This document shows positions 1-64,000 of a stretch of 64,000 bases of DNA, in pieces. The notes under the pieces were generated by a model. The model was not told where the DNA came from. It worked only from the letters and a program-made list of their open reading frames with translations, and ran no database searches. The stretch is from Azohydromonas caseinilytica. Lineage in GTDB: Bacteria > Pseudomonadota > Gammaproteobacteria > Burkholderiales > Burkholderiaceae_C. A program made the position numbers and the translations under genes. The DNA lies in assembly GCF_012927045.1 (NCBI RefSeq), contig NZ_JABBFW010000016.1:1-64000 (forward strand). The letters are read 5' to 3'. The number at the start of each line of letters is the position of its first letter. Within the stretch, counting starts at the first letter, position 1.

Positions 1-290
1 TTCTGCGCCACGGCCACGCCCTGGCGCGGGTCGGCCGCGTCGTCCTCGGCCACGACCTCGAAAGTGACCTTCTGGCCGCCGACCTGGATGCCCTTGGCGT
101 TGAGCTCCTTGACGGCCAGCAGCAGGCTGTCGCGGTTGTCCACGCCATAGGCGGACTGCGGACCGGACAGCGGGCTGCTGAAGCCGATCTTCACGACCTG
201 CTGCGCCTGGGCGGCGAAGGAGGCGGCGGCCAGGGCGACGGGCATGAGCGCGGTGAGGAGCTGCCGCGCGCCGAGGGTGAACTGTTTCAT
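1..290 (-). CDS. ABC transporter substrate-binding protein, N-terminal part (cut by window edge)
   Basis: The frame opens with ATG at 288-290, behind a GGAG motif, and runs off the left edge, so only about 96 residues are visible. Residues 1-30 form a typical Sec signal peptide with a hydrophobic core and an AQA cleavage region. The mature start (VVKIGFSSPLSGPQSAYG) is the hallmark opening of periplasmic binding protein fold I receptors of the LivK/branched-chain amino-acid type. The role is periplasmic capture of a small solute for an ABC importer; the ligand cannot be told from this fragment. It lies downstream of glutamate dehydrogenase on the same strand, about 90 bp away, which fits amino-acid use. 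Confidence 0.85.
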   Translation of the reverse strand, partial: MKQFTLGARQLLTALMPVALAAASFAAQAQQVVKIGFSSPLSGPQSAYGVDNRDSLLLAVKELNAKGIQVGGQKVTFEVVAEDDAADPRQGVAVAQ

Positions 291-378
291 GAAGGTTCTC
301 CGTTGAGTTCTCAAACAAGTGGGACACCGGCCGGCCGGCCGGTTCCACATGGGTTGAAGCGGCGCCGCCGCAGCCGCT

Positions 379-1668
<1,290 letters not shown>

Positions 1669-1913
1669 GGCGATTCGGCCGGCGCCCAATGCCGGCTGGC
1701 GTTGACAAGACGGTGGAAGGGCTTGGTGCCCTCGGTGCGGCAAGGCGCCTGGTGCAGGTGGCCTGGCCCGGTAATGCGAAACGCCCCTTCAGTGCGGCTG
1801 CGGTTGGCGCCGGGCCATGCGGCTGACCGGCACACCCCGGTTGGCGTGAAGGGAAACAGGCTTCATGCGGGAGCTTGGGAGCTGCAAAGACATCAACGAC
1901 TGCGTATAGGAAA

Positions 1914-1928
1914 GATCGTATACGGTAG
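1914..1928. promoter_or_regulatory. Candidate GntR operator 1 (CGTATACG core)
   Basis: The 8-bp palindrome CGTATACG sits at 1917-1924 in the roughly 460-bp gap between gdhA and the divergent GntR gene. The same 8 bases recur at 2086-2093. FCD-type GntR regulators often bind GTATAC-centred palindromes, so this is a plausible operator. No other gene was seen in the gap (1669-2127), which is more A/T-rich than its surroundings. Confidence 0.45.
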
Positions 1929-2082
1929 ACGCATGTTTTGTGCCTAGGTGCAAACCACTATGCGCACCAACGAGGTGCTGGTTTGCAGCATTTGCTGGCG
2001 CCGAGTTGGTGAAGTGCTCCACCAAAGGCGCCGCAGCGGTGCGTGAGCACGTTGAAGTCCGGAGGCTCGGGGCATCTGGGAA

Positions 2083-2097
2083 TTTCGTATACGCTTC
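2083..2097. promoter_or_regulatory. Candidate GntR operator 2 (CGTATACG core)
   Basis: Second copy of CGTATACG, at 2086-2093, about 35 bp upstream of the GntR start. Its position suggests autoregulation, while the copy 169 bp away lies nearer to gdhA. Assignment rests on the repeated palindrome only. Confidence 0.45.
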
Positions 2098-2127
2098 GCC
2101 TCCGACTCCCGCTCCAAGGTGAACCCC

Positions 2128-2832
2128 GTGCCTCTTGACCTGAACGACGTCCCGAACCTGGGCCTGCCGCCCACGATCTCGGATGTCATTGCGAAGCACC
2201 TGCGCAACGCCATCGTCACGGGGCAACTGCACGAGGGCGAGCCGATCCGACAGGACGAGGTGGCCGCGATGTTCAAGGTCAGCAAGATCCCGGTGCGCGA
2301 GGCGCTGAAGCATCTGGAGGCCGAGGGCCTGGTCGCGTTCCAGCGCAACCGCGGCGCGGTGGTGCACAGCCTGTCGGAGTCCGAGATCGTGCAGATCTAC
2401 GAGGTGCGGGCGATGCTGGAGTCGAACGCGATGCGCCTGTCGGTGCCCAGGATGACCCCGGCGACGCTGGAGCGGGCGCAGCGGCTGTGCGACGAGTTCG
2501 CGCAGGAGCACGATCCTTTTCGCTGGGCCGAGCTGCACTGGGCTTTCCACTCCTGCCTGTACCAGGACGCGCAGCGGCCGTTCCTGATGAACCTGATCCA
2601 ATCCATCAACAACCGCACCGAGCGCTACCTGCACATCCAGCTGACCCGGGACGGCGGCCGGGACACGGCCGACACCGAGCACCAGGCGCTGGTGGATGCC
2701 TGCCGCCGCGACGACGCGGACGAGGCGGCCCGGCTGGTGCACGAGCACATCATGGCGGCCTGCGAGCTGCTGCGGCGCCATCTGCCCCAGCCGGACGCGC
2801 AGGACGGGGCGGCCGGCAAGGGCGGCGCGTAG
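2128..2832 (+). CDS. GntR family regulator, FCD (FadR/VanR) subfamily
   Basis: DNA-binding regulator of about 234 residues. The N-terminal winged helix is seen at residues 15-75 (GEPIRQDEVAAMFKVSKIPV, then REALKHLEAEGLV), and the C-terminal part from about residue 90 is an all-helical FCD ligand domain with conserved His residues (ELHWAFHSCLY; EHQALVDACRR). I prefer the GTG at 2128 because AAGGTGAA at 2116-2123 is well placed as ribosome site; the GTG at 2119 lies inside that motif. It is divergent from glutamate dehydrogenase and likely regulates itself and possibly gdhA through the CGTATACG sites. The effector is unknown; FCD regulators usually sense organic or amino acids. Confidence 0.85.
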   Translation: MPLDLNDVPNLGLPPTISDVIAKHLRNAIVTGQLHEGEPIRQDEVAAMFKVSKIPVREALKHLEAEGLVAFQRNRGAVVHSLSESEIVQIYEVRAMLESNAMRLSVPRMTPATLERAQRLCDEFAQEHDPFRWAELHWAFHSCLYQDAQRPFLMNLIQSINNRTERYLHIQLTRDGGRDTADTEHQALVDACRRDDADEAARLVHEHIMAACELLRRHLPQPDAQDGAAGKGGA

Positions 2833-2949
2833 CGTGCCCGAGGCCGCGGCCCGGCGCGCCGGCCGGCAGTCTGAAACGCTTGAGGGCATGGGGACTCGGG
2901 TCCGGGCAGGCAAGTTCACCGAAGGACCGCAACGATAGGGCCGGTGCTT

Positions 2950-2971
2950 CCGAATCTTTGTTCAAATTCGG
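2950..2971. promoter_or_regulatory. Inverted repeat CCGAAT-N10-ATTCGG upstream of lrp-like gene
   Basis: Perfect 6-bp arms separated by an A/T-rich 10-base centre, ending 25 bp before the Lrp-type start. The same half-site (CCGAA/TTCGG) forms a tighter palindrome upstream of putA at 3521-3535. This suggests a shared binding site for the Lrp-type protein. Confidence 0.4.
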
Positions 2972-2996
2972 CAGCTTCAGGCGAACAACTCTCTAC

Positions 2997-3476
2997 ATGC
3001 CCGACACCACTGAGCTGGACCGCATCGACCTCCTGATCCTCAGGACGCTGCAGGAGGACGGCCGCATGACCAATCTGAAGCTGGCCGAGGAGGTGGCGTT
3101 GTCGCCCACGGCCGTGCTGGCGCGGGTGCAGCGGCTCACGCGCGAGGGCTACATCCTGGGCTACGAGGCCCGGCTCAATCCGCTCAAGCTGCGCGCGGGC
3201 ATGCTGGTGTTCGTCGAGGTGCTGCTGGACAAGACCACGCCGCACATCTTCGAGCACTTCAAGGCGGCGGTGCAGGTGCACCAGCAGATCATGGAATGCC
3301 ACATGGTCGCCGGCGGCTTCGACTACCTGCTCAAGATCCGCTGCGCCGACATGGAGGCCTACCGCCATTTCGCCGGCACGGTGCTGTGGCTGCTGCCCGG
3401 CGTGCGCGAGACGCGCACCTACGCGGTCATGGAGGAGGTGAAGCACTCCACCCATCTCCCGCTGTCCGGGATGTGA
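2997..3476 (+). CDS. Lrp/AsnC family transcriptional regulator, probable regulator of putA
   Basis: 159-residue regulator. Residues 5-60 carry the Lrp helix-turn-helix (LDRIDLLILRTLQEDGRMTN; LAEEVALSPTAVLARVQRL) and the rest is the RAM/AsnC ligand domain, with VAGGFDYLLKIRCADMEAY as its core. The start is the ATG that opens the family-typical protein; longer frames would add unrelated arginine-rich sequence. It lies 137 bp upstream of putA on the same strand. Lrp-type activators next to proline or branched-chain amino-acid catabolic genes (PutR, BkdR) are well known, and this PutA has no DNA-binding domain of its own. Proline-responsive control of putA is therefore likely but inferred. Confidence 0.88.
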   Translation: MPDTTELDRIDLLILRTLQEDGRMTNLKLAEEVALSPTAVLARVQRLTREGYILGYEARLNPLKLRAGMLVFVEVLLDKTTPHIFEHFKAAVQVHQQIMECHMVAGGFDYLLKIRCADMEAYRHFAGTVLWLLPGVRETRTYAVMEEVKHSTHLPLSGM

Positions 3477-3520
3477 GCCTCGAACAAGCCACCAGCCATC
3501 CGGCCGTTGGCCGTGGGCTG

Positions 3521-3535
3521 CCGAAGAATATTCGG
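3521..3535. promoter_or_regulatory. 15-bp palindrome upstream of putA, candidate Lrp site
   Basis: CCGAAGAATATTCGG has 5-bp arms and a perfect GAATATTC centre, giving the 15-bp length and A/T-rich middle typical of Lrp sites. It lies about 80 bp before the putA start and shares its half-site with 2950-2971. Confidence 0.42.
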
Positions 3536-3613
3536 TGTGGCGACGTGGTTACGGTGAAAGATGCGGAGTGATTTGATCCACAGTCTTGTCATTGCGCTTT
3601 ACCCGCCCGTGAC

Positions 3614-6600
3614 ATGAACACCCCGTCCACCTCCCTGATCCCGTTTGCGGAATTCCTGCATCCCGTGGCCTTCGGCTCCGAGTTGCGCGAGGCCATCACG
3701 GCCGCCTGGCGCAAGCCGGAGGTCGAGGCGCTGCCGATGCTGGCCGAGCTGGCGCGGCTGCCCGCGCCGCTGAAGGCGCAGACGCAGGCGCTGGCCGCGC
3801 GCATCGCCTCGACGCTGCGCGACAGGAAGCCCTCCGCGGGCCGCGCCGGCCTGGTGCAGGGGCTGCTGCAGGAGTACGCGCTGTCGTCGCAGGAGGGCGT
3901 GGCGCTGATGTGCCTGGCCGAGGCGCTGCTGCGCATTCCGGACCGCGAGACGCGCGACGCGCTGATCCGCGACAAGATCTCGCGCGGCCAGTGGCACGCG
4001 CACCTGGGCAGGAGCCCGTCGCTGTTCGTCAACGCCGCCACCTGGGGCCTGCTGATCACGGGCCGGCTCACGGCCACGCACAGCGAGTCGGGGCTGTCGG
4101 CCGCGCTGGGGCGCATGGTGGCCGTGGGCGGCGAGCCGCTGATCCGCAAGAGCGTGGACATGGCCATGCGAGTGATGGGCGAGCAGTTCGTCACCGGCGA
4201 AACCATCGAGCAGGCGCTGGGCAACGCCCGCGTGCGCGAGGCCGAGGGTTTCAGATACTCCTACGACATGCTGGGCGAGGCGGCGCTGACGGCGCACGAC
4301 GCGCAGCGCTACCTGCAGTCCTACGAGCGCGCCATCCATGCCATCGGCAAGGCGTCAGCGGGGCGAGGCATCTACGAAGGGCCTGGCATCTCGATAAAAC
4401 TCTCGGCGCTGCACCCGCGCTACAGCCGCGCGCAGTACGACCGCGTCATGGACGAGCTCTACCCGGTGCTGCTGCGCCTGGCCGCGCTGGCCAAGCGCTA
4501 CGACATCGGCCTCAACATCGACGCCGAGGAGGCGGATCGGCTGGAGATCTCGCTGGACTTGCTGGAGCGGCTGTGCTTCGAGCCGACGCTCAAGGGCTGG
4601 AACGGCATCGGCTTCGTGATCCAGGCCTACCAGAAGCGCTGCCCCTACGTGATCGACTACATCATCGACCTGGCCCGCCGCAGCGATCGCCGGCTGATGA
4701 TCCGCCTGGTCAAGGGCGCGTACTGGGACTCCGAGATCAAGCGCGCCCAGCTCGACGGGCAGGACGGCTACCCGGTCTACACGCGCAAGCACCACACCGA
4801 CATCTCCTACGTTGCCTGCGCGCGCAAGCTGCTCTCCGCGCCGCAGCAGGTGTATCCGCAGTTCGCCACGCACAACGCGCACACGCTGGCGGCCATCTAC
4901 CACCTGGCCGACCCCGCGAGCTACCAGCCGGGGCAGTACGAGTTCCAGTGCCTGCACGGCATGGGCGAGCCGCTGTATGAGCAGGTGGTGGGCACCGGGG
5001 CGGGCAAGCTGGGCCGGCCCTGCCGCGTCTACGCGCCGGTGGGCACGCACGAGACGCTGCTGGCCTACCTGGTGCGGCGCCTGCTGGAGAACGGTGCCAA
5101 CACCTCCTTCGTCAACCGCATTGCCGACACCTCCATCTCCATCGACGAGCTGGTGCGCGACCCGATCGACGTGGCCGATGAGCTGGCGCAGAAGGAAGGC
5201 CGCTTCGGCCTGCCGCATCCGGCCATCCCGGCGCCGCGCGAGCTGTACGGCCCGACGCGCCCGAACTCGCGTGGCATCGACCTGAGCAACGAGCATGAGC
5301 TGGCCCGGTTGCAGGCCGCGCTGCGCGCCAGCGCCGCCGAAACCTGGACGGCCGAGCCGCTGCTGGCGGCCGGCACGGTGGCCGGCGCGCGCGAGGCGGT
5401 GCGCAACCCCGCCGACCATGGCGACGTGGTGGGCCACGTGCAGAACGCCACGGCCGAGCATGTGGACCTGGCCTTCGACCACGCCGCCGAGGCCGCGCCG
5501 CGCTGGGCGGCGACGCCGCCGGCCGCGCGCGCCGACATGCTCGACCGCGCCGCGAACCGGCTGGAAGAGGACATGCCGCGCCTGATGGGCCTGCTCATCC
5601 GCGAGGCGGGCAAGACGGCGGCCAACGCCATTGCCGAGGTGCGCGAGGCGGTGGACTTCCTGCGCTACTACGCGCGCCAGGTCCGCAGCGATTTCCAGCC
5701 CGGCTCGCATGTGCCGGTCGGCCCGGTGGTGTGCATCAGCCCCTGGAATTTCCCGCTGGCCATCTTCATGGGGCAGGTGTCGGCGGCGCTGGCCGCGGGC
5801 AACCCGGTGCTGGCCAAGCCGGCCGAGCAGACGCCGCTGATCGCCGCCGAGGCCGTGCGCGCGCTGTGGGCCGCGGGCGTGCCGCGCGACGTGCTGCAGT
5901 TCCTGCCCGGCGCGGGCGAGGTGGTGGGCGCGCGCCTGGTGGGCGACGCGCGCGTGCGCGGCGTGCTGTTCACGGGCTCGACCGAGGTCGCGCGCATCCT
6001 GCAGCGCGCCGTGTCCGGCCGGCTCGATGCCAACGGGCGTCCCATCCCGCTGATCGCCGAGACCGGTGGCCAGAACGCGATGATCGTGGACTCCTCGGCC
6101 CTGGCCGAGCAGGTGGTGGCCGACGTGCTGGCCTCCGCCTTCGACAGCGCCGGCCAGCGCTGCTCGGCGCTGCGCGTGCTGTGCGTGCAGGAGGACTTGG
6201 CGGACCGCCTGATCGAGATGCTGCTGGGCGCCATGGCCGAGTGGCGCGTCGGCAGCCCGGACCGGCTCGCGGTGGACGTGGGCCCGGTGATCGATGCGGA
6301 GGCCCTGGCCGGCATCGAGAAGCACGTCGAAGGCATGCGCGCCAAGGGCCGCCGCGTGCACCAACTCGGCGCCTGCGACGCGGCCGTGCTGCGGCGGGGT
6401 ACCTTCATGCTGCCCACGGTGATCGAGCTGGAGCAGCTGTCGGAGCTGCAGCGCGAGGTGTTCGGCCCGGTGCTGCACGTGATCCGTTACCAGCGCGACG
6501 ATCTGGACGCGCTGCTGGCGCAGATCAACGCCACGGGCTATGGCCTCACGCTGGGCCTGCACACCCGCATCGACGAGACCATCGGCCGGGTGCTGAAGGC

Positions 6601-7360
6601 GGCGCACGCGGGCAACATCTACGTGAACCGCAACATCGTCGGCGCCGTGGTGGGCGTGCAGCCCTTCGGCGGGGAAGGCCTGTCCGGCACCGGCCCCAAG
6701 GCCGGCGGCCCGCTGTACCTGTACCGGCTGCTGTCCCAGCGCCCGGGCGACGTGATGACGCGGCTGTTCGAGCCGGGCGGCGCGCTGGACCTGGGGCCTT
6801 ATGGCCGGGACATGCCGCCGGCGCTGCATGCGCTGCAGGAGTGGGCGCGCAGCCAGTCCAGGCTGCCGCTGGCGCAGGCCTGCCAGCGCTTCCACCAGCA
6901 GTCCCGCAGCGGCGCCTCGCAGACGCTGCCCGGGCCGACGGGCGAGAAGAACGTCTACGGCATTGCCGCGCGCGAGGCCGTGCTGAGCCTGGCCGGCAGC
7001 GACGACGACCGCCTGATGCAGCTGGCCGCGGTGCTGGCGGTGGGCAGCCGCTGCGTGTGGCCGGTGGAGTGCGGCCCGCTGCTGGAGAAGCTGCCCGCGC
7101 AGGTGCAGGGCAGCGTCGTGCTGGCCCGCGACTGGGGCTCGCCGGAAGTGAGCTTCGACGCCGCGCTGTTCCACGGCAGCACCTCGGAGCTGCAAGGCAT
7201 CCGGCGCCGGCTGGCGGAGCGGCCCGGCCCCATCGTCGGCATCGAGCGGCTGCAGCCGGGCGAAGTTGACGTGCCGCTGGAGCGGCTGGTGGTTGAGAAG
7301 GCGACCAGCATCAACACCGCGGCCGCCGGCGGCAACGCCTCGCTGATGACCATCGGCTGA
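3614..7360 (+). CDS. putA: Bifunctional proline dehydrogenase / L-glutamate gamma-semialdehyde dehydrogenase
   Basis: Oxidises proline to glutamate in two steps at the inner membrane face, passing electrons through FAD to quinone and then to NAD. The 1248-residue protein has an N-terminal helical arm, a PRODH barrel at about 190-500 (EGPGISIKLSALHPRY, LMIRLVKGAYWDSEIK, FATHNAHTLAAI), and an aldehyde dehydrogenase domain at about 560-1030. The latter shows SPWNFPLAIFMGQ, FTGSTEVARI, Glu in LIAETGGQNAMIVDS and catalytic Cys850 in GQRCSALRV. A C-terminal domain with the LPGPTGEKN motif closes it. The ribbon-helix-helix repressor domain of enteric PutA is missing: the protein starts directly at the dimerisation arm. 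The Lrp-type gene just upstream probably supplies regulation. Confidence 0.96.
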   Translation: MNTPSTSLIPFAEFLHPVAFGSELREAITAAWRKPEVEALPMLAELARLPAPLKAQTQALAARIASTLRDRKPSAGRAGLVQGLLQEYALSSQEGVALMCLAEALLRIPDRETRDALIRDKISRGQWHAHLGRSPSLFVNAATWGLLITGRLTATHSESGLSAALGRMVAVGGEPLIRKSVDMAMRVMGEQFVTGETIEQALGNARVREAEGFRYSYDMLGEAALTAHDAQRYLQSYERAIHAIGKASAGRGIYEGPGISIKLSALHPRYSRAQYDRVMDELYPVLLRLAALAKRYDIGLNIDAEEADRLEISLDLLERLCFEPTLKGWNGIGFVIQAYQKRCPYVIDYIIDLARRSDRRLMIRLVKGAYWDSEIKRAQLDGQDGYPVYTRKHHTDISYVACARKLLSAPQQVYPQFATHNAHTLAAIYHLADPASYQPGQYEFQCLHGMGEPLYEQVVGTGAGKLGRPCRVYAPVGTHETLLAYLVRRLLENGANTSFVNRIADTSISIDELVRDPIDVADELAQKEGRFGLPHPAIPAPRELYGPTRPNSRGIDLSNEHELARLQAALRASAAETWTAEPLLAAGTVAGAREAVRNPADHGDVVGHVQNATAEHVDLAFDHAAEAAPRWAATPPAARADMLDRAANRLEEDMPRLMGLLIREAGKTAANAIAEVREAVDFLRYYARQVRSDFQPGSHVPVGPVVCISPWNFPLAIFMGQVSAALAAGNPVLAKPAEQTPLIAAEAVRALWAAGVPRDVLQFLPGAGEVVGARLVGDARVRGVLFTGSTEVARILQRAVSGRLDANGRPIPLIAETGGQNAMIVDSSALAEQVVADVLASAFDSAGQRCSALRVLCVQEDLADRLIEMLLGAMAEWRVGSPDRLAVDVGPVIDAEALAGIEKHVEGMRAKGRRVHQLGACDAAVLRRGTFMLPTVIELEQLSELQREVFGPVLHVIRYQRDDLDALLAQINATGYGLTLGLHTRIDETIGRVLKAAHAGNIYVNRNIVGAVVGVQPFGGEGLSGTGPKAGGPLYLYRLLSQRPGDVMTRLFEPGGALDLGPYGRDMPPALHALQEWARSQSRLPLAQACQRFHQQSRSGASQTLPGPTGEKNVYGIAAREAVLSLAGSDDDRLMQLAAVLAVGSRCVWPVECGPLLEKLPAQVQGSVVLARDWGSPEVSFDAALFHGSTSELQGIRRRLAERPGPIVGIERLQPGEVDVPLERLVVEKATSINTAAAGGNASLMTIG

Positions 7361-7419
7361 GCTTCGGGCGCACGGTCGCAGTGTCCGGACGGCGCTCGCC
7401 GTCTGGCACATTCGCGGCC

Positions 7420-8322
7420 ATGCGCCACGATCTGACCAGCCTGGAGCTCTTCGTCGCGGTTGCCGAGTGCGGCAACCTGACCCGCGCTGCCGAGCGCCAG
7501 CACCTGGCGGTCTCGGCCGTGAGCAAGCGCATTGGCGAGCTCGAAGCGCTGGCGCGCACGCCGCTGCTCGTGCGCCAGCCGCGCGGCGTGGCGCTGACGC
7601 CGGCCGGGCAGTCGCTGCTGCATCATGCGCGCCAGATGCTGCTGCTGGTGCGGCGCATGGACGAGGAACTGGGCCAGTACGCCGGTGGCATGAAAGGCCA
7701 CATCCGGCTGCATGCCGTGGCTTCCGCGCTGACGCAGTTCCTGCCCGAGGAGCTGGAGGCCTTCCTCACGCGCCATCCGGACGTGCAGGTCTCGCTGGAG
7801 GAGCGCACCGGCAAGGCCGTGGCCCGCGCCGTGGCCGATGGCAGCGCCGACCTGGGCATCGTCGCCAGCGCCGCGGCGCAGGCCGGGCTCGACACGCTGC
7901 CCTACCGCACCGACCGGCTGATGCTGGGGGTGCCCAGGGATCATCCGCTGGCACGGCGCAAGGCCGTGCGCTTCGCCGACGCGCTGGCCTATCCCTTCGT
8001 CGGCCCCCATGCCGAAAGCTCGCTGTCGGCGCTGATGCAGCAGGGCGCCCAGGCCTGCGGCCGCGCGCTGCAGCAGCGCGTCCAGGTCAGCAGCTTCGAT
8101 GCCATGTGCCGGCTGGTGGAGACGCGGCTGGGCATCACGCTGCTGCCAGCCGGCGTGCTGGCGCCCCATGTCGCGGCCGGGCGCCTGCAGGGCGTCGATC
8201 TGAAAGAGGCCTGGGCCGAGCGGCACATGGCCATCGTGGTCCGCGACACGCAGGCGCTCAGCCACATCACCCGCGCGCTCATCGCGCACCTGCAGCAGGC
8301 TGCGGGCAGCAGCCGCGGCTGA
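7420..8322 (+). CDS. LysR family transcriptional regulator
   Basis: 300-residue LysR protein. The winged helix at residues 1-60 reads LTSLELFVAVAECGNLTRAA and SAVSKRIGELEALARTPLLV; the rest is the two-lobed effector domain. I chose the ATG at 7420 (MRHDLTSLEL), the normal family start; an upstream GTG would add 13 unlike residues. It follows putA on the same strand with a 60-bp gap. LysR regulators with this layout often control a neighbouring transporter or catabolic gene, but no clear target is adjacent. The 204 bp to the next gene hold only that gene's leader. Confidence 0.87.
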   Translation: MRHDLTSLELFVAVAECGNLTRAAERQHLAVSAVSKRIGELEALARTPLLVRQPRGVALTPAGQSLLHHARQMLLLVRRMDEELGQYAGGMKGHIRLHAVASALTQFLPEELEAFLTRHPDVQVSLEERTGKAVARAVADGSADLGIVASAAAQAGLDTLPYRTDRLMLGVPRDHPLARRKAVRFADALAYPFVGPHAESSLSALMQQGAQACGRALQQRVQVSSFDAMCRLVETRLGITLLPAGVLAPHVAAGRLQGVDLKEAWAERHMAIVVRDTQALSHITRALIAHLQQAAGSSRG

Positions 8323-8526
8323 CCTCGCTCCAACTCCAGTTCAGCACGCAGACGGGTCCGCTGGGTCGAGTCCTTCGACCGGTGGCCGCCTACTCCATCT
8401 CTGTTGCCAGCAGATGAATATGCTGGTGTAAGCACCGATTGACGCGAGGGAATTTGTCTCGGCCGGGTTGATGCAATAGTTACACTCGTTAACCCTGATC
8501 AAAAACATCCTCTCGGAGGCCGTTGC

Positions 8527-10260
8527 ATGCGTACCAAGTCAATGAAGCTGGGCACCAAGCTTGGCCTGGCGTTCGCGGTTCTTGTGCTGTTGACCCTGAG
8601 CGTGGGCGGCTTTGCGCTGAGCCGGCTTTCCAGCGTGAACGAGCGCATGCAGGAGCTGGCGGACGACAAGCTGCCGAGCATCAAGGCGCTCGGTGAGCTG
8701 CGCGCAACGGCCAACCAGTTGCGCCGGCAGGAGTCCGATCACGTGATCTCCTCGGAAGCCGCGGAGCGCAGCGCGGTCGAGGCACGGATCAACGAGGGCA
8801 AGGCCGCCTTCCAGGACAAGCAGAAGGCTTACGAGGCCCTGCTCTCCTCGCCCGAGGAGCGTGCCGGCTACGAAGAGTTCAAGAAGCGGCGCGACGCTTA
8901 TCTGGCGCTGCATGAGCAGCTCATTGCTCTCTCGCGCGCCGGCGAGGAACGCATGGAGGACACCAAGGCGCTGTACCGTGGCGCCTCGCGGAGCGCCTTC
9001 AACGCCATGGCCGACGAGATCGGCAAGCTAGTGGACATCAACGACAGGGCCTCCGAGGCCTCCGCGGCGGCTGCGCGCGCAACGTATCACTCGGCGCTCT
9101 GGTGGACGACCGCGCTCGTGGCCGCCGCGGTGGTGCTGGCCGCGGCACTGGGCACCCTGATCGTGCGCAGCGTGCTGCGCCAGCTCGGCGGCGAGCCGGC
9201 CGAGGCCGCGGCGCTGGCGCAGCGCGTCGCCGACGGCGACCTCAGCGTGCCGATCGAACTGCGTACCGGCGACCGCGACAGCCTGTTGGCCGCGCTCAAG
9301 CGCATGCAGGAAAGCCTGGCCATCATCGTCGCCACCGTGCGCGCCAATGCGGAAGGCGTGGCCGCGGCCTCGGCCCAGATTTCGCAGGGCAACAACGATC
9401 TGTCGAGCCGCACCGAGGAGCAGGCCTCGGCGCTGGAGCAGACCGCGGCCTCGATGGAGCAGCTGGCGGCCACGGTCAAGCAGAATGCCGACAACGCGGT
9501 GCAGGGCAACCAGCTGGCGGCGAGCGCTTCCCAGGTCGCGGTGCAGGGCGGCGAGGTGGTGAGCCAGGTCGTGGACACCATGCAGGAGATCAACGCCAGC
9601 TCGCGCAAGATCGCCGAGATCATCAGCGTGATCGACGCCATCGCGTTCCAGACCAACATCCTGGCGCTCAATGCGGCCGTCGAGGCAGCCCGGGCGGGTG
9701 AACAGGGGCGGGGCTTCGCCGTGGTGGCCGGCGAGGTGCGCAACCTGGCGCAGCGCAGCGCACAGGCGGCCAAGGAGATCAAGGAGCTCATCCAGACCAG
9801 CGTCGAGCGCGTGGAGCAGGGCACCGAGCTGGTGGATCGCGCCGGGGCGACGATGAACGAGGTGGTCGCCTCCATTCGCCGGGTGACGAACCTCATGAGC
9901 GACATCAGCGCGGCCAGCAGGGAGCAGAGCTCGGGTGTGGCGCAGGTCGGCGAGGCCGTTTTCGAGATGGACAAGGCCACGCAACAGAATGCCGCGCTGG
10001 TCGAGGAAAGCGCCGCGGCGGCGCAAAGCCTGAAGCTGCAGGCCGATCAGCTGGTGAATACCGTGGCGGTGTTCAAGCTGGCCCAGGCCGGTGCCGCCGC
10101 AACCGTAGCGCCCGGGCCTGCGGCCTCGGGCGGCACGGAGCGTGCGGACCCCGGCCGCGCGGACAACGTGATGCGGCTCGACTTCCGGCGCGGGGCGGCC
10201 CAGCCCACGCCCGGCAAGGCGGCGGCGAACGCGGACGCCGAGGAGTGGGCAACGCTCTGA
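8527..10260 (+). CDS. Methyl-accepting chemotaxis protein (4HB sensor, HAMP, signalling domain)
   Basis: Inner-membrane chemoreceptor of 577 residues. Transmembrane helix 1 lies at about 12-32 and helix 2 at about 190-212, flanking a four-helix-bundle periplasmic sensor. A HAMP domain follows, then a long coiled-coil signalling domain whose hairpin tip is fully conserved ([39 protein letters not shown]). The last residues (EEWATL) resemble a worn CheR/CheB tether pentapeptide. CGGAGG is well placed as ribosome site. No che genes are nearby, so it is an orphan receptor feeding a distant array. The ligand is unknown. Confidence 0.93.
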
Positions 10261-10341
10261 ACCGCACGGCCTGACCAGCCCGGTGCAGCGGCCGGGCCGC
10301 TGGCGACTACGATGGCGGTCCTGTCGTTCAATCGCCTCTCG

Positions 10342-10506
10342 ATGTCTATGCGAGTCTTCCTGGCTTTGGTTTTTGCGCTGTCTTCCCTGTATGGCTGTGC
10401 CGTGTACACGCCTGCGGGCTCCGTGGTGGTCGATCCGGCGGACCGGCCCAGCGGCGGAGGCGGCAATTTCTGCCCGCCTGGTCAAGCCAAGAAGGGCCGC
10501 TGCTGA
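10342..10506 (+). CDS. Small putative lipoprotein, unknown function
   Basis: Short protein of about 54 residues with a lipoprotein signal peptide: a positively charged start, a hydrophobic core (VFLALVFALSSL) and a lipobox ending LYGC. The mature part is glycine/proline-rich and ends in a basic tail (GQAKKGRC). ATGs at 10312, 10342 and 10348 are all in frame and none has a clear ribosome site; 10342 gives the most typical signal peptide. Similar small lipoproteins with a VxVDP stretch occur in Burkholderiales. No function can be given. Confidence 0.6.
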   Translation: MSMRVFLALVFALSSLYGCAVYTPAGSVVVDPADRPSGGGGNFCPPGQAKKGRC

Positions 10507-10589
10507 CGCCGGTCTTCGTTCAGGCGCTTGCCCGGCATCGGCCTGCTCGGACCTGACCAGGCACTTTCACCGGCAAGCACGAACTGGAA

Positions 10590-11234
10590 TCAGCCGGCCA
10601 CGAGCCGCCGCCTGGTTGTGGCGGCAACATCCTTCAGCCAGGGATGCCGGGCCCAGTGGTGCTGCGCGAACTCTTCGATCTGCGCGCGCTGCGTCAGTGT
10701 CAGGCCGATGACGTCCAGCCCTTCCATGAGCATGCGGCGATGCCGCGCCGACAAGGTGAAGCGCGCCTCGACACGGGCACTGCGCACCGTCATGGTCTCC
10801 AGGTCGATGCGCACGGTGTTGCGTGCCGGATCGTCCGCGTCCGCCATGAGCGCGGCAATCTCCTGCGGCGTGAGCATGGCCAGCAGCAGCCCGTTGTTCA
10901 TGGCGTTGGAATAGAAGATCTCGCCGAAGCTCGGCGCGATCACGGCCCGGATGCCGTACTGCTGCAGGCCCCACACGGCGTGCTCGCGGCTGGAGCCGCA
11001 GCCAAAGTTGGCCCCGGCTATCAGGATGCTGGTGCCGGCGTATTCCGGCCGGTTGAGCACGAAGCCGGGGCGCTGGTGGTCTGCTGCATCGAAGCGCAGG
11101 TCGTGGAGCACGCCCGGCACCAGTCCCGACTTGTCGATGCCGCGCAGGAACTGCTTGGGCATGATCTGGTCGGTGTCGAGGTTTTCGATGCGCAGGGCCG
11201 CGGCACGGCCTTCGATCAGGTGCTGGTCAGCCAT
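10590..11234 (-). CDS. leuD: LeuD-like aconitase-family small (swivel) subunit
   Basis: 214-residue small subunit of a LeuCD-type hydro-lyase. It shows LDTDQIMPKQFLRGID near the N-terminus and the swivel signature GANFGCGSSREHAVWGL. With LeuC it would isomerise 2-isopropylmalate or a related hydroxy-dicarboxylic acid. Its start overlaps the end of the large-subunit gene by 8 bp, so the two are co-translated. Because the pair sits with a Bug receptor and a LysR regulator rather than with leuA or leuB, the natural substrate may be a catabolic acid such as citraconate, mesaconate or dimethylmalate. Symbol by homology only. Confidence 0.85.
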   Translation of the reverse strand: MADQHLIEGRAAALRIENLDTDQIMPKQFLRGIDKSGLVPGVLHDLRFDAADHQRPGFVLNRPEYAGTSILIAGANFGCGSSREHAVWGLQQYGIRAVIAPSFGEIFYSNAMNNGLLLAMLTPQEIAALMADADDPARNTVRIDLETMTVRSARVEARFTLSARHRRMLMEGLDVIGLTLTQRAQIEEFAQHHWARHPWLKDVAATTRRRLVAG

Positions 11235-12645
11235 GGATGCGCTCCAGTTTGCGAACGTCGGTGATGGCGCCGGTGACGGCCGCCGCGGCGGCCATGGCGG
11301 GGCTCATCAGGTGCGTGATGGCGCCGCGGCCCTGGCGCCCTTCGAAATTGCGGTTGGTGGTCGAGGCGCAGCGCACGCCCGCATCGAGCACGTCGTCGTT
11401 CATCGCCAGGCACATGGAGCAGCCGGGGTTGCGCCACTCGAAGCCGGCGCCGATCAGCAGCGCCGCAATGCCCTCGGCCTCGGCCTGCTCCTTCACGGCG
11501 CCCGAGCCCGGCACGACCATCGCCCGCACGCCCGGCGCCACGCTGCGGCCGCGCACGACGTCGGCCACGGCACGCAGGTCCTCGATGCGCCCGTTGGTGC
11601 ATGAGCCGATGAAGACATGCTGCACCGGCGTGCCCTCCAGTGGCGTGCCGGGCCGCAGCGCCACGTAGCGCAGCGCCTGTTCGGTGCTGCGGCGCAGCAC
11701 CTCATCGGGCTGCGCCTGCGGGCTGGGCACGCGGCCGGACACCGGGATGACCTGGTCCGGGCTGGTGCCCCAGGTGACATGCGGCGCCACGGCGCTGGCG
11801 TCGAATTGGTGCTCGACGTCGAAGCGCGCATCCGCATCGCTGTGCAGTGTCTGCCAGTACGCCAGCGCCTGTTCGCGCATGGCGCCCGTGATGTCGCCGG
11901 CCCGCTCCAGCACGTACTCGATGGCCTTGGCGTCGGGCGCGATCAGTGCGCCGCGCGCGCCGGCCTCCACCGCCATGTTGCACAGCGTGAAGCGGGCCTC
12001 GACGGACAGGGCATCGATGGCGCTGCCGCGGAACTCCACCACGAAGCCGCGCGCGCCCTGCGCGCCGATGCGGCCAATGATCATCAGGATCAGGTCCTTG
12101 GCCGTCGCACCGAGAGGCAATTCGCCATCGATGCGAATGCGCATGGCCTGGGCCAGGCGATACACCAGCGTCTGCGTGGCCAGCACATGCTCGACCTCGG
12201 AGGTGCCGATGCCGAAGCCGAGCGCGCCCAGCGCGCCGTAGGTGGTGGTGTGGCTGTCGCCGCAGATCACCACCATGCCCGGGCGGATCATGCCGTGCTC
12301 GGGAGAGACGACGTGCTCGATGCCTTGCAGGTGGTCGTTGGTGTCGAACAGCGGGATGCCGTGGCGCTCGCAGTTGCGCTTGAGGTTGCTCGCCTGCAAT
12401 GCGGAGGCCGGGTCGGCGATCACGCGCACGGTGCCTGGGTGCGTCGGGATGATGTGGCTCACCACGGCCACGTTCTGGCCCGGCACGGGCACGCCGCGGC
12501 CCTGCTCATGCAGCCCGGCAAAGGCTTGCGGGCTGGTGTACTCGTTCATCAGGTGCAGGTCGCAGAACAGCAGCACGTTCTGCTCGTCCAGGCGGGCCAC
12601 GGTGTGTGACTCGACCAGCTTGTCGTAGAGGGTCTTGGCAGTCAT
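11227..12645 (-). CDS. leuC: LeuC-like aconitase-family large subunit (4Fe-4S)
   Basis: 472-residue large subunit of an isopropylmalate-dehydratase-type enzyme. The three cysteines that hold the 4Fe-4S cluster are in GSCTNGRIEDL and GCSMCLAMNDD; VVSPEHGMIRPGMVVICGDS and HTTTYGALGALGFGIGTSE are the usual substrate blocks. I chose MTAKTLYDKLVESHTV (start 12645), the canonical family N-terminus, over an upstream ATG adding 16 residues. It is followed by the overlapping small subunit and preceded by a Bug-type receptor 51 bp away, forming a three-gene operon. The context favours breakdown of an imported di- or tricarboxylate over leucine synthesis, but this is inference. Confidence 0.87.
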   Translation of the reverse strand: MTAKTLYDKLVESHTVARLDEQNVLLFCDLHLMNEYTSPQAFAGLHEQGRGVPVPGQNVAVVSHIIPTHPGTVRVIADPASALQASNLKRNCERHGIPLFDTNDHLQGIEHVVSPEHGMIRPGMVVICGDSHTTTYGALGALGFGIGTSEVEHVLATQTLVYRLAQAMRIRIDGELPLGATAKDLILMIIGRIGAQGARGFVVEFRGSAIDALSVEARFTLCNMAVEAGARGALIAPDAKAIEYVLERAGDITGAMREQALAYWQTLHSDADARFDVEHQFDASAVAPHVTWGTSPDQVIPVSGRVPSPQAQPDEVLRRSTEQALRYVALRPGTPLEGTPVQHVFIGSCTNGRIEDLRAVADVVRGRSVAPGVRAMVVPGSGAVKEQAEAEGIAALLIGAGFEWRNPGCSMCLAMNDDVLDAGVRCASTTNRNFEGRQGRGAITHLMSPAMAAAAAVTGAITDVRKLERIHG

Positions 12646-12696
12646 CGGGTCGGATGAAGAAACGGCTTCGGGAATGGCGTGGGGCCGGGTCAACGG

Positions 12697-13662
12697 TCAC
12701 TCCGCGGTGATGCCGCGCTCCTTGATGAGCTTGGCCCACTGCGGCATCTCCTTTTCGAGGCGGGCGCGGGCCTGCTCCGGCGTGGAGGGAATCGGGTCGT
12801 AGCCCTCCCGCACCATGCGCTCCTTCAGCGCGGAGGAGTTCAGTGCCTGGTTGAGCGACGCATTGAGCTTGTCGATCACGGGCTTGGGCGTGCCCGCCGG
12901 CGCAAACACCATGAACCAGGTTTCGAACGCGTAGCCGGGCAGTCCGGCCTCGGCGATGGTGGGTACGTCCGGCATCAGCGTCGAACGCCTGGAGCCGGTA
13001 ACGCCCAGCGCGCGCAGCTTGCCGGACTGCACCTGCTGCTGCGCCGCGGACAGCACCGGGAAGCTCATGTCCACCTGCCCGCCGATCGTGTCGGCCAGAG
13101 CCGGGCCACCGCCCCGGTAGGGAATGTGCGTGATCGTCGCCCCGGACACGCCCTTGAACAGCTCGGCGGCCATGTGGAAGGTGCTGCCCGGGCCGGCCGA
13201 GCCGTAGGTGTGCTTGGCCGGTTGCGCCTTGAGCAGGGCCAGCAGTTCCTTCACGCTCTTGGCCGGCAGGTTGTTGTTCACCACCAGCACATGCTGGGAG
13301 CTGGCCACCATGCCGATGGGCGCCAGGTCCTTCAGCGTGTCGTAGGGCATCTTCGGAAACAGGGCCGGATTGATGGCCAGCGACACCGTCTGCAGCCCGA
13401 TGGTGTAGCCGTCGGCCTTGGACTTGGCCACGGCGTCCACGCCCAGGTTGCCGCCGGCACCGGCCTTGTTCTCAATGAACATGGTGCCGCCCAGCGCCTT
13501 GGCCCATTCGTCCGAAATCAGCCGCGCGGCGATGTCGGCGCTGCCGCCGGGCGCGTAGGGCACGACCAGCTTGACGGCGCGCTCGGGGTAGGTCTGCGCC
13601 AGGGCCGGGCCGGCGGCAAGCGCGGACAGGGCGAGGGCGGCGAGGACGCGTCGGCGTTGCAT
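12697..13662 (-). CDS. Bug/TctC-type periplasmic tripartite tricarboxylate receptor
   Basis: Periplasmic receptor of 321 residues. Start 13662 is preceded by AGGAGACA. Residues 1-22 are a signal peptide ending in ALAQ, and the mature start (TYPERAVKLVVPYAPGGSAD) is the signature of the Bordetella uptake gene family. These proteins bind carboxylates such as citrate, nicotinate-type acids or amino acids and work with TctAB-like membrane parts or as sensors. No TctA or TctB is adjacent. It heads the operon with leuCD-like genes and is divergent from a LysR gene, suggesting a ligand related to the dehydratase substrate. Confidence 0.9.
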   Translation of the reverse strand: MQRRRVLAALALSALAAGPALAQTYPERAVKLVVPYAPGGSADIAARLISDEWAKALGGTMFIENKAGAGGNLGVDAVAKSKADGYTIGLQTVSLAINPALFPKMPYDTLKDLAPIGMVASSQHVLVVNNNLPAKSVKELLALLKAQPAKHTYGSAGPGSTFHMAAELFKGVSGATITHIPYRGGGPALADTIGGQVDMSFPVLSAAQQQVQSGKLRALGVTGSRRSTLMPDVPTIAEAGLPGYAFETWFMVFAPAGTPKPVIDKLNASLNQALNSSALKERMVREGYDPIPSTPEQARARLEKEMPQWAKLIKERGITAE

Positions 13663-13766
13663 GGCTTGTCTCCTGTGTGGTGGTGAAGCGATGCCCAAAA
13701 TGCTATACGTGAACTAAAGCCACACAATTTCTTCTCTCGAACTTCTTTCGTGCGTCAGATTCACTA

Positions 13767-14690
13767 ATGGATGCGTTTTCAGACCTCACTTTTTTCAGCC
13801 ATGTCGTGAAGCAGGGCAGCCTGGCGGCCGCGGCGCAGGAGATGGGCGTGACGCCTTCGACCGTGAGCAAGCGCCTGGCGGCGCTGGAGCTGCGGCTGGG
13901 CGTACGGTTGCTGCATCGCACCACGCGCCGCCTCAGCCTGACGCCGGAAGGCGAGACTTACCTGGTCGAGGGCGCGCGCGTGCTGGCGGAGCTGGAGGCG
14001 CTGGAGCGCACGGTGGCGGGTAGCCGGGCGCAGCCCAAGGGCCTGCTGCGGGTCAGCGGCACCTTGGGCTTTGGCCGCCGGCATCTGGCCCCGGCGCTGT
14101 CCGCGTTCGCCAGGTGCTATGCGGAGGTCGAGGTGCAACTGCACCTGGGCGACAAGCCCGTCAATCTGGTCGAGCAGGGCTTCGACCTGCAACTGCGGTT
14201 TGGCGACCTGCCCGACGCGCGGCTCACGGCGCGGCGCTTGGCGCGCAACCGCCGCCTGCTGCTCGCCGCACCGGCATACCTGGCCCACGCCGGTGAACCG
14301 ATGTCGCCGCGTGATCTTTCGCAGCACGCGTGCATCTTCATCCGCGAAGGCGACGAGACCTTCGGGACGTGGCACCTGAGCCATGGCGCCAGGCACGAGA
14401 CCGTGAAGGTCCGCGGCCCGTTGAGCACCAATGACGGCGAGACCGCGCTGGGCTGGGCGCTGGATGGGCACGGCATCCTGATGCGTTCGCTGTGGGATGC
14501 GGCCGCGTACATCAGGGCCGGCAAGCTGAAACTCATCCTGCCGGACTGGAGCCTGCCGGCCGCGGACATCTATGCGGTGTTCCCGACGCGCAACCACCTC
14601 TCGGCCAAGACACGGGCCCTGGTGGACTTCCTGGTGGACTGGTTCAGGAAGCACAACGACGCCCTGGACGACGAATGGCAAGGGTGGTGA
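13767..14690 (+). CDS. LysR family transcriptional regulator of the Bug/leuCD-like operon
   Basis: 307-residue LysR protein with helix-turn-helix at residues 15-45 (GSLAAAAQEMGVTPSTVSKR) and an effector domain of the CrgA/DsdC-like subgroup (VRGPLSTNDGETALGWALDG, GHGILMRSLWDAAAYIRAGK). It is divergent from the Bug receptor across about 100 bp that contains an extended -10-like TGCTATAC at 13700-13707. Divergent LysR genes usually activate the facing operon in response to its substrate, so this is the likely regulator of 10,590-13,662. The C-terminal stretch is longer than in some homologues but ordinary. Confidence 0.9.
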   Translation: MDAFSDLTFFSHVVKQGSLAAAAQEMGVTPSTVSKRLAALELRLGVRLLHRTTRRLSLTPEGETYLVEGARVLAELEALERTVAGSRAQPKGLLRVSGTLGFGRRHLAPALSAFARCYAEVEVQLHLGDKPVNLVEQGFDLQLRFGDLPDARLTARRLARNRRLLLAAPAYLAHAGEPMSPRDLSQHACIFIREGDETFGTWHLSHGARHETVKVRGPLSTNDGETALGWALDGHGILMRSLWDAAAYIRAGKLKLILPDWSLPAADIYAVFPTRNHLSAKTRALVDFLVDWFRKHNDALDDEWQGW

Positions 14691-14795
14691 CGGCGCGGCG
14701 CAGCGCAACCGCGGGCGCCACGGCTCGGCGCCGCCACTGGCCGGGCGGGACCGCGCCCGGCGCACGCGTTCCATCCGGGCGGCAGGGACTGGCAC

Positions 14796-14815
14796 GTGCA
14801 CTAAACTGTATGCAC
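14796..14815. promoter_or_regulatory. Inverted repeat GTGCA-N10-TGCAC upstream of puuD
   Basis: Perfect 5-bp arms around CTAAACTGTA, 146 bp before the PuuD start, in an otherwise G/C-rich gap of 271 bp (14691-14961) that holds no gene. It could be an operator for a purine-responsive regulator; no regulator gene lies next to it. Confidence 0.25.
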
Positions 14816-14961
14816 TTCAATCGCGTCGCCGCGGAGCCCGTGCCGCTGCTTTCCCCGGGAAGCGCCGCATCAGGTTGCGACCTTCGCTCCTCACAGAGCC
14901 CGCTGTGGTGAGGGGAAGGAGCCGGCGGCACGCGCTGCCGGCGCTTCCTGCGATATCCCCC

Positions 14962-16176
14962 ATGGACGTCTCGTACCTCATCGACTGGGCCAACCTGCTG
15001 CTGCGCTGGGCCCACGTCATCACCGCCATCGCCTGGATCGGCGCCTCGTTCTACTTCGTCATGCTCGACAACAGCCTCAGTGCGCCCACGCACGGGGACC
15101 TGAAGCAAAAGGGCGTGGACGGCGAGATGTGGGCCGTGCACGGCGGCGGCTTCTACCACTCCAACAAGTACATGGTGGCGCCCAAGTGGCTGCCGCTGCC
15201 CGAGAACCTGCACTGGTCGTACTGGGAGAGCTACTCCACGTGGCTCACGGGCTTCGGGCTGTTCACGGTGCTGTACCTCTTCAACGCCGGCACCTTCCTG
15301 GTGGACAAGAGCGTGTACGACTGGTCACCGGGCGCGGCCATCGCCGCGGCGCTGGGCTTCCTGGCGGCGTTCTGGCTGATCTATGACGCGATCTGCCGCA
15401 CGCTGGGGCAGAAGAAGAACGGCGACGCCATCGTCGGGGCCTGCGTGTTCGTGTTCGTCATCTTCGCCTCGTGGCTGGCGTGCCAGCTCTTCGCCGGGCG
15501 CGCGGCCTTCCTGCTGGTGGGCGCGATGCTGGCCACGACAATGAGCGCCAACGTGTTCTTCTGGATCATTCCGGGGCAGCGTACCGTGGTGGCGCAGCTG
15601 CGCGCGGGGCAGCCGGTGGACCCGATCCACGGCCAGCGCGGCAAGCAGCGCAGCGTGCACAACACCTACTTCACGCTGCCGGTGCTCATCGCGATGCTGT
15701 CCAACCACTACGGCTGGCTGTACCAGGGCACGAACAACTGGCTGGTGCTGGTGCTGCTGATGCTCGCCGGCGCGCTCATCCGCCACAGCTTCGTGTCGCG
15801 CCACAAGGCGCATGTGCTGGGCAAGCGCACGCCGTGGGAGCACGCCGTGGTGGGCACGCTGGCGCTGGCCGGCCTGGCGCTGTGGCTGGCGCCGCCGCCG
15901 CGCAGCGAAGCCACGCTGGCCGCGGCCAAGGCGCCGGTGTCCTTCGCGCAGGTGCAGGCCGTCATCGAGCAGCGCTGCACGCTCTGCCACAACGCGCAGG
16001 TGCAGAACAAGAACGTGGCGCTGCACACGCCCGAGCTCATCCGCTCGCATGCGCAGGCCGTGTACCAGCAGGCCGTGGTGCAGAAGCTCATGCCGCTGAA
16101 CAACGCCACGCAGATCACCGAGGCCGAGCGCGACCTGCTGCGGCGCTGGTTCGAGGCCGGCGCGCAGGCGCAGTGA
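14962..16176 (+). CDS. puuD: PuuD-type membrane urate oxidase with cytochrome c domain
   Basis: Integral membrane enzyme that oxidises urate to 5-hydroxyisourate. The 404-residue protein starts MDVSYLIDWANLLLRWAHVI and has an N-terminal domain of several transmembrane helices, with the family blocks HVITAIAWIGASFYFVMLDN, GGGFYHSNKYMVAP and SNHYGWLYQGTNNW. The C-terminal soluble part carries a c-type haem motif CTLCH at residues 339-343 and a probable Met ligand in KLMPLNN. The haem domain implies that electrons go to the respiratory chain rather than directly to oxygen as in soluble uricase. The next pathway steps (UraH, UraD) lie 6-8 kb downstream on the other strand. A strong terminator follows. 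Confidence 0.93.
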   Translation: MDVSYLIDWANLLLRWAHVITAIAWIGASFYFVMLDNSLSAPTHGDLKQKGVDGEMWAVHGGGFYHSNKYMVAPKWLPLPENLHWSYWESYSTWLTGFGLFTVLYLFNAGTFLVDKSVYDWSPGAAIAAALGFLAAFWLIYDAICRTLGQKKNGDAIVGACVFVFVIFASWLACQLFAGRAAFLLVGAMLATTMSANVFFWIIPGQRTVVAQLRAGQPVDPIHGQRGKQRSVHNTYFTLPVLIAMLSNHYGWLYQGTNNWLVLVLLMLAGALIRHSFVSRHKAHVLGKRTPWEHAVVGTLALAGLALWLAPPPRSEATLAAAKAPVSFAQVQAVIEQRCTLCHNAQVQNKNVALHTPELIRSHAQAVYQQAVVQKLMPLNNATQITEAERDLLRRWFEAGAQAQ

Positions 16177-16240
16177 GGCACCTTGCGGCGCCGGCATGAC
16201 GCAGCGGCTGCCGTCGCCGGCGCGTGATGCCCTAATGTGA

Positions 16241-16268
16241 AACGGCGCCCCAAGGGGCGCCGTTTTTT
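16241..16268 (+). terminator. Rho-independent terminator after puuD
   Basis: A perfect 11-bp stem AACGGCGCCCC / GGGGCGCCGTT with a two-base loop is followed by a run of T (16262-16268). It ends puuD transcription; the A-rich left side means it may also act in part for the chemoreceptor gene arriving from the other strand. Confidence 0.9.
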
Positions 16269-16295
16269 TGCTTCAGCCGCCGGTGAAAGCGGGCG

Positions 16296-18041
16296 TCAGG
16301 CCTTCCGCTCGTGCGTGCCGGTGCGCAGGGCCGGGTCGTCGCCCTGGGCCTGGCCACGGCTGAAGTCCGGCCGCATGACGTTGTGAGCACGGTCCGGCCC
16401 ACGCCGCTCGGCGCCGTCCCATCCCGTGCCGTGATCCGCAGCCGTGGACGGGCTGCCGATGGACGCCTCGTTGGACGCGGCCGGCGTGCCGAGGTCCTGT
16501 TCCAGCCGGAAGGCCGCCACCGCGCGCAGCAGCCGCTGCGCCTGTTCGCGCAGGCTCTCGGCGGCGGCGGCGCTCTGCTCGACCAGGGCGGCGTTCTGCT
16601 GGGTGGCGTGGTCCATCTGCGTCATGGCGTTGCCGACCTGCGCCACGCCCTTGCTCTGCTCGACGCTGGCGCTGCTGATCTCGCCCATCAGGTCGGTGAC
16701 GCGCTTGATGGCGGCCACGACCTCTTCCATGGTGCGGCCGGCCTGGTCGGCCAGGCCCGAGCCATGGTCCACGCGGTCCACGCTGTCGGTGATCAGCGAC
16801 TTGATCTCCTTGGCCGCGGTGGCGCTGCGCTGGGCCAGGCTGCGCACCTCGCCGGCCACCACCGCGAAGCCGCGGCCGTGCTCGCCGGCGCGCGCGGCCT
16901 CCACGGCGGCGTTGAGCGCCAGGATGTTGGTCTGGAAGGCGATGCTGTCGATGACGCCGATGATGTCGGCGATCTTGTGCGAGCTCTCCTTGATGCCGCG
17001 CATGGTGTCCACCACCTGCGCCACCACCGTGCCGCCCTTGATGGCGACGTCGGAGGCGCCCTGCGCGAGCTGGTTGGCCTGGCTGGCGTTGTCGGCGTTG
17101 TGCTTGACGGTGCTGCCCAGCTCTTCCATGGCCGAGGCCGTCTGCTCCAGCGAGGAGGCCTGCTGCTCGGTGCGCTGGCTCAGGTCCTGGTTGCCCTGCG
17201 CGATCTGCGCGCTGGCGCTGGCCACGCCCTCGGCGTTGTTGCGCACGTTGCCCACCGTGGCGGTGAGCTGGACCTGCATGTTGCTCAGCGCGCTGAGCAG
17301 TTGCGCCGTCTCGTCACGGCCCTCGGCGCGCACGTCCACCGTCAGGTCGCCGCCGGCCACATGCTGCGCGATCTCGCAGGCCCGGCGCAGCGGCCGCGTG
17401 ATGGAGCGCGTGATCAGCCAGCCCAGCAGCGCCGACAGCGCCAGCATCGCCAGCGTGGAGCCGATGAGCATGTTGCGCGCGGCCACGTAGCTGGCCGTGG
17501 CCTCGTCGAAGCTCTTCCAGTTCGCGGCGTCCTGCAGCCGCATGGTTTCCTCGATCAGCGCCTGCCATTGCAGCGTCTTGGGCCGCGCCTCCTGCTGCAG
17601 CAGCGCGATCGCCTCGTCGCCCTGGTCGGCCAGCACCAGCTCGAAGACGCGGTTGTTGATGGGCCGCACGGCGTCGCGCACCTCGTCGAGCCGCTTGAGC
17701 AGCGCCTTGAACTCGTCGCTGCTGGGCAGGTCGTCCAGCGCCGTGCGCGAGATGTCGTAGATCTGCCGGATGTCGGTGAGCTCCTGCTTGAGCTTTTCCT
17801 TCTCGGCGCCGTCCTTGAGCAGCACCAGGGTGGGCAGGATGCGGTTGGCGTTGTGCAGCACGTCGTTCATGGTGCGGCTGTAGGCCGCCGCGACGTTGTT
17901 CTCCTTGACAACGACCTCCATGTTGCGCTCGATCTCCGAGAGCTTGTACAAGGCCAGCCCGGACGAGGCCACGGTCATGAGCGTGACCAGGCAGAACGAC
18001 GTGCCCAGGCGTTGTCCAATCTTGAAGTCGGCGAGTCTCAT
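16296..18041 (-). CDS. Methyl-accepting chemotaxis protein (4HB sensor, HAMP, signalling domain)
   Basis: Inner-membrane chemoreceptor of 581 residues. The start at 18041 (MRLADFKIGQRLG) follows a GAGGACA motif; an in-frame ATG 29 codons upstream lacks support. Helix 1 is at about 12-32 and helix 2 around 190-212, with a four-helix-bundle sensor between. HAMP (RPLRRACEIAQHVAGGDLTV) and the conserved tip ([39 protein letters not shown]) follow. Unlike the receptor at 8527 it has no tether-like pentapeptide; the end is charged (THERKA). It is convergent with puuD. The ligand is unknown. Confidence 0.93.
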   Translation of the reverse strand: MRLADFKIGQRLGTSFCLVTLMTVASSGLALYKLSEIERNMEVVVKENNVAAAYSRTMNDVLHNANRILPTLVLLKDGAEKEKLKQELTDIRQIYDISRTALDDLPSSDEFKALLKRLDEVRDAVRPINNRVFELVLADQGDEAIALLQQEARPKTLQWQALIEETMRLQDAANWKSFDEATASYVAARNMLIGSTLAMLALSALLGWLITRSITRPLRRACEIAQHVAGGDLTVDVRAEGRDETAQLLSALSNMQVQLTATVGNVRNNAEGVASASAQIAQGNQDLSQRTEQQASSLEQTASAMEELGSTVKHNADNASQANQLAQGASDVAIKGGTVVAQVVDTMRGIKESSHKIADIIGVIDSIAFQTNILALNAAVEAARAGEHGRGFAVVAGEVRSLAQRSATAAKEIKSLITDSVDRVDHGSGLADQAGRTMEEVVAAIKRVTDLMGEISSASVEQSKGVAQVGNAMTQMDHATQQNAALVEQSAAAAESLREQAQRLLRAVAAFRLEQDLGTPAASNEASIGSPSTAADHGTGWDGAERRGPDRAHNVMRPDFSRGQAQGDDPALRTGTHERKA

Positions 18042-18234
18042 TGCTTCTTGTCCTCTTGTCGTCCACCCCGGCGCCAGCGCCGGCCCGATGCTTGTCACGT
18101 GGTGGAGCACTGCGGCTTGCGGGGTCAATGTGCCCGAAGCCGCTGGGACTTGATCTGTGCCAAGTCAAGCCTTTTCCCCAGCAATTTCGGCCATTGGCTG
18201 GGCGGATTGCACGCTTGGCTGTCCGGAGCCCGGC

Positions 18235-18918
18235 TCAGGGCCGGCCGAACACCTTCTGCAGCAGGGCGCTGCCGGTGCCCAGCGGGTCCTTGCGGATCTT
18301 GCGTTCTTCCTCGCCGATCATGAAATACAGGCCGTCCACCGCCTTGGCCGTGACGTGGCGCTCCAGGTTGGCGTCCTCCGCCTTCACCAGCCCCATGGCG
18401 CCGGCCCGGCCCACGAGCTCGTTGTAGCGCTGCGCCAGCGCCACCTTCTCCGTCGCCCGGGTGACGATGGGCAGGAAGCGTTGCGTCAGGGGCTGGCGGG
18501 TCCTGGCGGCGAAGAACTCGGTCACGGAGGTGTCGCCGCCGCGCACGATGCCCAGCGCGTCGTCCACCGACATCGACTTCACGGCATCGAGCAGCAGCGT
18601 GCGCGCTTCGGGCACGGCCGCCTCGGCGGCGCGGTTCATGGCCGTGACCAGCTCGTCCACCTGGCGCTGCTGGCCCATGAGCTTGAGCACCCCGGCGGCC
18701 TGATCCAGCGCCGGTGGCAGCGGGATGCGCACCTTGGGGTTGCCCAGGAAACCATCGGGGCGGCCCAGCAGGTCCACCGCGCTGGCCGCGCCGCGTTCCA
18801 GCGCGGTGCGCATGCCGGCCGCGGCGTCGGTGGAGGTGAGAGCCTGTGCGGGCCGCAGCAGCGCCGGGCCCAGCAGCAGGGCGGCCGGGATGCCGCGCAT
18901 GAGTGCGCGTCGTTGCAT
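18235..18918 (-). CDS. DUF4197 family exported protein
   Basis: 227-residue protein with an arginine-containing signal peptide (residues 1-26, ending in AQA) and a fully helical mature part matching DUF4197: GFLGNPKVRIPLP, DALGIVRGGDTSVTEFF, and KAVDGLYFMIGEEERKIRKDP near the C-terminus. GGAG sits well before the ATG at 18918. The family is widespread in Proteobacteria and has no established function; many members are predicted lipoproteins or periplasmic proteins. Flanking gaps (193 and 280 bp) contain no gene, so it appears to be transcribed alone. Confidence 0.88.
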   Translation of the reverse strand: MQRRALMRGIPAALLLGPALLRPAQALTSTDAAAGMRTALERGAASAVDLLGRPDGFLGNPKVRIPLPPALDQAAGVLKLMGQQRQVDELVTAMNRAAEAAVPEARTLLLDAVKSMSVDDALGIVRGGDTSVTEFFAARTRQPLTQRFLPIVTRATEKVALAQRYNELVGRAGAMGLVKAEDANLERHVTAKAVDGLYFMIGEEERKIRKDPLGTGSALLQKVFGRP

Positions 18919-19198
18919 GGAGGTCTCCTGAAAAGTGAATGAGTGGACGGCACGCAGGGCCTCCCGCGCTGAGCGCCGCCGTCGCTGGACAGCCTTTGAG
19001 CATAGCCAAGCGCGCCGCCCCGGCCGACAGGGTGATCCGGCCCGGCCCGCGCGGTGTCACGAATCCGCGTCGGCATGTCGGATTTGTGCGGACCGGCTTT
19101 GCTGCAGCGCGCAAACTGCGCGCGGGCGGTGCGTGCGGTCGTGTAGCGCTTGCGGCGTGGCGGCACGCGCCTGATGTCCGGTGTGGCCAGGACCCGAC

Positions 19199-19834
19199 AT
19201 GCTGAACTCCACCACGCTCATTGCGGCAGGCATCGCACCCCGGGTCGCCGAGGCCTTTGCCGGGCCGCTGGCCCAAGCCTGCGAGCGTTTCGAGATCCAC
19301 ACGCCGGCGCGCGTGGCGGCTTTCGTCTCGCAGTGCGCCTTCGAGAGCCGCGGCTTCGTGGTGCTGGAGGAGCGCATGCTGCACCGCACGCCCGAGCGCA
19401 TCTGCGCGACCTGGCCTTTGCGCGTGCCCGACCTCGGCACCGCCGAGGCGCTGGTGGGCGCGCCCCAGGCCCTGGCCAACACCGTCCACGCCGGTTGCCA
19501 TGGCAACGGTGACGCCGCCAGTGGCGACGGCTGGCGCTACCGTGGCCGCGGCCTGATCCGGCTGCTGGGCCGCGCCACCTACTGCGCCGCCGGCACGGCG
19601 CTGCAGCGCCCTTACGAGGAGCAGCCCGACCTGGTGGCGCGGCCGGCCGACGCGTGCTGGGCGGCGGCCTGGCTCTGGCACAGCCGCGGGCTCAACGAGC
19701 TGGCCGACCGGCTACAGTTCGACGCCATCACCCGCTTCCTGCTGCACGAGCCGGTGTCGCCGATGAGCGGCCTGTACGAGCGCCGGGCGCTGTACCGCGG
19801 CGCGTTGGCGGCGCTGGAGGACATGCGCTGCTGA
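19199..19834 (+). CDS. GH19-type endolysin/chitinase-like enzyme, orphan
   Basis: 211-residue enzyme with the glycoside hydrolase 19 core of phage-type lysozymes. The catalytic Glu region is QCAFESRGFVVLEE, and the hallmark YRGRGLIRLLGRATY corresponds to the GRGxIQLTGRxNY motif. No signal peptide is seen, as is usual for endolysins released through a holin. The ATG at 19199 follows AGGA; a GTG six codons earlier is also in frame. No holin, spanin or other phage gene is beside it, so it is either a remnant of a prophage lysis cassette or a domesticated cell-wall enzyme. Confidence 0.8.
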   Translation: MLNSTTLIAAGIAPRVAEAFAGPLAQACERFEIHTPARVAAFVSQCAFESRGFVVLEERMLHRTPERICATWPLRVPDLGTAEALVGAPQALANTVHAGCHGNGDAASGDGWRYRGRGLIRLLGRATYCAAGTALQRPYEEQPDLVARPADACWAAAWLWHSRGLNELADRLQFDAITRFLLHEPVSPMSGLYERRALYRGALAALEDMRC

Positions 19835-19877
19835 GCACGGCGGCCCGGGCCGGCGCGCCACAGGCACGCCGGAGGCG

Positions 19878-20117
19878 TCAATGCGAGCGCACGCCGTAGC
19901 TGCGCTCCTGCCGTACCGAGGCGACGCCTTCGACTTCGCGCGAGGCCTCCAGCTGCCCGGCAGGCAGGTTGCAGTTGATGATCCCCAGGCGGGGATGCGG
20001 CGCCAGCTCCGAGGCGCCCAGCCGCTCCAGCTGCTGGACGATGGCGCCGAAGCGGCCCGCGTCCTTGGGCTCGATGCGGATCGTGACGGCAAGCTGGTCT
20101 GACGGCTCGGAGCCCAT
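19878..20117 (-). CDS. Small propeptide-like (inhibitor I9-type) protein paired with subtilase
   Basis: 79-residue protein starting MGSEPSDQLAVTIRIEPKD. The sequence alternates short strands and helices as in the ferredoxin-like fold of subtilisin propeptides, and its end (VEGVASVRQERSYGVRSH) resembles the end of the propeptide region of the neighbouring protease (VLSAVRAERSYRPLG). It starts 29 bp downstream of the protease stop on the same strand, so they form an operon. Stand-alone propeptide-like proteins act as folding helpers or inhibitors of subtilases. That role is inferred here. Similar small genes are sometimes labelled aldolase in databases, which nothing in this sequence supports. 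Confidence 0.7.
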   Translation of the reverse strand: MGSEPSDQLAVTIRIEPKDAGRFGAIVQQLERLGASELAPHPRLGIINCNLPAGQLEASREVEGVASVRQERSYGVRSH

Positions 20118-20146
20118 GGCGTGTTCCTCGGTACGACGCGGCCAGT

Positions 20147-21523
20147 CTAGCGTCGAGGGGCCTGCAGCAGGCCTTTGCCCACGTCCCGCGCGGGATGGCG
20201 CAGGGGCCGCACCAGCTGCAGCAACCTGGCCCACAGCGCCCAGCCGCGGAAGGTGGGATTGGATTGCGCGATCAGCGCGGCCACGCCGGCGACATGGGGC
20301 GTGGCCATGCTGGTGCCGTCCCAGCGCGCATGGCCGCCGCCGGGCACGCTGGACAGAACGTCCACGCCGGGCGCGGCCAGATCCACCTCCTGCTCGGGGT
20401 TGATGCCGCCGCAGGAAAAGGGCGCTGGCCGGTACCTGCTGTCCACGGCACCGACGGCCAGGATGGTGGATGCGTTCGCCGGCGAGCCCACCGGGTTGAT
20501 GCGGCCCGGGCGCTCGCTCTCGTTGCCCGCCGCGGCGACCACCAGCGTGCCGGCATCGAGGCAGACCTGCCCGATCTGCTCGTAGTCGTCGTTGGGCTGG
20601 TCACCGACGCTGGTGGCCGCGCCCAACGACATGGAGATGATCTGGCAGCCCTGCTCCAGCGCCCAATCCATGCCGGCGATGACGGAGCGGTCGGTGCCGA
20701 AGCCGTCATCGCCCAGCACCTTGCCGGCATAGATCTCGGCTTCATAGGCCACGCCGTAGCGCGGCACGCCGCTGGGCCGCAGCGGACCGCACGCGGTGCC
20801 GATGCAATGGGTGCCATGGCCGTGCACGTCGTCCTCGGAGCTGTGGCTGGCGAAGAGCTTCTTGGTCACGGCCCGGCCCAGGAAGTCGGGGTGCTGGTCG
20901 TCGAAGCCCGTGTCCAGGACGGCGACCTTGATGCCCGCGCCGCTGAGCGAGCTGGGTAGCGCCTTGATCGCCTGCAGGCCCCAGGTGACGCTGTTCTCGC
21001 TGAAGCGCTCCACCGAGGGCCCGGCCTCGGCGGTGTCGGCGCTGTCGCCGGCCAGCAGCCGTTCCACCAAGTGGTCCACGGCGTCGCGGTAGCCGCGCAG
21101 GTAATCGGGCAGCGCCAGAGGGCCCGCCATCGGCGCTGACAGGGCTTCGGCCTGGAGCCCGGACGCCGGGGAGGCCATGCCCAGCGGCCGGTAGCTGCGT
21201 TCGGCGCGCACGGCGCTGAGCACGCGTTCTTCCATCGACTTCTGCAGCACGGGCTTGAGCCGCTCGCTGTCGCCCCGGACGATGGCGATGCCGAAGCGTT
21301 CGAAGTACTGCACGTCGGCGCCGCCGAAGTCATTGGGCACGGCCAGGCTGTCTTTGAAGTCTCGCGACGAGGCAACGCGGAAGCCGCCGGATTCCAGCCG
21401 CCGCACACCGGTGGCGGCCGCCTGGGGCGTGAAGCGCATGACCATGCCGAGCCGGGGCTGGGCGTTCGAGGCCGGCGCCGGGGCGTCGGCGGGCGGGCTG
21501 GGAGGGATGGGGCGACGTGCCAT
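20147..21523 (-). CDS. Subtilisin-like serine protease (S8 family)
   Basis: 458-residue protease. After a proline/alanine-rich leader without a hydrophobic signal peptide comes a propeptide-like region (about 25-125) and then the S8 catalytic domain. The triad is visible: Asp in VAVLDTGFDDQHPDF, His in HGHGTHCIGTACG, Ser in WDGTSMATPHVAGVAALIA; the oxyanion Asn is in VAAAGNESERPG. The start at 21523 has a strong GAGGAG site. The absence of a signal peptide suggests action in the cytosol or non-classical release. A propeptide-like small gene follows directly. The 300 bp upstream (21524-21823) hold no gene I can support. Confidence 0.92.
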   Translation of the reverse strand: MARRPIPPSPPADAPAPASNAQPRLGMVMRFTPQAAATGVRRLESGGFRVASSRDFKDSLAVPNDFGGADVQYFERFGIAIVRGDSERLKPVLQKSMEERVLSAVRAERSYRPLGMASPASGLQAEALSAPMAGPLALPDYLRGYRDAVDHLVERLLAGDSADTAEAGPSVERFSENSVTWGLQAIKALPSSLSGAGIKVAVLDTGFDDQHPDFLGRAVTKKLFASHSSEDDVHGHGTHCIGTACGPLRPSGVPRYGVAYEAEIYAGKVLGDDGFGTDRSVIAGMDWALEQGCQIISMSLGAATSVGDQPNDDYEQIGQVCLDAGTLVVAAAGNESERPGRINPVGSPANASTILAVGAVDSRYRPAPFSCGGINPEQEVDLAAPGVDVLSSVPGGGHARWDGTSMATPHVAGVAALIAQSNPTFRGWALWARLLQLVRPLRHPARDVGKGLLQAPRR

Positions 21524-21823
21524 GAAGCTCTCCTCGTGCGGAAGCGGCGTTGGAGGGGGGGGCCGGATGCCATCGGCCCGCGGCACCGGAGTACCGCGGG
21601 CGCTGCGGCTCTTGCACCCGCGCGGCGCCATGCGGCTTACGGCCGCAGGCCGGTGTCGCGGGCAGCTCACCGGGCGCTGCAGTCTCCCTTCGACCTCCGG
21701 CCCATGGAAACGGACCTTGGTCACGTTCCCACGGTGGGCACGCCCCAGCCGGCGCGGTTCAGGCCGCATGCATCCCGCCCAGGCGGGCGGCGCGGGCTTG
21801 CCCGCAGGGCGCCGGTCTCAGGA

Positions 21824-22291
21824 TCAGGCGCCGCGCGCCGCCTGCCGCAGCACCGCGGCTGCCGCCTCTTCCAGCAGCGGGCCCTCCACGCGCACCGGCG
21901 GCTGCGCGCCGGCCAGCACTTCAGCGCAGCGCACGGGCAGCAGCTCGCCGCCCAGCAGCCCGGCCATCAGCGGGTTGGAAGCGGCGTAGACGATGCGCCG
22001 CACGCCGGCCCAGAACAGCGCGCCGGCGCACATGGCGCAGGGCTCGCCGCTGGCGAACACGGTGCCCCCGCGCAGGGCCGCGGCGCCCAGCCGGGCGGTG
22101 GCCTCGCGCACCAGCACCATCTCGGCGTGCGCGGTGCAGTCGCCTTCGGTGACCTGGCGGTTGGCGGCCTCGTGCAGCAGCTCGCCTTGGGGCGAGAGCA
22201 GCACCGCGCCGTAGGGGCGGTTGCCGGCTTGCAGCGCCGCGCGCGAGGCGGCGATGGCGCGTTGCATGGCGGTGGTGTCGTCCAGGGTCAT
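21824..22291 (-). CDS. Nucleoside/guanine deaminase, cytidine-deaminase fold
   Basis: 155-residue zinc deaminase. The metal and catalytic residues are in CTAHAEMVLV (His, proton-shuttle Glu) and SGEPCAMCAGALFW (two Cys). The start at 22291 follows AAAGGAGGAAT. Size matches Bacillus-type guanine deaminase (about 156 residues), and its place directly after uraH, 17 bp away, in the urate locus suggests conversion of guanine to xanthine at the top of the pathway. tRNA-adenosine or cytosine deaminase activity cannot be excluded from sequence alone. Confidence 0.85.
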   Translation of the reverse strand: MTLDDTTAMQRAIAASRAALQAGNRPYGAVLLSPQGELLHEAANRQVTEGDCTAHAEMVLVREATARLGAAALRGGTVFASGEPCAMCAGALFWAGVRRIVYAASNPLMAGLLGGELLPVRCAEVLAGAQPPVRVEGPLLEEAAAAVLRQAARGA

Positions 22292-22308
22292 GAATGAGAT
22301 TCCTCCTT

Positions 22309-22665
22309 TCAGCTGCCGCGGTAGGTGGACGCGCTCCACGGCGTGCACAGCAGCGGCACGTGGTAATGCTGCCTGGTGTCGGCGATGGCGAAGCGCACCG
22401 GCACGGTCGCGTCCACGAACAGCGCCTCGGCCGGGCGCAGGCCCTGGCGCTCGTAGTACTCCGCGACGTGGAACAGCAGCTCGTACTGCCCGGGCCGGGC
22501 CGCCTCGGCCGGCAGCACCGGCTCGTCGGTGCGGCCGTCGGCATTGGTGCGCAGGGTCTTGACGAGTTCCCAGCGCCCGTCGCGCCAGGCCGAGAAGTCG
22601 ATGCGCATGCCCGCGCCGGGGCGGCCGTGGTGGTTGTCGAGCACATGGGTCGAGATGCCGGCCAT
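22309..22665 (-). CDS. uraH: 5-hydroxyisourate hydrolase (transthyretin-like), cytosolic
   Basis: 118-residue transthyretin-like enzyme converting 5-hydroxyisourate, the PuuD product, to OHCU. The N-terminal ISTHVLDNHHGRPGAGM carries the active-site His, the middle has an Arg in the expected place, and the protein ends with the diagnostic C-terminal tetrapeptide YRGS. No signal peptide is present. It is co-directional with the deaminase downstream and uraD upstream. A second, exported copy lies 91 bp upstream, separated by a REP-like hairpin, so the pair may come from an old duplication. Confidence 0.95.
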   Translation of the reverse strand: MAGISTHVLDNHHGRPGAGMRIDFSAWRDGRWELVKTLRTNADGRTDEPVLPAEAARPGQYELLFHVAEYYERQGLRPAEALFVDATVPVRFAIADTRQHYHVPLLCTPWSASTYRGS

Positions 22666-22692
22666 GGCGGACTCCTTTCAGAACAGTCTTTC

Positions 22693-22732
22693 CCGTTCGC
22701 CCTGAGCTTGTCGAAGGGCTCAGCCCGAACGG
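22693..22732. repeat. REP-like hairpin (CCGTTCG / CGAACGG), copy 1
   Basis: Arms CCGTTCGCCCTGAGC (22693-22707) and GCTCAGCCCGAACGG (22718-22732) pair over 13 of 15 positions around a 10-base loop. It sits between the two uraH genes. Copies with the same ends occur at 23821-23894 and 59301-59396. Confidence 0.8.
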
Positions 22733-22755
22733 AACGTCGAGATGACGCAGCAGCC

Positions 22756-23259
22756 TCAGCTGCCGCGGTAGTACGAGTAGCCCCAGGGCGAGAACAGCAC
22801 CGGCAGGTGCACGCGCTCGGCGGCGTCGCGGATCACGAAGCGCAGCGGCACCTCGGTCAGGAAGGCCGGCTGCGGCAGCTTCGCGCCCAGGCGGCTGAAA
22901 TAGTCGCCCAGGTGCAGCAGCAGCTCGTAGCGCCCGGCGCGGTAGGCCTCGCCGTCGAGCAGCGGTTGCGCGGTGCGCCCGCCGGCCACCGTGTCAGCGT
23001 CCAGCAGGTGCTGCCACTCGCGCTTGGCCGTGTCGAAGCGCGACAGGGACAGCCGCAGCCCCGCGCCGGTGGCGCCGTGGAACATGTCGATGGCGTGCAC
23101 CGTCAGCCGCGGCGGCGCGCCGGCCTGCGAGCGCGGCGCCGTGGCCAAGCCTGCCGGCGCCTCGGCCGCGCCGGCCAGCGCCGGCAGCGTGGCCGTACCC
23201 AGGGCCAGGCCGGTGCGCAGGAAACGGCGGCGCGCCGTGGGATCTTGATGAGCGTCCAT
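22756..23259 (-). CDS. uraH: Exported 5-hydroxyisourate hydrolase paralogue (Tat signal)
   Basis: 167-residue protein with a twin-arginine leader (RRRFLRTGLALG, residues 10-21) and signal cleavage near AGA, followed by a transthyretin-like domain (LTVHAIDMFHGATGAGL) ending in the diagnostic YRGS. It should hydrolyse 5-hydroxyisourate in the periplasm. Periplasmic HIU hydrolases are known in enterobacteria. The N-terminal motif reads HAIDMFHGATG instead of THVLDNHHGRPG as in the cytosolic paralogue, so the active-site His positions should be checked before assuming full activity. It follows uraD by 14 bp, in the same operon. Confidence 0.9.
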   Translation of the reverse strand: MDAHQDPTARRRFLRTGLALGTATLPALAGAAEAPAGLATAPRSQAGAPPRLTVHAIDMFHGATGAGLRLSLSRFDTAKREWQHLLDADTVAGGRTAQPLLDGEAYRAGRYELLLHLGDYFSRLGAKLPQPAFLTEVPLRFVIRDAAERVHLPVLFSPWGYSYYRGS

Positions 23260-23273
23260 GGCGTCTCCCGGGC

Positions 23274-23792
23274 TCAGTCGGCGCGGGCCAGCGCGTCCAC
23301 GCGCAGCCGGGTGATGGCGGCGATCTGCGCCAGCGCCTCCTGCAGCTCGGCCTCGCTGTCGAGCCCGGTGCGGCGCTCCAGCTCGGCCAGGATCTCGGCC
23401 TTGCCGTGGCGGCGGGCCGCGATGATGAAGGGGAAGCCGTGCCGCGCCCGGTAGGCGGCGTTGAGCTGGCGCAGCCGCTTGAAATCCCCGGGGCTGAGCG
23501 CGTCCAGCCCGGCGCTGGCCTGCTCGGACACGGACTCGCCGGTCATGGTGCCGGCCTGGGCTTCCTTGCCGGCGAGCTCGGGGTGGGCGCGCAGGAAGGC
23601 CAGCTGCGTGGCGCGCGGCGCCTGCCGCACCACGGCCATCATGGCCGCGTGCAGCTCGTCCAGGTCGCGGAAGGGCCGCCCGGCCCAGGCCGCCTCCGCC
23701 ACCCAGGGCGAATGCTCGAAGCTGCGGCCCAGCGCGGCGACGAAGGCGGCGCGGTCCAGGGCGTTGATCTGTTGCAGGGACATCGGGTTCAT
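23274..23792 (-). CDS. uraD: OHCU decarboxylase
   Basis: 172-residue all-helical enzyme that decarboxylates 2-oxo-4-hydroxy-4-carboxy-5-ureidoimidazoline to S-allantoin. Family blocks are visible: FVAALGRSFEHSPWVAEAAW, FLRAHPELAGKEAQ with the catalytic His, LNAAYRARHGFPFIIAARR, and ELERRTGLDSEAEL. No peroxisome-type or export signal is present, so it acts in the cytosol. It precedes the exported UraH by 14 bp. A REP-like hairpin lies just upstream at 23821-23894, between it and the MFS gene. Confidence 0.95.
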   Translation of the reverse strand: MNPMSLQQINALDRAAFVAALGRSFEHSPWVAEAAWAGRPFRDLDELHAAMMAVVRQAPRATQLAFLRAHPELAGKEAQAGTMTGESVSEQASAGLDALSPGDFKRLRQLNAAYRARHGFPFIIAARRHGKAEILAELERRTGLDSEAELQEALAQIAAITRLRVDALARAD

Positions 23793-23820
23793 GGTGTGGG
23801 ATGCGTAGGTCGCTCTTTTG

Positions 23821-23894
23821 CCGTTCGCCCTGAGCTCGTCGATGGGCCTGCAGGCCCACTGGACCAGAGGCTTCGACAGGCTCAGCCCGAACGG
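23821..23894. repeat. REP-like hairpin, copy 2 (long loop)
   Basis: CCGTTCGCCCTGAGC at 23821-23835 and CTCAGCCCGAACGG at 23881-23894 are the same arms as copy 1, but here the loop is about 45 bases and holds its own GGGCCTGCAGGCCC hairpin. It lies between uraD and the MFS gene. Confidence 0.75.
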
Positions 23895-23916
23895 GGTGTT
23901 GGGGTTCGGATGGGCC

Positions 23917-25263
23917 TCAATGGGCCGGCTGCGCCTGGGGCAGGGGCGCCTGGGTGAAGCGGGGCACGAAGCGCAGGATCAGCAGCGTGGCGCACAGCTC
24001 CACGGCGGCCACGATGTACAGCCCGCTGGTGAGGCTGCCGGTGGAGGTCTTGATCAGGCCCAGCATGTAGGGCGCGCCGAAGCCCGCGAGGTTGGCGATG
24101 GAGTTGATCAGCGCCACGCCGCCGGCCGCGGCGGTGCCGGCCAGCACGCGGTTGGGCATCTGCCAGAACACGGGGATGGCGCTCATGGTGCCGACGATGG
24201 CCAGCGTCAGCGCCACCAGCGTGGGCAGCGCGCCCAGCGGCAGGAACAGCGCCACGGCCAGCAGCGAGACCGCGCCCAGCGCCGCGGCCAGCCCGCAATG
24301 CAGCCGCGCCTCCTGGTGGCGGTCGGAATGGAAGCCGTTGAGGATCATCCCGGCCGCGCCGAACAGGTACGCGACGGACATGATCCAGCCCACCGCCGCC
24401 GGGCTGGTGAAGCCCACTTCCTTGACCAGCGTCGGGCCGTAGAAGGTCAGCGAGGAGTTGGCGGCGATGATGCAGAAGAACACCAGGATCAGCAGCCAGA
24501 TGCGGCCGTCCTTGAGCGAGGCCAGCAGGCTGTGCTCGCGGTGGCCCAGCGCGCGCTGGTCGCGCTCCAGGTCGGCCTGCACCAGCTCGCGTTCGCGCGG
24601 CGTGAGCCAGCGCGCATCGGCGGGCTTGTCGGTCAGGTAGAGCCAGGTCACGAGCCCGGCCAGCACGGAGGGGATGCCTTCGAGCAGGAACACCCACTGC
24701 CAGCCCTGCCACCCGTTCACGCCGTCCAGGCCGGTCATGATCGTGCCGGCCAGCGGCCCGCCCAGCACGCCGGCCAGGGCGGAGGCCGACATGAACATGC
24801 CGAAGGCCTTGGCGCGGCGGCGGTCCGGGAACCAGTAGGTCAGATACAGGATGACGCCGGGGTAGAAGCCGGCCTCGAACACGCCCAGCAGGAAGCGCAG
24901 CGCGTAGAACATCGTCGGCGTGGTGACGAACATCATGACGATGCTGGTCAGCCCCCAGCCGATGGTGATGCGCATGAGCGTCTTCTTGGCGCCGATCTTC
25001 TGCAGCAGCAGGTTGCTGGGCACCTCGAAGAAGAAGTAGCCCAGGAAGAAGATGCCCGCGCCCAGGCCGTAGACGGCCTCGCTCCACTTCAGGTCGTCGA
25101 GCATGGTGAGCTTGACGAAGCCGATGTTGACGCGGTCGATCCAGGCCAGGACCCACAGCACCATGAGGAACGGGATCAGCCGCCAGAGGATCTTGCGGTA
25201 GATGCCGTCGAGCTCGCCGGGGGCGGCGCTCGGCGGCGCGTTGGCCACGCTTGCAGTGTTCAT
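23917..25263 (-). CDS. MFS transporter, anion:cation symporter family
   Basis: 448-residue inner-membrane transporter with 12 predicted helices. The loop motifs of the ACS family are clear: WIDRVNIGFVKLTMLDDL near helix 1, LRFLLGVFEAGFYPGVILYL in helix 4, and WFPDRRRAKAFGMFM after it. Start 25263 follows CAGGAGACA. Family members import organic anions such as tartrate, phthalate, glucarate or hexuronates. Its position at the head of the uraD/uraH locus and divergent from a LysR gene suggests a purine breakdown product such as urate, allantoin or a ureido acid. The substrate is inferred. Confidence 0.9.
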   Translation of the reverse strand: MNTASVANAPPSAAPGELDGIYRKILWRLIPFLMVLWVLAWIDRVNIGFVKLTMLDDLKWSEAVYGLGAGIFFLGYFFFEVPSNLLLQKIGAKKTLMRITIGWGLTSIVMMFVTTPTMFYALRFLLGVFEAGFYPGVILYLTYWFPDRRRAKAFGMFMSASALAGVLGGPLAGTIMTGLDGVNGWQGWQWVFLLEGIPSVLAGLVTWLYLTDKPADARWLTPRERELVQADLERDQRALGHREHSLLASLKDGRIWLLILVFFCIIAANSSLTFYGPTLVKEVGFTSPAAVGWIMSVAYLFGAAGMILNGFHSDRHQEARLHCGLAAALGAVSLLAVALFLPLGALPTLVALTLAIVGTMSAIPVFWQMPNRVLAGTAAAGGVALINSIANLAGFGAPYMLGLIKTSTGSLTSGLYIVAAVELCATLLILRFVPRFTQAPLPQAQPAH

Positions 25264-25387
25264 GCGGTGTCTCCTGGGGCCGGGTCGCCGGCCGGTGTGT
25301 AAAGGCGCTTCGGACGGCGCCTTGTGAGGGTGGGCGCAGTCTGGAGGCGCCCGCCCGGCGCGGCGCACGCGCGCTGCTATAAGCGCC

Positions 25388-25403
25388 ATTCGGAAAACCG
25401 AAT
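25388..25403. promoter_or_regulatory. Palindrome ATTCGG-AAAA-CCGAAT between MFS and LysR genes
   Basis: Perfect 6-bp arms around AAAA, 17 bp before the LysR start in the 156-bp divergent gap. Its place fits an autoregulatory LysR site that could also govern the facing transporter operon. Confidence 0.5.
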
Positions 25404-25419
25404 AAAGGTCTCAGCGCCG

Positions 25420-26349
25420 ATGAGCCGCGACCCCGTGGACAGCCACCTGCTGCGCGTGCTGGTGACGCTGGTGAGCGAGCGCAACGTCTCGCGCGCCGCG
25501 ATCCGGCTGGGGCAGTCGCAGCCGGCGGTGAGCATCGCGCTCAAGCGGCTGCGCGAGCTGTTCGGCGACCCGCTGCTGGTGCGCGAGAAGGGCGGCATGG
25601 CGCCCACCGAGCGCGCGCTGCTGCTGCGCGACCAGGCGCGCCGCGCCCTGGGCGAGATCGACGCCATGCTGGCCGGCCCGCAGCAGTTCGACCCGGCGGC
25701 CAGCCAGCAGACCTTCCGCATCGGCTCACCCGACTTCATGGCCGCGGGCTTCCTGGGCGCGGTGGTGGCGCGCTTCTGCCGCGAGGCGCCGCGCGCGCGG
25801 CTGGTGGTGCAGCCGCTGGGGACGGAGGTGGACGTGGAGCAGGCGCTGGCGCAGGGCGAGCTGGACCTGGTGGTGGGCAACTGGCCCAGCCCGCCGCCCG
25901 CGCTGCACCTGTCGCTGCTGCTGCAGGACGAGGTGGTGTGCCTGCTCAGCCGCCACGACCCGCGCGTGACCACCGGCCTGACCCGCGAGCAGTACCTGGC
26001 CGCACGCCACCTGGTGCCGCTGCCGTACTCGGCGGCGCAGCGCGGCCTGGTGGAGACGCACCTGGCGGGCCTGCGCCTGGCGCGCGACGCGCGCGTGGTG
26101 GTGCCGTACTTCGAGCTGGCGCCGCAGCTGCTGGTGGACACCGACCTGGTGTTCACCACCGCGCGGCATTTCGCGGCGCACTACGCGGCGCTGCTGCCGC
26201 TGGCCATCGTGCCGGCGCCCTTCGACTTTCCGCCCATGCGCTTCTACCAGCTCTGGCACGAGCGCTCGCAGGGCTCGCCCGCGCACCGCTGGCTGCGCGC
26301 GCTGATGTCGGCCTCGGCGCGGCGCATGGCGCCCGACGCCGGGCCATGA
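25420..26349 (+). CDS. LysR family transcriptional regulator, divergent from MFS/uraD operon
   Basis: 309-residue LysR protein of the NodD/LinR-like subgroup: DSHLLRVLVTLVSERNVSRA, then AIRLGQSQPAVSIALKRLRE and LFGDPLLVREKGGMAPTERA. The ATG at 25420 (MSRDPVDSHL) gives the usual start; a GTG 32 codons upstream would pass through the palindrome. It faces away from the transporter and urate genes, so it is the likely regulator of that operon, perhaps sensing a purine breakdown product. The effector domain has no feature naming the ligand. Confidence 0.88.
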   Translation: MSRDPVDSHLLRVLVTLVSERNVSRAAIRLGQSQPAVSIALKRLRELFGDPLLVREKGGMAPTERALLLRDQARRALGEIDAMLAGPQQFDPAASQQTFRIGSPDFMAAGFLGAVVARFCREAPRARLVVQPLGTEVDVEQALAQGELDLVVGNWPSPPPALHLSLLLQDEVVCLLSRHDPRVTTGLTREQYLAARHLVPLPYSAAQRGLVETHLAGLRLARDARVVVPYFELAPQLLVDTDLVFTTARHFAAHYAALLPLAIVPAPFDFPPMRFYQLWHERSQGSPAHRWLRALMSASARRMAPDAGP

Positions 26350-26383
26350 AGCGACCGTCAAAACACTCCCCGATAATCACCGC

Positions 26384-26986
26384 ATGCCTTTGTCCAGATA
26401 TTCCAGGGCCGTCCAGGCCATTGTTTCTGCGGTATTTCTGCTGCAACTGTGGGGCTGCGCTTCGGTCAAACCGCCCAGCGGGCGTCTGGTCGAAACCTTC
26501 GACGCCACCGACCGTTTTGCGCGCACGGTGGCGGTGGAGCCGGCGCAGGCCTGCGAGGCGGCGCGGCAGGCGCTGCTGAGCCAGGGCTATGTGGTGAGCA
26601 CGGTCCAGGAAACCGAGATGCGCGGGCGCAAGAATTTCGAGGTGCCCAGCGGCCACCATGTGGAAATGGAGATCCGGGTCGTGTGCACCGCCAATGCCCG
26701 GCCCGACGCCGAGCGGCGCAGCAACGTCTTCGTCAGCGCGGTGCAAGAGCATTACGAGCTGAAGAAGAGCAGCAATTCCGCCAGCGTGGGCGTGGGCGCG
26801 CTGGGCTCAGTGTCGCTGCCCTTTGCCGTGGGCAACGATTCCATGGTCAAGGTGGCCAGCGAAACCGTGACCGTGCCACGCTTCTACGACCGCTTCTTTG
26901 AAATCCTGGACCGTTTCCTGGAAACCCCCAGCAAACTGCCCAGCGACGAGGTTGGCCTGGGATTGATGCCCTATTCGGAATTCTGA
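26384..26986 (+). CDS. DUF2242 family lipoprotein
   Basis: 200-residue protein with a lipoprotein signal peptide (lipobox LWGC at about residues 22-25) and the DUF2242 pattern: FDATDRFARTVAVEPAQACE, ARQALLSQGYVV, HHVEMEIRVVC and a C-terminal VPRFYDRFFEILDRFL. Such lipoproteins are found mostly in Burkholderiales and have no assigned role. It starts 34 bp after the LysR stop on the same strand and may be read from its own promoter. The stop codon lies in the loop of an 8-bp GAATTC-type stem-loop at 26976-26997. It is visibly more A/T-rich than its neighbours. Confidence 0.85.
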   Translation: MPLSRYSRAVQAIVSAVFLLQLWGCASVKPPSGRLVETFDATDRFARTVAVEPAQACEAARQALLSQGYVVSTVQETEMRGRKNFEVPSGHHVEMEIRVVCTANARPDAERRSNVFVSAVQEHYELKKSSNSASVGVGALGSVSLPFAVGNDSMVKVASETVTVPRFYDRFFEILDRFLETPSKLPSDEVGLGLMPYSEF

Positions 26987-26997
26987 GCGGAATTCCG
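26976..26997. other. Stem-loop over the DUF2242 stop codon
   Basis: CGGAATTC (26976-26983) and GAATTCCG (26990-26997) form a perfect 8-bp stem with a 6-base loop that contains the TGA stop. No T-run follows, so it is not a clear intrinsic terminator; an RNA-stability or attenuating role is possible. Confidence 0.35.
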
Positions 26998-27076
26998 GGC
27001 CGGATTCAGAGCGGGATTTCAGAGCGGCTGCGGTATTTTTTTGCCGGATAAGGCAGGCCGGAGTTTCATCCGCCGC

Positions 27077-28147
27077 TCACACGGTGGCCATGCTGTCGAA
27101 ACCCGTGGTTTCCACCGTCTCGCCGCTGTCGAGCACCAGCGTGCGCTCGGGCCAGCGCAGCGCCGCCAGCCGGGTGTGGCCGCACGGCACCTCGCCGCGG
27201 CGCTCCAGCCAGCGCCCGCCCACCGAGTAGTCCACGCAGAACACCTTGCCGCGCGCGCCCAGCCAGGCCAAGTGCGGCACCCCCTCGAACAGGTCGGGCC
27301 CGCCGCGGCCCAGGTGCGCGCGCTGCAGCGGCGGGAAATGGCGCCAGAAATGCCCCACCACCACCGGCGTGTCCTCGGCGTAGCCATTCCACCAGGGCAC
27401 GCGCTCGGTGAAGCGCCACTGGGCGTTGTGGAAGAAGGGCGCACCGGCGCGGCGCTCCAGCCCCGAGGTCAGCACGCGCAGCGGGTTGCCACGCTGGCGC
27501 ACCTCGTCGCAGCGCGCCACGGCCTCCAGCATGGGCACCGGCACGGCCGGGTCACCCAGGCGGTGGCGCCAGGACGCCTTCTCGGCCCGGGCCGCGGCGC
27601 GCCAGCCCTGCGCCTGCAGCGTGGCGTCGGTGGCGTCGTCCAGCCACTCGAACAGCTCGGCGCGCGTGCCCTGGCCCTGCAGCTGCGCCAGCCGGGCCAC
27701 CGCGGCCGTGTCCCAGGCGGCATGGGCCACGCGCAGGTCCGCCCGCGACAACGCCAGCGGCAGCGTCTCGAAAAAGGCCAACACCTCGGCGCGCTCGGCC
27801 TCGCTGTTGAGCGTGGCGTAGGGCACGAAGCGCAAGTCGCGGTGCGCGCCCTCGTTCCAGAACCAGTCGCTGCCCTGCTTGCGCTGGCCGCGCAGCAGGT
27901 TGAGCTCGTGATTGCCCAGCAGCACCACGGCCCGGCCGGCGCGCACCAGTGCGCGCACGCGCGCCACCACGCCGGGGCTGTCCGGGCCGCGGTCGCACAG
28001 GTCGCCCACGAACACCAGGCGGCGTCCTTGCGGGTGTGTGCCCGCGGCGTCATACCCCAGCGCGGCCAGCAGCGCGCACAGCGCCTCATGCTCGCCGTGG
28101 ACATCGCCCACGATGTCGAGCGGGCCATCGGGCAGGGCGGCGTGCAT
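27077..28147 (-). CDS. Metallophosphoesterase (calcineurin-like, PrpE/ApaH-type)
   Basis: 356-residue cytosolic phosphatase. The metal-site motifs are complete: GDVHGEHEAL near residue 14, GDLCDRGPDS at about 48, GNHELNLLRG at about 77, and a later GHFWRHFP His motif. The order matches serine/threonine-phosphatase-like and diadenosine-tetraphosphatase-like enzymes, though it is longer than E. coli ApaH (about 280) owing to a C-terminal region. Substrate candidates are dinucleoside polyphosphates or phosphoproteins. It is transcribed alone, convergent with the DUF2242 gene and divergent from the intradiol dioxygenase-like gene. Confidence 0.88.
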   Translation of the reverse strand: MHAALPDGPLDIVGDVHGEHEALCALLAALGYDAAGTHPQGRRLVFVGDLCDRGPDSPGVVARVRALVRAGRAVVLLGNHELNLLRGQRKQGSDWFWNEGAHRDLRFVPYATLNSEAERAEVLAFFETLPLALSRADLRVAHAAWDTAAVARLAQLQGQGTRAELFEWLDDATDATLQAQGWRAAARAEKASWRHRLGDPAVPVPMLEAVARCDEVRQRGNPLRVLTSGLERRAGAPFFHNAQWRFTERVPWWNGYAEDTPVVVGHFWRHFPPLQRAHLGRGGPDLFEGVPHLAWLGARGKVFCVDYSVGGRWLERRGEVPCGHTRLAALRWPERTLVLDSGETVETTGFDSMATV

Positions 28148-28332
28148 GGCAAAACTCCCTCGGGAAACTGTTGTTGTCGAACACCGGATTGTCGGGGGCT
28201 TGCATGACAGCCAAGCCGCACGGCAGGGCGCAGTGGACCAGGGCCCGAGCCGCCGCGGCTTGCCGCCGGTCAGCCCGGGCTGAAACCGCGCCGGTTCCGG
28301 CCGCCCGGCCTCATTGCCTCAGGAGCCTTGCC

Positions 28333-28965
28333 ATGACCTCCCGGATCGCTCTTCCGCTGCGCCGCCAACTCCTTGCGCGCCTGGCCGCGGGCCTGGCCGT
28401 GACGGCGCTGCCCCCCGCCGGCCGGGCCGCGGCGCGGCTGCGGCCCACACCGGCGCAGACCGAGGGGCCGTTCTACCCGGTACGGTTCGGCGAGGACACC
28501 GATGCCGACCTGCTGGCCCACGGCGCGCGCCGCTACATGGGCGCCCAGCCCTGCTGGGTCAGCGGCACGGTGACCGACACCGCCGGCATGCCGCTGGCGG
28601 GCGCGGTGGTGGAGATCTGGCAGTGCGACGGCCAGGGCCATTACCACCATCCCGGCGACGGCGACCGGGCCGATCCGGCCTTCCAGGGCTTCGGCCGCGT
28701 CCTCACCGGCGCCGATGGCGGCTACCACTTCCACACCATCCGCCCGGTGGCCTATGCGGGGCGCGCGCCGCACATCCACTTCAAGGTCAGGGCGCTCGGG
28801 CGCGAACTGCTCACCACGCAGCTCTACGTCGAGGGCGACCCGGGCAATGCGCGCGACGGCCTGTGGCGCCGGCTCTCGGCCGCGGAGCGCGAGGCCGTCA
28901 CGCGGCCCTTCGTGGCCGGGCCGGACGGGCTGGCCTGCGAGTTCCCGCTCGTGGTGGAAGCCTGA
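28333..28965 (+). CDS. Exported intradiol ring-cleavage dioxygenase-like protein
   Basis: 210-residue protein with an N-terminal export signal (basic start RRQLLARLAAGLAVTALPPAG, residues about 10-31) and an intradiol dioxygenase domain. The start of the domain is TPAQTEGPFYPV. The four non-haem iron ligands expected from protocatechuate 3,4-dioxygenase can be placed: Tyr in GQGHYHHPG, Tyr in IRPVAYAGRAP and both His in PHIHFKVRA. Exported members of this group are poorly characterised; some act on catechols or aromatic polymers outside the cytosol. No other aromatic-degradation genes lie nearby. Start 28333 follows AGGAG with short spacing. Confidence 0.85.
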   Translation: MTSRIALPLRRQLLARLAAGLAVTALPPAGRAAARLRPTPAQTEGPFYPVRFGEDTDADLLAHGARRYMGAQPCWVSGTVTDTAGMPLAGAVVEIWQCDGQGHYHHPGDGDRADPAFQGFGRVLTGADGGYHFHTIRPVAYAGRAPHIHFKVRALGRELLTTQLYVEGDPGNARDGLWRRLSAAEREAVTRPFVAGPDGLACEFPLVVEA

Positions 28966-28977
28966 TCAGGGTTGTAC

Positions 28978-29163
28978 AACAACATACACGCATGCTGTAA
29001 AACACCCGACCACAGTGCTGCACTTTCTTTTCTGGGGGCAAGGAACCTCGTTCCCTCTTCCTCACGTCCTTCGTTCCCTTTACAAGTCGGGGCCCGGCAC
29101 TCGGCGCGTGAGAAGGGGGGCATTCGAAGTCGATAAGTCACAGAGTGCGACGTGTATGTTGTT
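28978..29163. mobile_element. MITE-like element with 13-bp terminal inverted repeats
   Basis: A perfect 13-bp inverted repeat, AACAACATACACG at 28978-28990 and CGTGTATGTTGTT at 29151-29163, bounds 186 bp. The inside is visibly less G/C-rich than the genes around it and has no convincing reading frame. It fills the gap between the dioxygenase and the acetyltransferase. Such short non-coding DNA with terminal inverted repeats fits a miniature transposable element moved by a transposase encoded elsewhere. A target duplication is not obvious. Confidence 0.5.
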
Positions 29164-29257
29164 ATAGGCTCCGGGTGTCGCCCTTGCCGGGACGAGGAGG
29201 CCGACGGCGTACGCGGCGCATGGGCGCCGCGCCCTTCCCACACCGACCGAGAACCGA

Positions 29258-29704
29258 ATGCACATCCGATCCGCCCAGCCCCAGGACTACGACCAGTGGC
29301 TGCCGCTGTGGCAGGGCTACCAGCGCTTCTACGCGGCCGAGCTTCCGGCTGCCGTCACCGAGCTGACCTGGGCGCGCTTCCATGACCCGAAAGAGCCGAT
29401 GCACTGCGCCGTGGCCGAGAGCGAGGGCCGGCTCGTCGGCCTGGTGCACTACATCTACCCCCGCAGCTGCTGGAGCGCCGGCGACTACTGCTACCTGCAG
29501 GACCTGTTCACGCTGGAGAGCCATCGCGGCCAAGGCATCGGCCGGGCGCTGATCGAGCATGTCTACGCCCAGGCACAGGCCGCCGGCGCCTCGCGCGTGC
29601 ACTGGCTGACGCAGGAAGGCAACCACCAGGCGCGCCAGCTCTACGACCGCATCGCCAGCCGCACCGGCTTCATTCAGTACCGCCACCTCTTCGAAAGCCA
29701 CTGA
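29258..29704 (+). CDS. GNAT family N-acetyltransferase
   Basis: 148-residue acetyl-CoA-dependent acetyltransferase. The fold is complete: HIRSAQPQDYDQWLPLWQGY at the start, the acetyl-CoA loop LESHRGQGIGRALIEH at about residues 87-102, and the closing strand ASRVHWLTQEGNHQARQLYD. The sequence resembles small GNAT enzymes that modify amino acids, polyamines or antibiotics. The substrate is unknown. It stands alone just after the MITE-like element and is convergent with the large GGDEF-EAL gene. Confidence 0.9.
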   Translation: MHIRSAQPQDYDQWLPLWQGYQRFYAAELPAAVTELTWARFHDPKEPMHCAVAESEGRLVGLVHYIYPRSCWSAGDYCYLQDLFTLESHRGQGIGRALIEHVYAQAQAAGASRVHWLTQEGNHQARQLYDRIASRTGFIQYRHLFESH

Positions 29705-29825
29705 CAGGTGGCCGGCGCGGCGCGCTGAACCGGGCCGACACCGCACATTGCACCTTGTACGGGACAATCCAAACGCTGAGGGTCAGTGAGTGACGTGACT
29801 GTTCACCGTGGGAAACCAATTCGCC

Positions 29826-32800
29826 TCAAGCTTGGCCTGATCCAGGCCATGCCGCCATGCGCAGCAGCTGCGCCGCCGGCTCGGGCCGGTGCAGCAGGTA
29901 GCCCTGGGCGTAGTCCACGCCGATCTCGCGCAGCCGCGCCAGCACCCCGGGCCGGTCCACGAACTCGGCCACGGTGCGCACGCCGATGACGCGCGCCACC
30001 TCCTGGAAGCAGCGCACGGTGACGTCGTCCAGCGCGTCGTCCATCAGGCTGCGCACGAACTGGCCGTCGATCTTGAGCAGGTCGATGGGCAGCGACGTCA
30101 GGTAGCCGAAGGACGAGGCGCCGGCACCGAAGTCGTCCAGCGCGATGCGCAGGCCCAGCGCATGCGCCTGCGCGATGAAGCGCACCGCGTCGGCCATGTT
30201 GGTCACGGCCGCGGTTTCCGTGATCTCCAGGCACAGGCAGCGGCACAGCGCCGGCCCGGCCGCGGTCAGCGCGGCGATGGCCTCGCGGTGGAAAGCCCGG
30301 TCGCCTATCGACTGGCCCGACAGGTTGACGCTCAGCAGCTCGATGCCGCCCAGGTCGGGCTGCGCCTGCAGCAGCGCGATGGTGTGCGCCAGCACCCAGC
30401 GGTCGATGCGCGAGGCCAGATGGAAACGCTCCGCCGCGGGCAGGAAGGCGCCCGGCGCCACCAGGCTGCCATCGGGCTCGCGCAGCCGCAGCAGCACCTC
30501 GGCATGCAGCTTGGCGCCGGCGTCGTCCAGAGCCTGGATGCGCTGTGCGTGCAGCACGAAGCGGTCCTCGTCCAGCGCCTGCTCCAGCCGCGCCGCCAGC
30601 CGCATCTCGCCGTGGCGCACGCGCAGCGTCTCGTCGCTGTCGAGCCAGACATGCACCCGGTTGCGCCCGCCGTCCTTGGCGGCGTAGCAGGCGCTGTCGG
30701 CCGCCTGCATCACCGCACCCAGCGTGCGCCAGCGCTCATCCACCGGCACCAGGCCGATGCTGGCGCCGATGCGCAGCCGCTCGCCCTCGCTGACGAAGCG
30801 GAAGTCGTTCAGGCGCTGGCAGATCTGCTGCGCCAGCTGCTGCGCGTGGGCGCAGTCGCAGTGCTCCAGGATCACGGCGAACTCGTCGCCACCCAGGCGC
30901 GCCAGCGTGTCGCGCGCGCGCAGCGTCTCCCGCAGCAGCTTGGTCACCTGCTGCAGCAGCCGGTCGCCGGCGGCATGGCCGCAGCGGTCGTTGACGAGCT
31001 TGAACTGGTCCAGGTCCAGCACCAGCAGCGCGTGCTCGCTGCGTTCCTGCTGCGCGCGCTCCAGCAGCCGCTGCAGCCGCGCCTCGAACTCCTCGCGGTT
31101 GACCAGCCCGGTGAGCGCGTCGTGCGTGGCGCGGTAGCGCAGCTCGCCGGCGATGCGGCGCTGCTCCGTCACGTCGCGGAACACCAGCACCGCGCCCAGC
31201 ACCGCGCCGTCCTCGCGGCGGATGGGCGCAGCCGACTCCTCCACGGCGAAGTCGCGGCCGTTTTGCGCGAGCAGCACGCCGGGCTCCACCGGGCCCTGGA
31301 CCGGGTCGCCGTACAGGCAGGCGGCCACGGGGCAGGGCCGCGGCGCGCGCGTGTGCTCGCCCACCAGCCGGAACACCTCCGCCAGCGCGCGCCCCCGCGC
31401 TCGCGCCGCCGGCCAACCGGTGAGGCGCTCGGCCACCGGGTTGAGCCAGGTGACGCGCGCGGCGGCGTCGGTGGTGATGACGGCATCGCCGATGGAATCG
31501 AGCGTCACGCGCAGCCGCTCGTGCTGCTCGGCCAGCTCCGCGCCCAGGCGGCGCAGCGCCTCTTCCTGGCGCTTGCGCGCGCTGATGTCCACGTGCGTGC
31601 CGAACATCCATTCCGGCCGGCCGTCGGCGCTGCGCGTCATGACGCGGCCGCGGTCATGCACCCACACCCAGTGCCCGTCGCGGTGGCGCATGCGCAGCTC
31701 GCAGTCGTAGCTGTCGCTCTCGCCCTCGAAGTGCCGTTGCAGCAGCGCGGCCGAGCGCTCCAGGTCCTCGGGATGCGCATGCTCGAACCAGGTCCGGATC
31801 GACACCGGCGCCAGCTCCCGCAACGTGCGGCCGATGATCTCGGCCCAGCGCGCATTGAAGCGGGTTTCGCCGGTCTGGACGTTCCATTCCCAGGTGCCCG
31901 CGCCCGTGCCCTCGATGATCCAGGCCAGGCGGCGGCGCTCGTCGCTCAGCGCCTGCGCGGCGCGGACCTGCGCGCGGATGTCGCGAATGATCTTGGTGGC
32001 GCCCACCAGCCGCCCGTCCGGCGCGTGGATCGGCGCCAGGCTCACCGACACGTCGATGGGCCCGCCGTCACGGTGCAGGCGCACCGTGTCGTACTGCAGG
32101 CCCTCGGGCTGCCGCGCCAGCAGCGCCGCCGGGTCTTCCCATGCCGGCTCGCATCCGTCGGGCACCAGCCGGGCGATGGGCTGGCCGCGCATCTGCTCGG
32201 CCGTGGTCCCGAACAGCCGCGCCGCCGCCGCGTTCCAGTGCGTGACCGTGCCGTCCGGCGCCAGGGCGACGATGGCATCCACGCTGTTGTGCACCAGCGC
32301 CGCCGCGTGCCAGGCCGCCTCGCGCAGCCGGCGCTCGGCCATCAGGGCGCGGCGGCCCTCCAGCGCCCGCGCCGCGGCGGTGGCCAGTTGCGCCAGCACC
32401 TCGCGCTGCACGGCATCGAGCCGGCGCGGCTGCAAATCGGCCACGCACAGCGTGCCCACGCGCGCGCCGCTGGCCAATTGCAGCGGCACGCCGGCGTAGA
32501 AGCGCAGGTGCGGCGCGCCCGTGACCAGCGGGTTGTCGGCAAAGCGCGGGTCGCGGTGCGTGTCGTGCACCTCCAGCAGGGCCTCGCCGAGGAGGGCATG
32601 GGCACAGAAAGAGGCTTCGCGCGGCGTCTGGTCCACGCCCGGCAGGCCGACCCGGGCCTTGAACCACTGGCGCTGCGCGTCGATGAGGCTGACCAGGGCG
32701 ATGGGCGTGCCGCACACCGCCGCCGCGACCCGCGCCAGCGCGTCGAACTCCTGCTCCGGGGCGGAGTCGAGCACGTCGAGCTGGAGCAGGGCGTCGAGCC

Positions 32801-32882
32801 GGTCGGCTTCGTCGTGGGGAAGAGGGGCGGCGGACAAAAAAGGCGGCTCTTGTCTGAAGGCGTCGCATTGTCGGGACGGCAC
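29826..32882 (-). CDS. GAF-PAS-PAS-PAS-GGDEF-EAL cyclic-di-GMP protein
   Basis: 1018-residue cytosolic signalling protein. An N-terminal GAF domain (about 25-175) is followed by PAS domains near 185-300, 305-435 (with PAC motif GHWVWVHDRGRVMTR) and 440-575. The GGDEF domain has an intact LGGDEF at 663-668, so it may make cyclic-di-GMP. The EAL domain reads EVLLR at 795 in place of EALLR, but keeps SVNLSGQSI, CLEITETA and DDFGAGASSFGYL, so phosphodiesterase activity is plausible. No transmembrane helix is seen, so signals are cytosolic; the first PAS regions could hold haem or flavin. Only a gene-free 121 bp separates it from the convergent acetyltransferase. Confidence 0.93.
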   Translation of the reverse strand: MPSRQCDAFRQEPPFLSAAPLPHDEADRLDALLQLDVLDSAPEQEFDALARVAAAVCGTPIALVSLIDAQRQWFKARVGLPGVDQTPREASFCAHALLGEALLEVHDTHRDPRFADNPLVTGAPHLRFYAGVPLQLASGARVGTLCVADLQPRRLDAVQREVLAQLATAAARALEGRRALMAERRLREAAWHAAALVHNSVDAIVALAPDGTVTHWNAAAARLFGTTAEQMRGQPIARLVPDGCEPAWEDPAALLARQPEGLQYDTVRLHRDGGPIDVSVSLAPIHAPDGRLVGATKIIRDIRAQVRAAQALSDERRRLAWIIEGTGAGTWEWNVQTGETRFNARWAEIIGRTLRELAPVSIRTWFEHAHPEDLERSAALLQRHFEGESDSYDCELRMRHRDGHWVWVHDRGRVMTRSADGRPEWMFGTHVDISARKRQEEALRRLGAELAEQHERLRVTLDSIGDAVITTDAAARVTWLNPVAERLTGWPAARARGRALAEVFRLVGEHTRAPRPCPVAACLYGDPVQGPVEPGVLLAQNGRDFAVEESAAPIRREDGAVLGAVLVFRDVTEQRRIAGELRYRATHDALTGLVNREEFEARLQRLLERAQQERSEHALLVLDLDQFKLVNDRCGHAAGDRLLQQVTKLLRETLRARDTLARLGGDEFAVILEHCDCAHAQQLAQQICQRLNDFRFVSEGERLRIGASIGLVPVDERWRTLGAVMQAADSACYAAKDGGRNRVHVWLDSDETLRVRHGEMRLAARLEQALDEDRFVLHAQRIQALDDAGAKLHAEVLLRLREPDGSLVAPGAFLPAAERFHLASRIDRWVLAHTIALLQAQPDLGGIELLSVNLSGQSIGDRAFHREAIAALTAAGPALCRCLCLEITETAAVTNMADAVRFIAQAHALGLRIALDDFGAGASSFGYLTSLPIDLLKIDGQFVRSLMDDALDDVTVRCFQEVARVIGVRTVAEFVDRPGVLARLREIGVDYAQGYLLHRPEPAAQLLRMAAWPGSGQA

Positions 32883-32987
32883 CGCCCCGGGCCGGGCGGT
32901 GGGGCGCCGCGCCGGGCGGACGCCCGTGCAAGAAGCACGCTTTGAGCGCCCACCGGCGCCCCGGCGTCCGCCTGCGGCGTGGAACCC

Positions 32988-33854
32988 TCAGTTGCGCTGG
33001 TACTGCACCCGGCCGGTGAACACCGCGCCTGCGTTCATGGTGCCGACGTCGTATTGCAGCGTCGCGCCGTAATCGCCCTGCACCGGCCCGCTCTCGGCCA
33101 AGTTCCCCGGGCTGCAACTGGTGTCGAGAATCTGCGCGGTCACCTTGGCCCAGTAGGGCACGTAACCCGGCGAGCGGATGATCTGCCGCAGCGTGACGGC
33201 ATGCCCCTCACGGCTGGTGTCATATCTTGAATTCCAGGCCCATACCGATTCGCGCTCGGTGGCGCCAAACCAATTGACGAAACTGCCCGAGCCCAGCGAG
33301 CCGCCGGCATCCACATCCGGGTCCACCTGCCGCCTCAATATCACGCCGTAGGCGGGGCTCTGGCCCAGCTTGGTCAGCGTCATCTCGACATTGAGGGCAC
33401 GCTCGATCTCGTTCTTCCAGATCACCTGGCGCAGCCGGAACTGGCCGTCGGTGGTGTTGCGGATGATGGTGCAGGAACTGCCGGAGCAACTCGCGCTGGA
33501 CGGACCAAAACCGGATTCGGTATAGCCCACGTCCCAGGCCTGGCGGGAGCCGTAGCACAGCACATAACCCTCGCTGAGCTCGCCCACGCCAATATGGTCA
33601 TAACCCTGCGGCCCCTCGAAACGCAAAAGGTTGCCGTGCCTGGAAAGCCAGACGCGCGGCCGGCCGGGATAGACGTAGAACACGCCCGTGCTCTCCGGCG
33701 TGGCTTGCGTGGCGCCCAGGCTCTGCTCGCCCAGTTCCGCCTGGACCGGCAACACGGCCAGCATGCCGGCCAGGCTGGCCGCGCCGGCCGCCCAGGCGGC
33801 ATGGCGCCGGACTGGTCCCCACACCCGTGACGATTCGCAATCGAATTTGGACAT
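32988..33854 (-). CDS. Secreted protein of unknown function
   Basis: 288-residue protein. I chose the ATG at 33854, which follows GAGGAGA; an upstream ATG would add 45 residues without export features. A hydrophobic stretch (AAWAAGAASLAGMLAVLP) ending in VQAEL is a signal peptide with a long charged n-region. The mature part is rich in aromatic, Ser and Gly residues, contains a Cys pair (SCSGSSC) and ends GAVFTGRVQYQRN, suggesting a beta-sandwich. I do not recognise a family. Composition is somewhat lower in G/C than neighbours. It is probably transcribed alone from the A/T-rich gap upstream. Confidence 0.75.
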   Translation of the reverse strand: MSKFDCESSRVWGPVRRHAAWAAGAASLAGMLAVLPVQAELGEQSLGATQATPESTGVFYVYPGRPRVWLSRHGNLLRFEGPQGYDHIGVGELSEGYVLCYGSRQAWDVGYTESGFGPSSASCSGSSCTIIRNTTDGQFRLRQVIWKNEIERALNVEMTLTKLGQSPAYGVILRRQVDPDVDAGGSLGSGSFVNWFGATERESVWAWNSRYDTSREGHAVTLRQIIRSPGYVPYWAKVTAQILDTSCSPGNLAESGPVQGDYGATLQYDVGTMNAGAVFTGRVQYQRN

Positions 33855-34357
33855 GGCATCTCCTCGCAATAACTCTTGCCGCATCCCTGGAATGAAGAGG
33901 GGTACTCCCGGCCATTGAATAGTCCGAACCGGCCCGATTGGCCGCCTGTGGCTTGAAACTGTCAACTCAAAGCTGCGTCGCCGCCTCAATCAAATAGTCT
34001 GAATATCTGGCCTGTCATCAGGGCGTGGCGCAGGCAAGGTTTCACCCGCCACGTCGGCAGCCGCCCTTTTGCGAGGTGGCGCCCTGCGCGGTCCGTTCTC
34101 GAAAATTGCATGCCGGCACAGGCACGGTTGGTTTTCAGACGACGGCTTGGTTTGTTTTCTTCGAGTTACCTCCTGGTATGCGATTGAGGGCTTGCAGCAG
34201 AGCCCGAAGGGAAAATCCCCGGGTGCCGAAATTATTGGAAGGGCTCCCGGCCCGCAGCCCCGGGGCAATGCCGGGGTGGGGCGGGCATGGCGGTGGGCGG
34301 CACGGGGCACGGCGCTTGCCAAGCGGGCAGGGTGTTTCACCCAGGGAATCCGAGACC
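33855..34357. other. 503-bp gap between divergent secreted-protein genes
   Basis: Contains A/T-rich patches (around 33940-34020 and 34115-34245) that likely hold the promoters of both flanking genes. Frames crossing it are proline/arginine-rich and unconvincing. No RNA gene or repeat was recognised. Confidence 0.5.
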
Positions 34358-34678
34358 ATGAAAGTCCTCATCGCCGCGCTGTTTGCCGCCACGCTCGCGG
34401 GCCAGGCCCTGCCCGTGGCCGCGCAGGAAACGCCGGCCATCTCGAAGCAGGAAGCCAAGGACTTGAAAACGCAGTCCAAGGCCGAGTACGAGGCCCGCAA
34501 GGACCTGGCCGACGCCAACCACGAGCTCAACAAGGCCGACTGCGAGGTCACCGCCGATGGCAGCGCCGAGCGTGCCTGCAAGAAGGAGGCGAAGGCCGTG
34601 CAGAAGGCGCAGAAGGCCGAGGCCAAGCAGATCCACGAGGAGGACAAGACGGCCATCAAGGCGCTGTCCACACCCTGA
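34358..34678 (+). CDS. Small exported Lys/Ala/Glu-rich protein
   Basis: 106-residue protein with a clear Sec signal peptide (MKVLIAALFAATLAGQALPV, cleavage near AAQE). The mature part is highly charged and helical, rich in K, A and E with only two Cys (NKADCEVTADG, ERACKKEAKA), suggesting an elongated periplasmic coiled coil with one disulphide. Similar low-complexity exported proteins are common in Comamonadaceae and have no known function. A 94-bp gap separates it from the methyltransferase operon on the same strand. Confidence 0.75.
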   Translation: MKVLIAALFAATLAGQALPVAAQETPAISKQEAKDLKTQSKAEYEARKDLADANHELNKADCEVTADGSAERACKKEAKAVQKAQKAEAKQIHEEDKTAIKALSTP

Positions 34679-34772
34679 GGGCTGGGCTGAAGGCTGTCCG
34701 GGCCGGCCTGCCGAAGGCCCGGGACGGGCAGGCAGGGCCGTGTCGGTCCGGCTGCCCCAGGAGGGCGACCCT

Positions 34773-35660
34773 ATGCTTCCACACCGCTGTCGCCGGGTTC
34801 TGCGGCGCGCCGGCCTGCTGGCCGCCGCCGGGTCGTTGCTGGGCGCCTGCGCGCTGCACCGGGCCCCGGCGCCGTCCGGGGCGGCGCTGCCGGCCGAGCG
34901 CATCGCGGCCATCGTGGCCAGCCCGGAACGCAGCGCCGCCGACCGCGGCAACGACCTGCGCCGCAAGCCCGGGGAGATGCTGGCCTTCATCGGCGTGCGC
35001 CCGGGCATGGTGGCGCTGGACCTGAGCGCGTCCGGCGGCTACACGACCGAGCTGCTGGCGCGCGCCATCGGGCCCGGCGGCGTGGTCTACGGGCAGAGCG
35101 CGCCGCGCGCGGCGGCGCGCACGCCGCCCCCGGTGCCCGAAGGCGGCCCGCCGGCGTCCGTGCCCACCGACGGCATGCCGGCCGCGGCGCCACCGCCGCG
35201 TCCTCCCTCGCCGGTGGCGCTGGCCGAGCGGGAGCAGCGGCTGCTGGGCGCCGGCGTCGCCGCCGCGCGCATCGTGCCGGTGGTGCGCAACTTCGAGGAC
35301 CCGGTGCTGCCCGAGGCGCAGGGCCGGCTCGACCTCGTCACGCTGATGTTCAACTACCACGACCTGGGCTTCCTGGGCGTGGACCGCGGCGCCATGAACC
35401 GCGCCATCTTCCGCGCCCTCAAGCCCGGCGGCTTCTACGTCATCGCCGACCACGCCGGGCGGCCGGGCACGGGCATCTCCGAGTCCGGCACGCTGCACCG
35501 CATCGAGGAGGCCTTCCTGCGCCGCGAGGTCGAGGCCGCCGGGTTCCAGCTGGTGGGACAGGGCGACTTCCTGCGCAATCCCGCCGACCCCCGCGACCGC
35601 AACATCCCGCACCCGCTGCAGCCCAAGGACCAGTTCGTGTTGAAGTTCGTCAAGCCATGA
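34773..35660 (+). CDS. Exported class I SAM-dependent methyltransferase-like protein
   Basis: 295-residue protein with a lipoprotein-like leader (LLAAAGSLLGAC, Cys at about residue 26) followed by a Rossmann methyltransferase domain: MVALDLSASGGYTTELLARA (motif I region), LDLVTLMFNYHDLGF and FRALKPGGFYVIADHAG. It resembles the exported predicted methyltransferases of COG4798. A proline-rich insertion occupies about residues 110-150. Methyl transfer outside the cytosol is puzzling because S-adenosylmethionine is cytosolic. The stop overlaps the next start (ATGA), so it is translationally coupled to the aldolase gene. Confidence 0.82.
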   Translation: MLPHRCRRVLRRAGLLAAAGSLLGACALHRAPAPSGAALPAERIAAIVASPERSAADRGNDLRRKPGEMLAFIGVRPGMVALDLSASGGYTTELLARAIGPGGVVYGQSAPRAAARTPPPVPEGGPPASVPTDGMPAAAPPPRPPSPVALAEREQRLLGAGVAAARIVPVVRNFEDPVLPEAQGRLDLVTLMFNYHDLGFLGVDRGAMNRAIFRALKPGGFYVIADHAGRPGTGISESGTLHRIEEAFLRREVEAAGFQLVGQGDFLRNPADPRDRNIPHPLQPKDQFVLKFVKP

Positions 35661-36412
35661 GCGCCGCCACCACCTCCCGGCGTCCGCGCACCGAGCGCGA
35701 AGTGCGCATCGATCTCGCCGCCGCCTACCGCCTGGCCGCGCTGGCCGGCTGGGACGACACCATCTACACCCACCTCTCCGCCGCCGTGCCCGGCGAGCCG
35801 GGCGTCTACCTGCTCAACGAGTTCGGGCTGGCCTTCGAGGAGGTGTGCGCCTCCAACCTGGTCAAGGTGGACCTGCACGGGCGGGTGGTGGACGGCAGCG
35901 GCCGCCGCGTCAATCCCAGCGGCTTTGCCATCCACGGCGCGGTGCATGCCGCGCGCACGGACGTGGAGTGCGTCATCCACCTGCATGCGCCCTGGGGCGT
36001 GGCGCTGGCGATGCGCCCCGAAGGGCTGCTGCCGACCTCGCAATGGGCCATGCGGCTGTACGGCCGGCTGGGCCGCCATGCCTACGAGGGCCTGGCGCTG
36101 GGCGGCGAGGAGCAGCAGCGGCTGGTGGCCCGCCTCGGCACGCTCGACGGCCTGATCCTGGAGAACCACGGCACGCTCACCGTGGGCCGCACGGTGGCCG
36201 AGGCCTTCCTGCTGATGCACCTGCTGGAGCGCGCGGCGCAAGCGCAACTGCAGGCCATGGCCGCGGGTGCCGATATCCGGGTGGCCAGCCCCGAACTGGC
36301 CGAGCGCACCTACCGCCAGTGGGTCGGCGACGGCAGCGAGTGGGACGGCGACGCCGAATGGCCGGCCCTGCTGCGCCGCGCCGAACGCCTGTCGCCGGGC
36401 TTTCGCGACTGA
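35657..36412 (+). CDS. Class II aldolase/adducin family protein
   Basis: 251-residue zinc-dependent aldolase-fold protein. Metal-binding histidines are in CVIHLHAPWGVAL and in LILENHGTLTVGRTV; the N-terminal DDTIYTHLSAAVPGE loop is also typical. Related enzymes cleave or epimerise sugar phosphates such as fuculose phosphate, or act on hydroxy acids. Its first codon overlaps the stop of the methyltransferase gene by 4 bp, and a tautomerase follows 26 bp later. The trio looks like one operon for an unidentified carbonyl compound. Confidence 0.9.
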   Translation: MSAATTSRRPRTEREVRIDLAAAYRLAALAGWDDTIYTHLSAAVPGEPGVYLLNEFGLAFEEVCASNLVKVDLHGRVVDGSGRRVNPSGFAIHGAVHAARTDVECVIHLHAPWGVALAMRPEGLLPTSQWAMRLYGRLGRHAYEGLALGGEEQQRLVARLGTLDGLILENHGTLTVGRTVAEAFLLMHLLERAAQAQLQAMAAGADIRVASPELAERTYRQWVGDGSEWDGDAEWPALLRRAERLSPGFRD

Positions 36413-36438
36413 AACATCACAACCCCAGGAACCACACC

Positions 36439-36645
36439 ATGCCCACCCTCCGCGTTGAACTCTTCGAAGGCCGAACCCCCCAGCAAAAGGCCGATCTGGC
36501 CCGCGAACTCACCCAGGCCTGCGTGCGCGTCCTCGGCGGCAGCCCCGACGGCGTGGACGTCGTCTTCTACGACATCGCCCGCCAGGACTGGGCCACCGGC
36601 GGCGTGCTCTGGAGCGAGCGCACGCCGGACAAGCCCGCAACGTGA
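36439..36645 (+). CDS. 4-oxalocrotonate tautomerase family enzyme
   Basis: 68-residue tautomerase monomer. The catalytic N-terminal proline appears directly after Met (MPTLRVELFEGRTPQQKADL), and the length and the DVVFYDIARQDWATGG core match the 4-OT superfamily, which works as a hexamer or trimer. CAGGAACC upstream serves as ribosome site. In aromatic meta-cleavage pathways these enzymes isomerise 2-hydroxymuconate, but members of this shape act on varied keto-enol substrates. It is the last gene of the methyltransferase/aldolase operon. Confidence 0.9.
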   Translation: MPTLRVELFEGRTPQQKADLARELTQACVRVLGGSPDGVDVVFYDIARQDWATGGVLWSERTPDKPAT

Positions 36646-37285
36646 AGCCGGTCCCGCGCCGGGCGCTGACAAGCGCCGTGCGGCGAGGAGCGACAAACGC
36701 GCGGCGCCGGCATGCCGGGCCGGGCGGATGAATTTGAAGTACCGGGCCGCGCTGTACGCCGAGCGCAATATCGCCACGCCGCCGCGATATTGCGTACGAC
36801 CCGGGCAAAACACCGCCGGCATTCGATCCGGCACGGAGCAACCGCATTTGCGCATCCGATTGCGGCGCGTGGTCGTACTCCGCCGTGGCGCCGGTCGCCA
36901 ATCAAGCTTATGTAAACCCGGCCTCGTATTTCTTATTTCAACAGTGTGAACCATTGCCGGCCGCGCATTGCGGCGCCCAAGCTCACGGACGCTTTTCGGG
37001 CAGGCCCGGCATGGCGACAAATCCCGCCATATTCGTCCCCAATTTGCACCCACCGCGGCGGCCATTCAAATGGCCCTACCACCGGCATAACCCCGGCAAT
37101 GGCCGGGATGAAGTTCCGCGGCGGGTGCCCCCATATTGCGGGAGCGGCTAGGTGAAATTTCCGCTGGCGTGGCCGGCCCACAGGTTTGACAGTGGGCGGC
37201 AGGACGAGCGATTCGGTCCCGCGCCGTGCGCGACGGCGTCGTCCAAACCGGCCCACGAGGCTGGTCTGTCGTGGAAGGAATGGAC
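36646..37285. other. 640-bp gene-free stretch with several inverted repeats
   Basis: No reading frame here has a plausible start and composition. The DNA is more A/T-rich than the flanks and holds perfect palindromes: CGCAATATCGC/GCGATATTGCG at 36764-36794 (9-base loop), GGCCATT/AATGGCC at 37060-37075, and CCCGGC/GCCGGG near 37092. It may be decayed mobile DNA or encode a structured RNA. Confidence 0.55.
36764..36794. repeat. Perfect 11-bp stem-loop in gene-free stretch
   Basis: CGCAATATCGC (36764-36774) and its exact reverse complement GCGATATTGCG (36784-36794) surround a 9-base loop. No T-run follows, which argues against an intrinsic terminator for the tautomerase operon 120 bp away. Confidence 0.6.
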
Positions 37286-37492
37286 ATGCTGCTCTCCAGC
37301 CGGAAACTGCACCAGAAGCATCCGATCGCCATGGCCCTCATCGGCCTGGGCCTGAACCTGATCGGCATCCTGCTGCTGGCCGAATCGAACCTCCCGGGCC
37401 GGAATTTCTTCGTGATGCTGGGCGTGCTGGGGCTGGCAATGAATGCTTTCGCGCTGGTCGTGCACCTGTGCGCGCGCTCCGACCGGCGCTGA
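37286..37492 (+). CDS. Small inner-membrane protein with two helices
   Basis: 68-residue protein with two hydrophobic segments (IAMALIGLGLNLIGILLLA at about 13-31 and FFVMLGVLGLAMNAFALVVHL at about 40-60) joined by a short loop, with a basic end (CARSDRR). GGAAGGA at 37273-37279 lies six bases before the ATG at 37286 and supports this start over the ATG two codons earlier. I do not recognise a family. Confidence 0.65.
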   Translation: MLLSSRKLHQKHPIAMALIGLGLNLIGILLLAESNLPGRNFFVMLGVLGLAMNAFALVVHLCARSDRR

Positions 37493-37517
37493 GCGCGGCC
37501 CGCGGGCCGGCGCGGGC

Positions 37518-37982
37518 TCAGCCCAGGCGCAGCGACTTCTCGAAGCGGACCGCGTCGATCTCGCCGCCGTAGTAGCCGGCGGCCCGGCCGGTGGCCTCGA
37601 AGCCCAGGCGGCGGTAGAACAGCAGCGCGCCCGGGTTGTCGGCCCGCGCTTCGAGGCGCACCTTCTCCAGCCCGGCAATGCGCGCGGGCTGCTCCAGCCA
37701 AGCCACCAGGCGCGAGCCCACGCGCCGCTGCCGGTACGGCGGCGCCACCGCCAGCAGCGCCAGGTGCGCGTGCAGATCGCCGTATTCCATGATCCCGAAA
37801 CCCGTGAGGGTGCGTCCGTCGTGGGCCACGACCACGTTGACGGCCGGATCGGCCATCGCGCGCAGCACGCGCTCGCGCCGCCAGCTCCAGTCCAGCCCGT
37901 CTTCGATGAACTCGCGCGACATGCGCGCGATGCCGGCAGCGTCATCCGGCAAGGCGAGCCGGATCGCGGGAACGATGAACAT
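37518..37982 (-). CDS. GNAT family N-acetyltransferase (RimI-like)
   Basis: 154-residue acetyltransferase starting MFIVPAIRLALPDDAAGIAR. The acetyl-CoA loop YRQRRVGSRLVAW lies in the middle and the conserved end ARADNPGALLFYRRLGFEAT matches ribosomal-protein or small-molecule GNAT enzymes. Longer in-frame starts add an arginine-rich leader unlike the family. The acceptor is unknown. It is convergent with the small membrane protein. Confidence 0.87.
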   Translation of the reverse strand: MFIVPAIRLALPDDAAGIARMSREFIEDGLDWSWRRERVLRAMADPAVNVVVAHDGRTLTGFGIMEYGDLHAHLALLAVAPPYRQRRVGSRLVAWLEQPARIAGLEKVRLEARADNPGALLFYRRLGFEATGRAAGYYGGEIDAVRFEKSLRLG

Positions 37983-38132
37983 GTCAACCACACCACTCAC
38001 GGCCAAAGGGCCGCTCGCCAGCATCGCGCCGCCGCCGCGCCTCCAATGCGGCGCGGCCGAGTCACCCGGGCCGCAACAGGGCTTTGCCCGCCGCACGGAA
38101 TCGCTTCGCCGTGAAGGACGGGGTGGCCTCGC

Positions 38133-38639
38133 TCAGCGCGGCAGCCGTTTCTCGTAGTCGGTGAGGCGGGTCAGCAGCTCCGCGCGCGCGGGCAGCTCGC
38201 CGGTGGGTGTGAAGTGGTCCACCACCGCCGGCAGCAGCACCGCCAGGCCGTGGCGCGCCTCCTCCTCGCCCACGCCGGCGTGCGCGGCGATGGCCGCCAG
38301 CTCCTGCGCGCCGAGCACCTCGGCCACGATCTCCGGCGCCAGCGCCTCGTTGGCGCCGCGGCGCACCCAGGAGCTGGCGAGCGGACCATGGCCGTGGCGC
38401 GAGAAGCGCGCCAGCAGGCCCGCCAGCCCGCCCAGGTCACCGAGCGCCGGCGCCGCCACCGGGGCCTGCACCGCGCCCGGCGGCACGACGGCCGCCGCCC
38501 CGGGGCCGCGCCGGTCCGCCAGCAGGCCCAGCACCACCGGCAGCAGCCGCCTCAGCACCGCTTCCGGCACCGCGGCGACCTGCGGGTCCTTTGCCGCATC
38601 GCCCACGCCACCGCCCAGCAACTGATCAAGCAAGCCCAT
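38133..38639 (-). CDS. YidB-like DUF937 protein
   Basis: 168-residue protein starting MGLLDQLLGGGVGD. It has the YidB/DUF937 layout: a short N-terminal helix, a low-complexity Ala/Gly/Pro linker with an LGGLAGLLARFSRHG helix, SSWVRRGANEALAPEIVAEV and a C-terminal LLPAVVDHFTPTGELP. These proteins occur widely in Proteobacteria without a known function. Upstream, 38640-38970 (331 bp) holds no gene I can support. Confidence 0.85.
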   Translation of the reverse strand: MGLLDQLLGGGVGDAAKDPQVAAVPEAVLRRLLPVVLGLLADRRGPGAAAVVPPGAVQAPVAAPALGDLGGLAGLLARFSRHGHGPLASSWVRRGANEALAPEIVAEVLGAQELAAIAAHAGVGEEEARHGLAVLLPAVVDHFTPTGELPARAELLTRLTDYEKRLPR

Positions 38640-38970
38640 GACGCCCTCCTCGCGGGTGCAGCAAATTCCCGGGCACGGCAAGCGCCGTACGCGGCTGCCG
38701 CGCTCGATGCCTGGAACCCGTCCCGGGCCGGTCCGCCACACTCCGGGAAAGATCCAGGGCGCTGCCCATGCCTCGCGTGCTCACGTGCGGGCCGACGGCG
38801 ATTGCCACCCCCGCGGTGCGGAATCTCACCCGAGGCGACACTGCCCCGGCGGCAAAGCGGCGGCGGCACGGAACTGTTACCGCTGGTGCCGACTCCTCTT
38901 GCCTGGCGGCGGCCTGCCGTCACCTGCGGTGCCGGGGCCGCCGTTCGAGCCCTCATGGAGCAGTTCAGAC

Positions 38971-39252
38971 ATGTGGAAGCGATTGACCGTGTTGTGGAGC
39001 CTGGTGCGCGGCGACGCGCGGCGGCTGTGGTTCGCGCTGCGCCATCCCGGGTCGCCGGGCTGGCTGAAATGGGGCACGGCGCTGATCGCGCTGTACCTGT
39101 TGTCGCCGGTGGACCTGCTGCCCGACACGCTGCCCATCATCGGCGTGGTGGACGACCTGGTGCTGGTGCCGCTGGCGATCCGCTTCCTGCTCAATCGCCT
39201 GCCGCCCGACATCGCCCGCGCCGCCGAGCAGCGCTCCGGCGCGCGCTCATAG
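38971..39252 (+). CDS. YkvA-type DUF1232 membrane protein
   Basis: 93-residue protein. The DUF1232 hallmark is present: a membrane segment WGTALIALYLLSPVDLLPDT with the proline-aspartate turn, then LPIIGVVDDLVLVPLAIRFLL. Start MWKRLTVLWSLVRGD has GGAG upstream. Members are small inner-membrane proteins of unknown role. The next gene, a DUF2945 protein, lies 63 bp downstream on the same strand. Confidence 0.87.
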   Translation: MWKRLTVLWSLVRGDARRLWFALRHPGSPGWLKWGTALIALYLLSPVDLLPDTLPIIGVVDDLVLVPLAIRFLLNRLPPDIARAAEQRSGARS

Positions 39253-39315
39253 CGCCGTGGCGGACGCTGGCCCGAGCCGCCCCGCCAGGGGCCTTGCCCA
39301 GCCCGGGAGCCGCAC

Positions 39316-39522
39316 ATGGCCGATCTGAAAAAAGGCGACGAGGTCGAATGGAACACGCCGCAGGGCCCCACGCGCGGCACGGTGACGCGCAGGCTCACCG
39401 GCGAGGCCCAGGCCGGCGGCCACACCGTCAAGGCCTCCAGGGATGAGCCGCAATACGAGGTCCGGAGCTCCAAGACCGGCAAGAAGGCCATCCACAAGGC
39501 CGGGGCGCTGAAGAAGGTCTGA
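39316..39522 (+). CDS. DUF2945 (Tudor-like hypervirulence-associated) protein
   Basis: 68-residue basic protein: KKGDEVEWNTPQGPTRGTVT at the start and PQYEVRSSKTGKKAIHKAGA at the end match the DUF2945 family, whose fold is Tudor/SH3-like. Homologues are short proteins found in bacteria and fungi, often linked to stress but with no proven activity. It could bind nucleic acid, as the many lysines suggest. A heptamer repeat tract begins 40 bp after the stop. Confidence 0.85.
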   Translation: MADLKKGDEVEWNTPQGPTRGTVTRRLTGEAQAGGHTVKASRDEPQYEVRSSKTGKKAIHKAGALKKV

Positions 39523-39562
39523 GGGCGCGCACGCCGCACAAGTCGGGCTGGCCCGGGCGCCA

Positions 39563-39604
39563 CCCCGTCCCCCGTCCCCCGTCCCCCGTCCCCCGTCCCC
39601 CGTC
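39563..39604. repeat. Six tandem copies of CCCCGTC
   Basis: Six perfect, uninterrupted 7-bp units, 129 bp upstream of the hybrid kinase start. Perfect short tandem repeats of this kind can slip during replication and are useful as variable-number markers; here they may also alter spacing in the kinase promoter region. Confidence 0.9.
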
Positions 39605-39732
39605 CCCGGCCGGGAGCATGTCCGCGCCCGGTGTCCGGGCCCGCCCGGCCTTGCAGCGACGCGGCGCCGCGACAGGAGGAGCAGCGCAGGCTCTTACACT
39701 TTGTTAATTAATCCGCTCCCCCTCCGCGGCCC

Positions 39733-42897
<3,165 letters not shown>

Positions 42898-42907
42898 GGG
42901 AGCCGCC

Positions 42908-45967
<3,060 letters not shown>

Positions 45968-46056
45968 GCGGTGGCCGGGAGATGTGCATGGGAGGCCGCC
46001 GCGACGGCCCCGGCGCGCACGGATGGCGTGGGAGGCTGGGGTGCGGGGCGGCGGGG

Positions 46057-47094
46057 TCAGGGAGCGGCGGAGTCCAGGGCCCGGGCCCTGGAGCCGGCGT
46101 CGCCGCCGATCAGGTTCTCGTGCGCCACCACGCGGGCGCGTCCGTCGTGCTTGGCCTGGAACAGCGCCCGGTCCGCCAGTTCGACCAGGTGTTCCGGCGC
46201 CGCCAGGCAACGCTCGAAACGCGGGCAGTCCCGGCAGGGCGCGCGGCACCCGGCCGGCGTCTCGCAGGGCCGGCGCAGCGTGGCCGCGCCGATGCTCACC
46301 GTCACGCACGGCCCCACCGGCGAGGCGCCGTGCGGCAGGGCCCGCCCGCGCACGGCCTCGCACAGGCGTTGGGCGAAGGCCTGCGCCCGCGCGGCAGCGG
46401 CATGGGGCAGGATCACCGCGAACTCCTCGCCGCCGTAGCGCGCGGCCAGGTCGCCGCTGCGGCGCGTGCTCCCGGCAATGAGCTCGGCCACCTGGCGCAG
46501 GCAGGCGTCGCCGGCGCGGTGGCCGTGGGCGTCGTTGTAGCGCTTGAAATGGTCGATATCGATCATCAGCAGCGATATCGCGTGCTGGTGGCGCATGGCG
46601 CGCAGCCACTCCTTCCTGAGCGTGTCGTCGAAGGCGCGGCGGTTGGCGATGCCGGTGAGCGGGTCCACCACCGAGAGCCGGCGCAGCGCGTCCGTCTTCT
46701 GCTTGAGCGCCAGGTGCGTGCGCACGCGCGCGCGCACCACCGGCGGATTGATGGGCTTGTGGATGAAGTCCACCGCGCCGATGTCCAGCGCGTGCGTCTC
46801 GGTCTCGGTGTCGGTGAAGGCGGTGACGAAGATCACCGGCACGTCGGCGCTGCGCGGATCGGCCTTGAGGCGCAGGCAGGTGTCGAAGCCGCTGAGCCCG
46901 GGCATGTGCGCGTCCAGCAGCACCAGGTCGGGCTGATGCGCCTGGAACTGCTGCAGCGCGGCCTCGCCGCTGGTGGCGAAGACGATGCGGGCCTCGGCTT
47001 CGAGCACCCGGCTCAGCAGCAGGATGGAGCCCGGGTCGTCATCGACGACCAGCAGGCAGGGCAAGGCGGGCACGGGGCGTTGTTCTTCGGGCAT
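46057..47094 (-). CDS. Receiver-GGDEF response regulator (diguanylate cyclase) with Cys-rich insertion
   Basis: 345-residue response regulator of PleD/WspR type. The receiver has the acidic cluster VVDDD, phospho-acceptor Asp in [10 protein letters not shown] and Lys in IHKPINP. The GGDEF domain starts at [15 protein letters not shown] and has an intact GGEEF at 221-225, so cyclic-di-GMP synthesis is expected. Between SIGAAT and the last helix ([15 protein letters not shown]) is an insertion with five cysteines at 277, 283, 287, 290 and 296, arranged C-x5-C-x3-C-x2-C-x5-C, which could bind zinc or an iron-sulphur cluster. It lies 89 bp upstream of the CHASE3 hybrid kinase on the same strand, its likely phosphodonor. 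Confidence 0.92.
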
Positions 47095-47222
47095 GGCGGC
47101 GCAGCGGCGCGGAGCGGAACCCCGCACTTTCGGCGCGGATCGGCGCGATTTCAGCCCCGATGCCGCCGCCGCCGCGCGCCTTCGAGCAATAGTGCACGCA
47201 CGCCGCGCGCGCTGGCGGCGGC

Positions 47223-48047
47223 TCAGCCGCGGGCGGCGGCCCAGCGCGCGATGAGCGCGTGCAGCGCGTCCAGCCCGTCGGTGAGCGCGGCCGGGCCGGG
47301 CTGCAGGATCAGCGGCGACTTGATCTCGTGCAACTCGCGGTCGCGCACCGCCGGCACGTCCTGCCAGCCCGGACGCGCCGCCACCTTCTCGGGGCGGAAC
47401 TTCTTCCCGCACCAGGAGCCGACGATCAGGTCCGGCCGGCGCGCGATGACCTCGCCCGGGTCGGCAATGATGCGATCGCGCCCCAGCGGCGCCGCGGCGC
47501 GCTCGGGAAAGATGTCGTCGCCGCCGGCGATGCCCACGAGCTCGCTGACCCAGCGGATGGCGCTGATCTGCGGCTCGTCCCATTCCTCGAAGTACACGCG
47601 AGGCCGGCGCGGCAGCCGCCGCGCCGCGGCGCGCACCGCCTCCACGCGTGCTTCGAGCTGTGCCGCATAGGCCTCGGCCCGCGCCGAGGCGCCCACCAGC
47701 GCGCCCAGCCGGCGCACGTAGCCCAGGATGCCGGCGACGCTGCGGTGGTTGGCGATCCACACCTCCACGCCGGCGCGGATGAGCGCCTGCGCGATGTCGG
47801 CCTGCATGTCGGAGAAGCCGATGGCCAGGTCCGGGCGCAGCGCCAGGATCTGGTCCACCTTGGCGCTGGTGAAGGCCGACACCCGCGGCTTGTCCTGGCG
47901 CGCGCGCGGCGGGCGCACCGTGAAGCCGGAGATGCCCACGATGCGCCGCTCCTCGCCCAGCGCGTACAGCACCTCGGTGGGCTCCTCGGTCAGGCAGACG
48001 ATGCGCTCGGGCCGCGCGCCGCTGTCCTGGAAGTCGGCGCCGCTCAT
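47223..48047 (-). CDS. Cobalamin/iron-siderophore binding-protein-like (BtuF family), no signal peptide
   Basis: 274-residue protein with the class III binding-protein fold: PERIVCLTEEPTEVLYALGE, VDQILALRPDLAIGF, and a C-terminal IKSPLILQPGPAALTDGLDA. The motif RVYFEEWDEPQISAIRWVSE is typical of the BtuF-like cobalamin-binding group. No signal peptide is visible from the ATG at 48047 or from an ATG 24 codons upstream, so export is doubtful and the protein may be cytosolic. No BtuCD-type transporter genes are adjacent. It is divergent from the ParDE module. Confidence 0.8.
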   Translation of the reverse strand: MSGADFQDSGARPERIVCLTEEPTEVLYALGEERRIVGISGFTVRPPRARQDKPRVSAFTSAKVDQILALRPDLAIGFSDMQADIAQALIRAGVEVWIANHRSVAGILGYVRRLGALVGASARAEAYAAQLEARVEAVRAAARRLPRRPRVYFEEWDEPQISAIRWVSELVGIAGGDDIFPERAAAPLGRDRIIADPGEVIARRPDLIVGSWCGKKFRPEKVAARPGWQDVPAVRDRELHEIKSPLILQPGPAALTDGLDALHALIARWAAARG

Positions 48048-48144
48048 GACCGGTGGCGCGCGCGGCGCGGAAAGTGAAGGGAAGGCAAGTCCGTGCTCCT
48101 TCTCGATGTGGGAGGGCATCGCCCGGGCGGGCCGGCCCTGTTCT

Positions 48145-48159
48145 TGCCAAATTTTGGCA
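48145..48159. promoter_or_regulatory. Perfect 15-bp palindrome upstream of parD, candidate operator
   Basis: TGCCAAA-T-TTTGGCA, perfect 7-bp arms, ends 19 bp before the parD start in an otherwise G/C-rich region. ParD antitoxins repress their own promoter by binding palindromes, so this is the likely operator. Confidence 0.6.
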
Positions 48160-48178
48160 GGCTGCCTACCCTGCCCCG

Positions 48179-48430
48179 ATGGGCACCATGAACATTTCCC
48201 TGCCTGACAGCCTCAAGGCCTTCGTCGACGAGCAGGTCAGCCAGCGCGGCTACGGCACCAGCAGCGAGTACGTGCGCGAGCTCATCCGCAAGGAGCAGGA
48301 GCGGCAGCAGCTGCGCGCGCTGCTGCTCGCGGGCGCGGCGTCCGAGCCGGCGGCGCCGGCCACGCCGGAATACTTCGACGGGCTGCGCGAGCGGGTCCGC
48401 CCGGCGCGCAAGCCGGCCGGTCCCGAGTGA
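48179..48430 (+). CDS. parD: ParD-type antitoxin
   Basis: 83-residue antitoxin. The N-terminal ribbon-helix-helix is clear: MNISLPDSLKAFVDEQVSQR then GTSSEYVRELIRKEQERQQ. The C-terminal part (about 50-83) is Ala/Pro-rich and probably unfolded until bound to the toxin. ATGs at 48179 and 48188 are both possible starts. It binds and blocks the ParE toxin encoded immediately downstream, with a 4-bp overlap, and represses the operon, probably via the palindrome just upstream. Confidence 0.92.
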   Translation: MGTMNISLPDSLKAFVDEQVSQRGYGTSSEYVRELIRKEQERQQLRALLLAGAASEPAAPATPEYFDGLRERVRPARKPAGPE

Positions 48431-48756
48431 GGTTCAAGCCCGTCATTCCTCGCGCCCAGGCCTGCCGCGACGTGGAGGCGGCCATGGACGGCTATGTCGC
48501 GGAAGGCGCCGAAGAGGCGGCGTTGGGCTTCGTCGATGCGCTGGAACTGGCCTACACCCACATCGGCCGCCATCCGGCCACGGGCTCGCCGCGCTGGGCC
48601 CACGAGCTGAACCTGCCCGGCCTGCGCTGCTGGCCGCTCAAGCGCTATCCGTACCTGGTGTTCTACGTCGAGCGCGCGGACCGCATCGACGTCTGGCGCG
48701 TGCTGCATGGCGCGCGCGATCTGCCGCAGTGGCTGCGCGAGCCCAAAGCGCCCTGA
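48427..48756 (+). CDS. parE: ParE/RelE-superfamily toxin
   Basis: 109-residue toxin of the ParE group, starting with GTG that overlaps the parD stop (GTGA). The fold motifs are present: two N-terminal helices, THIGRHPATGSPRWAHELNL, then the strand pair RCWPLKRYPYLVFYVERADR and VWRVLHGARDLP at the end. ParE toxins poison DNA gyrase. The module lies on the chromosome between signalling genes with composition like its surroundings, so it is not a recent arrival. Confidence 0.92.
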   Translation: MRFKPVIPRAQACRDVEAAMDGYVAEGAEEAALGFVDALELAYTHIGRHPATGSPRWAHELNLPGLRCWPLKRYPYLVFYVERADRIDVWRVLHGARDLPQWLREPKAP

Positions 48757-48776
48757 CAACACCGGCCGCGCCAGGC

Positions 48777-49445
48777 TCACCCGGCCCGGTGCGCGCTGCA
48801 CACGGTGGGCGCCACCAGGCACGCCAGCCCCGCCAGCGGCAGCAGCGGCCAGGCCGCCGAGCCCAGCGCCGCCAGCGTCAGCGCCTCCACCGCGCACCAC
48901 AACAGCGGCAAGGGCAGCAGCCAGCGCCGCGCGCGGGCCGTGGCCAGCGGCGCCAGCGCCAGCATCGCCAGCACGGTGGGCGCGGGCATCAGGCCCGGCA
49001 CCTCGGCGCGCCACCACGACGCGCCCGTCAGCGGCGCCAGCAGCGGCCAGCCCACGAGCGCCAGCGCCAGCAGCATCAGGGCCGCGGCACGGGCGCGCGG
49101 CGCGGGCAACGGCTGGAAGGCATTGCGCCGCGCCAGCACCGCCAGCAGCAACGCCTGCCACGAGAAACCCACGGCCATGGCCGGCGCGCCCCAGTGGATC
49201 TGCGCGTAGCGCAGGTGGAAGAAGTCCCAGGCCAGGCCGATGCACCACAGCGCGGCCAGCGCCGCCAGGGCCCGCGCCGCCCAGGACACGCGCCGCAGCA
49301 GCGCCAGCCACAGCACCGCGCCGCAGGCCAGGTCGAGCCACTGCGCCGGCCACAGCGCGCGGTTGTGGGCCTCCACCAGCCGCGCGTAGGTGCGCGCCGA
49401 GAAGAGCTGGAAGTCGGCCGGGGCGTAGGTCCACCACTCCGGCAT
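48777..49445 (-). CDS. DUF6064 family integral membrane protein
   Basis: 222-residue membrane protein with about six hydrophobic helices. The N-terminus MPEWWTYAPADFQLFSARTY and the following block AHNRALWPAQWLDLACGA match DUF6064 proteins, whose role is unknown. Its ATG overlaps the stop codon of the aldo/keto reductase (TGATG type), so the two are translated together. The ParE gene converges from the other side. Confidence 0.85.
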   Translation of the reverse strand: MPEWWTYAPADFQLFSARTYARLVEAHNRALWPAQWLDLACGAVLWLALLRRVSWAARALAALAALWCIGLAWDFFHLRYAQIHWGAPAMAVGFSWQALLLAVLARRNAFQPLPAPRARAAALMLLALALVGWPLLAPLTGASWWRAEVPGLMPAPTVLAMLALAPLATARARRWLLPLPLLWCAVEALTLAALGSAAWPLLPLAGLACLVAPTVCSAHRAG

Positions 49446-50377
49446 CACAGCGCCTGCACGTGGGCCGCGATGCGCTGGCGCAGCGCCGCGTCGGGCAGCC
49501 GGCCGGTGGCGGCGGCCAGGTTCTCGCGCACATGCGCCACCTGGGTCGTGGCCGGGATCACGCAGGTCACGGCCGGGTGCGACACGATGAACTTCAGCAC
49601 CAGCTGCGCCCAGCTGGTGGCGCCCAGCTCCGAGGCGGCCCAGGCCGGCACCGGGTGGCGCGCCAGCCGCCGCAGCAGCTCGCCCTGCTGGAAGGGCCGG
49701 TTGACGATGACGCCGATGCCGCGCTCGGCCGCCAGCGGCAGCAGCCGCTGCTCGGCCTCGCGGTCCACGGGGTTGTAGGTGAACTGCACGAAGTCCAGCG
49801 GCCGGCTCGCCATCACGCGCTCGAACTCGGCGTGGCGCCGGCCCTCGCTGGTGGTGATGCCCACGTAGCGCAGCCGCCCGGCGGCCTTCATGCGCTGCAG
49901 CATGGGCAAATGCTCCTCCCAGGCCAGGAGGTTGTGCACCTGCAGCAGGTCCAGGCGCGGCAGGCCCCAATAAGCGCGCGAGGTCTCGACCTGCGCCGGC
50001 CCGTCCTTGCCGCTGCCGGTCCAGACCTTGTCGGCGGCGAAGACGCGGTCACGCGCCCCCAGCGTGCGCAGCGTATGGCCCACCACCTCCTGCGCGGAGC
50101 CGTACATGGGCGAGGAGTCGATGAGCCGGCCGCCGCCGGCCAGGAAGGCTTCCACCACGCGGGTGCATTCCTCGCGCAGCTCGGCGTCGCGCCCGACGTT
50201 GAAGGTGATCCAGGTGCCCAGCCCGACCACGGGCAGCCGCTCGCGGCTGGAGGGAATGGGGCGCAGCGGCAGCGCCGCGACCGGCTGGGCCGGGGCGGCG
50301 GATGCGAGCAGGCCCGCGCCCAGGCCCGCGAGCCGGGCCAGCGCGCGGCGGCGTCCAGACAGCATCCGATGGTTCAT
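49445..50377 (-). CDS. Exported aldo/keto reductase
   Basis: 310-residue NADPH-type oxidoreductase fold with a twin-arginine-like leader (SGRRRALARLAGLGAGLLAS, cleavage near APA). Catalytic residues are in place: Asp in GGGRLIDSSPMYGSAQ with Tyr, Lys in VFAADKVW and His in LDLLQVHNLL. The cofactor region near the end (IPATTQVAHVRENLAAA) is also kept. Aldo/keto reductases with export signals recur in Proteobacteria although pyridine nucleotides are scarce in the periplasm; Tat would allow folding with cofactor first. It is translationally coupled to the DUF6064 membrane protein, hinting at a partnership. Confidence 0.87.
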   Translation of the reverse strand: MNHRMLSGRRRALARLAGLGAGLLASAAPAQPVAALPLRPIPSSRERLPVVGLGTWITFNVGRDAELREECTRVVEAFLAGGGRLIDSSPMYGSAQEVVGHTLRTLGARDRVFAADKVWTGSGKDGPAQVETSRAYWGLPRLDLLQVHNLLAWEEHLPMLQRMKAAGRLRYVGITTSEGRRHAEFERVMASRPLDFVQFTYNPVDREAEQRLLPLAAERGIGVIVNRPFQQGELLRRLARHPVPAWAASELGATSWAQLVLKFIVSHPAVTCVIPATTQVAHVRENLAAATGRLPDAALRQRIAAHVQAL

Positions 50378-50446
50378 GCGGGCGAGCATCCCATGCGGGC
50401 GGCCGGCGCGGTGTTGCTGGGGTTGCCGCGTCGGGACGGCCCGCGC

Positions 50447-50785
50447 TCAGCGCGGGCAGTCCCCGCGGAGCACCACCGTGCCGTCCCGGCACTCGGTGAT
50501 GACCTCCCGGCGCCGCGGCGCGGGCGGTGCGGCCTCGCGCGGCGCGGCGCCGGCTTCCGGCACGCCGGCCTGCACCACCACGATCTTCCTGCTGCCCTGG
50601 GCGCAGCGGCCCACCACGCGGCCGGGCACGTCGGCGTCCATGTCCACGATGGCGAGCCGGGTGCCGCCGATGCCGTTGGCGCGGAACTTGGCCGCGATCT
50701 CGGCCTGGATCTCCTCGCAGTTGCTGGCCCGGGCGGCCCCTCCCGCCAGCAGCAGCGCCAAAGCGGCCAGGGTCGGCTTCAACAT
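50447..50785 (-). CDS. DUF1161 family periplasmic protein
   Basis: 112-residue protein with a Sec signal peptide (MLKPTLAALALLLAGGAARA) and the DUF1161 start NCEEIQAEIAAKFRANGIGG. A second conserved part lies at the end (ITECRDGTVVLRGDC) after a Pro/Ala/Arg-rich linker. The conserved cysteines probably form disulphides. Family function is unknown. It is divergent from the kinase-like gene at 50,926. Confidence 0.85.
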   Translation of the reverse strand: MLKPTLAALALLLAGGAARASNCEEIQAEIAAKFRANGIGGTRLAIVDMDADVPGRVVGRCAQGSRKIVVVQAGVPEAGAAPREAAPPAPRRREVITECRDGTVVLRGDCPR

Positions 50786-50925
50786 CAGGGTTTCTCCTAG
50801 TCCGAAAAGTTGTCAACGGCTTGTGCGGCGGCAATCCGCGCTCCAGCCCCGTGGCTATGATGCGCCGCCCCGCCCGCCCCCTCCCTATTCCCGGGTTGCC
50901 TTCGGCGCCCTGTCTTGCTCTGCCC

Positions 50926-52746
50926 ATGTCCAGCACCGAAGCCCTGCCCGCCCCGCGCAGCACCCGGCAGCCCGAGCGGCTGCGCGAGATGCTGGTGCTC
51001 GTTGCCGGTGGCGTGCTGATGCTGGCGCTGAGCCTGACCTCGGCGCTGATGCTGTGGCGCCAGCGCGAGGACGCGCTCGCCACCTGGCGGCTGTACATGG
51101 ACAACTACTCGGCCACCGTGGCCGAGCATGCGCGGCAGGTGGTGCGCACCGCCAACACCGCGCTGGGCAGCGTGGTGGAGCAGGTGCAGGCGCAGGACGG
51201 CGACAGCGAGGCGCGGCTGCGCGAGATCGCCGGCACGCGGCGCATGTTCGATTTCCTGCGCGAGCGCCGCGTCGAGGCCGGGCTGGCCGGCGACGTGGCG
51301 GTGGTGGACCTGCAGGGGCAGATCCTGGTCAACAGCCAGGCCTTCCCGCCGCCGCATGTCAACGTGCACGACCGCGACTATTTCAAGGCGCACCTGGCGC
51401 AGCCGGCGCTGGAGACCTTCGTTTCCGCCCCCGTGCTCAGCCGCGACACCGGGCGCTGGACCTTCTTCCTGTCGCGCAAGATCCGCTCGCGCTCCGGGCA
51501 CACGCTGGGGCTGGCGATCACGGGCGTGGAGGTGGCGTATTTCGACCGCTTCTACGGCTCCATCAACCTCAGCCCCGAGCACACCGCCATCCTGCTGCTG
51601 CGCCGCGACGGCACGCTGCTGGTGCGCCACCCGCAGCGCCCCGGCGCCATGACCGCCTCCTACCGCGACGGGCCGGCGCTGCGCGCGCTGACCGAGGCGC
51701 TGCTGCAGGGACGCCGCAGCGTGAGCCTGTACACCGAGACGCTGCGCGCCGCTGACCCCGGCGAGGCCGATGCCCGGCTGGCGGTGGCGCAGGCGCTGGA
51801 CGATTACCCGCTGGCCGTGATCACCACCGTCACGGAGACGCTGATGCTGCGCGCCTGGCGCCAGACGGCCTGGCTGGTCGGCCTGGGTACCCTGGCGCTC
51901 GATGCCGTGATCGCCGCCCTGGCGCTGTGGACCTACGTGGTGCTGCGCCGCCGCCGCGCGGCCATCCGGGAGCTGGCCACCGCCAACCGCGAGAAGACCG
52001 AGTTCCTTTCCACCATCAGCCAGGAGATCCGCGCCCCGCTGCACGGGCTGCTGGGCATGACGCGGCGCCTGGCGGCGGCGCTGCCGCCGCTGGGGGCGCA
52101 GCGCAAGGAGCTGCAGGCCATGGAGCGCTCGAACCGGCTGCTGCTGGCGCTGGTGGACGACCTGCTCGATTACGCGCGGCTGGAGGCCGGCCGCCTGGAG
52201 CTGGAGCGCGTGCCCTTCACGCTGGCGGCGGTGGCGCAGGAGTGCGTCGGGCTGTTCGAGGCCGAGGCCCGCGCCAAGGGCCTGAAGCTGGAGCTGTACA
52301 TGGGCGCGGCGGCCAGCGGCGCGCCGGTGCTGGGCGATCCCGTGCGGCTGGCGCAGATCCTCCACAACCTGCTGTCCAACGCGCTGCGCTTCACGCTCTC
52401 GGGCAGCGTGGCGCTGGGCATCGTGCCGCTGGGCCCCGGGCGCTGGCGGCTCACCGTCACCGACACCGGCGTGGGCATGACCACGCAGCAGCGCCGGCGC
52501 ATCTTCGAGCCCTTCACGCGCGCCGAGGGCGCGCCGGCGCAGGGCGGCGGCGGCATCGGGCTGGGCCTGTCCATCGTCAAGCGGCTGGTGCAGCTGCACG
52601 GCGGCACGCTGGGCGTGAGGAGCGAGCCCGGCCAGGGCAGCGAGTTCTGGTGCGAGCTGCCGCTGCCGCCGGCACCGGCCGAGGCGGTGGCGGCCCAGAC
52701 ACACGCAGAGGCGAAGGTGGATGCCGAGGAGCGTGCGCCGGGGTGA
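50926..52746 (+). CDS. Membrane histidine-kinase-like protein with Gln replacing the phospho-acceptor His
   Basis: 606-residue protein. Helix 1 (MLVLVAGGVLMLALSLTSALM, about 22-42), a Cache/PDC-type periplasmic sensor to about 305 and helix 2 (TAWLVGLGTLALDAVIAALAL) precede the kinase core. The HisKA motif reads FLSTISQEIRAPLHG, where families have SHEIRTPLNG: the codon at 52021-52023 is CAG, so residue 366 is Gln instead of His. The ATPase domain is intact (HNLLSNALRFT, VTDTGVGMT, GGGIGLGLSI). There is no receiver. It is therefore a probable pseudokinase, regulatory partner, or a kinase using another residue. Confidence 0.9.
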   Translation: MSSTEALPAPRSTRQPERLREMLVLVAGGVLMLALSLTSALMLWRQREDALATWRLYMDNYSATVAEHARQVVRTANTALGSVVEQVQAQDGDSEARLREIAGTRRMFDFLRERRVEAGLAGDVAVVDLQGQILVNSQAFPPPHVNVHDRDYFKAHLAQPALETFVSAPVLSRDTGRWTFFLSRKIRSRSGHTLGLAITGVEVAYFDRFYGSINLSPEHTAILLLRRDGTLLVRHPQRPGAMTASYRDGPALRALTEALLQGRRSVSLYTETLRAADPGEADARLAVAQALDDYPLAVITTVTETLMLRAWRQTAWLVGLGTLALDAVIAALALWTYVVLRRRRAAIRELATANREKTEFLSTISQEIRAPLHGLLGMTRRLAAALPPLGAQRKELQAMERSNRLLLALVDDLLDYARLEAGRLELERVPFTLAAVAQECVGLFEAEARAKGLKLELYMGAAASGAPVLGDPVRLAQILHNLLSNALRFTLSGSVALGIVPLGPGRWRLTVTDTGVGMTTQQRRRIFEPFTRAEGAPAQGGGGIGLGLSIVKRLVQLHGGTLGVRSEPGQGSEFWCELPLPPAPAEAVAAQTHAEAKVDAEERAPG

Positions 52747-52800
52747 GCACGCAACTGCGGCCATGCCGATGTCCGGGCCGAGGCACCCCGCCCTGCCGGC

Positions 52801-55200
52801 TCAATGCCGCGCCTTCTGCATCCACCAGCCCTTGAACTCCTCGGCCGGCAGCGGGCGGCTGATGCAGTAGCCCTGCGCCATGTCGCAGGCCAGCGCATCG
52901 AGCCGGGTGAGCGTGGCCTGGTCCTCCACGCCCTCGGCGATCACGCTCAGGCCCAGGCTGTGCGCGAGCTCGATGGTGGAGTGCACGATGGCCTCGCAGC
53001 CCTGGTCGCGCTGCATGCCGTGCACGAAGGACTGGTCGATCTTGAGCGTGTCCACCGGCAGCTGGCGCAGGTAGGCCAGCGAGGAATAGCCGGTGCCGTA
53101 GTCGTCGATGGCCAGGCGCAGCTCCAGCCGCTTGAGCCGCGAGAGCGTCTCCAGCGCCGCGGTCGGGTCCAGCATCAGCGCGCTCTCGGTGAGCTCGAAC
53201 TCGATCCACCCCGGCTCGGCGCCCCAGGTGGCCAGCGCCCCTTCCACGCGCTCCAGCAGCTTGGGGTCGTGCAGGTCGCGTGCCGAGAGGTTGATGGACA
53301 GCGGCTGCCACTCGCCCTGCTCGTGCCAGGCGTAGAGCTGGCGCAGCGCGGCATCGAGCATCCAGTAGGTCAGCGGCGTGATCAGTCCGGTGTTCTCGGC
53401 GTGCTTGATGAAGTCGCCCGGGCTGACCATCCCCAGGCGCGGATGCTTCCAGCGCACCAGCGCCTCCGCGCCGCAGACCCGGCCCGACTTCACCTGCAGC
53501 TTGGGCTGGCACCAGAGCATGAGCTCGTCGCGCTCGATGGCGCCGCGCAGCTCGCTCATGAGCGCCATGCGCCGCGCGCACTCGCGGTCCAGCCCGCCCT
53601 TGAACAGCGCCACCGAGTTGCCCGAGCCGCGGGCCTGCGTCAGCGCGATACCGGCGCGGCGCATGAGCGCATCGGCGTCGGTGCCGTGGCCGGGGAACAG
53701 GCTCAGGCCCACGCTGGCGCGCGCGTCGAGCAGCAGGCCCTGGATCTCGATGGGCTCGTACAGCGCCGTCAGCAGCCGGTGCGCCAGGGCCCGGGCGGGC
53801 TCGGCGCCGGCGCGCGGCAGCAGCACCGCGAACTCGGCTTCCAGCAGCCGGCCCAGCTGCCCGGCCGCGCCCACGGCCTGCTCCAGCCGCTGCGCCACGG
53901 CGTGCACGAAGGCGTCCACCTCGGCGCTGCCCAGCGTCTCGTTGATGTCGCGGAAATGCTCCAGGCCCACGCGCAGGAAGGCCAGCGGCCGGTGCTCGCG
54001 CCGCGCCGCGGCGATGGCCTCCTCCAGCAGCGCGCGCAGCCGCTCGCGGTTGGGCAGCCCGGTGACGGCATCGGTCAGCGCCAGGCGCCGCAGCCGCTCT
54101 TCCGCCGCCGCGGCGCGCACGCGCTGGCGCAGCGCGCCCAGGCCATAGCCCAGGTCGGCGGTGGTGGCCAGCAGTAGCTCGACTTCCTGGGCGTCGAAGG
54201 CGTCGGCGTCCAGCGCCACGATGTGCAGCGAGCCCGCCAGCGCGCCCTCCACGCTCAGCGGCAGCACCACCACCGCGCCGTAGCCGCGCTCGCGCGCCTC
54301 CTCCGGGAAGGGATAGGCGGCGTTGCGCGCGAGCTCGCGCAGGATCACCGGGCCGCCGCCGCGCAGCCGCCGCACCACCGCGCGCGCGGCCTCCGTGGCG
54401 CCCCAGCGCCGGCGCGGCGCCATCTGCACCTCGCCGCAGCCGGCCTGCGCCATGGGCCGCAGGCCGCCGTCGTCGTCCAGGTAGGCGATCCAGGCCAGCT
54501 CGTAGCGGCAGTCGTCCACCACCACGCGGCAGAGCTCGTGCAGCAGCGCCGTCTCGTCCTGCGCCTGCGCCAGCGCGCGGTTGACCGAGGCGCGCGTGCG
54601 CAGCGCGCGGTGCAGGCGCCGCAGCTCGCCCTCGGCCTGCTCGCGGTGCTGGCGCAGGCGCAGCACCTCCAGGCCGAAGGCCAGGTCGTCGGCCACCTCG
54701 TCGAGCACCTGGCGCTCGGAGCCGTTGAAGGCGTCCGTCTCCGGCGCCGCGATGGTCAGCGCGCCGAAGACCTCGCCCTGGATGCGCAGCGGCAGCGACA
54801 GCAGCGAGCCGATGCCGTGGCGGCGGCAGAAGTCGCGCCACAGCGGCGGAAACGGCTCGTCCAGCGCGTCGCGGATCACGCAGGGCCGGCCGCTGCGGAT
54901 GGCCTGGCCCGTGGCGCTGCCGCCCTGCTCGGTGTCGCTCCAGCGCAGGGCCGCGACCTCGGCCGCCTCGGGGTCCAGCCCGGCCTGGGCCAGCACCGTC
55001 ACGCTCTGCTGCGCGTCATGCTCGGCGCGCCCGATGCGCGCCAGCCGGTAGCCGGCCTCCTCGACCACGAGGCGGCAGACCTCGCGCAGCAGCGAGGGCT
55101 CGTCCGTGGCGCGCAGCAGCGCGCGGTGGCAGCCGCTGAGCGTGCGCAGGGCGCGCGCGAGGCGTTCGTACTCTTCGGTGCCGGAGCCGTTGCTTGCCAT
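52801..55200 (-). CDS. GAF-GAF-degenerate GGDEF-EAL protein, probable cyclic-di-GMP phosphodiesterase
   Basis: 799-residue cytosolic protein, start MASNGSGTEEYERL at 55200. Two GAF domains (about 20-180 and 205-375) precede a GGDEF domain whose active site is LEAEF at 453-457, so no cyclase activity is expected; it may still bind GTP. The EAL domain is intact: AEALVRWKHP, SINLSARDL, FELTESALM, IDDYGTGYSSLAYLRQLPVD, and KIDQSFVHGM followed by AEGVED. This predicts hydrolysis of cyclic-di-GMP, gated by ligands of the GAF domains. It is convergent with the kinase-like gene and divergent from HipBA. Confidence 0.93.
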   Translation of the reverse strand: MASNGSGTEEYERLARALRTLSGCHRALLRATDEPSLLREVCRLVVEEAGYRLARIGRAEHDAQQSVTVLAQAGLDPEAAEVAALRWSDTEQGGSATGQAIRSGRPCVIRDALDEPFPPLWRDFCRRHGIGSLLSLPLRIQGEVFGALTIAAPETDAFNGSERQVLDEVADDLAFGLEVLRLRQHREQAEGELRRLHRALRTRASVNRALAQAQDETALLHELCRVVVDDCRYELAWIAYLDDDGGLRPMAQAGCGEVQMAPRRRWGATEAARAVVRRLRGGGPVILRELARNAAYPFPEEARERGYGAVVVLPLSVEGALAGSLHIVALDADAFDAQEVELLLATTADLGYGLGALRQRVRAAAAEERLRRLALTDAVTGLPNRERLRALLEEAIAAARREHRPLAFLRVGLEHFRDINETLGSAEVDAFVHAVAQRLEQAVGAAGQLGRLLEAEFAVLLPRAGAEPARALAHRLLTALYEPIEIQGLLLDARASVGLSLFPGHGTDADALMRRAGIALTQARGSGNSVALFKGGLDRECARRMALMSELRGAIERDELMLWCQPKLQVKSGRVCGAEALVRWKHPRLGMVSPGDFIKHAENTGLITPLTYWMLDAALRQLYAWHEQGEWQPLSINLSARDLHDPKLLERVEGALATWGAEPGWIEFELTESALMLDPTAALETLSRLKRLELRLAIDDYGTGYSSLAYLRQLPVDTLKIDQSFVHGMQRDQGCEAIVHSTIELAHSLGLSVIAEGVEDQATLTRLDALACDMAQGYCISRPLPAEEFKGWWMQKARH

Positions 55201-55332
55201 GGAAAACCTCCGCGGGGCACATGGCCGTGATGCCGTCTGCTGCTCTACCGCATCCACGGCCCGGCGTCAGGGGCGCCAAGGGGCCAGCTTGATACACATT
55301 GTTTTCCCGGCCCGGTCTCGCAGGCCGCTTTC

Positions 55333-55348
55333 ACAAGCCCAGGCTTGT
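55333..55348. promoter_or_regulatory. HipB operator candidate 1 (ACAAGCC-N2-GGCTTGT)
   Basis: Perfect 7-bp arms with a CA spacer, 65 bp upstream of hipB. An identical pair of arms recurs at 55387-55402, centre-to-centre 54 bp, about five helical turns. A -10-like TATATT at about 55373-55378 lies between the two. Confidence 0.7.
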
Positions 55349-55386
55349 AGCGCGCGTTCATAAGCCATGCCCTATATTTCACGTTT

Positions 55387-55402
55387 ACAAGCCTGGGCTT
55401 GT
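55387..55402. promoter_or_regulatory. HipB operator candidate 2 (ACAAGCC-N2-GGCTTGT)
   Basis: Same arms as copy 1, spacer TG, 10 bp upstream of the hipB start. With copy 1 it brackets the presumed promoter, the arrangement used by HipB-type repressors to bend DNA and shut their own operon. Confidence 0.7.
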
Positions 55403-55412
55403 ATCATGGACC

Positions 55413-55862
55413 ATGGCAGAGCGCAGCTATCCCATTCGCTTTCCGGACCAATGGCGCCAACACCTGCGGGCGTTGCGAAAAAGCCGCCAAGTGACCCAGG
55501 CCCAATTGGGCGTTTTGCTGGGTGTCAGCCAGGCACGCATTGCGGAAATCGAGGCCAATCCCGCGGCTGTCAGCGTCGAGCAACTGATGAAAATACTTTC
55601 AGTGCTGGACGCCACCATGATGCTGCAGGAAGAAATCCCAAGCCCTCCTGCCCAGGCCGGCACCAAGACCGACGACCCGCCACCGCACGGCACACCCCTC
55701 GCCGCCAACCTTCCCTTGGAAAGCGCCACGCCGCCATTATCGGCGCGAAGCATGGTTATTCCTCGTCAAGCTGAAGCCACGGCCCCTTCACCTCCTGAAA
55801 AAGCCACCTCATCGACTCCTAAAAGAAAGCTGATGCTTCGCTCCAGGAAAGGATCGTGGTGA
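55413..55862 (+). CDS. hipB: HipB-type antitoxin, Xre helix-turn-helix
   Basis: 149-residue protein. The Xre helix-turn-helix is at about 18-70: WRQHLRALRKSRQVTQAQLG, then VLLGVSQARIAEIEANPAAV and SVEQLMKILSVLDATMMLQE. After this comes an unusually long, Pro/Ala/Thr-rich tail ending in a basic stretch (PKRKLMLRSRKGSW); E. coli HipB has only 88 residues. The ATG at 55413 is two bases past a CATGG motif and just after the second palindrome. It overlaps hipA by 7 bp and should repress the operon through the twin palindromes while neutralising HipA. Confidence 0.85.
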   Translation: MAERSYPIRFPDQWRQHLRALRKSRQVTQAQLGVLLGVSQARIAEIEANPAAVSVEQLMKILSVLDATMMLQEEIPSPPAQAGTKTDDPPPHGTPLAANLPLESATPPLSARSMVIPRQAEATAPSPPEKATSSTPKRKLMLRSRKGSW

Positions 55863-57187
55863 CGCAGGTACTGGGCGCATGGATGAATGGGGAGCTCGTC
55901 GGCACCTGGACGGTGGAACGAGGCACTCACGTCTTCAGATATGAGGCAGCCTGGAAAAAATCATCCCGCTGCAGGTCCCTCTCGCTGTCCTTGCCCCTCA
56001 CCGGTGCCAAGGAAATAAAGGGCGACTTGGTCAGAAATTATTTCGACAACTTATTGCCGGACAGCGAAAAAATACGCCAGCGCCTGGGCAGGCGCTTCAA
56101 GACACCAACCGCAGAAGTTTTTGACCTGCTTGAAGCCATTGGGCGCGACTGTGTTGGCGCCGTCCAGTTGCTGCCACCGGGCGAAAGTCCTGAAGACTGG
56201 AAACGAGTCGAATGCGAGCACCTGTCCGAGCAAGACATCGTGGATCTGCTGCAGGCCGTTCCCTCGGAGCTCACTCCTGAAGGCATGGAGGACGATGACC
56301 TGTTCCGCATCTCGATGGCCGGCGCCCAGGAAAAGACGGCGCTGACCCGCTGGCAGGGCGCCTGGTGCCGCCCTCATGGCGCCACACCGAGTACCCATAT
56401 CTTCAAACTGCCGCTGGGCCTGATCGGCGGGTCCAGGCGGGTCGATGCCTCGGATTCCGTACAAAACGAATGGCTGTGCGCAAAGATCCTTGAAGCATTG
56501 GGTTTGCCCATGGCGTCAACGTCCATGGAAACCTTCGGTGAACAAACTGTCCTGATCGTCGAGCGATTCGACCGCGAATGGCAAGACGACGGCACCTGGA
56601 TTGCCCGTCTGCCGCAGGAGGATTTTTGCCAGGCCCTCGGATTTGCGCCCAGCCAGAAATATGAAGCAGAGGGTGGTCCGGGCATGGCCAAATGCCTGCA
56701 GCTTCTGCAGGGCAGCCGGGACAAGGACGATCCCGCCTTTTTCCTGCTCACTCAACTGACTTTCTTCCTGCTGGCCGCCACGGACGGCCATGCCAAGAAT
56801 TTCTCAATATATTTGGAGCAGGGCGACCACTACAGGATGACGCCGCTGCACGACGTCTTGTCGATGTGGCCTTATTTCGGCGACGCGCCCAGCCAGTTCA
56901 AGCGGCACAGGGCTGGGCTCGCCATGACACTGCGCTCCAAGAACCCTCACAAATACTTCCACACCATCGAAGCCCGCCACTGGCGGCAACTCGCGCTGAA
57001 AAATGGCGGCCCGGCGGTTTGGGAAGCGATGCAGGCCCTGGTGGAAGGCGTGGACGACGCGCTGCACGAGGTCCAAACCCAGTTGCCGCCCAATTTCCCG
57101 GAAAGAACCTGGACTGCCATCTCCACGGGCATGAAGTCGGAAGCGAACCGATTCATGTCCGAAGCCGAGGGCTTGCCTCCCGCCTGA
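55856..57187 (+). CDS. hipA: HipA-type serine/threonine kinase toxin
   Basis: 443-residue kinase. The N-terminal subdomain-1 block (LGAWMNGELVGTWTVERGTH) leads to the kinase fold: the ATP loop region ISMAGAQEKTALTRW, catalytic Asp310 in ATDGHAKNFSI and metal-binding Asp in TPLHDVLSMWP. HipA toxins phosphorylate aminoacyl-tRNA synthetases such as GltX and cause growth arrest. A GTG start at 55856 or 55859 overlaps the hipB stop. The whole module is visibly lower in G/C than the genes on both sides, which points to horizontal arrival. Confidence 0.9.
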   Translation: MVTQVLGAWMNGELVGTWTVERGTHVFRYEAAWKKSSRCRSLSLSLPLTGAKEIKGDLVRNYFDNLLPDSEKIRQRLGRRFKTPTAEVFDLLEAIGRDCVGAVQLLPPGESPEDWKRVECEHLSEQDIVDLLQAVPSELTPEGMEDDDLFRISMAGAQEKTALTRWQGAWCRPHGATPSTHIFKLPLGLIGGSRRVDASDSVQNEWLCAKILEALGLPMASTSMETFGEQTVLIVERFDREWQDDGTWIARLPQEDFCQALGFAPSQKYEAEGGPGMAKCLQLLQGSRDKDDPAFFLLTQLTFFLLAATDGHAKNFSIYLEQGDHYRMTPLHDVLSMWPYFGDAPSQFKRHRAGLAMTLRSKNPHKYFHTIEARHWRQLALKNGGPAVWEAMQALVEGVDDALHEVQTQLPPNFPERTWTAISTGMKSEANRFMSEAEGLPPA

Positions 57188-57188
57188 A

Positions 57189-58199
57189 TCAGCCGCGCGC
57201 CACCCGCCCCGTGATCGGATAGATCGGGTCGTTGTAGCCGTGCGTGGAGGCGTAGCCCGGCGGCACCAGGCCATCCACGAAGGCTTCATCCTCGGCCGTG
57301 AGGTGCACGTCCAGCGCCGCGAGGTAGTCCTGCCACTGTTCCGGCGTGCGCGGGCCGCCGATGACGCCGTGGACCAGCCGGTTGTTGAGCGCCCAGGCGA
57401 TCGCGAACTGCGTCGGGCTCAGTCCGCGCGACTGCGCATGCGCCCTGATGCGCTGCGCCACCTCCAGCGATTCCGGGCGGAACTCGGTCTGCAGGATGCG
57501 CCTGTCGCCCCGACCCGCGCGCGTGCCGGCCTCGGCCACGGCGCCGGGCTGGTACTTGCCGGAGAGCACACCGCGCGCCAGCGGGCTGTAGGCCACCACG
57601 CCCACGCCGTACTGGGCGCAGCAGGGCAGCAATTCCGTCTCGATCAGCCGTGTCACGGCGCTGTAGGGCGGCTGGCAGGCGATGGGCGGCGGCACGCCCA
57701 TGCGCCGCGCCGTCTCCACCACGCGCGCGATGCGCCAGGCGCGGAAGTTGGACACGCCCCAGTAGCGGATCTTGCCCAGCTCGATCAGCCGCGCCAGCGT
57801 GGCGAGCGTCTCCTCGATGGGCGTGACCTCGTCGTCGCGGTGCATGTACCAGAGGTCGATCCAGTCGGTGCCCAGGCGGCGCAGGCTGTGGTCCACCTCG
57901 GCCAGCAGCCAGCGCCGCGACAGGCCGCGGTCGTTGGGCTCGGTCCCGATGGGGTTGGCCACCTTGGTGGCGACGATCCAGCGCGCACGGTCGGCGGCGA
58001 TGAGCCGCCCCACCAGGCGCTCGGACTCGCCGCCGGCGTAGTTGTCCGCCACGTCGATGGCATTGAGCCCGGCGTCGCGCGTGGCGGCGACGATCTCGCG
58101 CGCGCTGGCCTCGTCGGTCTGGTCGCCGAACATCATGGCGCCCAGCCACAGGCGCGGCACGCGCAGGCCGCTGGCGCCCAGGGGGAAGTAGTCGGTCAT
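57189..58199 (-). CDS. Aldo/keto reductase
   Basis: 336-residue cytosolic NADPH-dependent oxidoreductase of the YajO/AKR11-13-like group. The start at 58199 follows AAAGGAG. Catalytic residues are seen: Asp in AGLNAIDVADNYAGG with Tyr, Lys in IVATKVANP, His in DLWYMHRDD; the cofactor-binding end has GGPRTPEQWQDYLAAL. The substrate is an unknown aldehyde or ketone. It is convergent with hipA, with stops one base apart, and is followed upstream by a dehydrogenase on the same strand 53 bp away. Confidence 0.92.
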   Translation of the reverse strand: MTDYFPLGASGLRVPRLWLGAMMFGDQTDEASAREIVAATRDAGLNAIDVADNYAGGESERLVGRLIAADRARWIVATKVANPIGTEPNDRGLSRRWLLAEVDHSLRRLGTDWIDLWYMHRDDEVTPIEETLATLARLIELGKIRYWGVSNFRAWRIARVVETARRMGVPPPIACQPPYSAVTRLIETELLPCCAQYGVGVVAYSPLARGVLSGKYQPGAVAEAGTRAGRGDRRILQTEFRPESLEVAQRIRAHAQSRGLSPTQFAIAWALNNRLVHGVIGGPRTPEQWQDYLAALDVHLTAEDEAFVDGLVPPGYASTHGYNDPIYPITGRVARG

Positions 58200-58252
58200 C
58201 AGGTGCTCCTTTCGTCGGGAGCACCTTAACGGACCCGCTCCGCCCGGCCGGC

Positions 58253-59266
58253 TCACCAGCCCTGGATCGTCACCTTGCCGCGCGCGCGGCCGCTCTCGAT
58301 CAACGCATGCGCCTGCCGCACGTTGGCCGCGTTAATGGGCTGCAGCGTCTGCGTCACCGTCGTGCGCAGCCGGCCCTCATCGACCAGCTTCGCGACCTCG
58401 TCCAGCAGCGCGCCCTGCGCCGCCATGTCGGGCGTCTGGAACAGCGAGCGCGTGAACATCAGCTCCCAGTGCAGCGACAGGCTCTTGCGCTTGAGCGCCA
58501 TCACGTCCAGCGGCTGCACCGGATCGTCGATGAGCGCGATGCGGCCCTGCGGGGCGGTGGCCTCGACGATGGCGGCCCAGTGCTCATCGCTCTGCGTCAG
58601 CGAGGCCACCAGCGGCACCTGCGGCCAGCCGATGGCGGCGAGCTGCGGCGCGAAGGCCTGCGCGTGGTCGATGACGTGGTGCGCGCCCAGCTCGCGGCAC
58701 CAGGCCTGGGTCTCGGGCCGGCTGGCGGTGGCGATCACGGTCAGCCGCGTGAGCTGGCGCGCCAGCTGGATCAGCATCGAGCCCACGCCGCCGGCGCCGC
58801 CGATGACCAGCAGCGCCTGGCCCTCGCCGCCGCCCTGCGGCACGCCCAGGCGGTCGAACAGCAGCTCCCAGGCCGTGATGGCGGTCAACGGCAGCGCGGC
58901 GGCCTCGGCGTCCGACAGCTTCACCGGCGCCCGGCCCACGATGCGCGCATCGACGAGGTGGTATTCGGCGTTGGTGCCCGGGCGGTCGATGGCGCCGGCG
59001 TAGAACACGCGGTCGCCGACACTGAAACCTTCCACCTGCGCACCGACGGCATCGACGATGCCCACCGCGTCCCAGCCCAGCACCTCCGGGCGCTGCGGCT
59101 GCGGCTGGCGGCTCTTGCGGATCTTGGTGTCCACCGGGTTCACCGACACGGCGGCCACGCGCACGCGCAGGTCGCGCGGGCCGGGCTGCGGCATGGGCAG
59201 CTCGACGTCGAGCAGGGCATCGGCGCGCTCGATGGCGCCGGCTTCGAGGTAGGCCACGGCTTTCAT
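58253..59266 (-). CDS. Zinc-type alcohol dehydrogenase-like / quinone oxidoreductase (MDR family)
   Basis: 337-residue medium-chain dehydrogenase/reductase. The N-terminal GroES-like domain (MKAVAYLEAGAIE, VNPVDTKIRKS, VLGWDAVGIVDAVG) is followed by a Rossmann domain with LLVIGGAGGVGSMLIQLARQ. Structural zinc cysteines are absent, so it belongs to the quinone-oxidoreductase side despite the common zinc-type label. It probably reduces quinones or enones with NADPH. It lies between an aldo/keto reductase and an Old Yellow Enzyme, a set suggesting carbonyl or electrophile detoxification. Confidence 0.9.
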   Translation of the reverse strand: MKAVAYLEAGAIERADALLDVELPMPQPGPRDLRVRVAAVSVNPVDTKIRKSRQPQPQRPEVLGWDAVGIVDAVGAQVEGFSVGDRVFYAGAIDRPGTNAEYHLVDARIVGRAPVKLSDAEAAALPLTAITAWELLFDRLGVPQGGGEGQALLVIGGAGGVGSMLIQLARQLTRLTVIATASRPETQAWCRELGAHHVIDHAQAFAPQLAAIGWPQVPLVASLTQSDEHWAAIVEATAPQGRIALIDDPVQPLDVMALKRKSLSLHWELMFTRSLFQTPDMAAQGALLDEVAKLVDEGRLRTTVTQTLQPINAANVRQAHALIESGRARGKVTIQGW

Positions 59267-59300
59267 GGGCGGGCTCCGTTCTTTCCGGTCGTGAAATGAA

Positions 59301-59396
59301 CCGTTCGCACTGAGGTATCGAAGTGCGAATCCGTCAGGCTGCGATGGCAGCACCATGGTGAGGGCCGTTCATCCTTCGATACCTCCGGACGAACGG
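59301..59396. repeat. REP/MITE-like long hairpin, copy 3
   Basis: CCGTTCG...GAGGTATCGAAG (59301-59323) pairs with CTTCGATACCTC...CGAACGG (59374-59396) over 19 or more of 23 positions, around a 50-base loop. The ends match the hairpins at 22693 and 23821. It fills the gap between the dehydrogenase and the Old Yellow Enzyme gene. Confidence 0.75.
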
Positions 59397-59425
59397 ATTG
59401 CTTGGCTGGCAACCAGAGAGCGAGA

Positions 59426-60583
59426 TCAAGCCGCGGCCGTCTCCTCCCGCGCCGACTGCTCCAGCGCCGGGTAGTCGATGTAGCCCACCGGGCCCGGCAC
59501 GTAGAAGGTCTGCGGATTGGGCGTGTTCAGCGCGGCGCCGAGCTTGAAGCGCTGCACCAGGTCGGGGTTGGCAATGTAGGCGCGGCCGAAGGCCACGGCA
59601 TCGGCATGGCCGGAGGCGACGGCCTCGATGGCGCTGTCGCGGTCATAGCCGTTGTTGGCGATGTACGCGCCCTTGAAGCTGCGGCGCGCCCAGGCGTAGT
59701 CGAAGCCGGGCAGGTCGCGCGCGCCGCCGGTGGCGCCCTCGACGAAGTGGATGAAGGCGATGCCGCGCCGGTTCAGCTCCTCCACCAGGTGGCCGAACAC
59801 CGCCTGCGGGTTGCTGTCGCTGAGGTCGTTGGCCGGCGTGACCGGCGACAGCCGGATGCCCACGCGGCCCGCGCCGATCTCGGCCACCACGGCATCCACC
59901 ACCTCCAGCGCGAAGCGCACGCGGTTCTGGACCGAGCCGCCGTAGGCATCGGTGCGCCGGTTGGCGCCGTCGCGCAGGAACTGGTCGATGAGGTAACCGT
60001 TGGCGCCGTGGATCTCCACGCCGTCGAAGCCGGCGCGGAGGGCGTTGGCCGCACCGCGGCGGAACTGCTGCACCACCTCGGCGATTTCCTCGACCGTGAG
60101 CGCGTGCGGCACCGGCAGCTCGACCTTGCCGCGATGGGTGTAGGCCACGCCCTTGGGCTGCACCGCCGAGGGCGCCACGGGCTGCGCGCCGCCGATGAGG
60201 CCCGGGTGCGTGACGCGGCCCACGTGCCAGATCTGGGCCACGATCTTGGAGCCGGCCTCGTGCACGGCCTGGGTGATCGCCTTCCAGCCCTCGACCTGCG
60301 CGTCGGAGTAGATGCCCGGCGTGGCCATGTAGCCCTTGCCGACGGGCGACACCGGCGTGCCCTCGCTGATGATCAGGCCCGCGTTGGCGCGCTGGCGGTA
60401 GTACTCGACGTTCATGGCGCTGCCCGGGATGTCGCCGGCCGCCTCGTCGGCGCGGCTGCGCGTCAGCGGCGCCATCACCACGCGGTTCGCGATGTCGATG
60501 TCGCCGATGCGCCCGGGCTGGAACAGCAAGGGCTCTCGGCTCGCAACTTCACGAACGGCGGCTTGAGGCAGGGGAGCATTCAT
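59426..60583 (-). CDS. Old Yellow Enzyme family alkene reductase (NemA-like)
   Basis: 385-residue FMN-dependent ene-reductase. The barrel motifs are all there: NRVVMAPLTRSRADEAAGDI, GLIISEGTPVSPVGKGY, the substrate His pair in GFDGVEIHGANGYLIDQFLR, the Arg and Tyr in RTDAYGGSVQNRVRFALEVV and the flavin phosphate site in ADAVAFGRAYIANPDL. It reduces alpha,beta-unsaturated carbonyls, nitro-esters or maleimides using NAD(P)H. AAGGAAAG precedes the start at 60583. It is divergent from a LysR gene that probably controls it. Confidence 0.94.
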   Translation of the reverse strand: MNAPLPQAAVREVASREPLLFQPGRIGDIDIANRVVMAPLTRSRADEAAGDIPGSAMNVEYYRQRANAGLIISEGTPVSPVGKGYMATPGIYSDAQVEGWKAITQAVHEAGSKIVAQIWHVGRVTHPGLIGGAQPVAPSAVQPKGVAYTHRGKVELPVPHALTVEEIAEVVQQFRRGAANALRAGFDGVEIHGANGYLIDQFLRDGANRRTDAYGGSVQNRVRFALEVVDAVVAEIGAGRVGIRLSPVTPANDLSDSNPQAVFGHLVEELNRRGIAFIHFVEGATGGARDLPGFDYAWARRSFKGAYIANNGYDRDSAIEAVASGHADAVAFGRAYIANPDLVQRFKLGAALNTPNPQTFYVPGPVGYIDYPALEQSAREETAAA

Positions 60584-60620
60584 GGCGGTCTTTCCTTGGT
60601 CTGGTGGAGCGGGAAACAGG

Positions 60621-60636
60621 ACGACTTGCAGGTCGT
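60621..60636. promoter_or_regulatory. 16-bp near-palindrome between ene-reductase and LysR genes
   Basis: ACGACTTGCAGGTCGT is symmetric except for one base pair. It lies in the 137-bp divergent gap, 38 bp from the ene-reductase start and 85 bp from the LysR start, a natural place for the LysR operator. Confidence 0.5.
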
Positions 60637-60720
60637 GTAACGGGATTGTGTCTATGCCCGGCACCAGGGAGTAGCCCCTCCTGGCGATACCATCTATTCC
60701 CCCCAGGAAGAGTTGAGCGC

Positions 60721-61668
60721 ATGGACCGGCTGCAATTGCTTGAAACCTTCGTCCGCGTCGTGGAGAGCGGCAATTTCTCGGTGGTGGCGCGCGAGGGGCG
60801 CACCACGCAGTCCGCCGTCAGCAAGCAGGTGCAGGCGCTGGAGGCGCAGCTGGGCACGCGGCTGCTGGTGCGCTCCAGCCGCAGCCACTCGCTGACCGAG
60901 GCCGGCCAGCTCTACTACGAGCGCTGCCGCCAAGTGCTGGACACGCTGGAGGAGGCGCGCGCCGAGGTGCACCGCAGCGAGCAGGAGATCAGCGGCGCGC
61001 TGCGGGTGGCGGCGCCGGTGGCCTTCGGGCGGCTGCACATCATTCCGCGGCTGCCGGCCTTCTACGCGCGGCATCCGCGCCTGCGCGTGGAGCTGCAGCT
61101 CGACGACAGCTTCATCGACCTGGTGTCGGCCGGCATCGACGTGGCCTTCCGCGTGGGCGAGCTCAAGGACAGCCGGCTCATCGCCCGGCGCATCGGCACC
61201 GCGCACCGCGCCACGCTGGCGGCGCCGGCCTACCTGGCGCGGCACGGCGAGCCGCAAACGCCCGAGGAGCTGCGGCAGCACAACTGCCTCGTCTACACCG
61301 GGCTGGCCAAGCTCAACGAATGGGACTACCAGGATGCCGAGGGCCGCCCGCACACGGTGCGGGTGCACGGCAACTTCGAGTCCAACAGCTCGGAGGCCAT
61401 CCGCCAGTCCGTCCTGGAGGGCATCGGCATCGGCTACGCGCTGCTGTGGGTCTACGGCGACGACCTGCGCGCCGGGCGGGTGCAGCCCATCCTCACCGGC
61501 TTCCAGCCGCCGTCGCTGCCGCTGAACGTGGTGTTCCAGCCCACGCGCCGCCCGTCACTCAAGGTCAACAGCTTCGTGAGCTTCTTCGCCGAGGAGTTCG
61601 CGCGCGACCCGGACATCGCGCAGATGCTGGCGGCCTATGCGGGCAACGGCACGGCCGCCAGGACGTAG
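60721..61668 (+). CDS. LysR family transcriptional regulator, divergent from ene-reductase
   Basis: 315-residue LysR protein. Helix-turn-helix: LQLLETFVRVVESGNFSVVA then TTQSAVSKQVQALEAQLGTR. The effector domain is of the CrgA-like type (LDDSFIDLVSAGIDVAFRVG). The start at 60721 is the usual family start. It faces the Old Yellow Enzyme gene across a gap with a near-perfect palindrome, and regulators in this place commonly respond to electrophiles in related bacteria. Its stop is 4 bp from that of the convergent short-chain dehydrogenase. Confidence 0.9.
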   Translation: MDRLQLLETFVRVVESGNFSVVAREGRTTQSAVSKQVQALEAQLGTRLLVRSSRSHSLTEAGQLYYERCRQVLDTLEEARAEVHRSEQEISGALRVAAPVAFGRLHIIPRLPAFYARHPRLRVELQLDDSFIDLVSAGIDVAFRVGELKDSRLIARRIGTAHRATLAAPAYLARHGEPQTPEELRQHNCLVYTGLAKLNEWDYQDAEGRPHTVRVHGNFESNSSEAIRQSVLEGIGIGYALLWVYGDDLRAGRVQPILTGFQPPSLPLNVVFQPTRRPSLKVNSFVSFFAEEFARDPDIAQMLAAYAGNGTAART

Positions 61669-61672
61669 CGGA

Positions 61673-62419
61673 TCACAGCCCGCCCGCGACCTTCAGCACC
61701 GAGCCCGTCACGTAGGACGAGCGCTGCGACAGCAGCCACACGATGGCCTCGGCGATCTCGTGGGCCTCGCCGGGACGGCGCATCGGGATGCGCGCCGCCA
61801 CGCGCTGCGGCCGCCCGGGCTCGCCGGCGGCGGCATGGATGTCCGTGAGCGTGGTGCCCGGCGACACGGCGTTGACGCGGATGCCGTCCCCGGCCAGCTC
61901 CTTGGCCAGCCCGACGGTGAAGCCCTCCACCGCCGCCTTGGACGCCGCGTAGTGCACGTACTCGCCCGGCGCGCCCAGCGTGGCCGCGATGGACGAGACG
62001 TTGACGATGCTGCCGCCGCGCCCTTCGTCGCGCCAGCGCCGCGCGACCTGCTGCGTCAGCAGCATCAGGCCCAGCACGTTGACTTCCAGCACCTGGCGCA
62101 TGGTGGCCGGGCTGGCCTGCAGGAACGGGCCCAGCGGCCCGGTGATGCCGGCGTTGTTGACCAGGCCCACCAGGGGCGGGAGCGAGGCGGGAATGCGTTG
62201 CAGCAACCCATCGGCGGCAGCCGTGTCGCCGGCATCGGCCTGCAGCGCGGCCGCCTGGCGGCCCAGGGCCTGGACCTCGGCCACCACGCCCTGCGCCGCC
62301 TCGTGCCGGGAGGCATAGGTAAAGCAAACGTCGTAGCCGCCGGCCGCCACCAGGCGCGCGGTGGCGGCGCCGATGCCGCGGCTGCCCCCGGTGATCAGAA
62401 CGGTGCCCAGGCTGTTCAT
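61673..62419 (-). CDS. Short-chain dehydrogenase/reductase
   Basis: 248-residue Rossmann oxidoreductase. Cofactor motif VLITGGSRGIGAATARLVAA at the start, NNAG at about 88-91, and catalytic Ser-Tyr-Lys in IVNVSSIAATLG and YVHYAASKAAVEGF. The residue pattern after the second strand (TYASRHE) suggests NADP preference. The C-terminal VTGSVLKVAGGL is also typical. Members oxidise sugars or reduce ketones; the substrate here is unknown. It is transcribed alone. Confidence 0.92.
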   Translation of the reverse strand: MNSLGTVLITGGSRGIGAATARLVAAGGYDVCFTYASRHEAAQGVVAEVQALGRQAAALQADAGDTAAADGLLQRIPASLPPLVGLVNNAGITGPLGPFLQASPATMRQVLEVNVLGLMLLTQQVARRWRDEGRGGSIVNVSSIAATLGAPGEYVHYAASKAAVEGFTVGLAKELAGDGIRVNAVSPGTTLTDIHAAAGEPGRPQRVAARIPMRRPGEAHEIAEAIVWLLSQRSSYVTGSVLKVAGGL

Positions 62420-62572
62420 CGCGTGTCCTCGACAGCGGGTATGGAAGCGGGCCATTGTCCGGCCGCGATGCGGGGCCGGGCATGCGCGGCGCGCATGCCA
62501 TGGCGCCCGAATGCTCATGCCACGGGCGGACGGGCCTTTCCAGAATGGGATCGCCACCTTCGGGAGCCCGCC

Positions 62573-62902
62573 ATGCGTTTCACCCTGCACCTGAACGACT
62601 CGTGCCAGCGCCTGAGCCTGCGTCCCGGCGCGCGCATCACCTGCGCCGGCGGCACGCTGTGGATCACGCTGGAGTCCCGGCAGGCCTCGCGGCCCAGCCC
62701 GGACCTGGTCCTTACCCCCGGGCAGTGCCATCGCGTCACCGAGGCGGCGGACTACTTCCTGACCGGCACGCGCAAGGATGTCGCCACGGCCTGCGAGATC
62801 GACCTGTCGCGCGAGCAACGGCCCGACGGCAGGCCGTTGCTGGCGCTCCGGCGGGCGCTGCAAGGGCGTGGTGATCCGCTGCGGCGGTTGCTGCGGGCGT
62901 GA
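62573..62902 (+). CDS. DUF2917 family protein
   Basis: 109-residue protein with the DUF2917 pattern: LSLRPGARITCAGGTLWITL near the start, LTPGQCHRVTEAADYFLTGT in the middle and an Arg-rich end. The short alternating strands suggest a small beta-barrel of cupin type without metal ligands. Found mainly in Burkholderiales; no function known. It is divergent from the short-chain dehydrogenase and convergent with the LysR gene. Confidence 0.82.
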   Translation: MRFTLHLNDSCQRLSLRPGARITCAGGTLWITLESRQASRPSPDLVLTPGQCHRVTEAADYFLTGTRKDVATACEIDLSREQRPDGRPLLALRRALQGRGDPLRRLLRA

Positions 62903-62919
62903 GGGGCAAGGAACTTGCC

Positions 62920-63852
62920 TCACTCCACCCCCAGCCGGGCCGCCGCTTCCCTCACCCGGGCCGCCTCCTCGCCGATCCACGCCGCCACGCGCCGCACATC
63001 CTCGCGCGGCCGCGCCTCGGCCTGCAGCAGCCAGTAGGCGTTGGGGCTCGCCTGCGCCGGCCGCGTGCCGCGCACCAGCGACAGTTGCCCGCCCTGGAGC
63101 AGCGGCAGGATCAACTCCAGCCGGCCCAGCGCCACGCCCTGGCCGGCCAGGGCGGCGTAGATCACCTGGTCGTACTGGTTGAAGCGCAGGATGCCGCGCC
63201 GGCTCGCCCGCTGCCATTCGGAGCTGTCGAGCCAGTGGCGCCACTGCAGCCAGGGACGCGGATCGTCGAACTCCAGCAGCGGCAGCCGTGCCAGGGCCTC
63301 GCCCGGGCGGCCCAGGTCGGCGCCGAGCGAGGGATGCGCCACCGGCACGATGCTCTCGCCGAACAGCCGCGTGGCGCTGGCGGGCGCCTGCGCCTCTGGG
63401 CAGTAACGGATGGCCAGGTCGATGTCGCCGGCGCGCAGGTCGCTGAACTGGTTGCTGGCCGACAGCCGCACATCGAGCCGGGGATGCGCATGCTGCAGCG
63501 AGCCCAGGCGCGGCAGCAGCCACAGCGCGGTGACGCCGATGCTCGCCGTCACCGTGACGGGGCGGCGCTCGCCGCCGTGGCGGATCTCCGCCGCCAGGTC
63601 CTGCAGTTGCTGGACCGCGCCGTCGGCCGCGCGGAACAGCCGCTCGCCCTCCGGCGTGAAGGCCACGCCGCGATGCCGGCGCTCGAACAGCTTCACGCCC
63701 AGCTGCTCCTCCAGCGCATGGATCTGGCGGCTGACGGCCGACTGCGTCAGGCACAGGTCCTCGGCCGCCAGCGTGATGCTCATGCGCCGGCCCACGGCAA
63801 TGAAGCCTTTGAGCAGGTCCAGCGAGAACAGGCGCACCAGGGGAACGGACAT
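62920..63852 (-). CDS. LysR family transcriptional regulator (GcvA-like)
   Basis: 310-residue LysR protein of the GcvA/AmpR-like type. Helix-turn-helix: GRRMSITLAAEDLCLTQSAV then SRQIHALEEQLGVKLFERRH. The effector domain has the subgroup signature LRAGDIDLAIRYCPE. It lies 39 bp downstream of a DsbA-fold isomerase gene on the same strand and could be co-transcribed with it. The target is unknown. Confidence 0.9.
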   Translation of the reverse strand: MSVPLVRLFSLDLLKGFIAVGRRMSITLAAEDLCLTQSAVSRQIHALEEQLGVKLFERRHRGVAFTPEGERLFRAADGAVQQLQDLAAEIRHGGERRPVTVTASIGVTALWLLPRLGSLQHAHPRLDVRLSASNQFSDLRAGDIDLAIRYCPEAQAPASATRLFGESIVPVAHPSLGADLGRPGEALARLPLLEFDDPRPWLQWRHWLDSSEWQRASRRGILRFNQYDQVIYAALAGQGVALGRLELILPLLQGGQLSLVRGTRPAQASPNAYWLLQAEARPREDVRRVAAWIGEEAARVREAAARLGVE

Positions 63853-63891
63853 GCCCGATTCTCCCGCCCTGCCCCGTGCGCCTGGAACGCG

Positions 63892-64000
63892 CTACGCCCG
63901 CGCCGGGCCGGGCGCGGCCAGCCCGGCGGCGAAGTCCAGCGCGTCCTCCAGCCGGTCATTGCCCCAGAACATCTTGCTGCGGACCATGAAGGTCGGCGCG
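63892..64000 (-). CDS. DsbA-fold isomerase (2-hydroxychromene-2-carboxylate isomerase-like), C-terminal fragment
   Basis: The last 35 residues of a gene that enters from the right edge, ending with TAG at 63892-63894. The sequence APTFMVRSKMFWGNDRLEDA matches the C-terminal end of the 2-hydroxychromene-2-carboxylate isomerase/DsbA-like kappa-GST family (cis-proline region then FWGNDRL). These enzymes are glutathione-dependent and act in naphthalene breakdown or in unknown isomerisations. Only this piece can be judged, so the assignment is limited. Confidence 0.7.
   Translation of the reverse strand, partial: APTFMVRSKMFWGNDRLEDALDFAAGLAAPGPARA

Follow-up and report, generated by a model that had tools for sequence, protein, structure and literature searches.

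The gene at positions 50926–52746 of the window, the whole 64,000-nucleotide stretch of Azohydromonas caseinilytica DNA analysed here, encodes a histidine kinase homologue in which glutamine occupies the phospho-acceptor position. With a probability of roughly 0.55, we consider this protein to be a pseudokinase receptor that has no enzymatic role and acts through contact with an active kinase related to it. The acceptor histidine, the threonine associated with phosphatase action, the ATP-lid signature of its hybrid relatives and a receiver domain are all missing from it. Orthologues found in the same place in three other Azohydromonas species carry different residues at the acceptor position, and the gene is under purifying selection.

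Architecture of the receiver-less Cache kinase

The gene, its parts and the two conserved genes beside it are located in the window as follows.

49445–50389, − strand: aldo/keto reductase gene, the following member of the neighbourhood shared by all four species
50447–50785, − strand: divergent DUF1161 gene, adjacent to the clade A gene in each of the four species
50926–52746, + strand: receiver-less dCache-HisKA-HATPase gene for the predicted pseudokinase, 'clade A', 606 aa (sequence, Pfam)
50989–51057, + strand: first membrane helix, approximate (by eye; within AlphaFold2 helix 14–89)
51058–51864, + strand: double-Cache sensor, residues 45–313, approximate borders (Pfam; match to 3lif)
51865–51945, + strand: second membrane helix, approximate (by eye; within AlphaFold2 helix 309–385)
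51994–52191, + strand: HisKA/DHp domain, residues 357–422 (Pfam, genome family search)
52021–52023, + strand: Gln366 (CAG), phospho-acceptor position (sequence, alignment)
52033–52035, + strand: Ala370 (GCC), replacing the phosphatase Thr/Asn of H-E/D-x-x-T/N (sequence; role of the residue as described in PMC3510030)
52333–52668, + strand: HATPase_c domain, residues 470–581 (Pfam; boxes kept in four orthologues)
52516–52557, + strand: ATP-lid stretch, residues 531–544, without the STTRRFGG signature of the hybrids (alignment; pLDDT <50)

The protein encoded by this frame reads FLSTISQEIRAPLHG. Its HisKA (50.3 bits) and HATPase_c (105 bits) domains both scored above the Pfam cut-offs, and the sensor matched dCache_1_like above the cut-off (40.3 bits) and dCache_1 below it (38.3 bits). 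No Pfam match to a receiver (Response_reg) was found in the protein. The acceptor site lies in the context ISQEIRAPLHG, with Gln as residue 366. An AlphaFold2 model (mean pLDDT 81, lid below 50) had a normal kinase fold made up of the sensor, the DHp helices and the ATPase domain, a fold that carries no information on activity. GacS (7z8n), RetS and DivL were among the closest structures, both by sequence and by fold, and the solved sensor 3lif matched the sensor part of the protein by the same two measures. The sensor, the membrane helices and the dimerising fold are retained, and the DHp-CA module is otherwise complete with its catalytic residue(s) absent.

Three related kinases in each of four Azohydromonas genomes

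The genome was compared with those of A. australica DSM 1124, A. aeria CFCC 13393 and A. lata NBRC 102462. Each of the four contained three close full-length relatives, namely a hybrid kinase with a receiver (H), the clade A gene and a second receiver-less gene (clade B; L032, at 438271–440025 on contig C12, in A. caseinilytica, and L031, L034 and L036 in the others). The canonical hybrid H of A. caseinilytica is on contig C3. Clade A was represented by full-length open frames in all four species. A receiver was present in the four hybrids and in none of the eight A and B proteins.

A midpoint-rooted tree of the kinase cores, in which the acceptor column was included, placed A and B each in a single clade with full support. 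Together with H and three further cores, all from PAS-type hybrids with receivers, they formed one fully supported set, while the branching among A, B and H was weak (92/20). The presence of receivers beside the nearest outside cores suggests that this domain was lost from A and B.

The clade B genes had a HAD hydrolase gene and an mfd-type helicase gene as neighbours in all four species. In A. caseinilytica the clade B gene is arranged tail to tail with a gene for a PP2C phosphatase-Ser/Thr protein kinase fusion (L050, 6510–8246, + strand), and close matches to this fusion adjoin clade B in A. australica and A. lata. For the hybrid H of A. caseinilytica, none of the neighbours had a match of more than 50% identity in the stretches around H of the other three genomes.

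Loss of the acceptor histidine and the phosphatase threonine

In a census of HisKA domains in the A. caseinilytica genome, scoring of all 134 candidates yielded 107 matches, and every matching stretch was read; one match ends at a contig end before the acceptor site, leaving 106 that could be scored. The acceptor was His in 104 of the 106 and Gln in two, the window gene and its clade B paralogue on contig C12. This confirmed the substitution of Gln for the acceptor His (CAG at 52021–52023) reported in the preliminary description. The probability that both exceptions would fall within one three-member family is 0.0005, a post hoc figure. In A. lata, where 150 of 169 candidates were scored, His was found in 132 of 134 HisKA matches, and the exceptions were Gly in the clade A orthologue and Gln in a third Cache kinase of more distant relationship. 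This distant kinase is also receiver-less, reads SQELRTP at the site and is encoded at L045 (G003:C113), 1911–3728, + strand. All four non-His HisKA domains in the two genomes that the census covered, with matches somewhat biased to His because the family model rewards it, belong to receiver-less Cache kinases.

A wider sample of 46 loci, picked by similarity to the window protein and not a census, included eight with a non-His residue at the aligned acceptor position, six of them from Azohydromonas. The other two indicate that loss of His is not limited to the genus.

The acceptor codon of clade A is CAG (Gln) in the window, CGC (Arg) in A. australica, GGC (Gly) in A. lata and CAT (His) in A. 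aeria. In clade B it is CAG (Gln) in A. caseinilytica, CAA (Gln) in A. aeria and CAC (His) in both A. australica and A. lata, and in hybrid H it is CAC (His) in all four species. The Gln whose conservation among homologues had been in question was therefore found in place in only this one of the four species, the in-place orthologues having Arg, Gly and His, and the homologues in that place are not all His-bearing. Either three losses of His or one loss followed by a regain in A. aeria would give this pattern. By our own count on the kinase-core tree, loss and regain takes two steps vs three for separate losses, counts that rest on four sequences, and a regain of His in A. aeria would require restoration of the Thr as well.

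At the +4 position of the HExxT motif, the three His-less clade A proteins have Ala and the A. aeria protein has Thr (SHEIRTP). Among the 104 His-bearing domains of A. caseinilytica the residue was T in 59, N in 31, Q in 7, S in 3, G in 2 and A in 2. Experiments on CrdS and its relatives, as described in PMC3510030, found the Thr/Asn of H-E/D-x-x-T/N to be required for phosphatase action. According to the same source, CrdS and its relatives lost kinase action and showed a modest drop in phosphatase action when the His was changed to Ala, a change that abolished both actions in PleC. As the window protein is without both the His and the Thr, these experiments lead us to predict that it has neither kinase nor phosphatase action. 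The change is thus larger than the loss of a single residue first described, as Thr370 has become Ala and the lid signature and receiver are missing too. The designation as a pseudokinase is well supported by the sequences, given that the in-place orthologues have Gln, Arg, Gly or His at the acceptor and that the phosphatase Thr is lost in the three that are His-less.

In clade B the phosphatase Thr is kept in three of four proteins and is Met in A. australica. The two His-less members of clade B, in which the Thr is kept, might still be phosphatases.

A kinase that uses another residue had been offered as an alternative, and it gained no positive support. Examination of the H box by eye revealed no phosphate-accepting residue that is both new in and common to the three His-less orthologues. 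All 12 aligned relatives, even the hybrids, have Ser365 next to the acceptor site, so this residue gives no sign of an acceptor switch, although it is a conceivable acceptor.

The ATP-binding site

All four clade A proteins retain N485, D513xG515xG517 and G545LGL548. None of the eight A and B proteins, the His-bearing ones included, has the ATP-lid signature found in the hybrids (QADSSTTRRFGGSG, and QSDSSTTRRFGGSG in the A. lata hybrid). In the window protein N480 is replaced by His and K488 by Arg, both at positions that are invariant in the hybrids. The ATPase motifs, at first described as intact, are so at the conserved residues listed above but not in the lid or at positions 480 and 488. 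Binding of ATP by the clade A protein is possible, and an ATP-dependent activity of the window protein is conceivable, as its HATPase_c domain still scores 105 bits. In clade B, the A. australica protein has lost its F and G2 boxes and the A. lata protein has a damaged G2 box.

Selection and constraint

Codon models applied to the four clade A genes gave omega values of 0.19 for the whole gene, 0.17 for the sensor, 0.14 for the DHp and 0.20 for the CA domain, compared with 0.15 for hybrid H (DHp 0.07) and approximately 0.16–0.17 for clade B, all of which are rough because the synonymous distances are large and each set comprises four sequences. An omega of 1 was rejected for clade A both over the whole gene (2dlnL 284) and in the DHp (2dlnL 44), with kappa taken from a five-value grid under omega = 1.

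Between-species identity, computed on columns without gaps in all 12 sequences, was 66% for the sensor, 60% for the DHp and 68.5% for the CA domain in clade A. The corresponding values were 73, 74 and 64% in clade B and 62, 88 and 72% in H. The acceptor-bearing helices are the best-conserved part of the hybrid and the least-conserved part of A, and the difference of differences (DHp minus sensor, A minus H) was −0.32 (bootstrap interval −0.43 to −0.21). As the clade A DHp is least conserved yet under purifying selection, a loss of phosphotransfer with a structural role kept would fit better than neutral decay.

Neighbourhood and candidate partners

Two hybrid kinases in the window, at 39733 and 42908, had been put forward as partners, and both are weak candidates on the sequence comparisons. 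The hybrid at 39733–42897 is a distant full-length relative of the window protein (31% identity), and close relatives of this hybrid exist in the other three genomes. In A. aeria the counterpart was found as two pieces at two contig starts, one of these contigs carrying gene A, and the two may be neighbours there. The best match in A. australica was on a contig other than that of gene A, and the A. lata counterpart is at a contig start, where its place is not readable. The hybrid at 42908–46609, on the − strand, is a CHASE3-PAS kinase with a receiver and an Hpt domain (six Pfam families). No whole-length match to its CHASE3-PAS part was found in the other three Azohydromonas genomes, which leaves little to favour it as a conserved partner. 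The best match to this part, 60% over 190 residues (query 133–322), was in A. australica, on the contig of the clade A orthologue and approximately 28 kb away from it.

There is no response regulator gene directly beside the gene at 50926–52746 in the window. The nearest, approximately 4 kb away, is a response-regulator GGDEF gene (46057 to ~47070) that is real by Pfam. A receiver remnant beside the window gene was considered and rejected, the only good match in the locus being this same GGDEF gene. In A. australica, a gene for a receiver/winged-helix response regulator (L047, 10058–10840, + strand) was found tail to tail with the clade A orthologue.

The GAF-GGDEF-EAL gene at 52801–55257 is also real by Pfam. 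EAL genes found near the A. australica and A. aeria orthologues were 38% identical to it and on the opposite side, and the contig of the A. lata orthologue, at 4,251 bases, is too short to show an EAL neighbour. The cyclic-di-GMP setting described earlier thus holds for the window, where the GGDEF genes are real, but the cyclic-di-GMP neighbours of the clade A gene vary by species. As the EAL genes found near these orthologues encode other proteins and occupy the opposite flank, conservation gives no support to a specific cyclic-di-GMP link, which appears doubtful. Further along the window (55299–57187, + strand), an HTH gene is followed by a HipA-like gene, a pair of the toxin-antitoxin type. 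The third-position G+C of the HipA frame is 0.73, low for the window, and the frame may have been acquired.

Comparison with known systems

A literature search on histidine-kinase pseudokinases found few, DivL and RetS foremost, and in a search for Azohydromonas with 'histidine kinase' the genus name was a single mention per paper. The sensor of RetS is a 7TMR-DISM domain, and the window protein differs from it in having a dCache sensor. RetS of Pseudomonas aeruginosa is likewise a sensor-kinase homologue with a degenerate HATPase that controls GacS by contact. Three mechanisms are described for it, namely a receiver phosphate sink, an HExxT-dependent transmitter phosphatase and inhibition of autophosphorylation by the catalytic core (PMC5992135). 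The receiver domains and HExxT motif of RetS account for the first two (PMC5992135), and the window protein has neither, with QEIRA at the motif and no Response_reg match, so that only the third mechanism could apply to it.

DivL of Caulobacter is, like the window protein, a HisKA-HATPase protein with the acceptor His replaced, and PMC4211667 describes it as being without kinase and phosphatase activity and as modulating another pathway. It differs in having Tyr550 at the acceptor and a PAS input domain (PMC4211667), where the window protein has Gln366 and dCache. The role of DivL is common to Caulobacterales and Rhizobiales according to PMC9430884, whereas the clade A residue varies among close species. 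A ChrS variant of Corynebacterium glutamicum is a further inactivated sensor kinase that alters signalling via its paralogue, though its origin was an ATPase-domain frameshift during laboratory evolution and its His is retained; a mixed dimer was observed for the native kinases and not for the truncated one (PMC9491836).

Unusual acceptor sites were also seen elsewhere. A multi-PAS hybrid kinase from another genus of the family (L148, 5662–8970, − strand, G020) reads SDEIRAP, with an Asp acceptor, Ala at +4 and a receiver present. In a dCache-HATPase-receiver protein (L026, 1411–3684, + strand, G061) no HisKA was found by Pfam, the aligned acceptor is Tyr (NYEARQQ) and HATPase_c scored just under the cut-off; this is perhaps another pseudokinase.

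Proposed role and alternative explanations

The most likely ancestor of clade A would be a Cache-sensor hybrid histidine kinase, from which the receiver, the acceptor His and the phosphatase Thr would then have been lost. The protein's retention would rest on the sensor and the dimerising helices, and perhaps also on nucleotide binding. A Cache signal could be passed by contact to a related active kinase, in a mixed dimer or a larger complex, and the contact would raise or lower autophosphorylation of the partner. The first candidate partner would be H, the family's canonical hybrid, encoded on contig C3, as it is related across the whole length of the sensor and DHp. In A. aeria, which keeps SHEIRTP, a kinase is still conceivable, and the function may differ among the four species. 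A broader arrangement, which we judge to be unlikely, is a three-member receptor set derived from one ancestor, in which two catalytically dead Cache receptors, with acceptor sites at liberty to vary, are wired through mixed dimers to the hybrid or to each other and add contact-only inputs to one phosphorelay. In such a set the window protein would act without a phosphate sink or a phosphatase.

An acceptor that is different in each species, in the least-conserved domain of the protein, might also be seen if the receiver-less copy were redundant, with its kinase function drifting in a slow decay that the frame has survived for now, and the ATP site of the related clade B is indeed more eroded, to the point where A. 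australica has lost the F and G2 boxes. This is a serious alternative but a rather improbable one, as the frames are full-length, open and in a fixed place in all four species, and omega (0.14–0.20) is far below 1 in every domain tested. That the sequencing or the assembly is at fault, or that a single strain has newly mutated, seems scarcely credible. The assembly is a draft of 98 contigs, CAG is one base from CAC and Gln is in place in one species only, but two of the three in-place orthologues are His-less as well, through other codons (Arg CGC, Gly GGC), and the nearby Thr is Ala in the same three His-less proteins.

The retention of N485, D513xG515xG517 and G545LGL548 in every clade A member, together with the HATPase_c score of the window protein, would be consistent with an ATP-dependent kinase that forms a mixed dimer with a partner kinase and phosphorylates the partner's His, and is thus an activator and not a decoy. 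The loss of the hybrid lid signature from all four clade A members, and the changes at N480 and K488 in the window protein, make such an activity distinctly unlikely. A split kinase, in which A and B form mixed dimers with one giving the ATP-binding domain and the other the His, is suggested by A. australica and A. lata, where A has the ATP-site boxes and no His and B has the His and a damaged G2 box, and by the presence of both genes in all four genomes. However, both A and B have Gln in A. caseinilytica and the arrangement is reversed in A. aeria, so that a split kinase is tenable in at most two of the four species, the window's own not among them, and we regard it as very unlikely. A contact-acting pseudokinase receptor is the explanation that we favour.

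Pseudokinases among the histidine kinases are a known kind. What is new here is a natural series of acceptor residues within one orthologue group, and a specific prediction of action by contact only. The variation at the acceptor is more interesting than an accident in a single strain, and it indicates that His is not required in clade A. As the counterparts in sister species lost the His in different ways, this variable loss suggests that the protein has been retained not for enzymatic activity but to serve other kinases as a receptor or partner. With four close species showing His, Gln, Arg and Gly at the acceptor position and an intact hybrid relative alongside, clade A offers a natural series for the study of the role that remains to a sensor kinase without the ability to phosphorylate. 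It is also a clean test case for whether one kinase can control another by contact alone, without a phosphate sink or a phosphatase.
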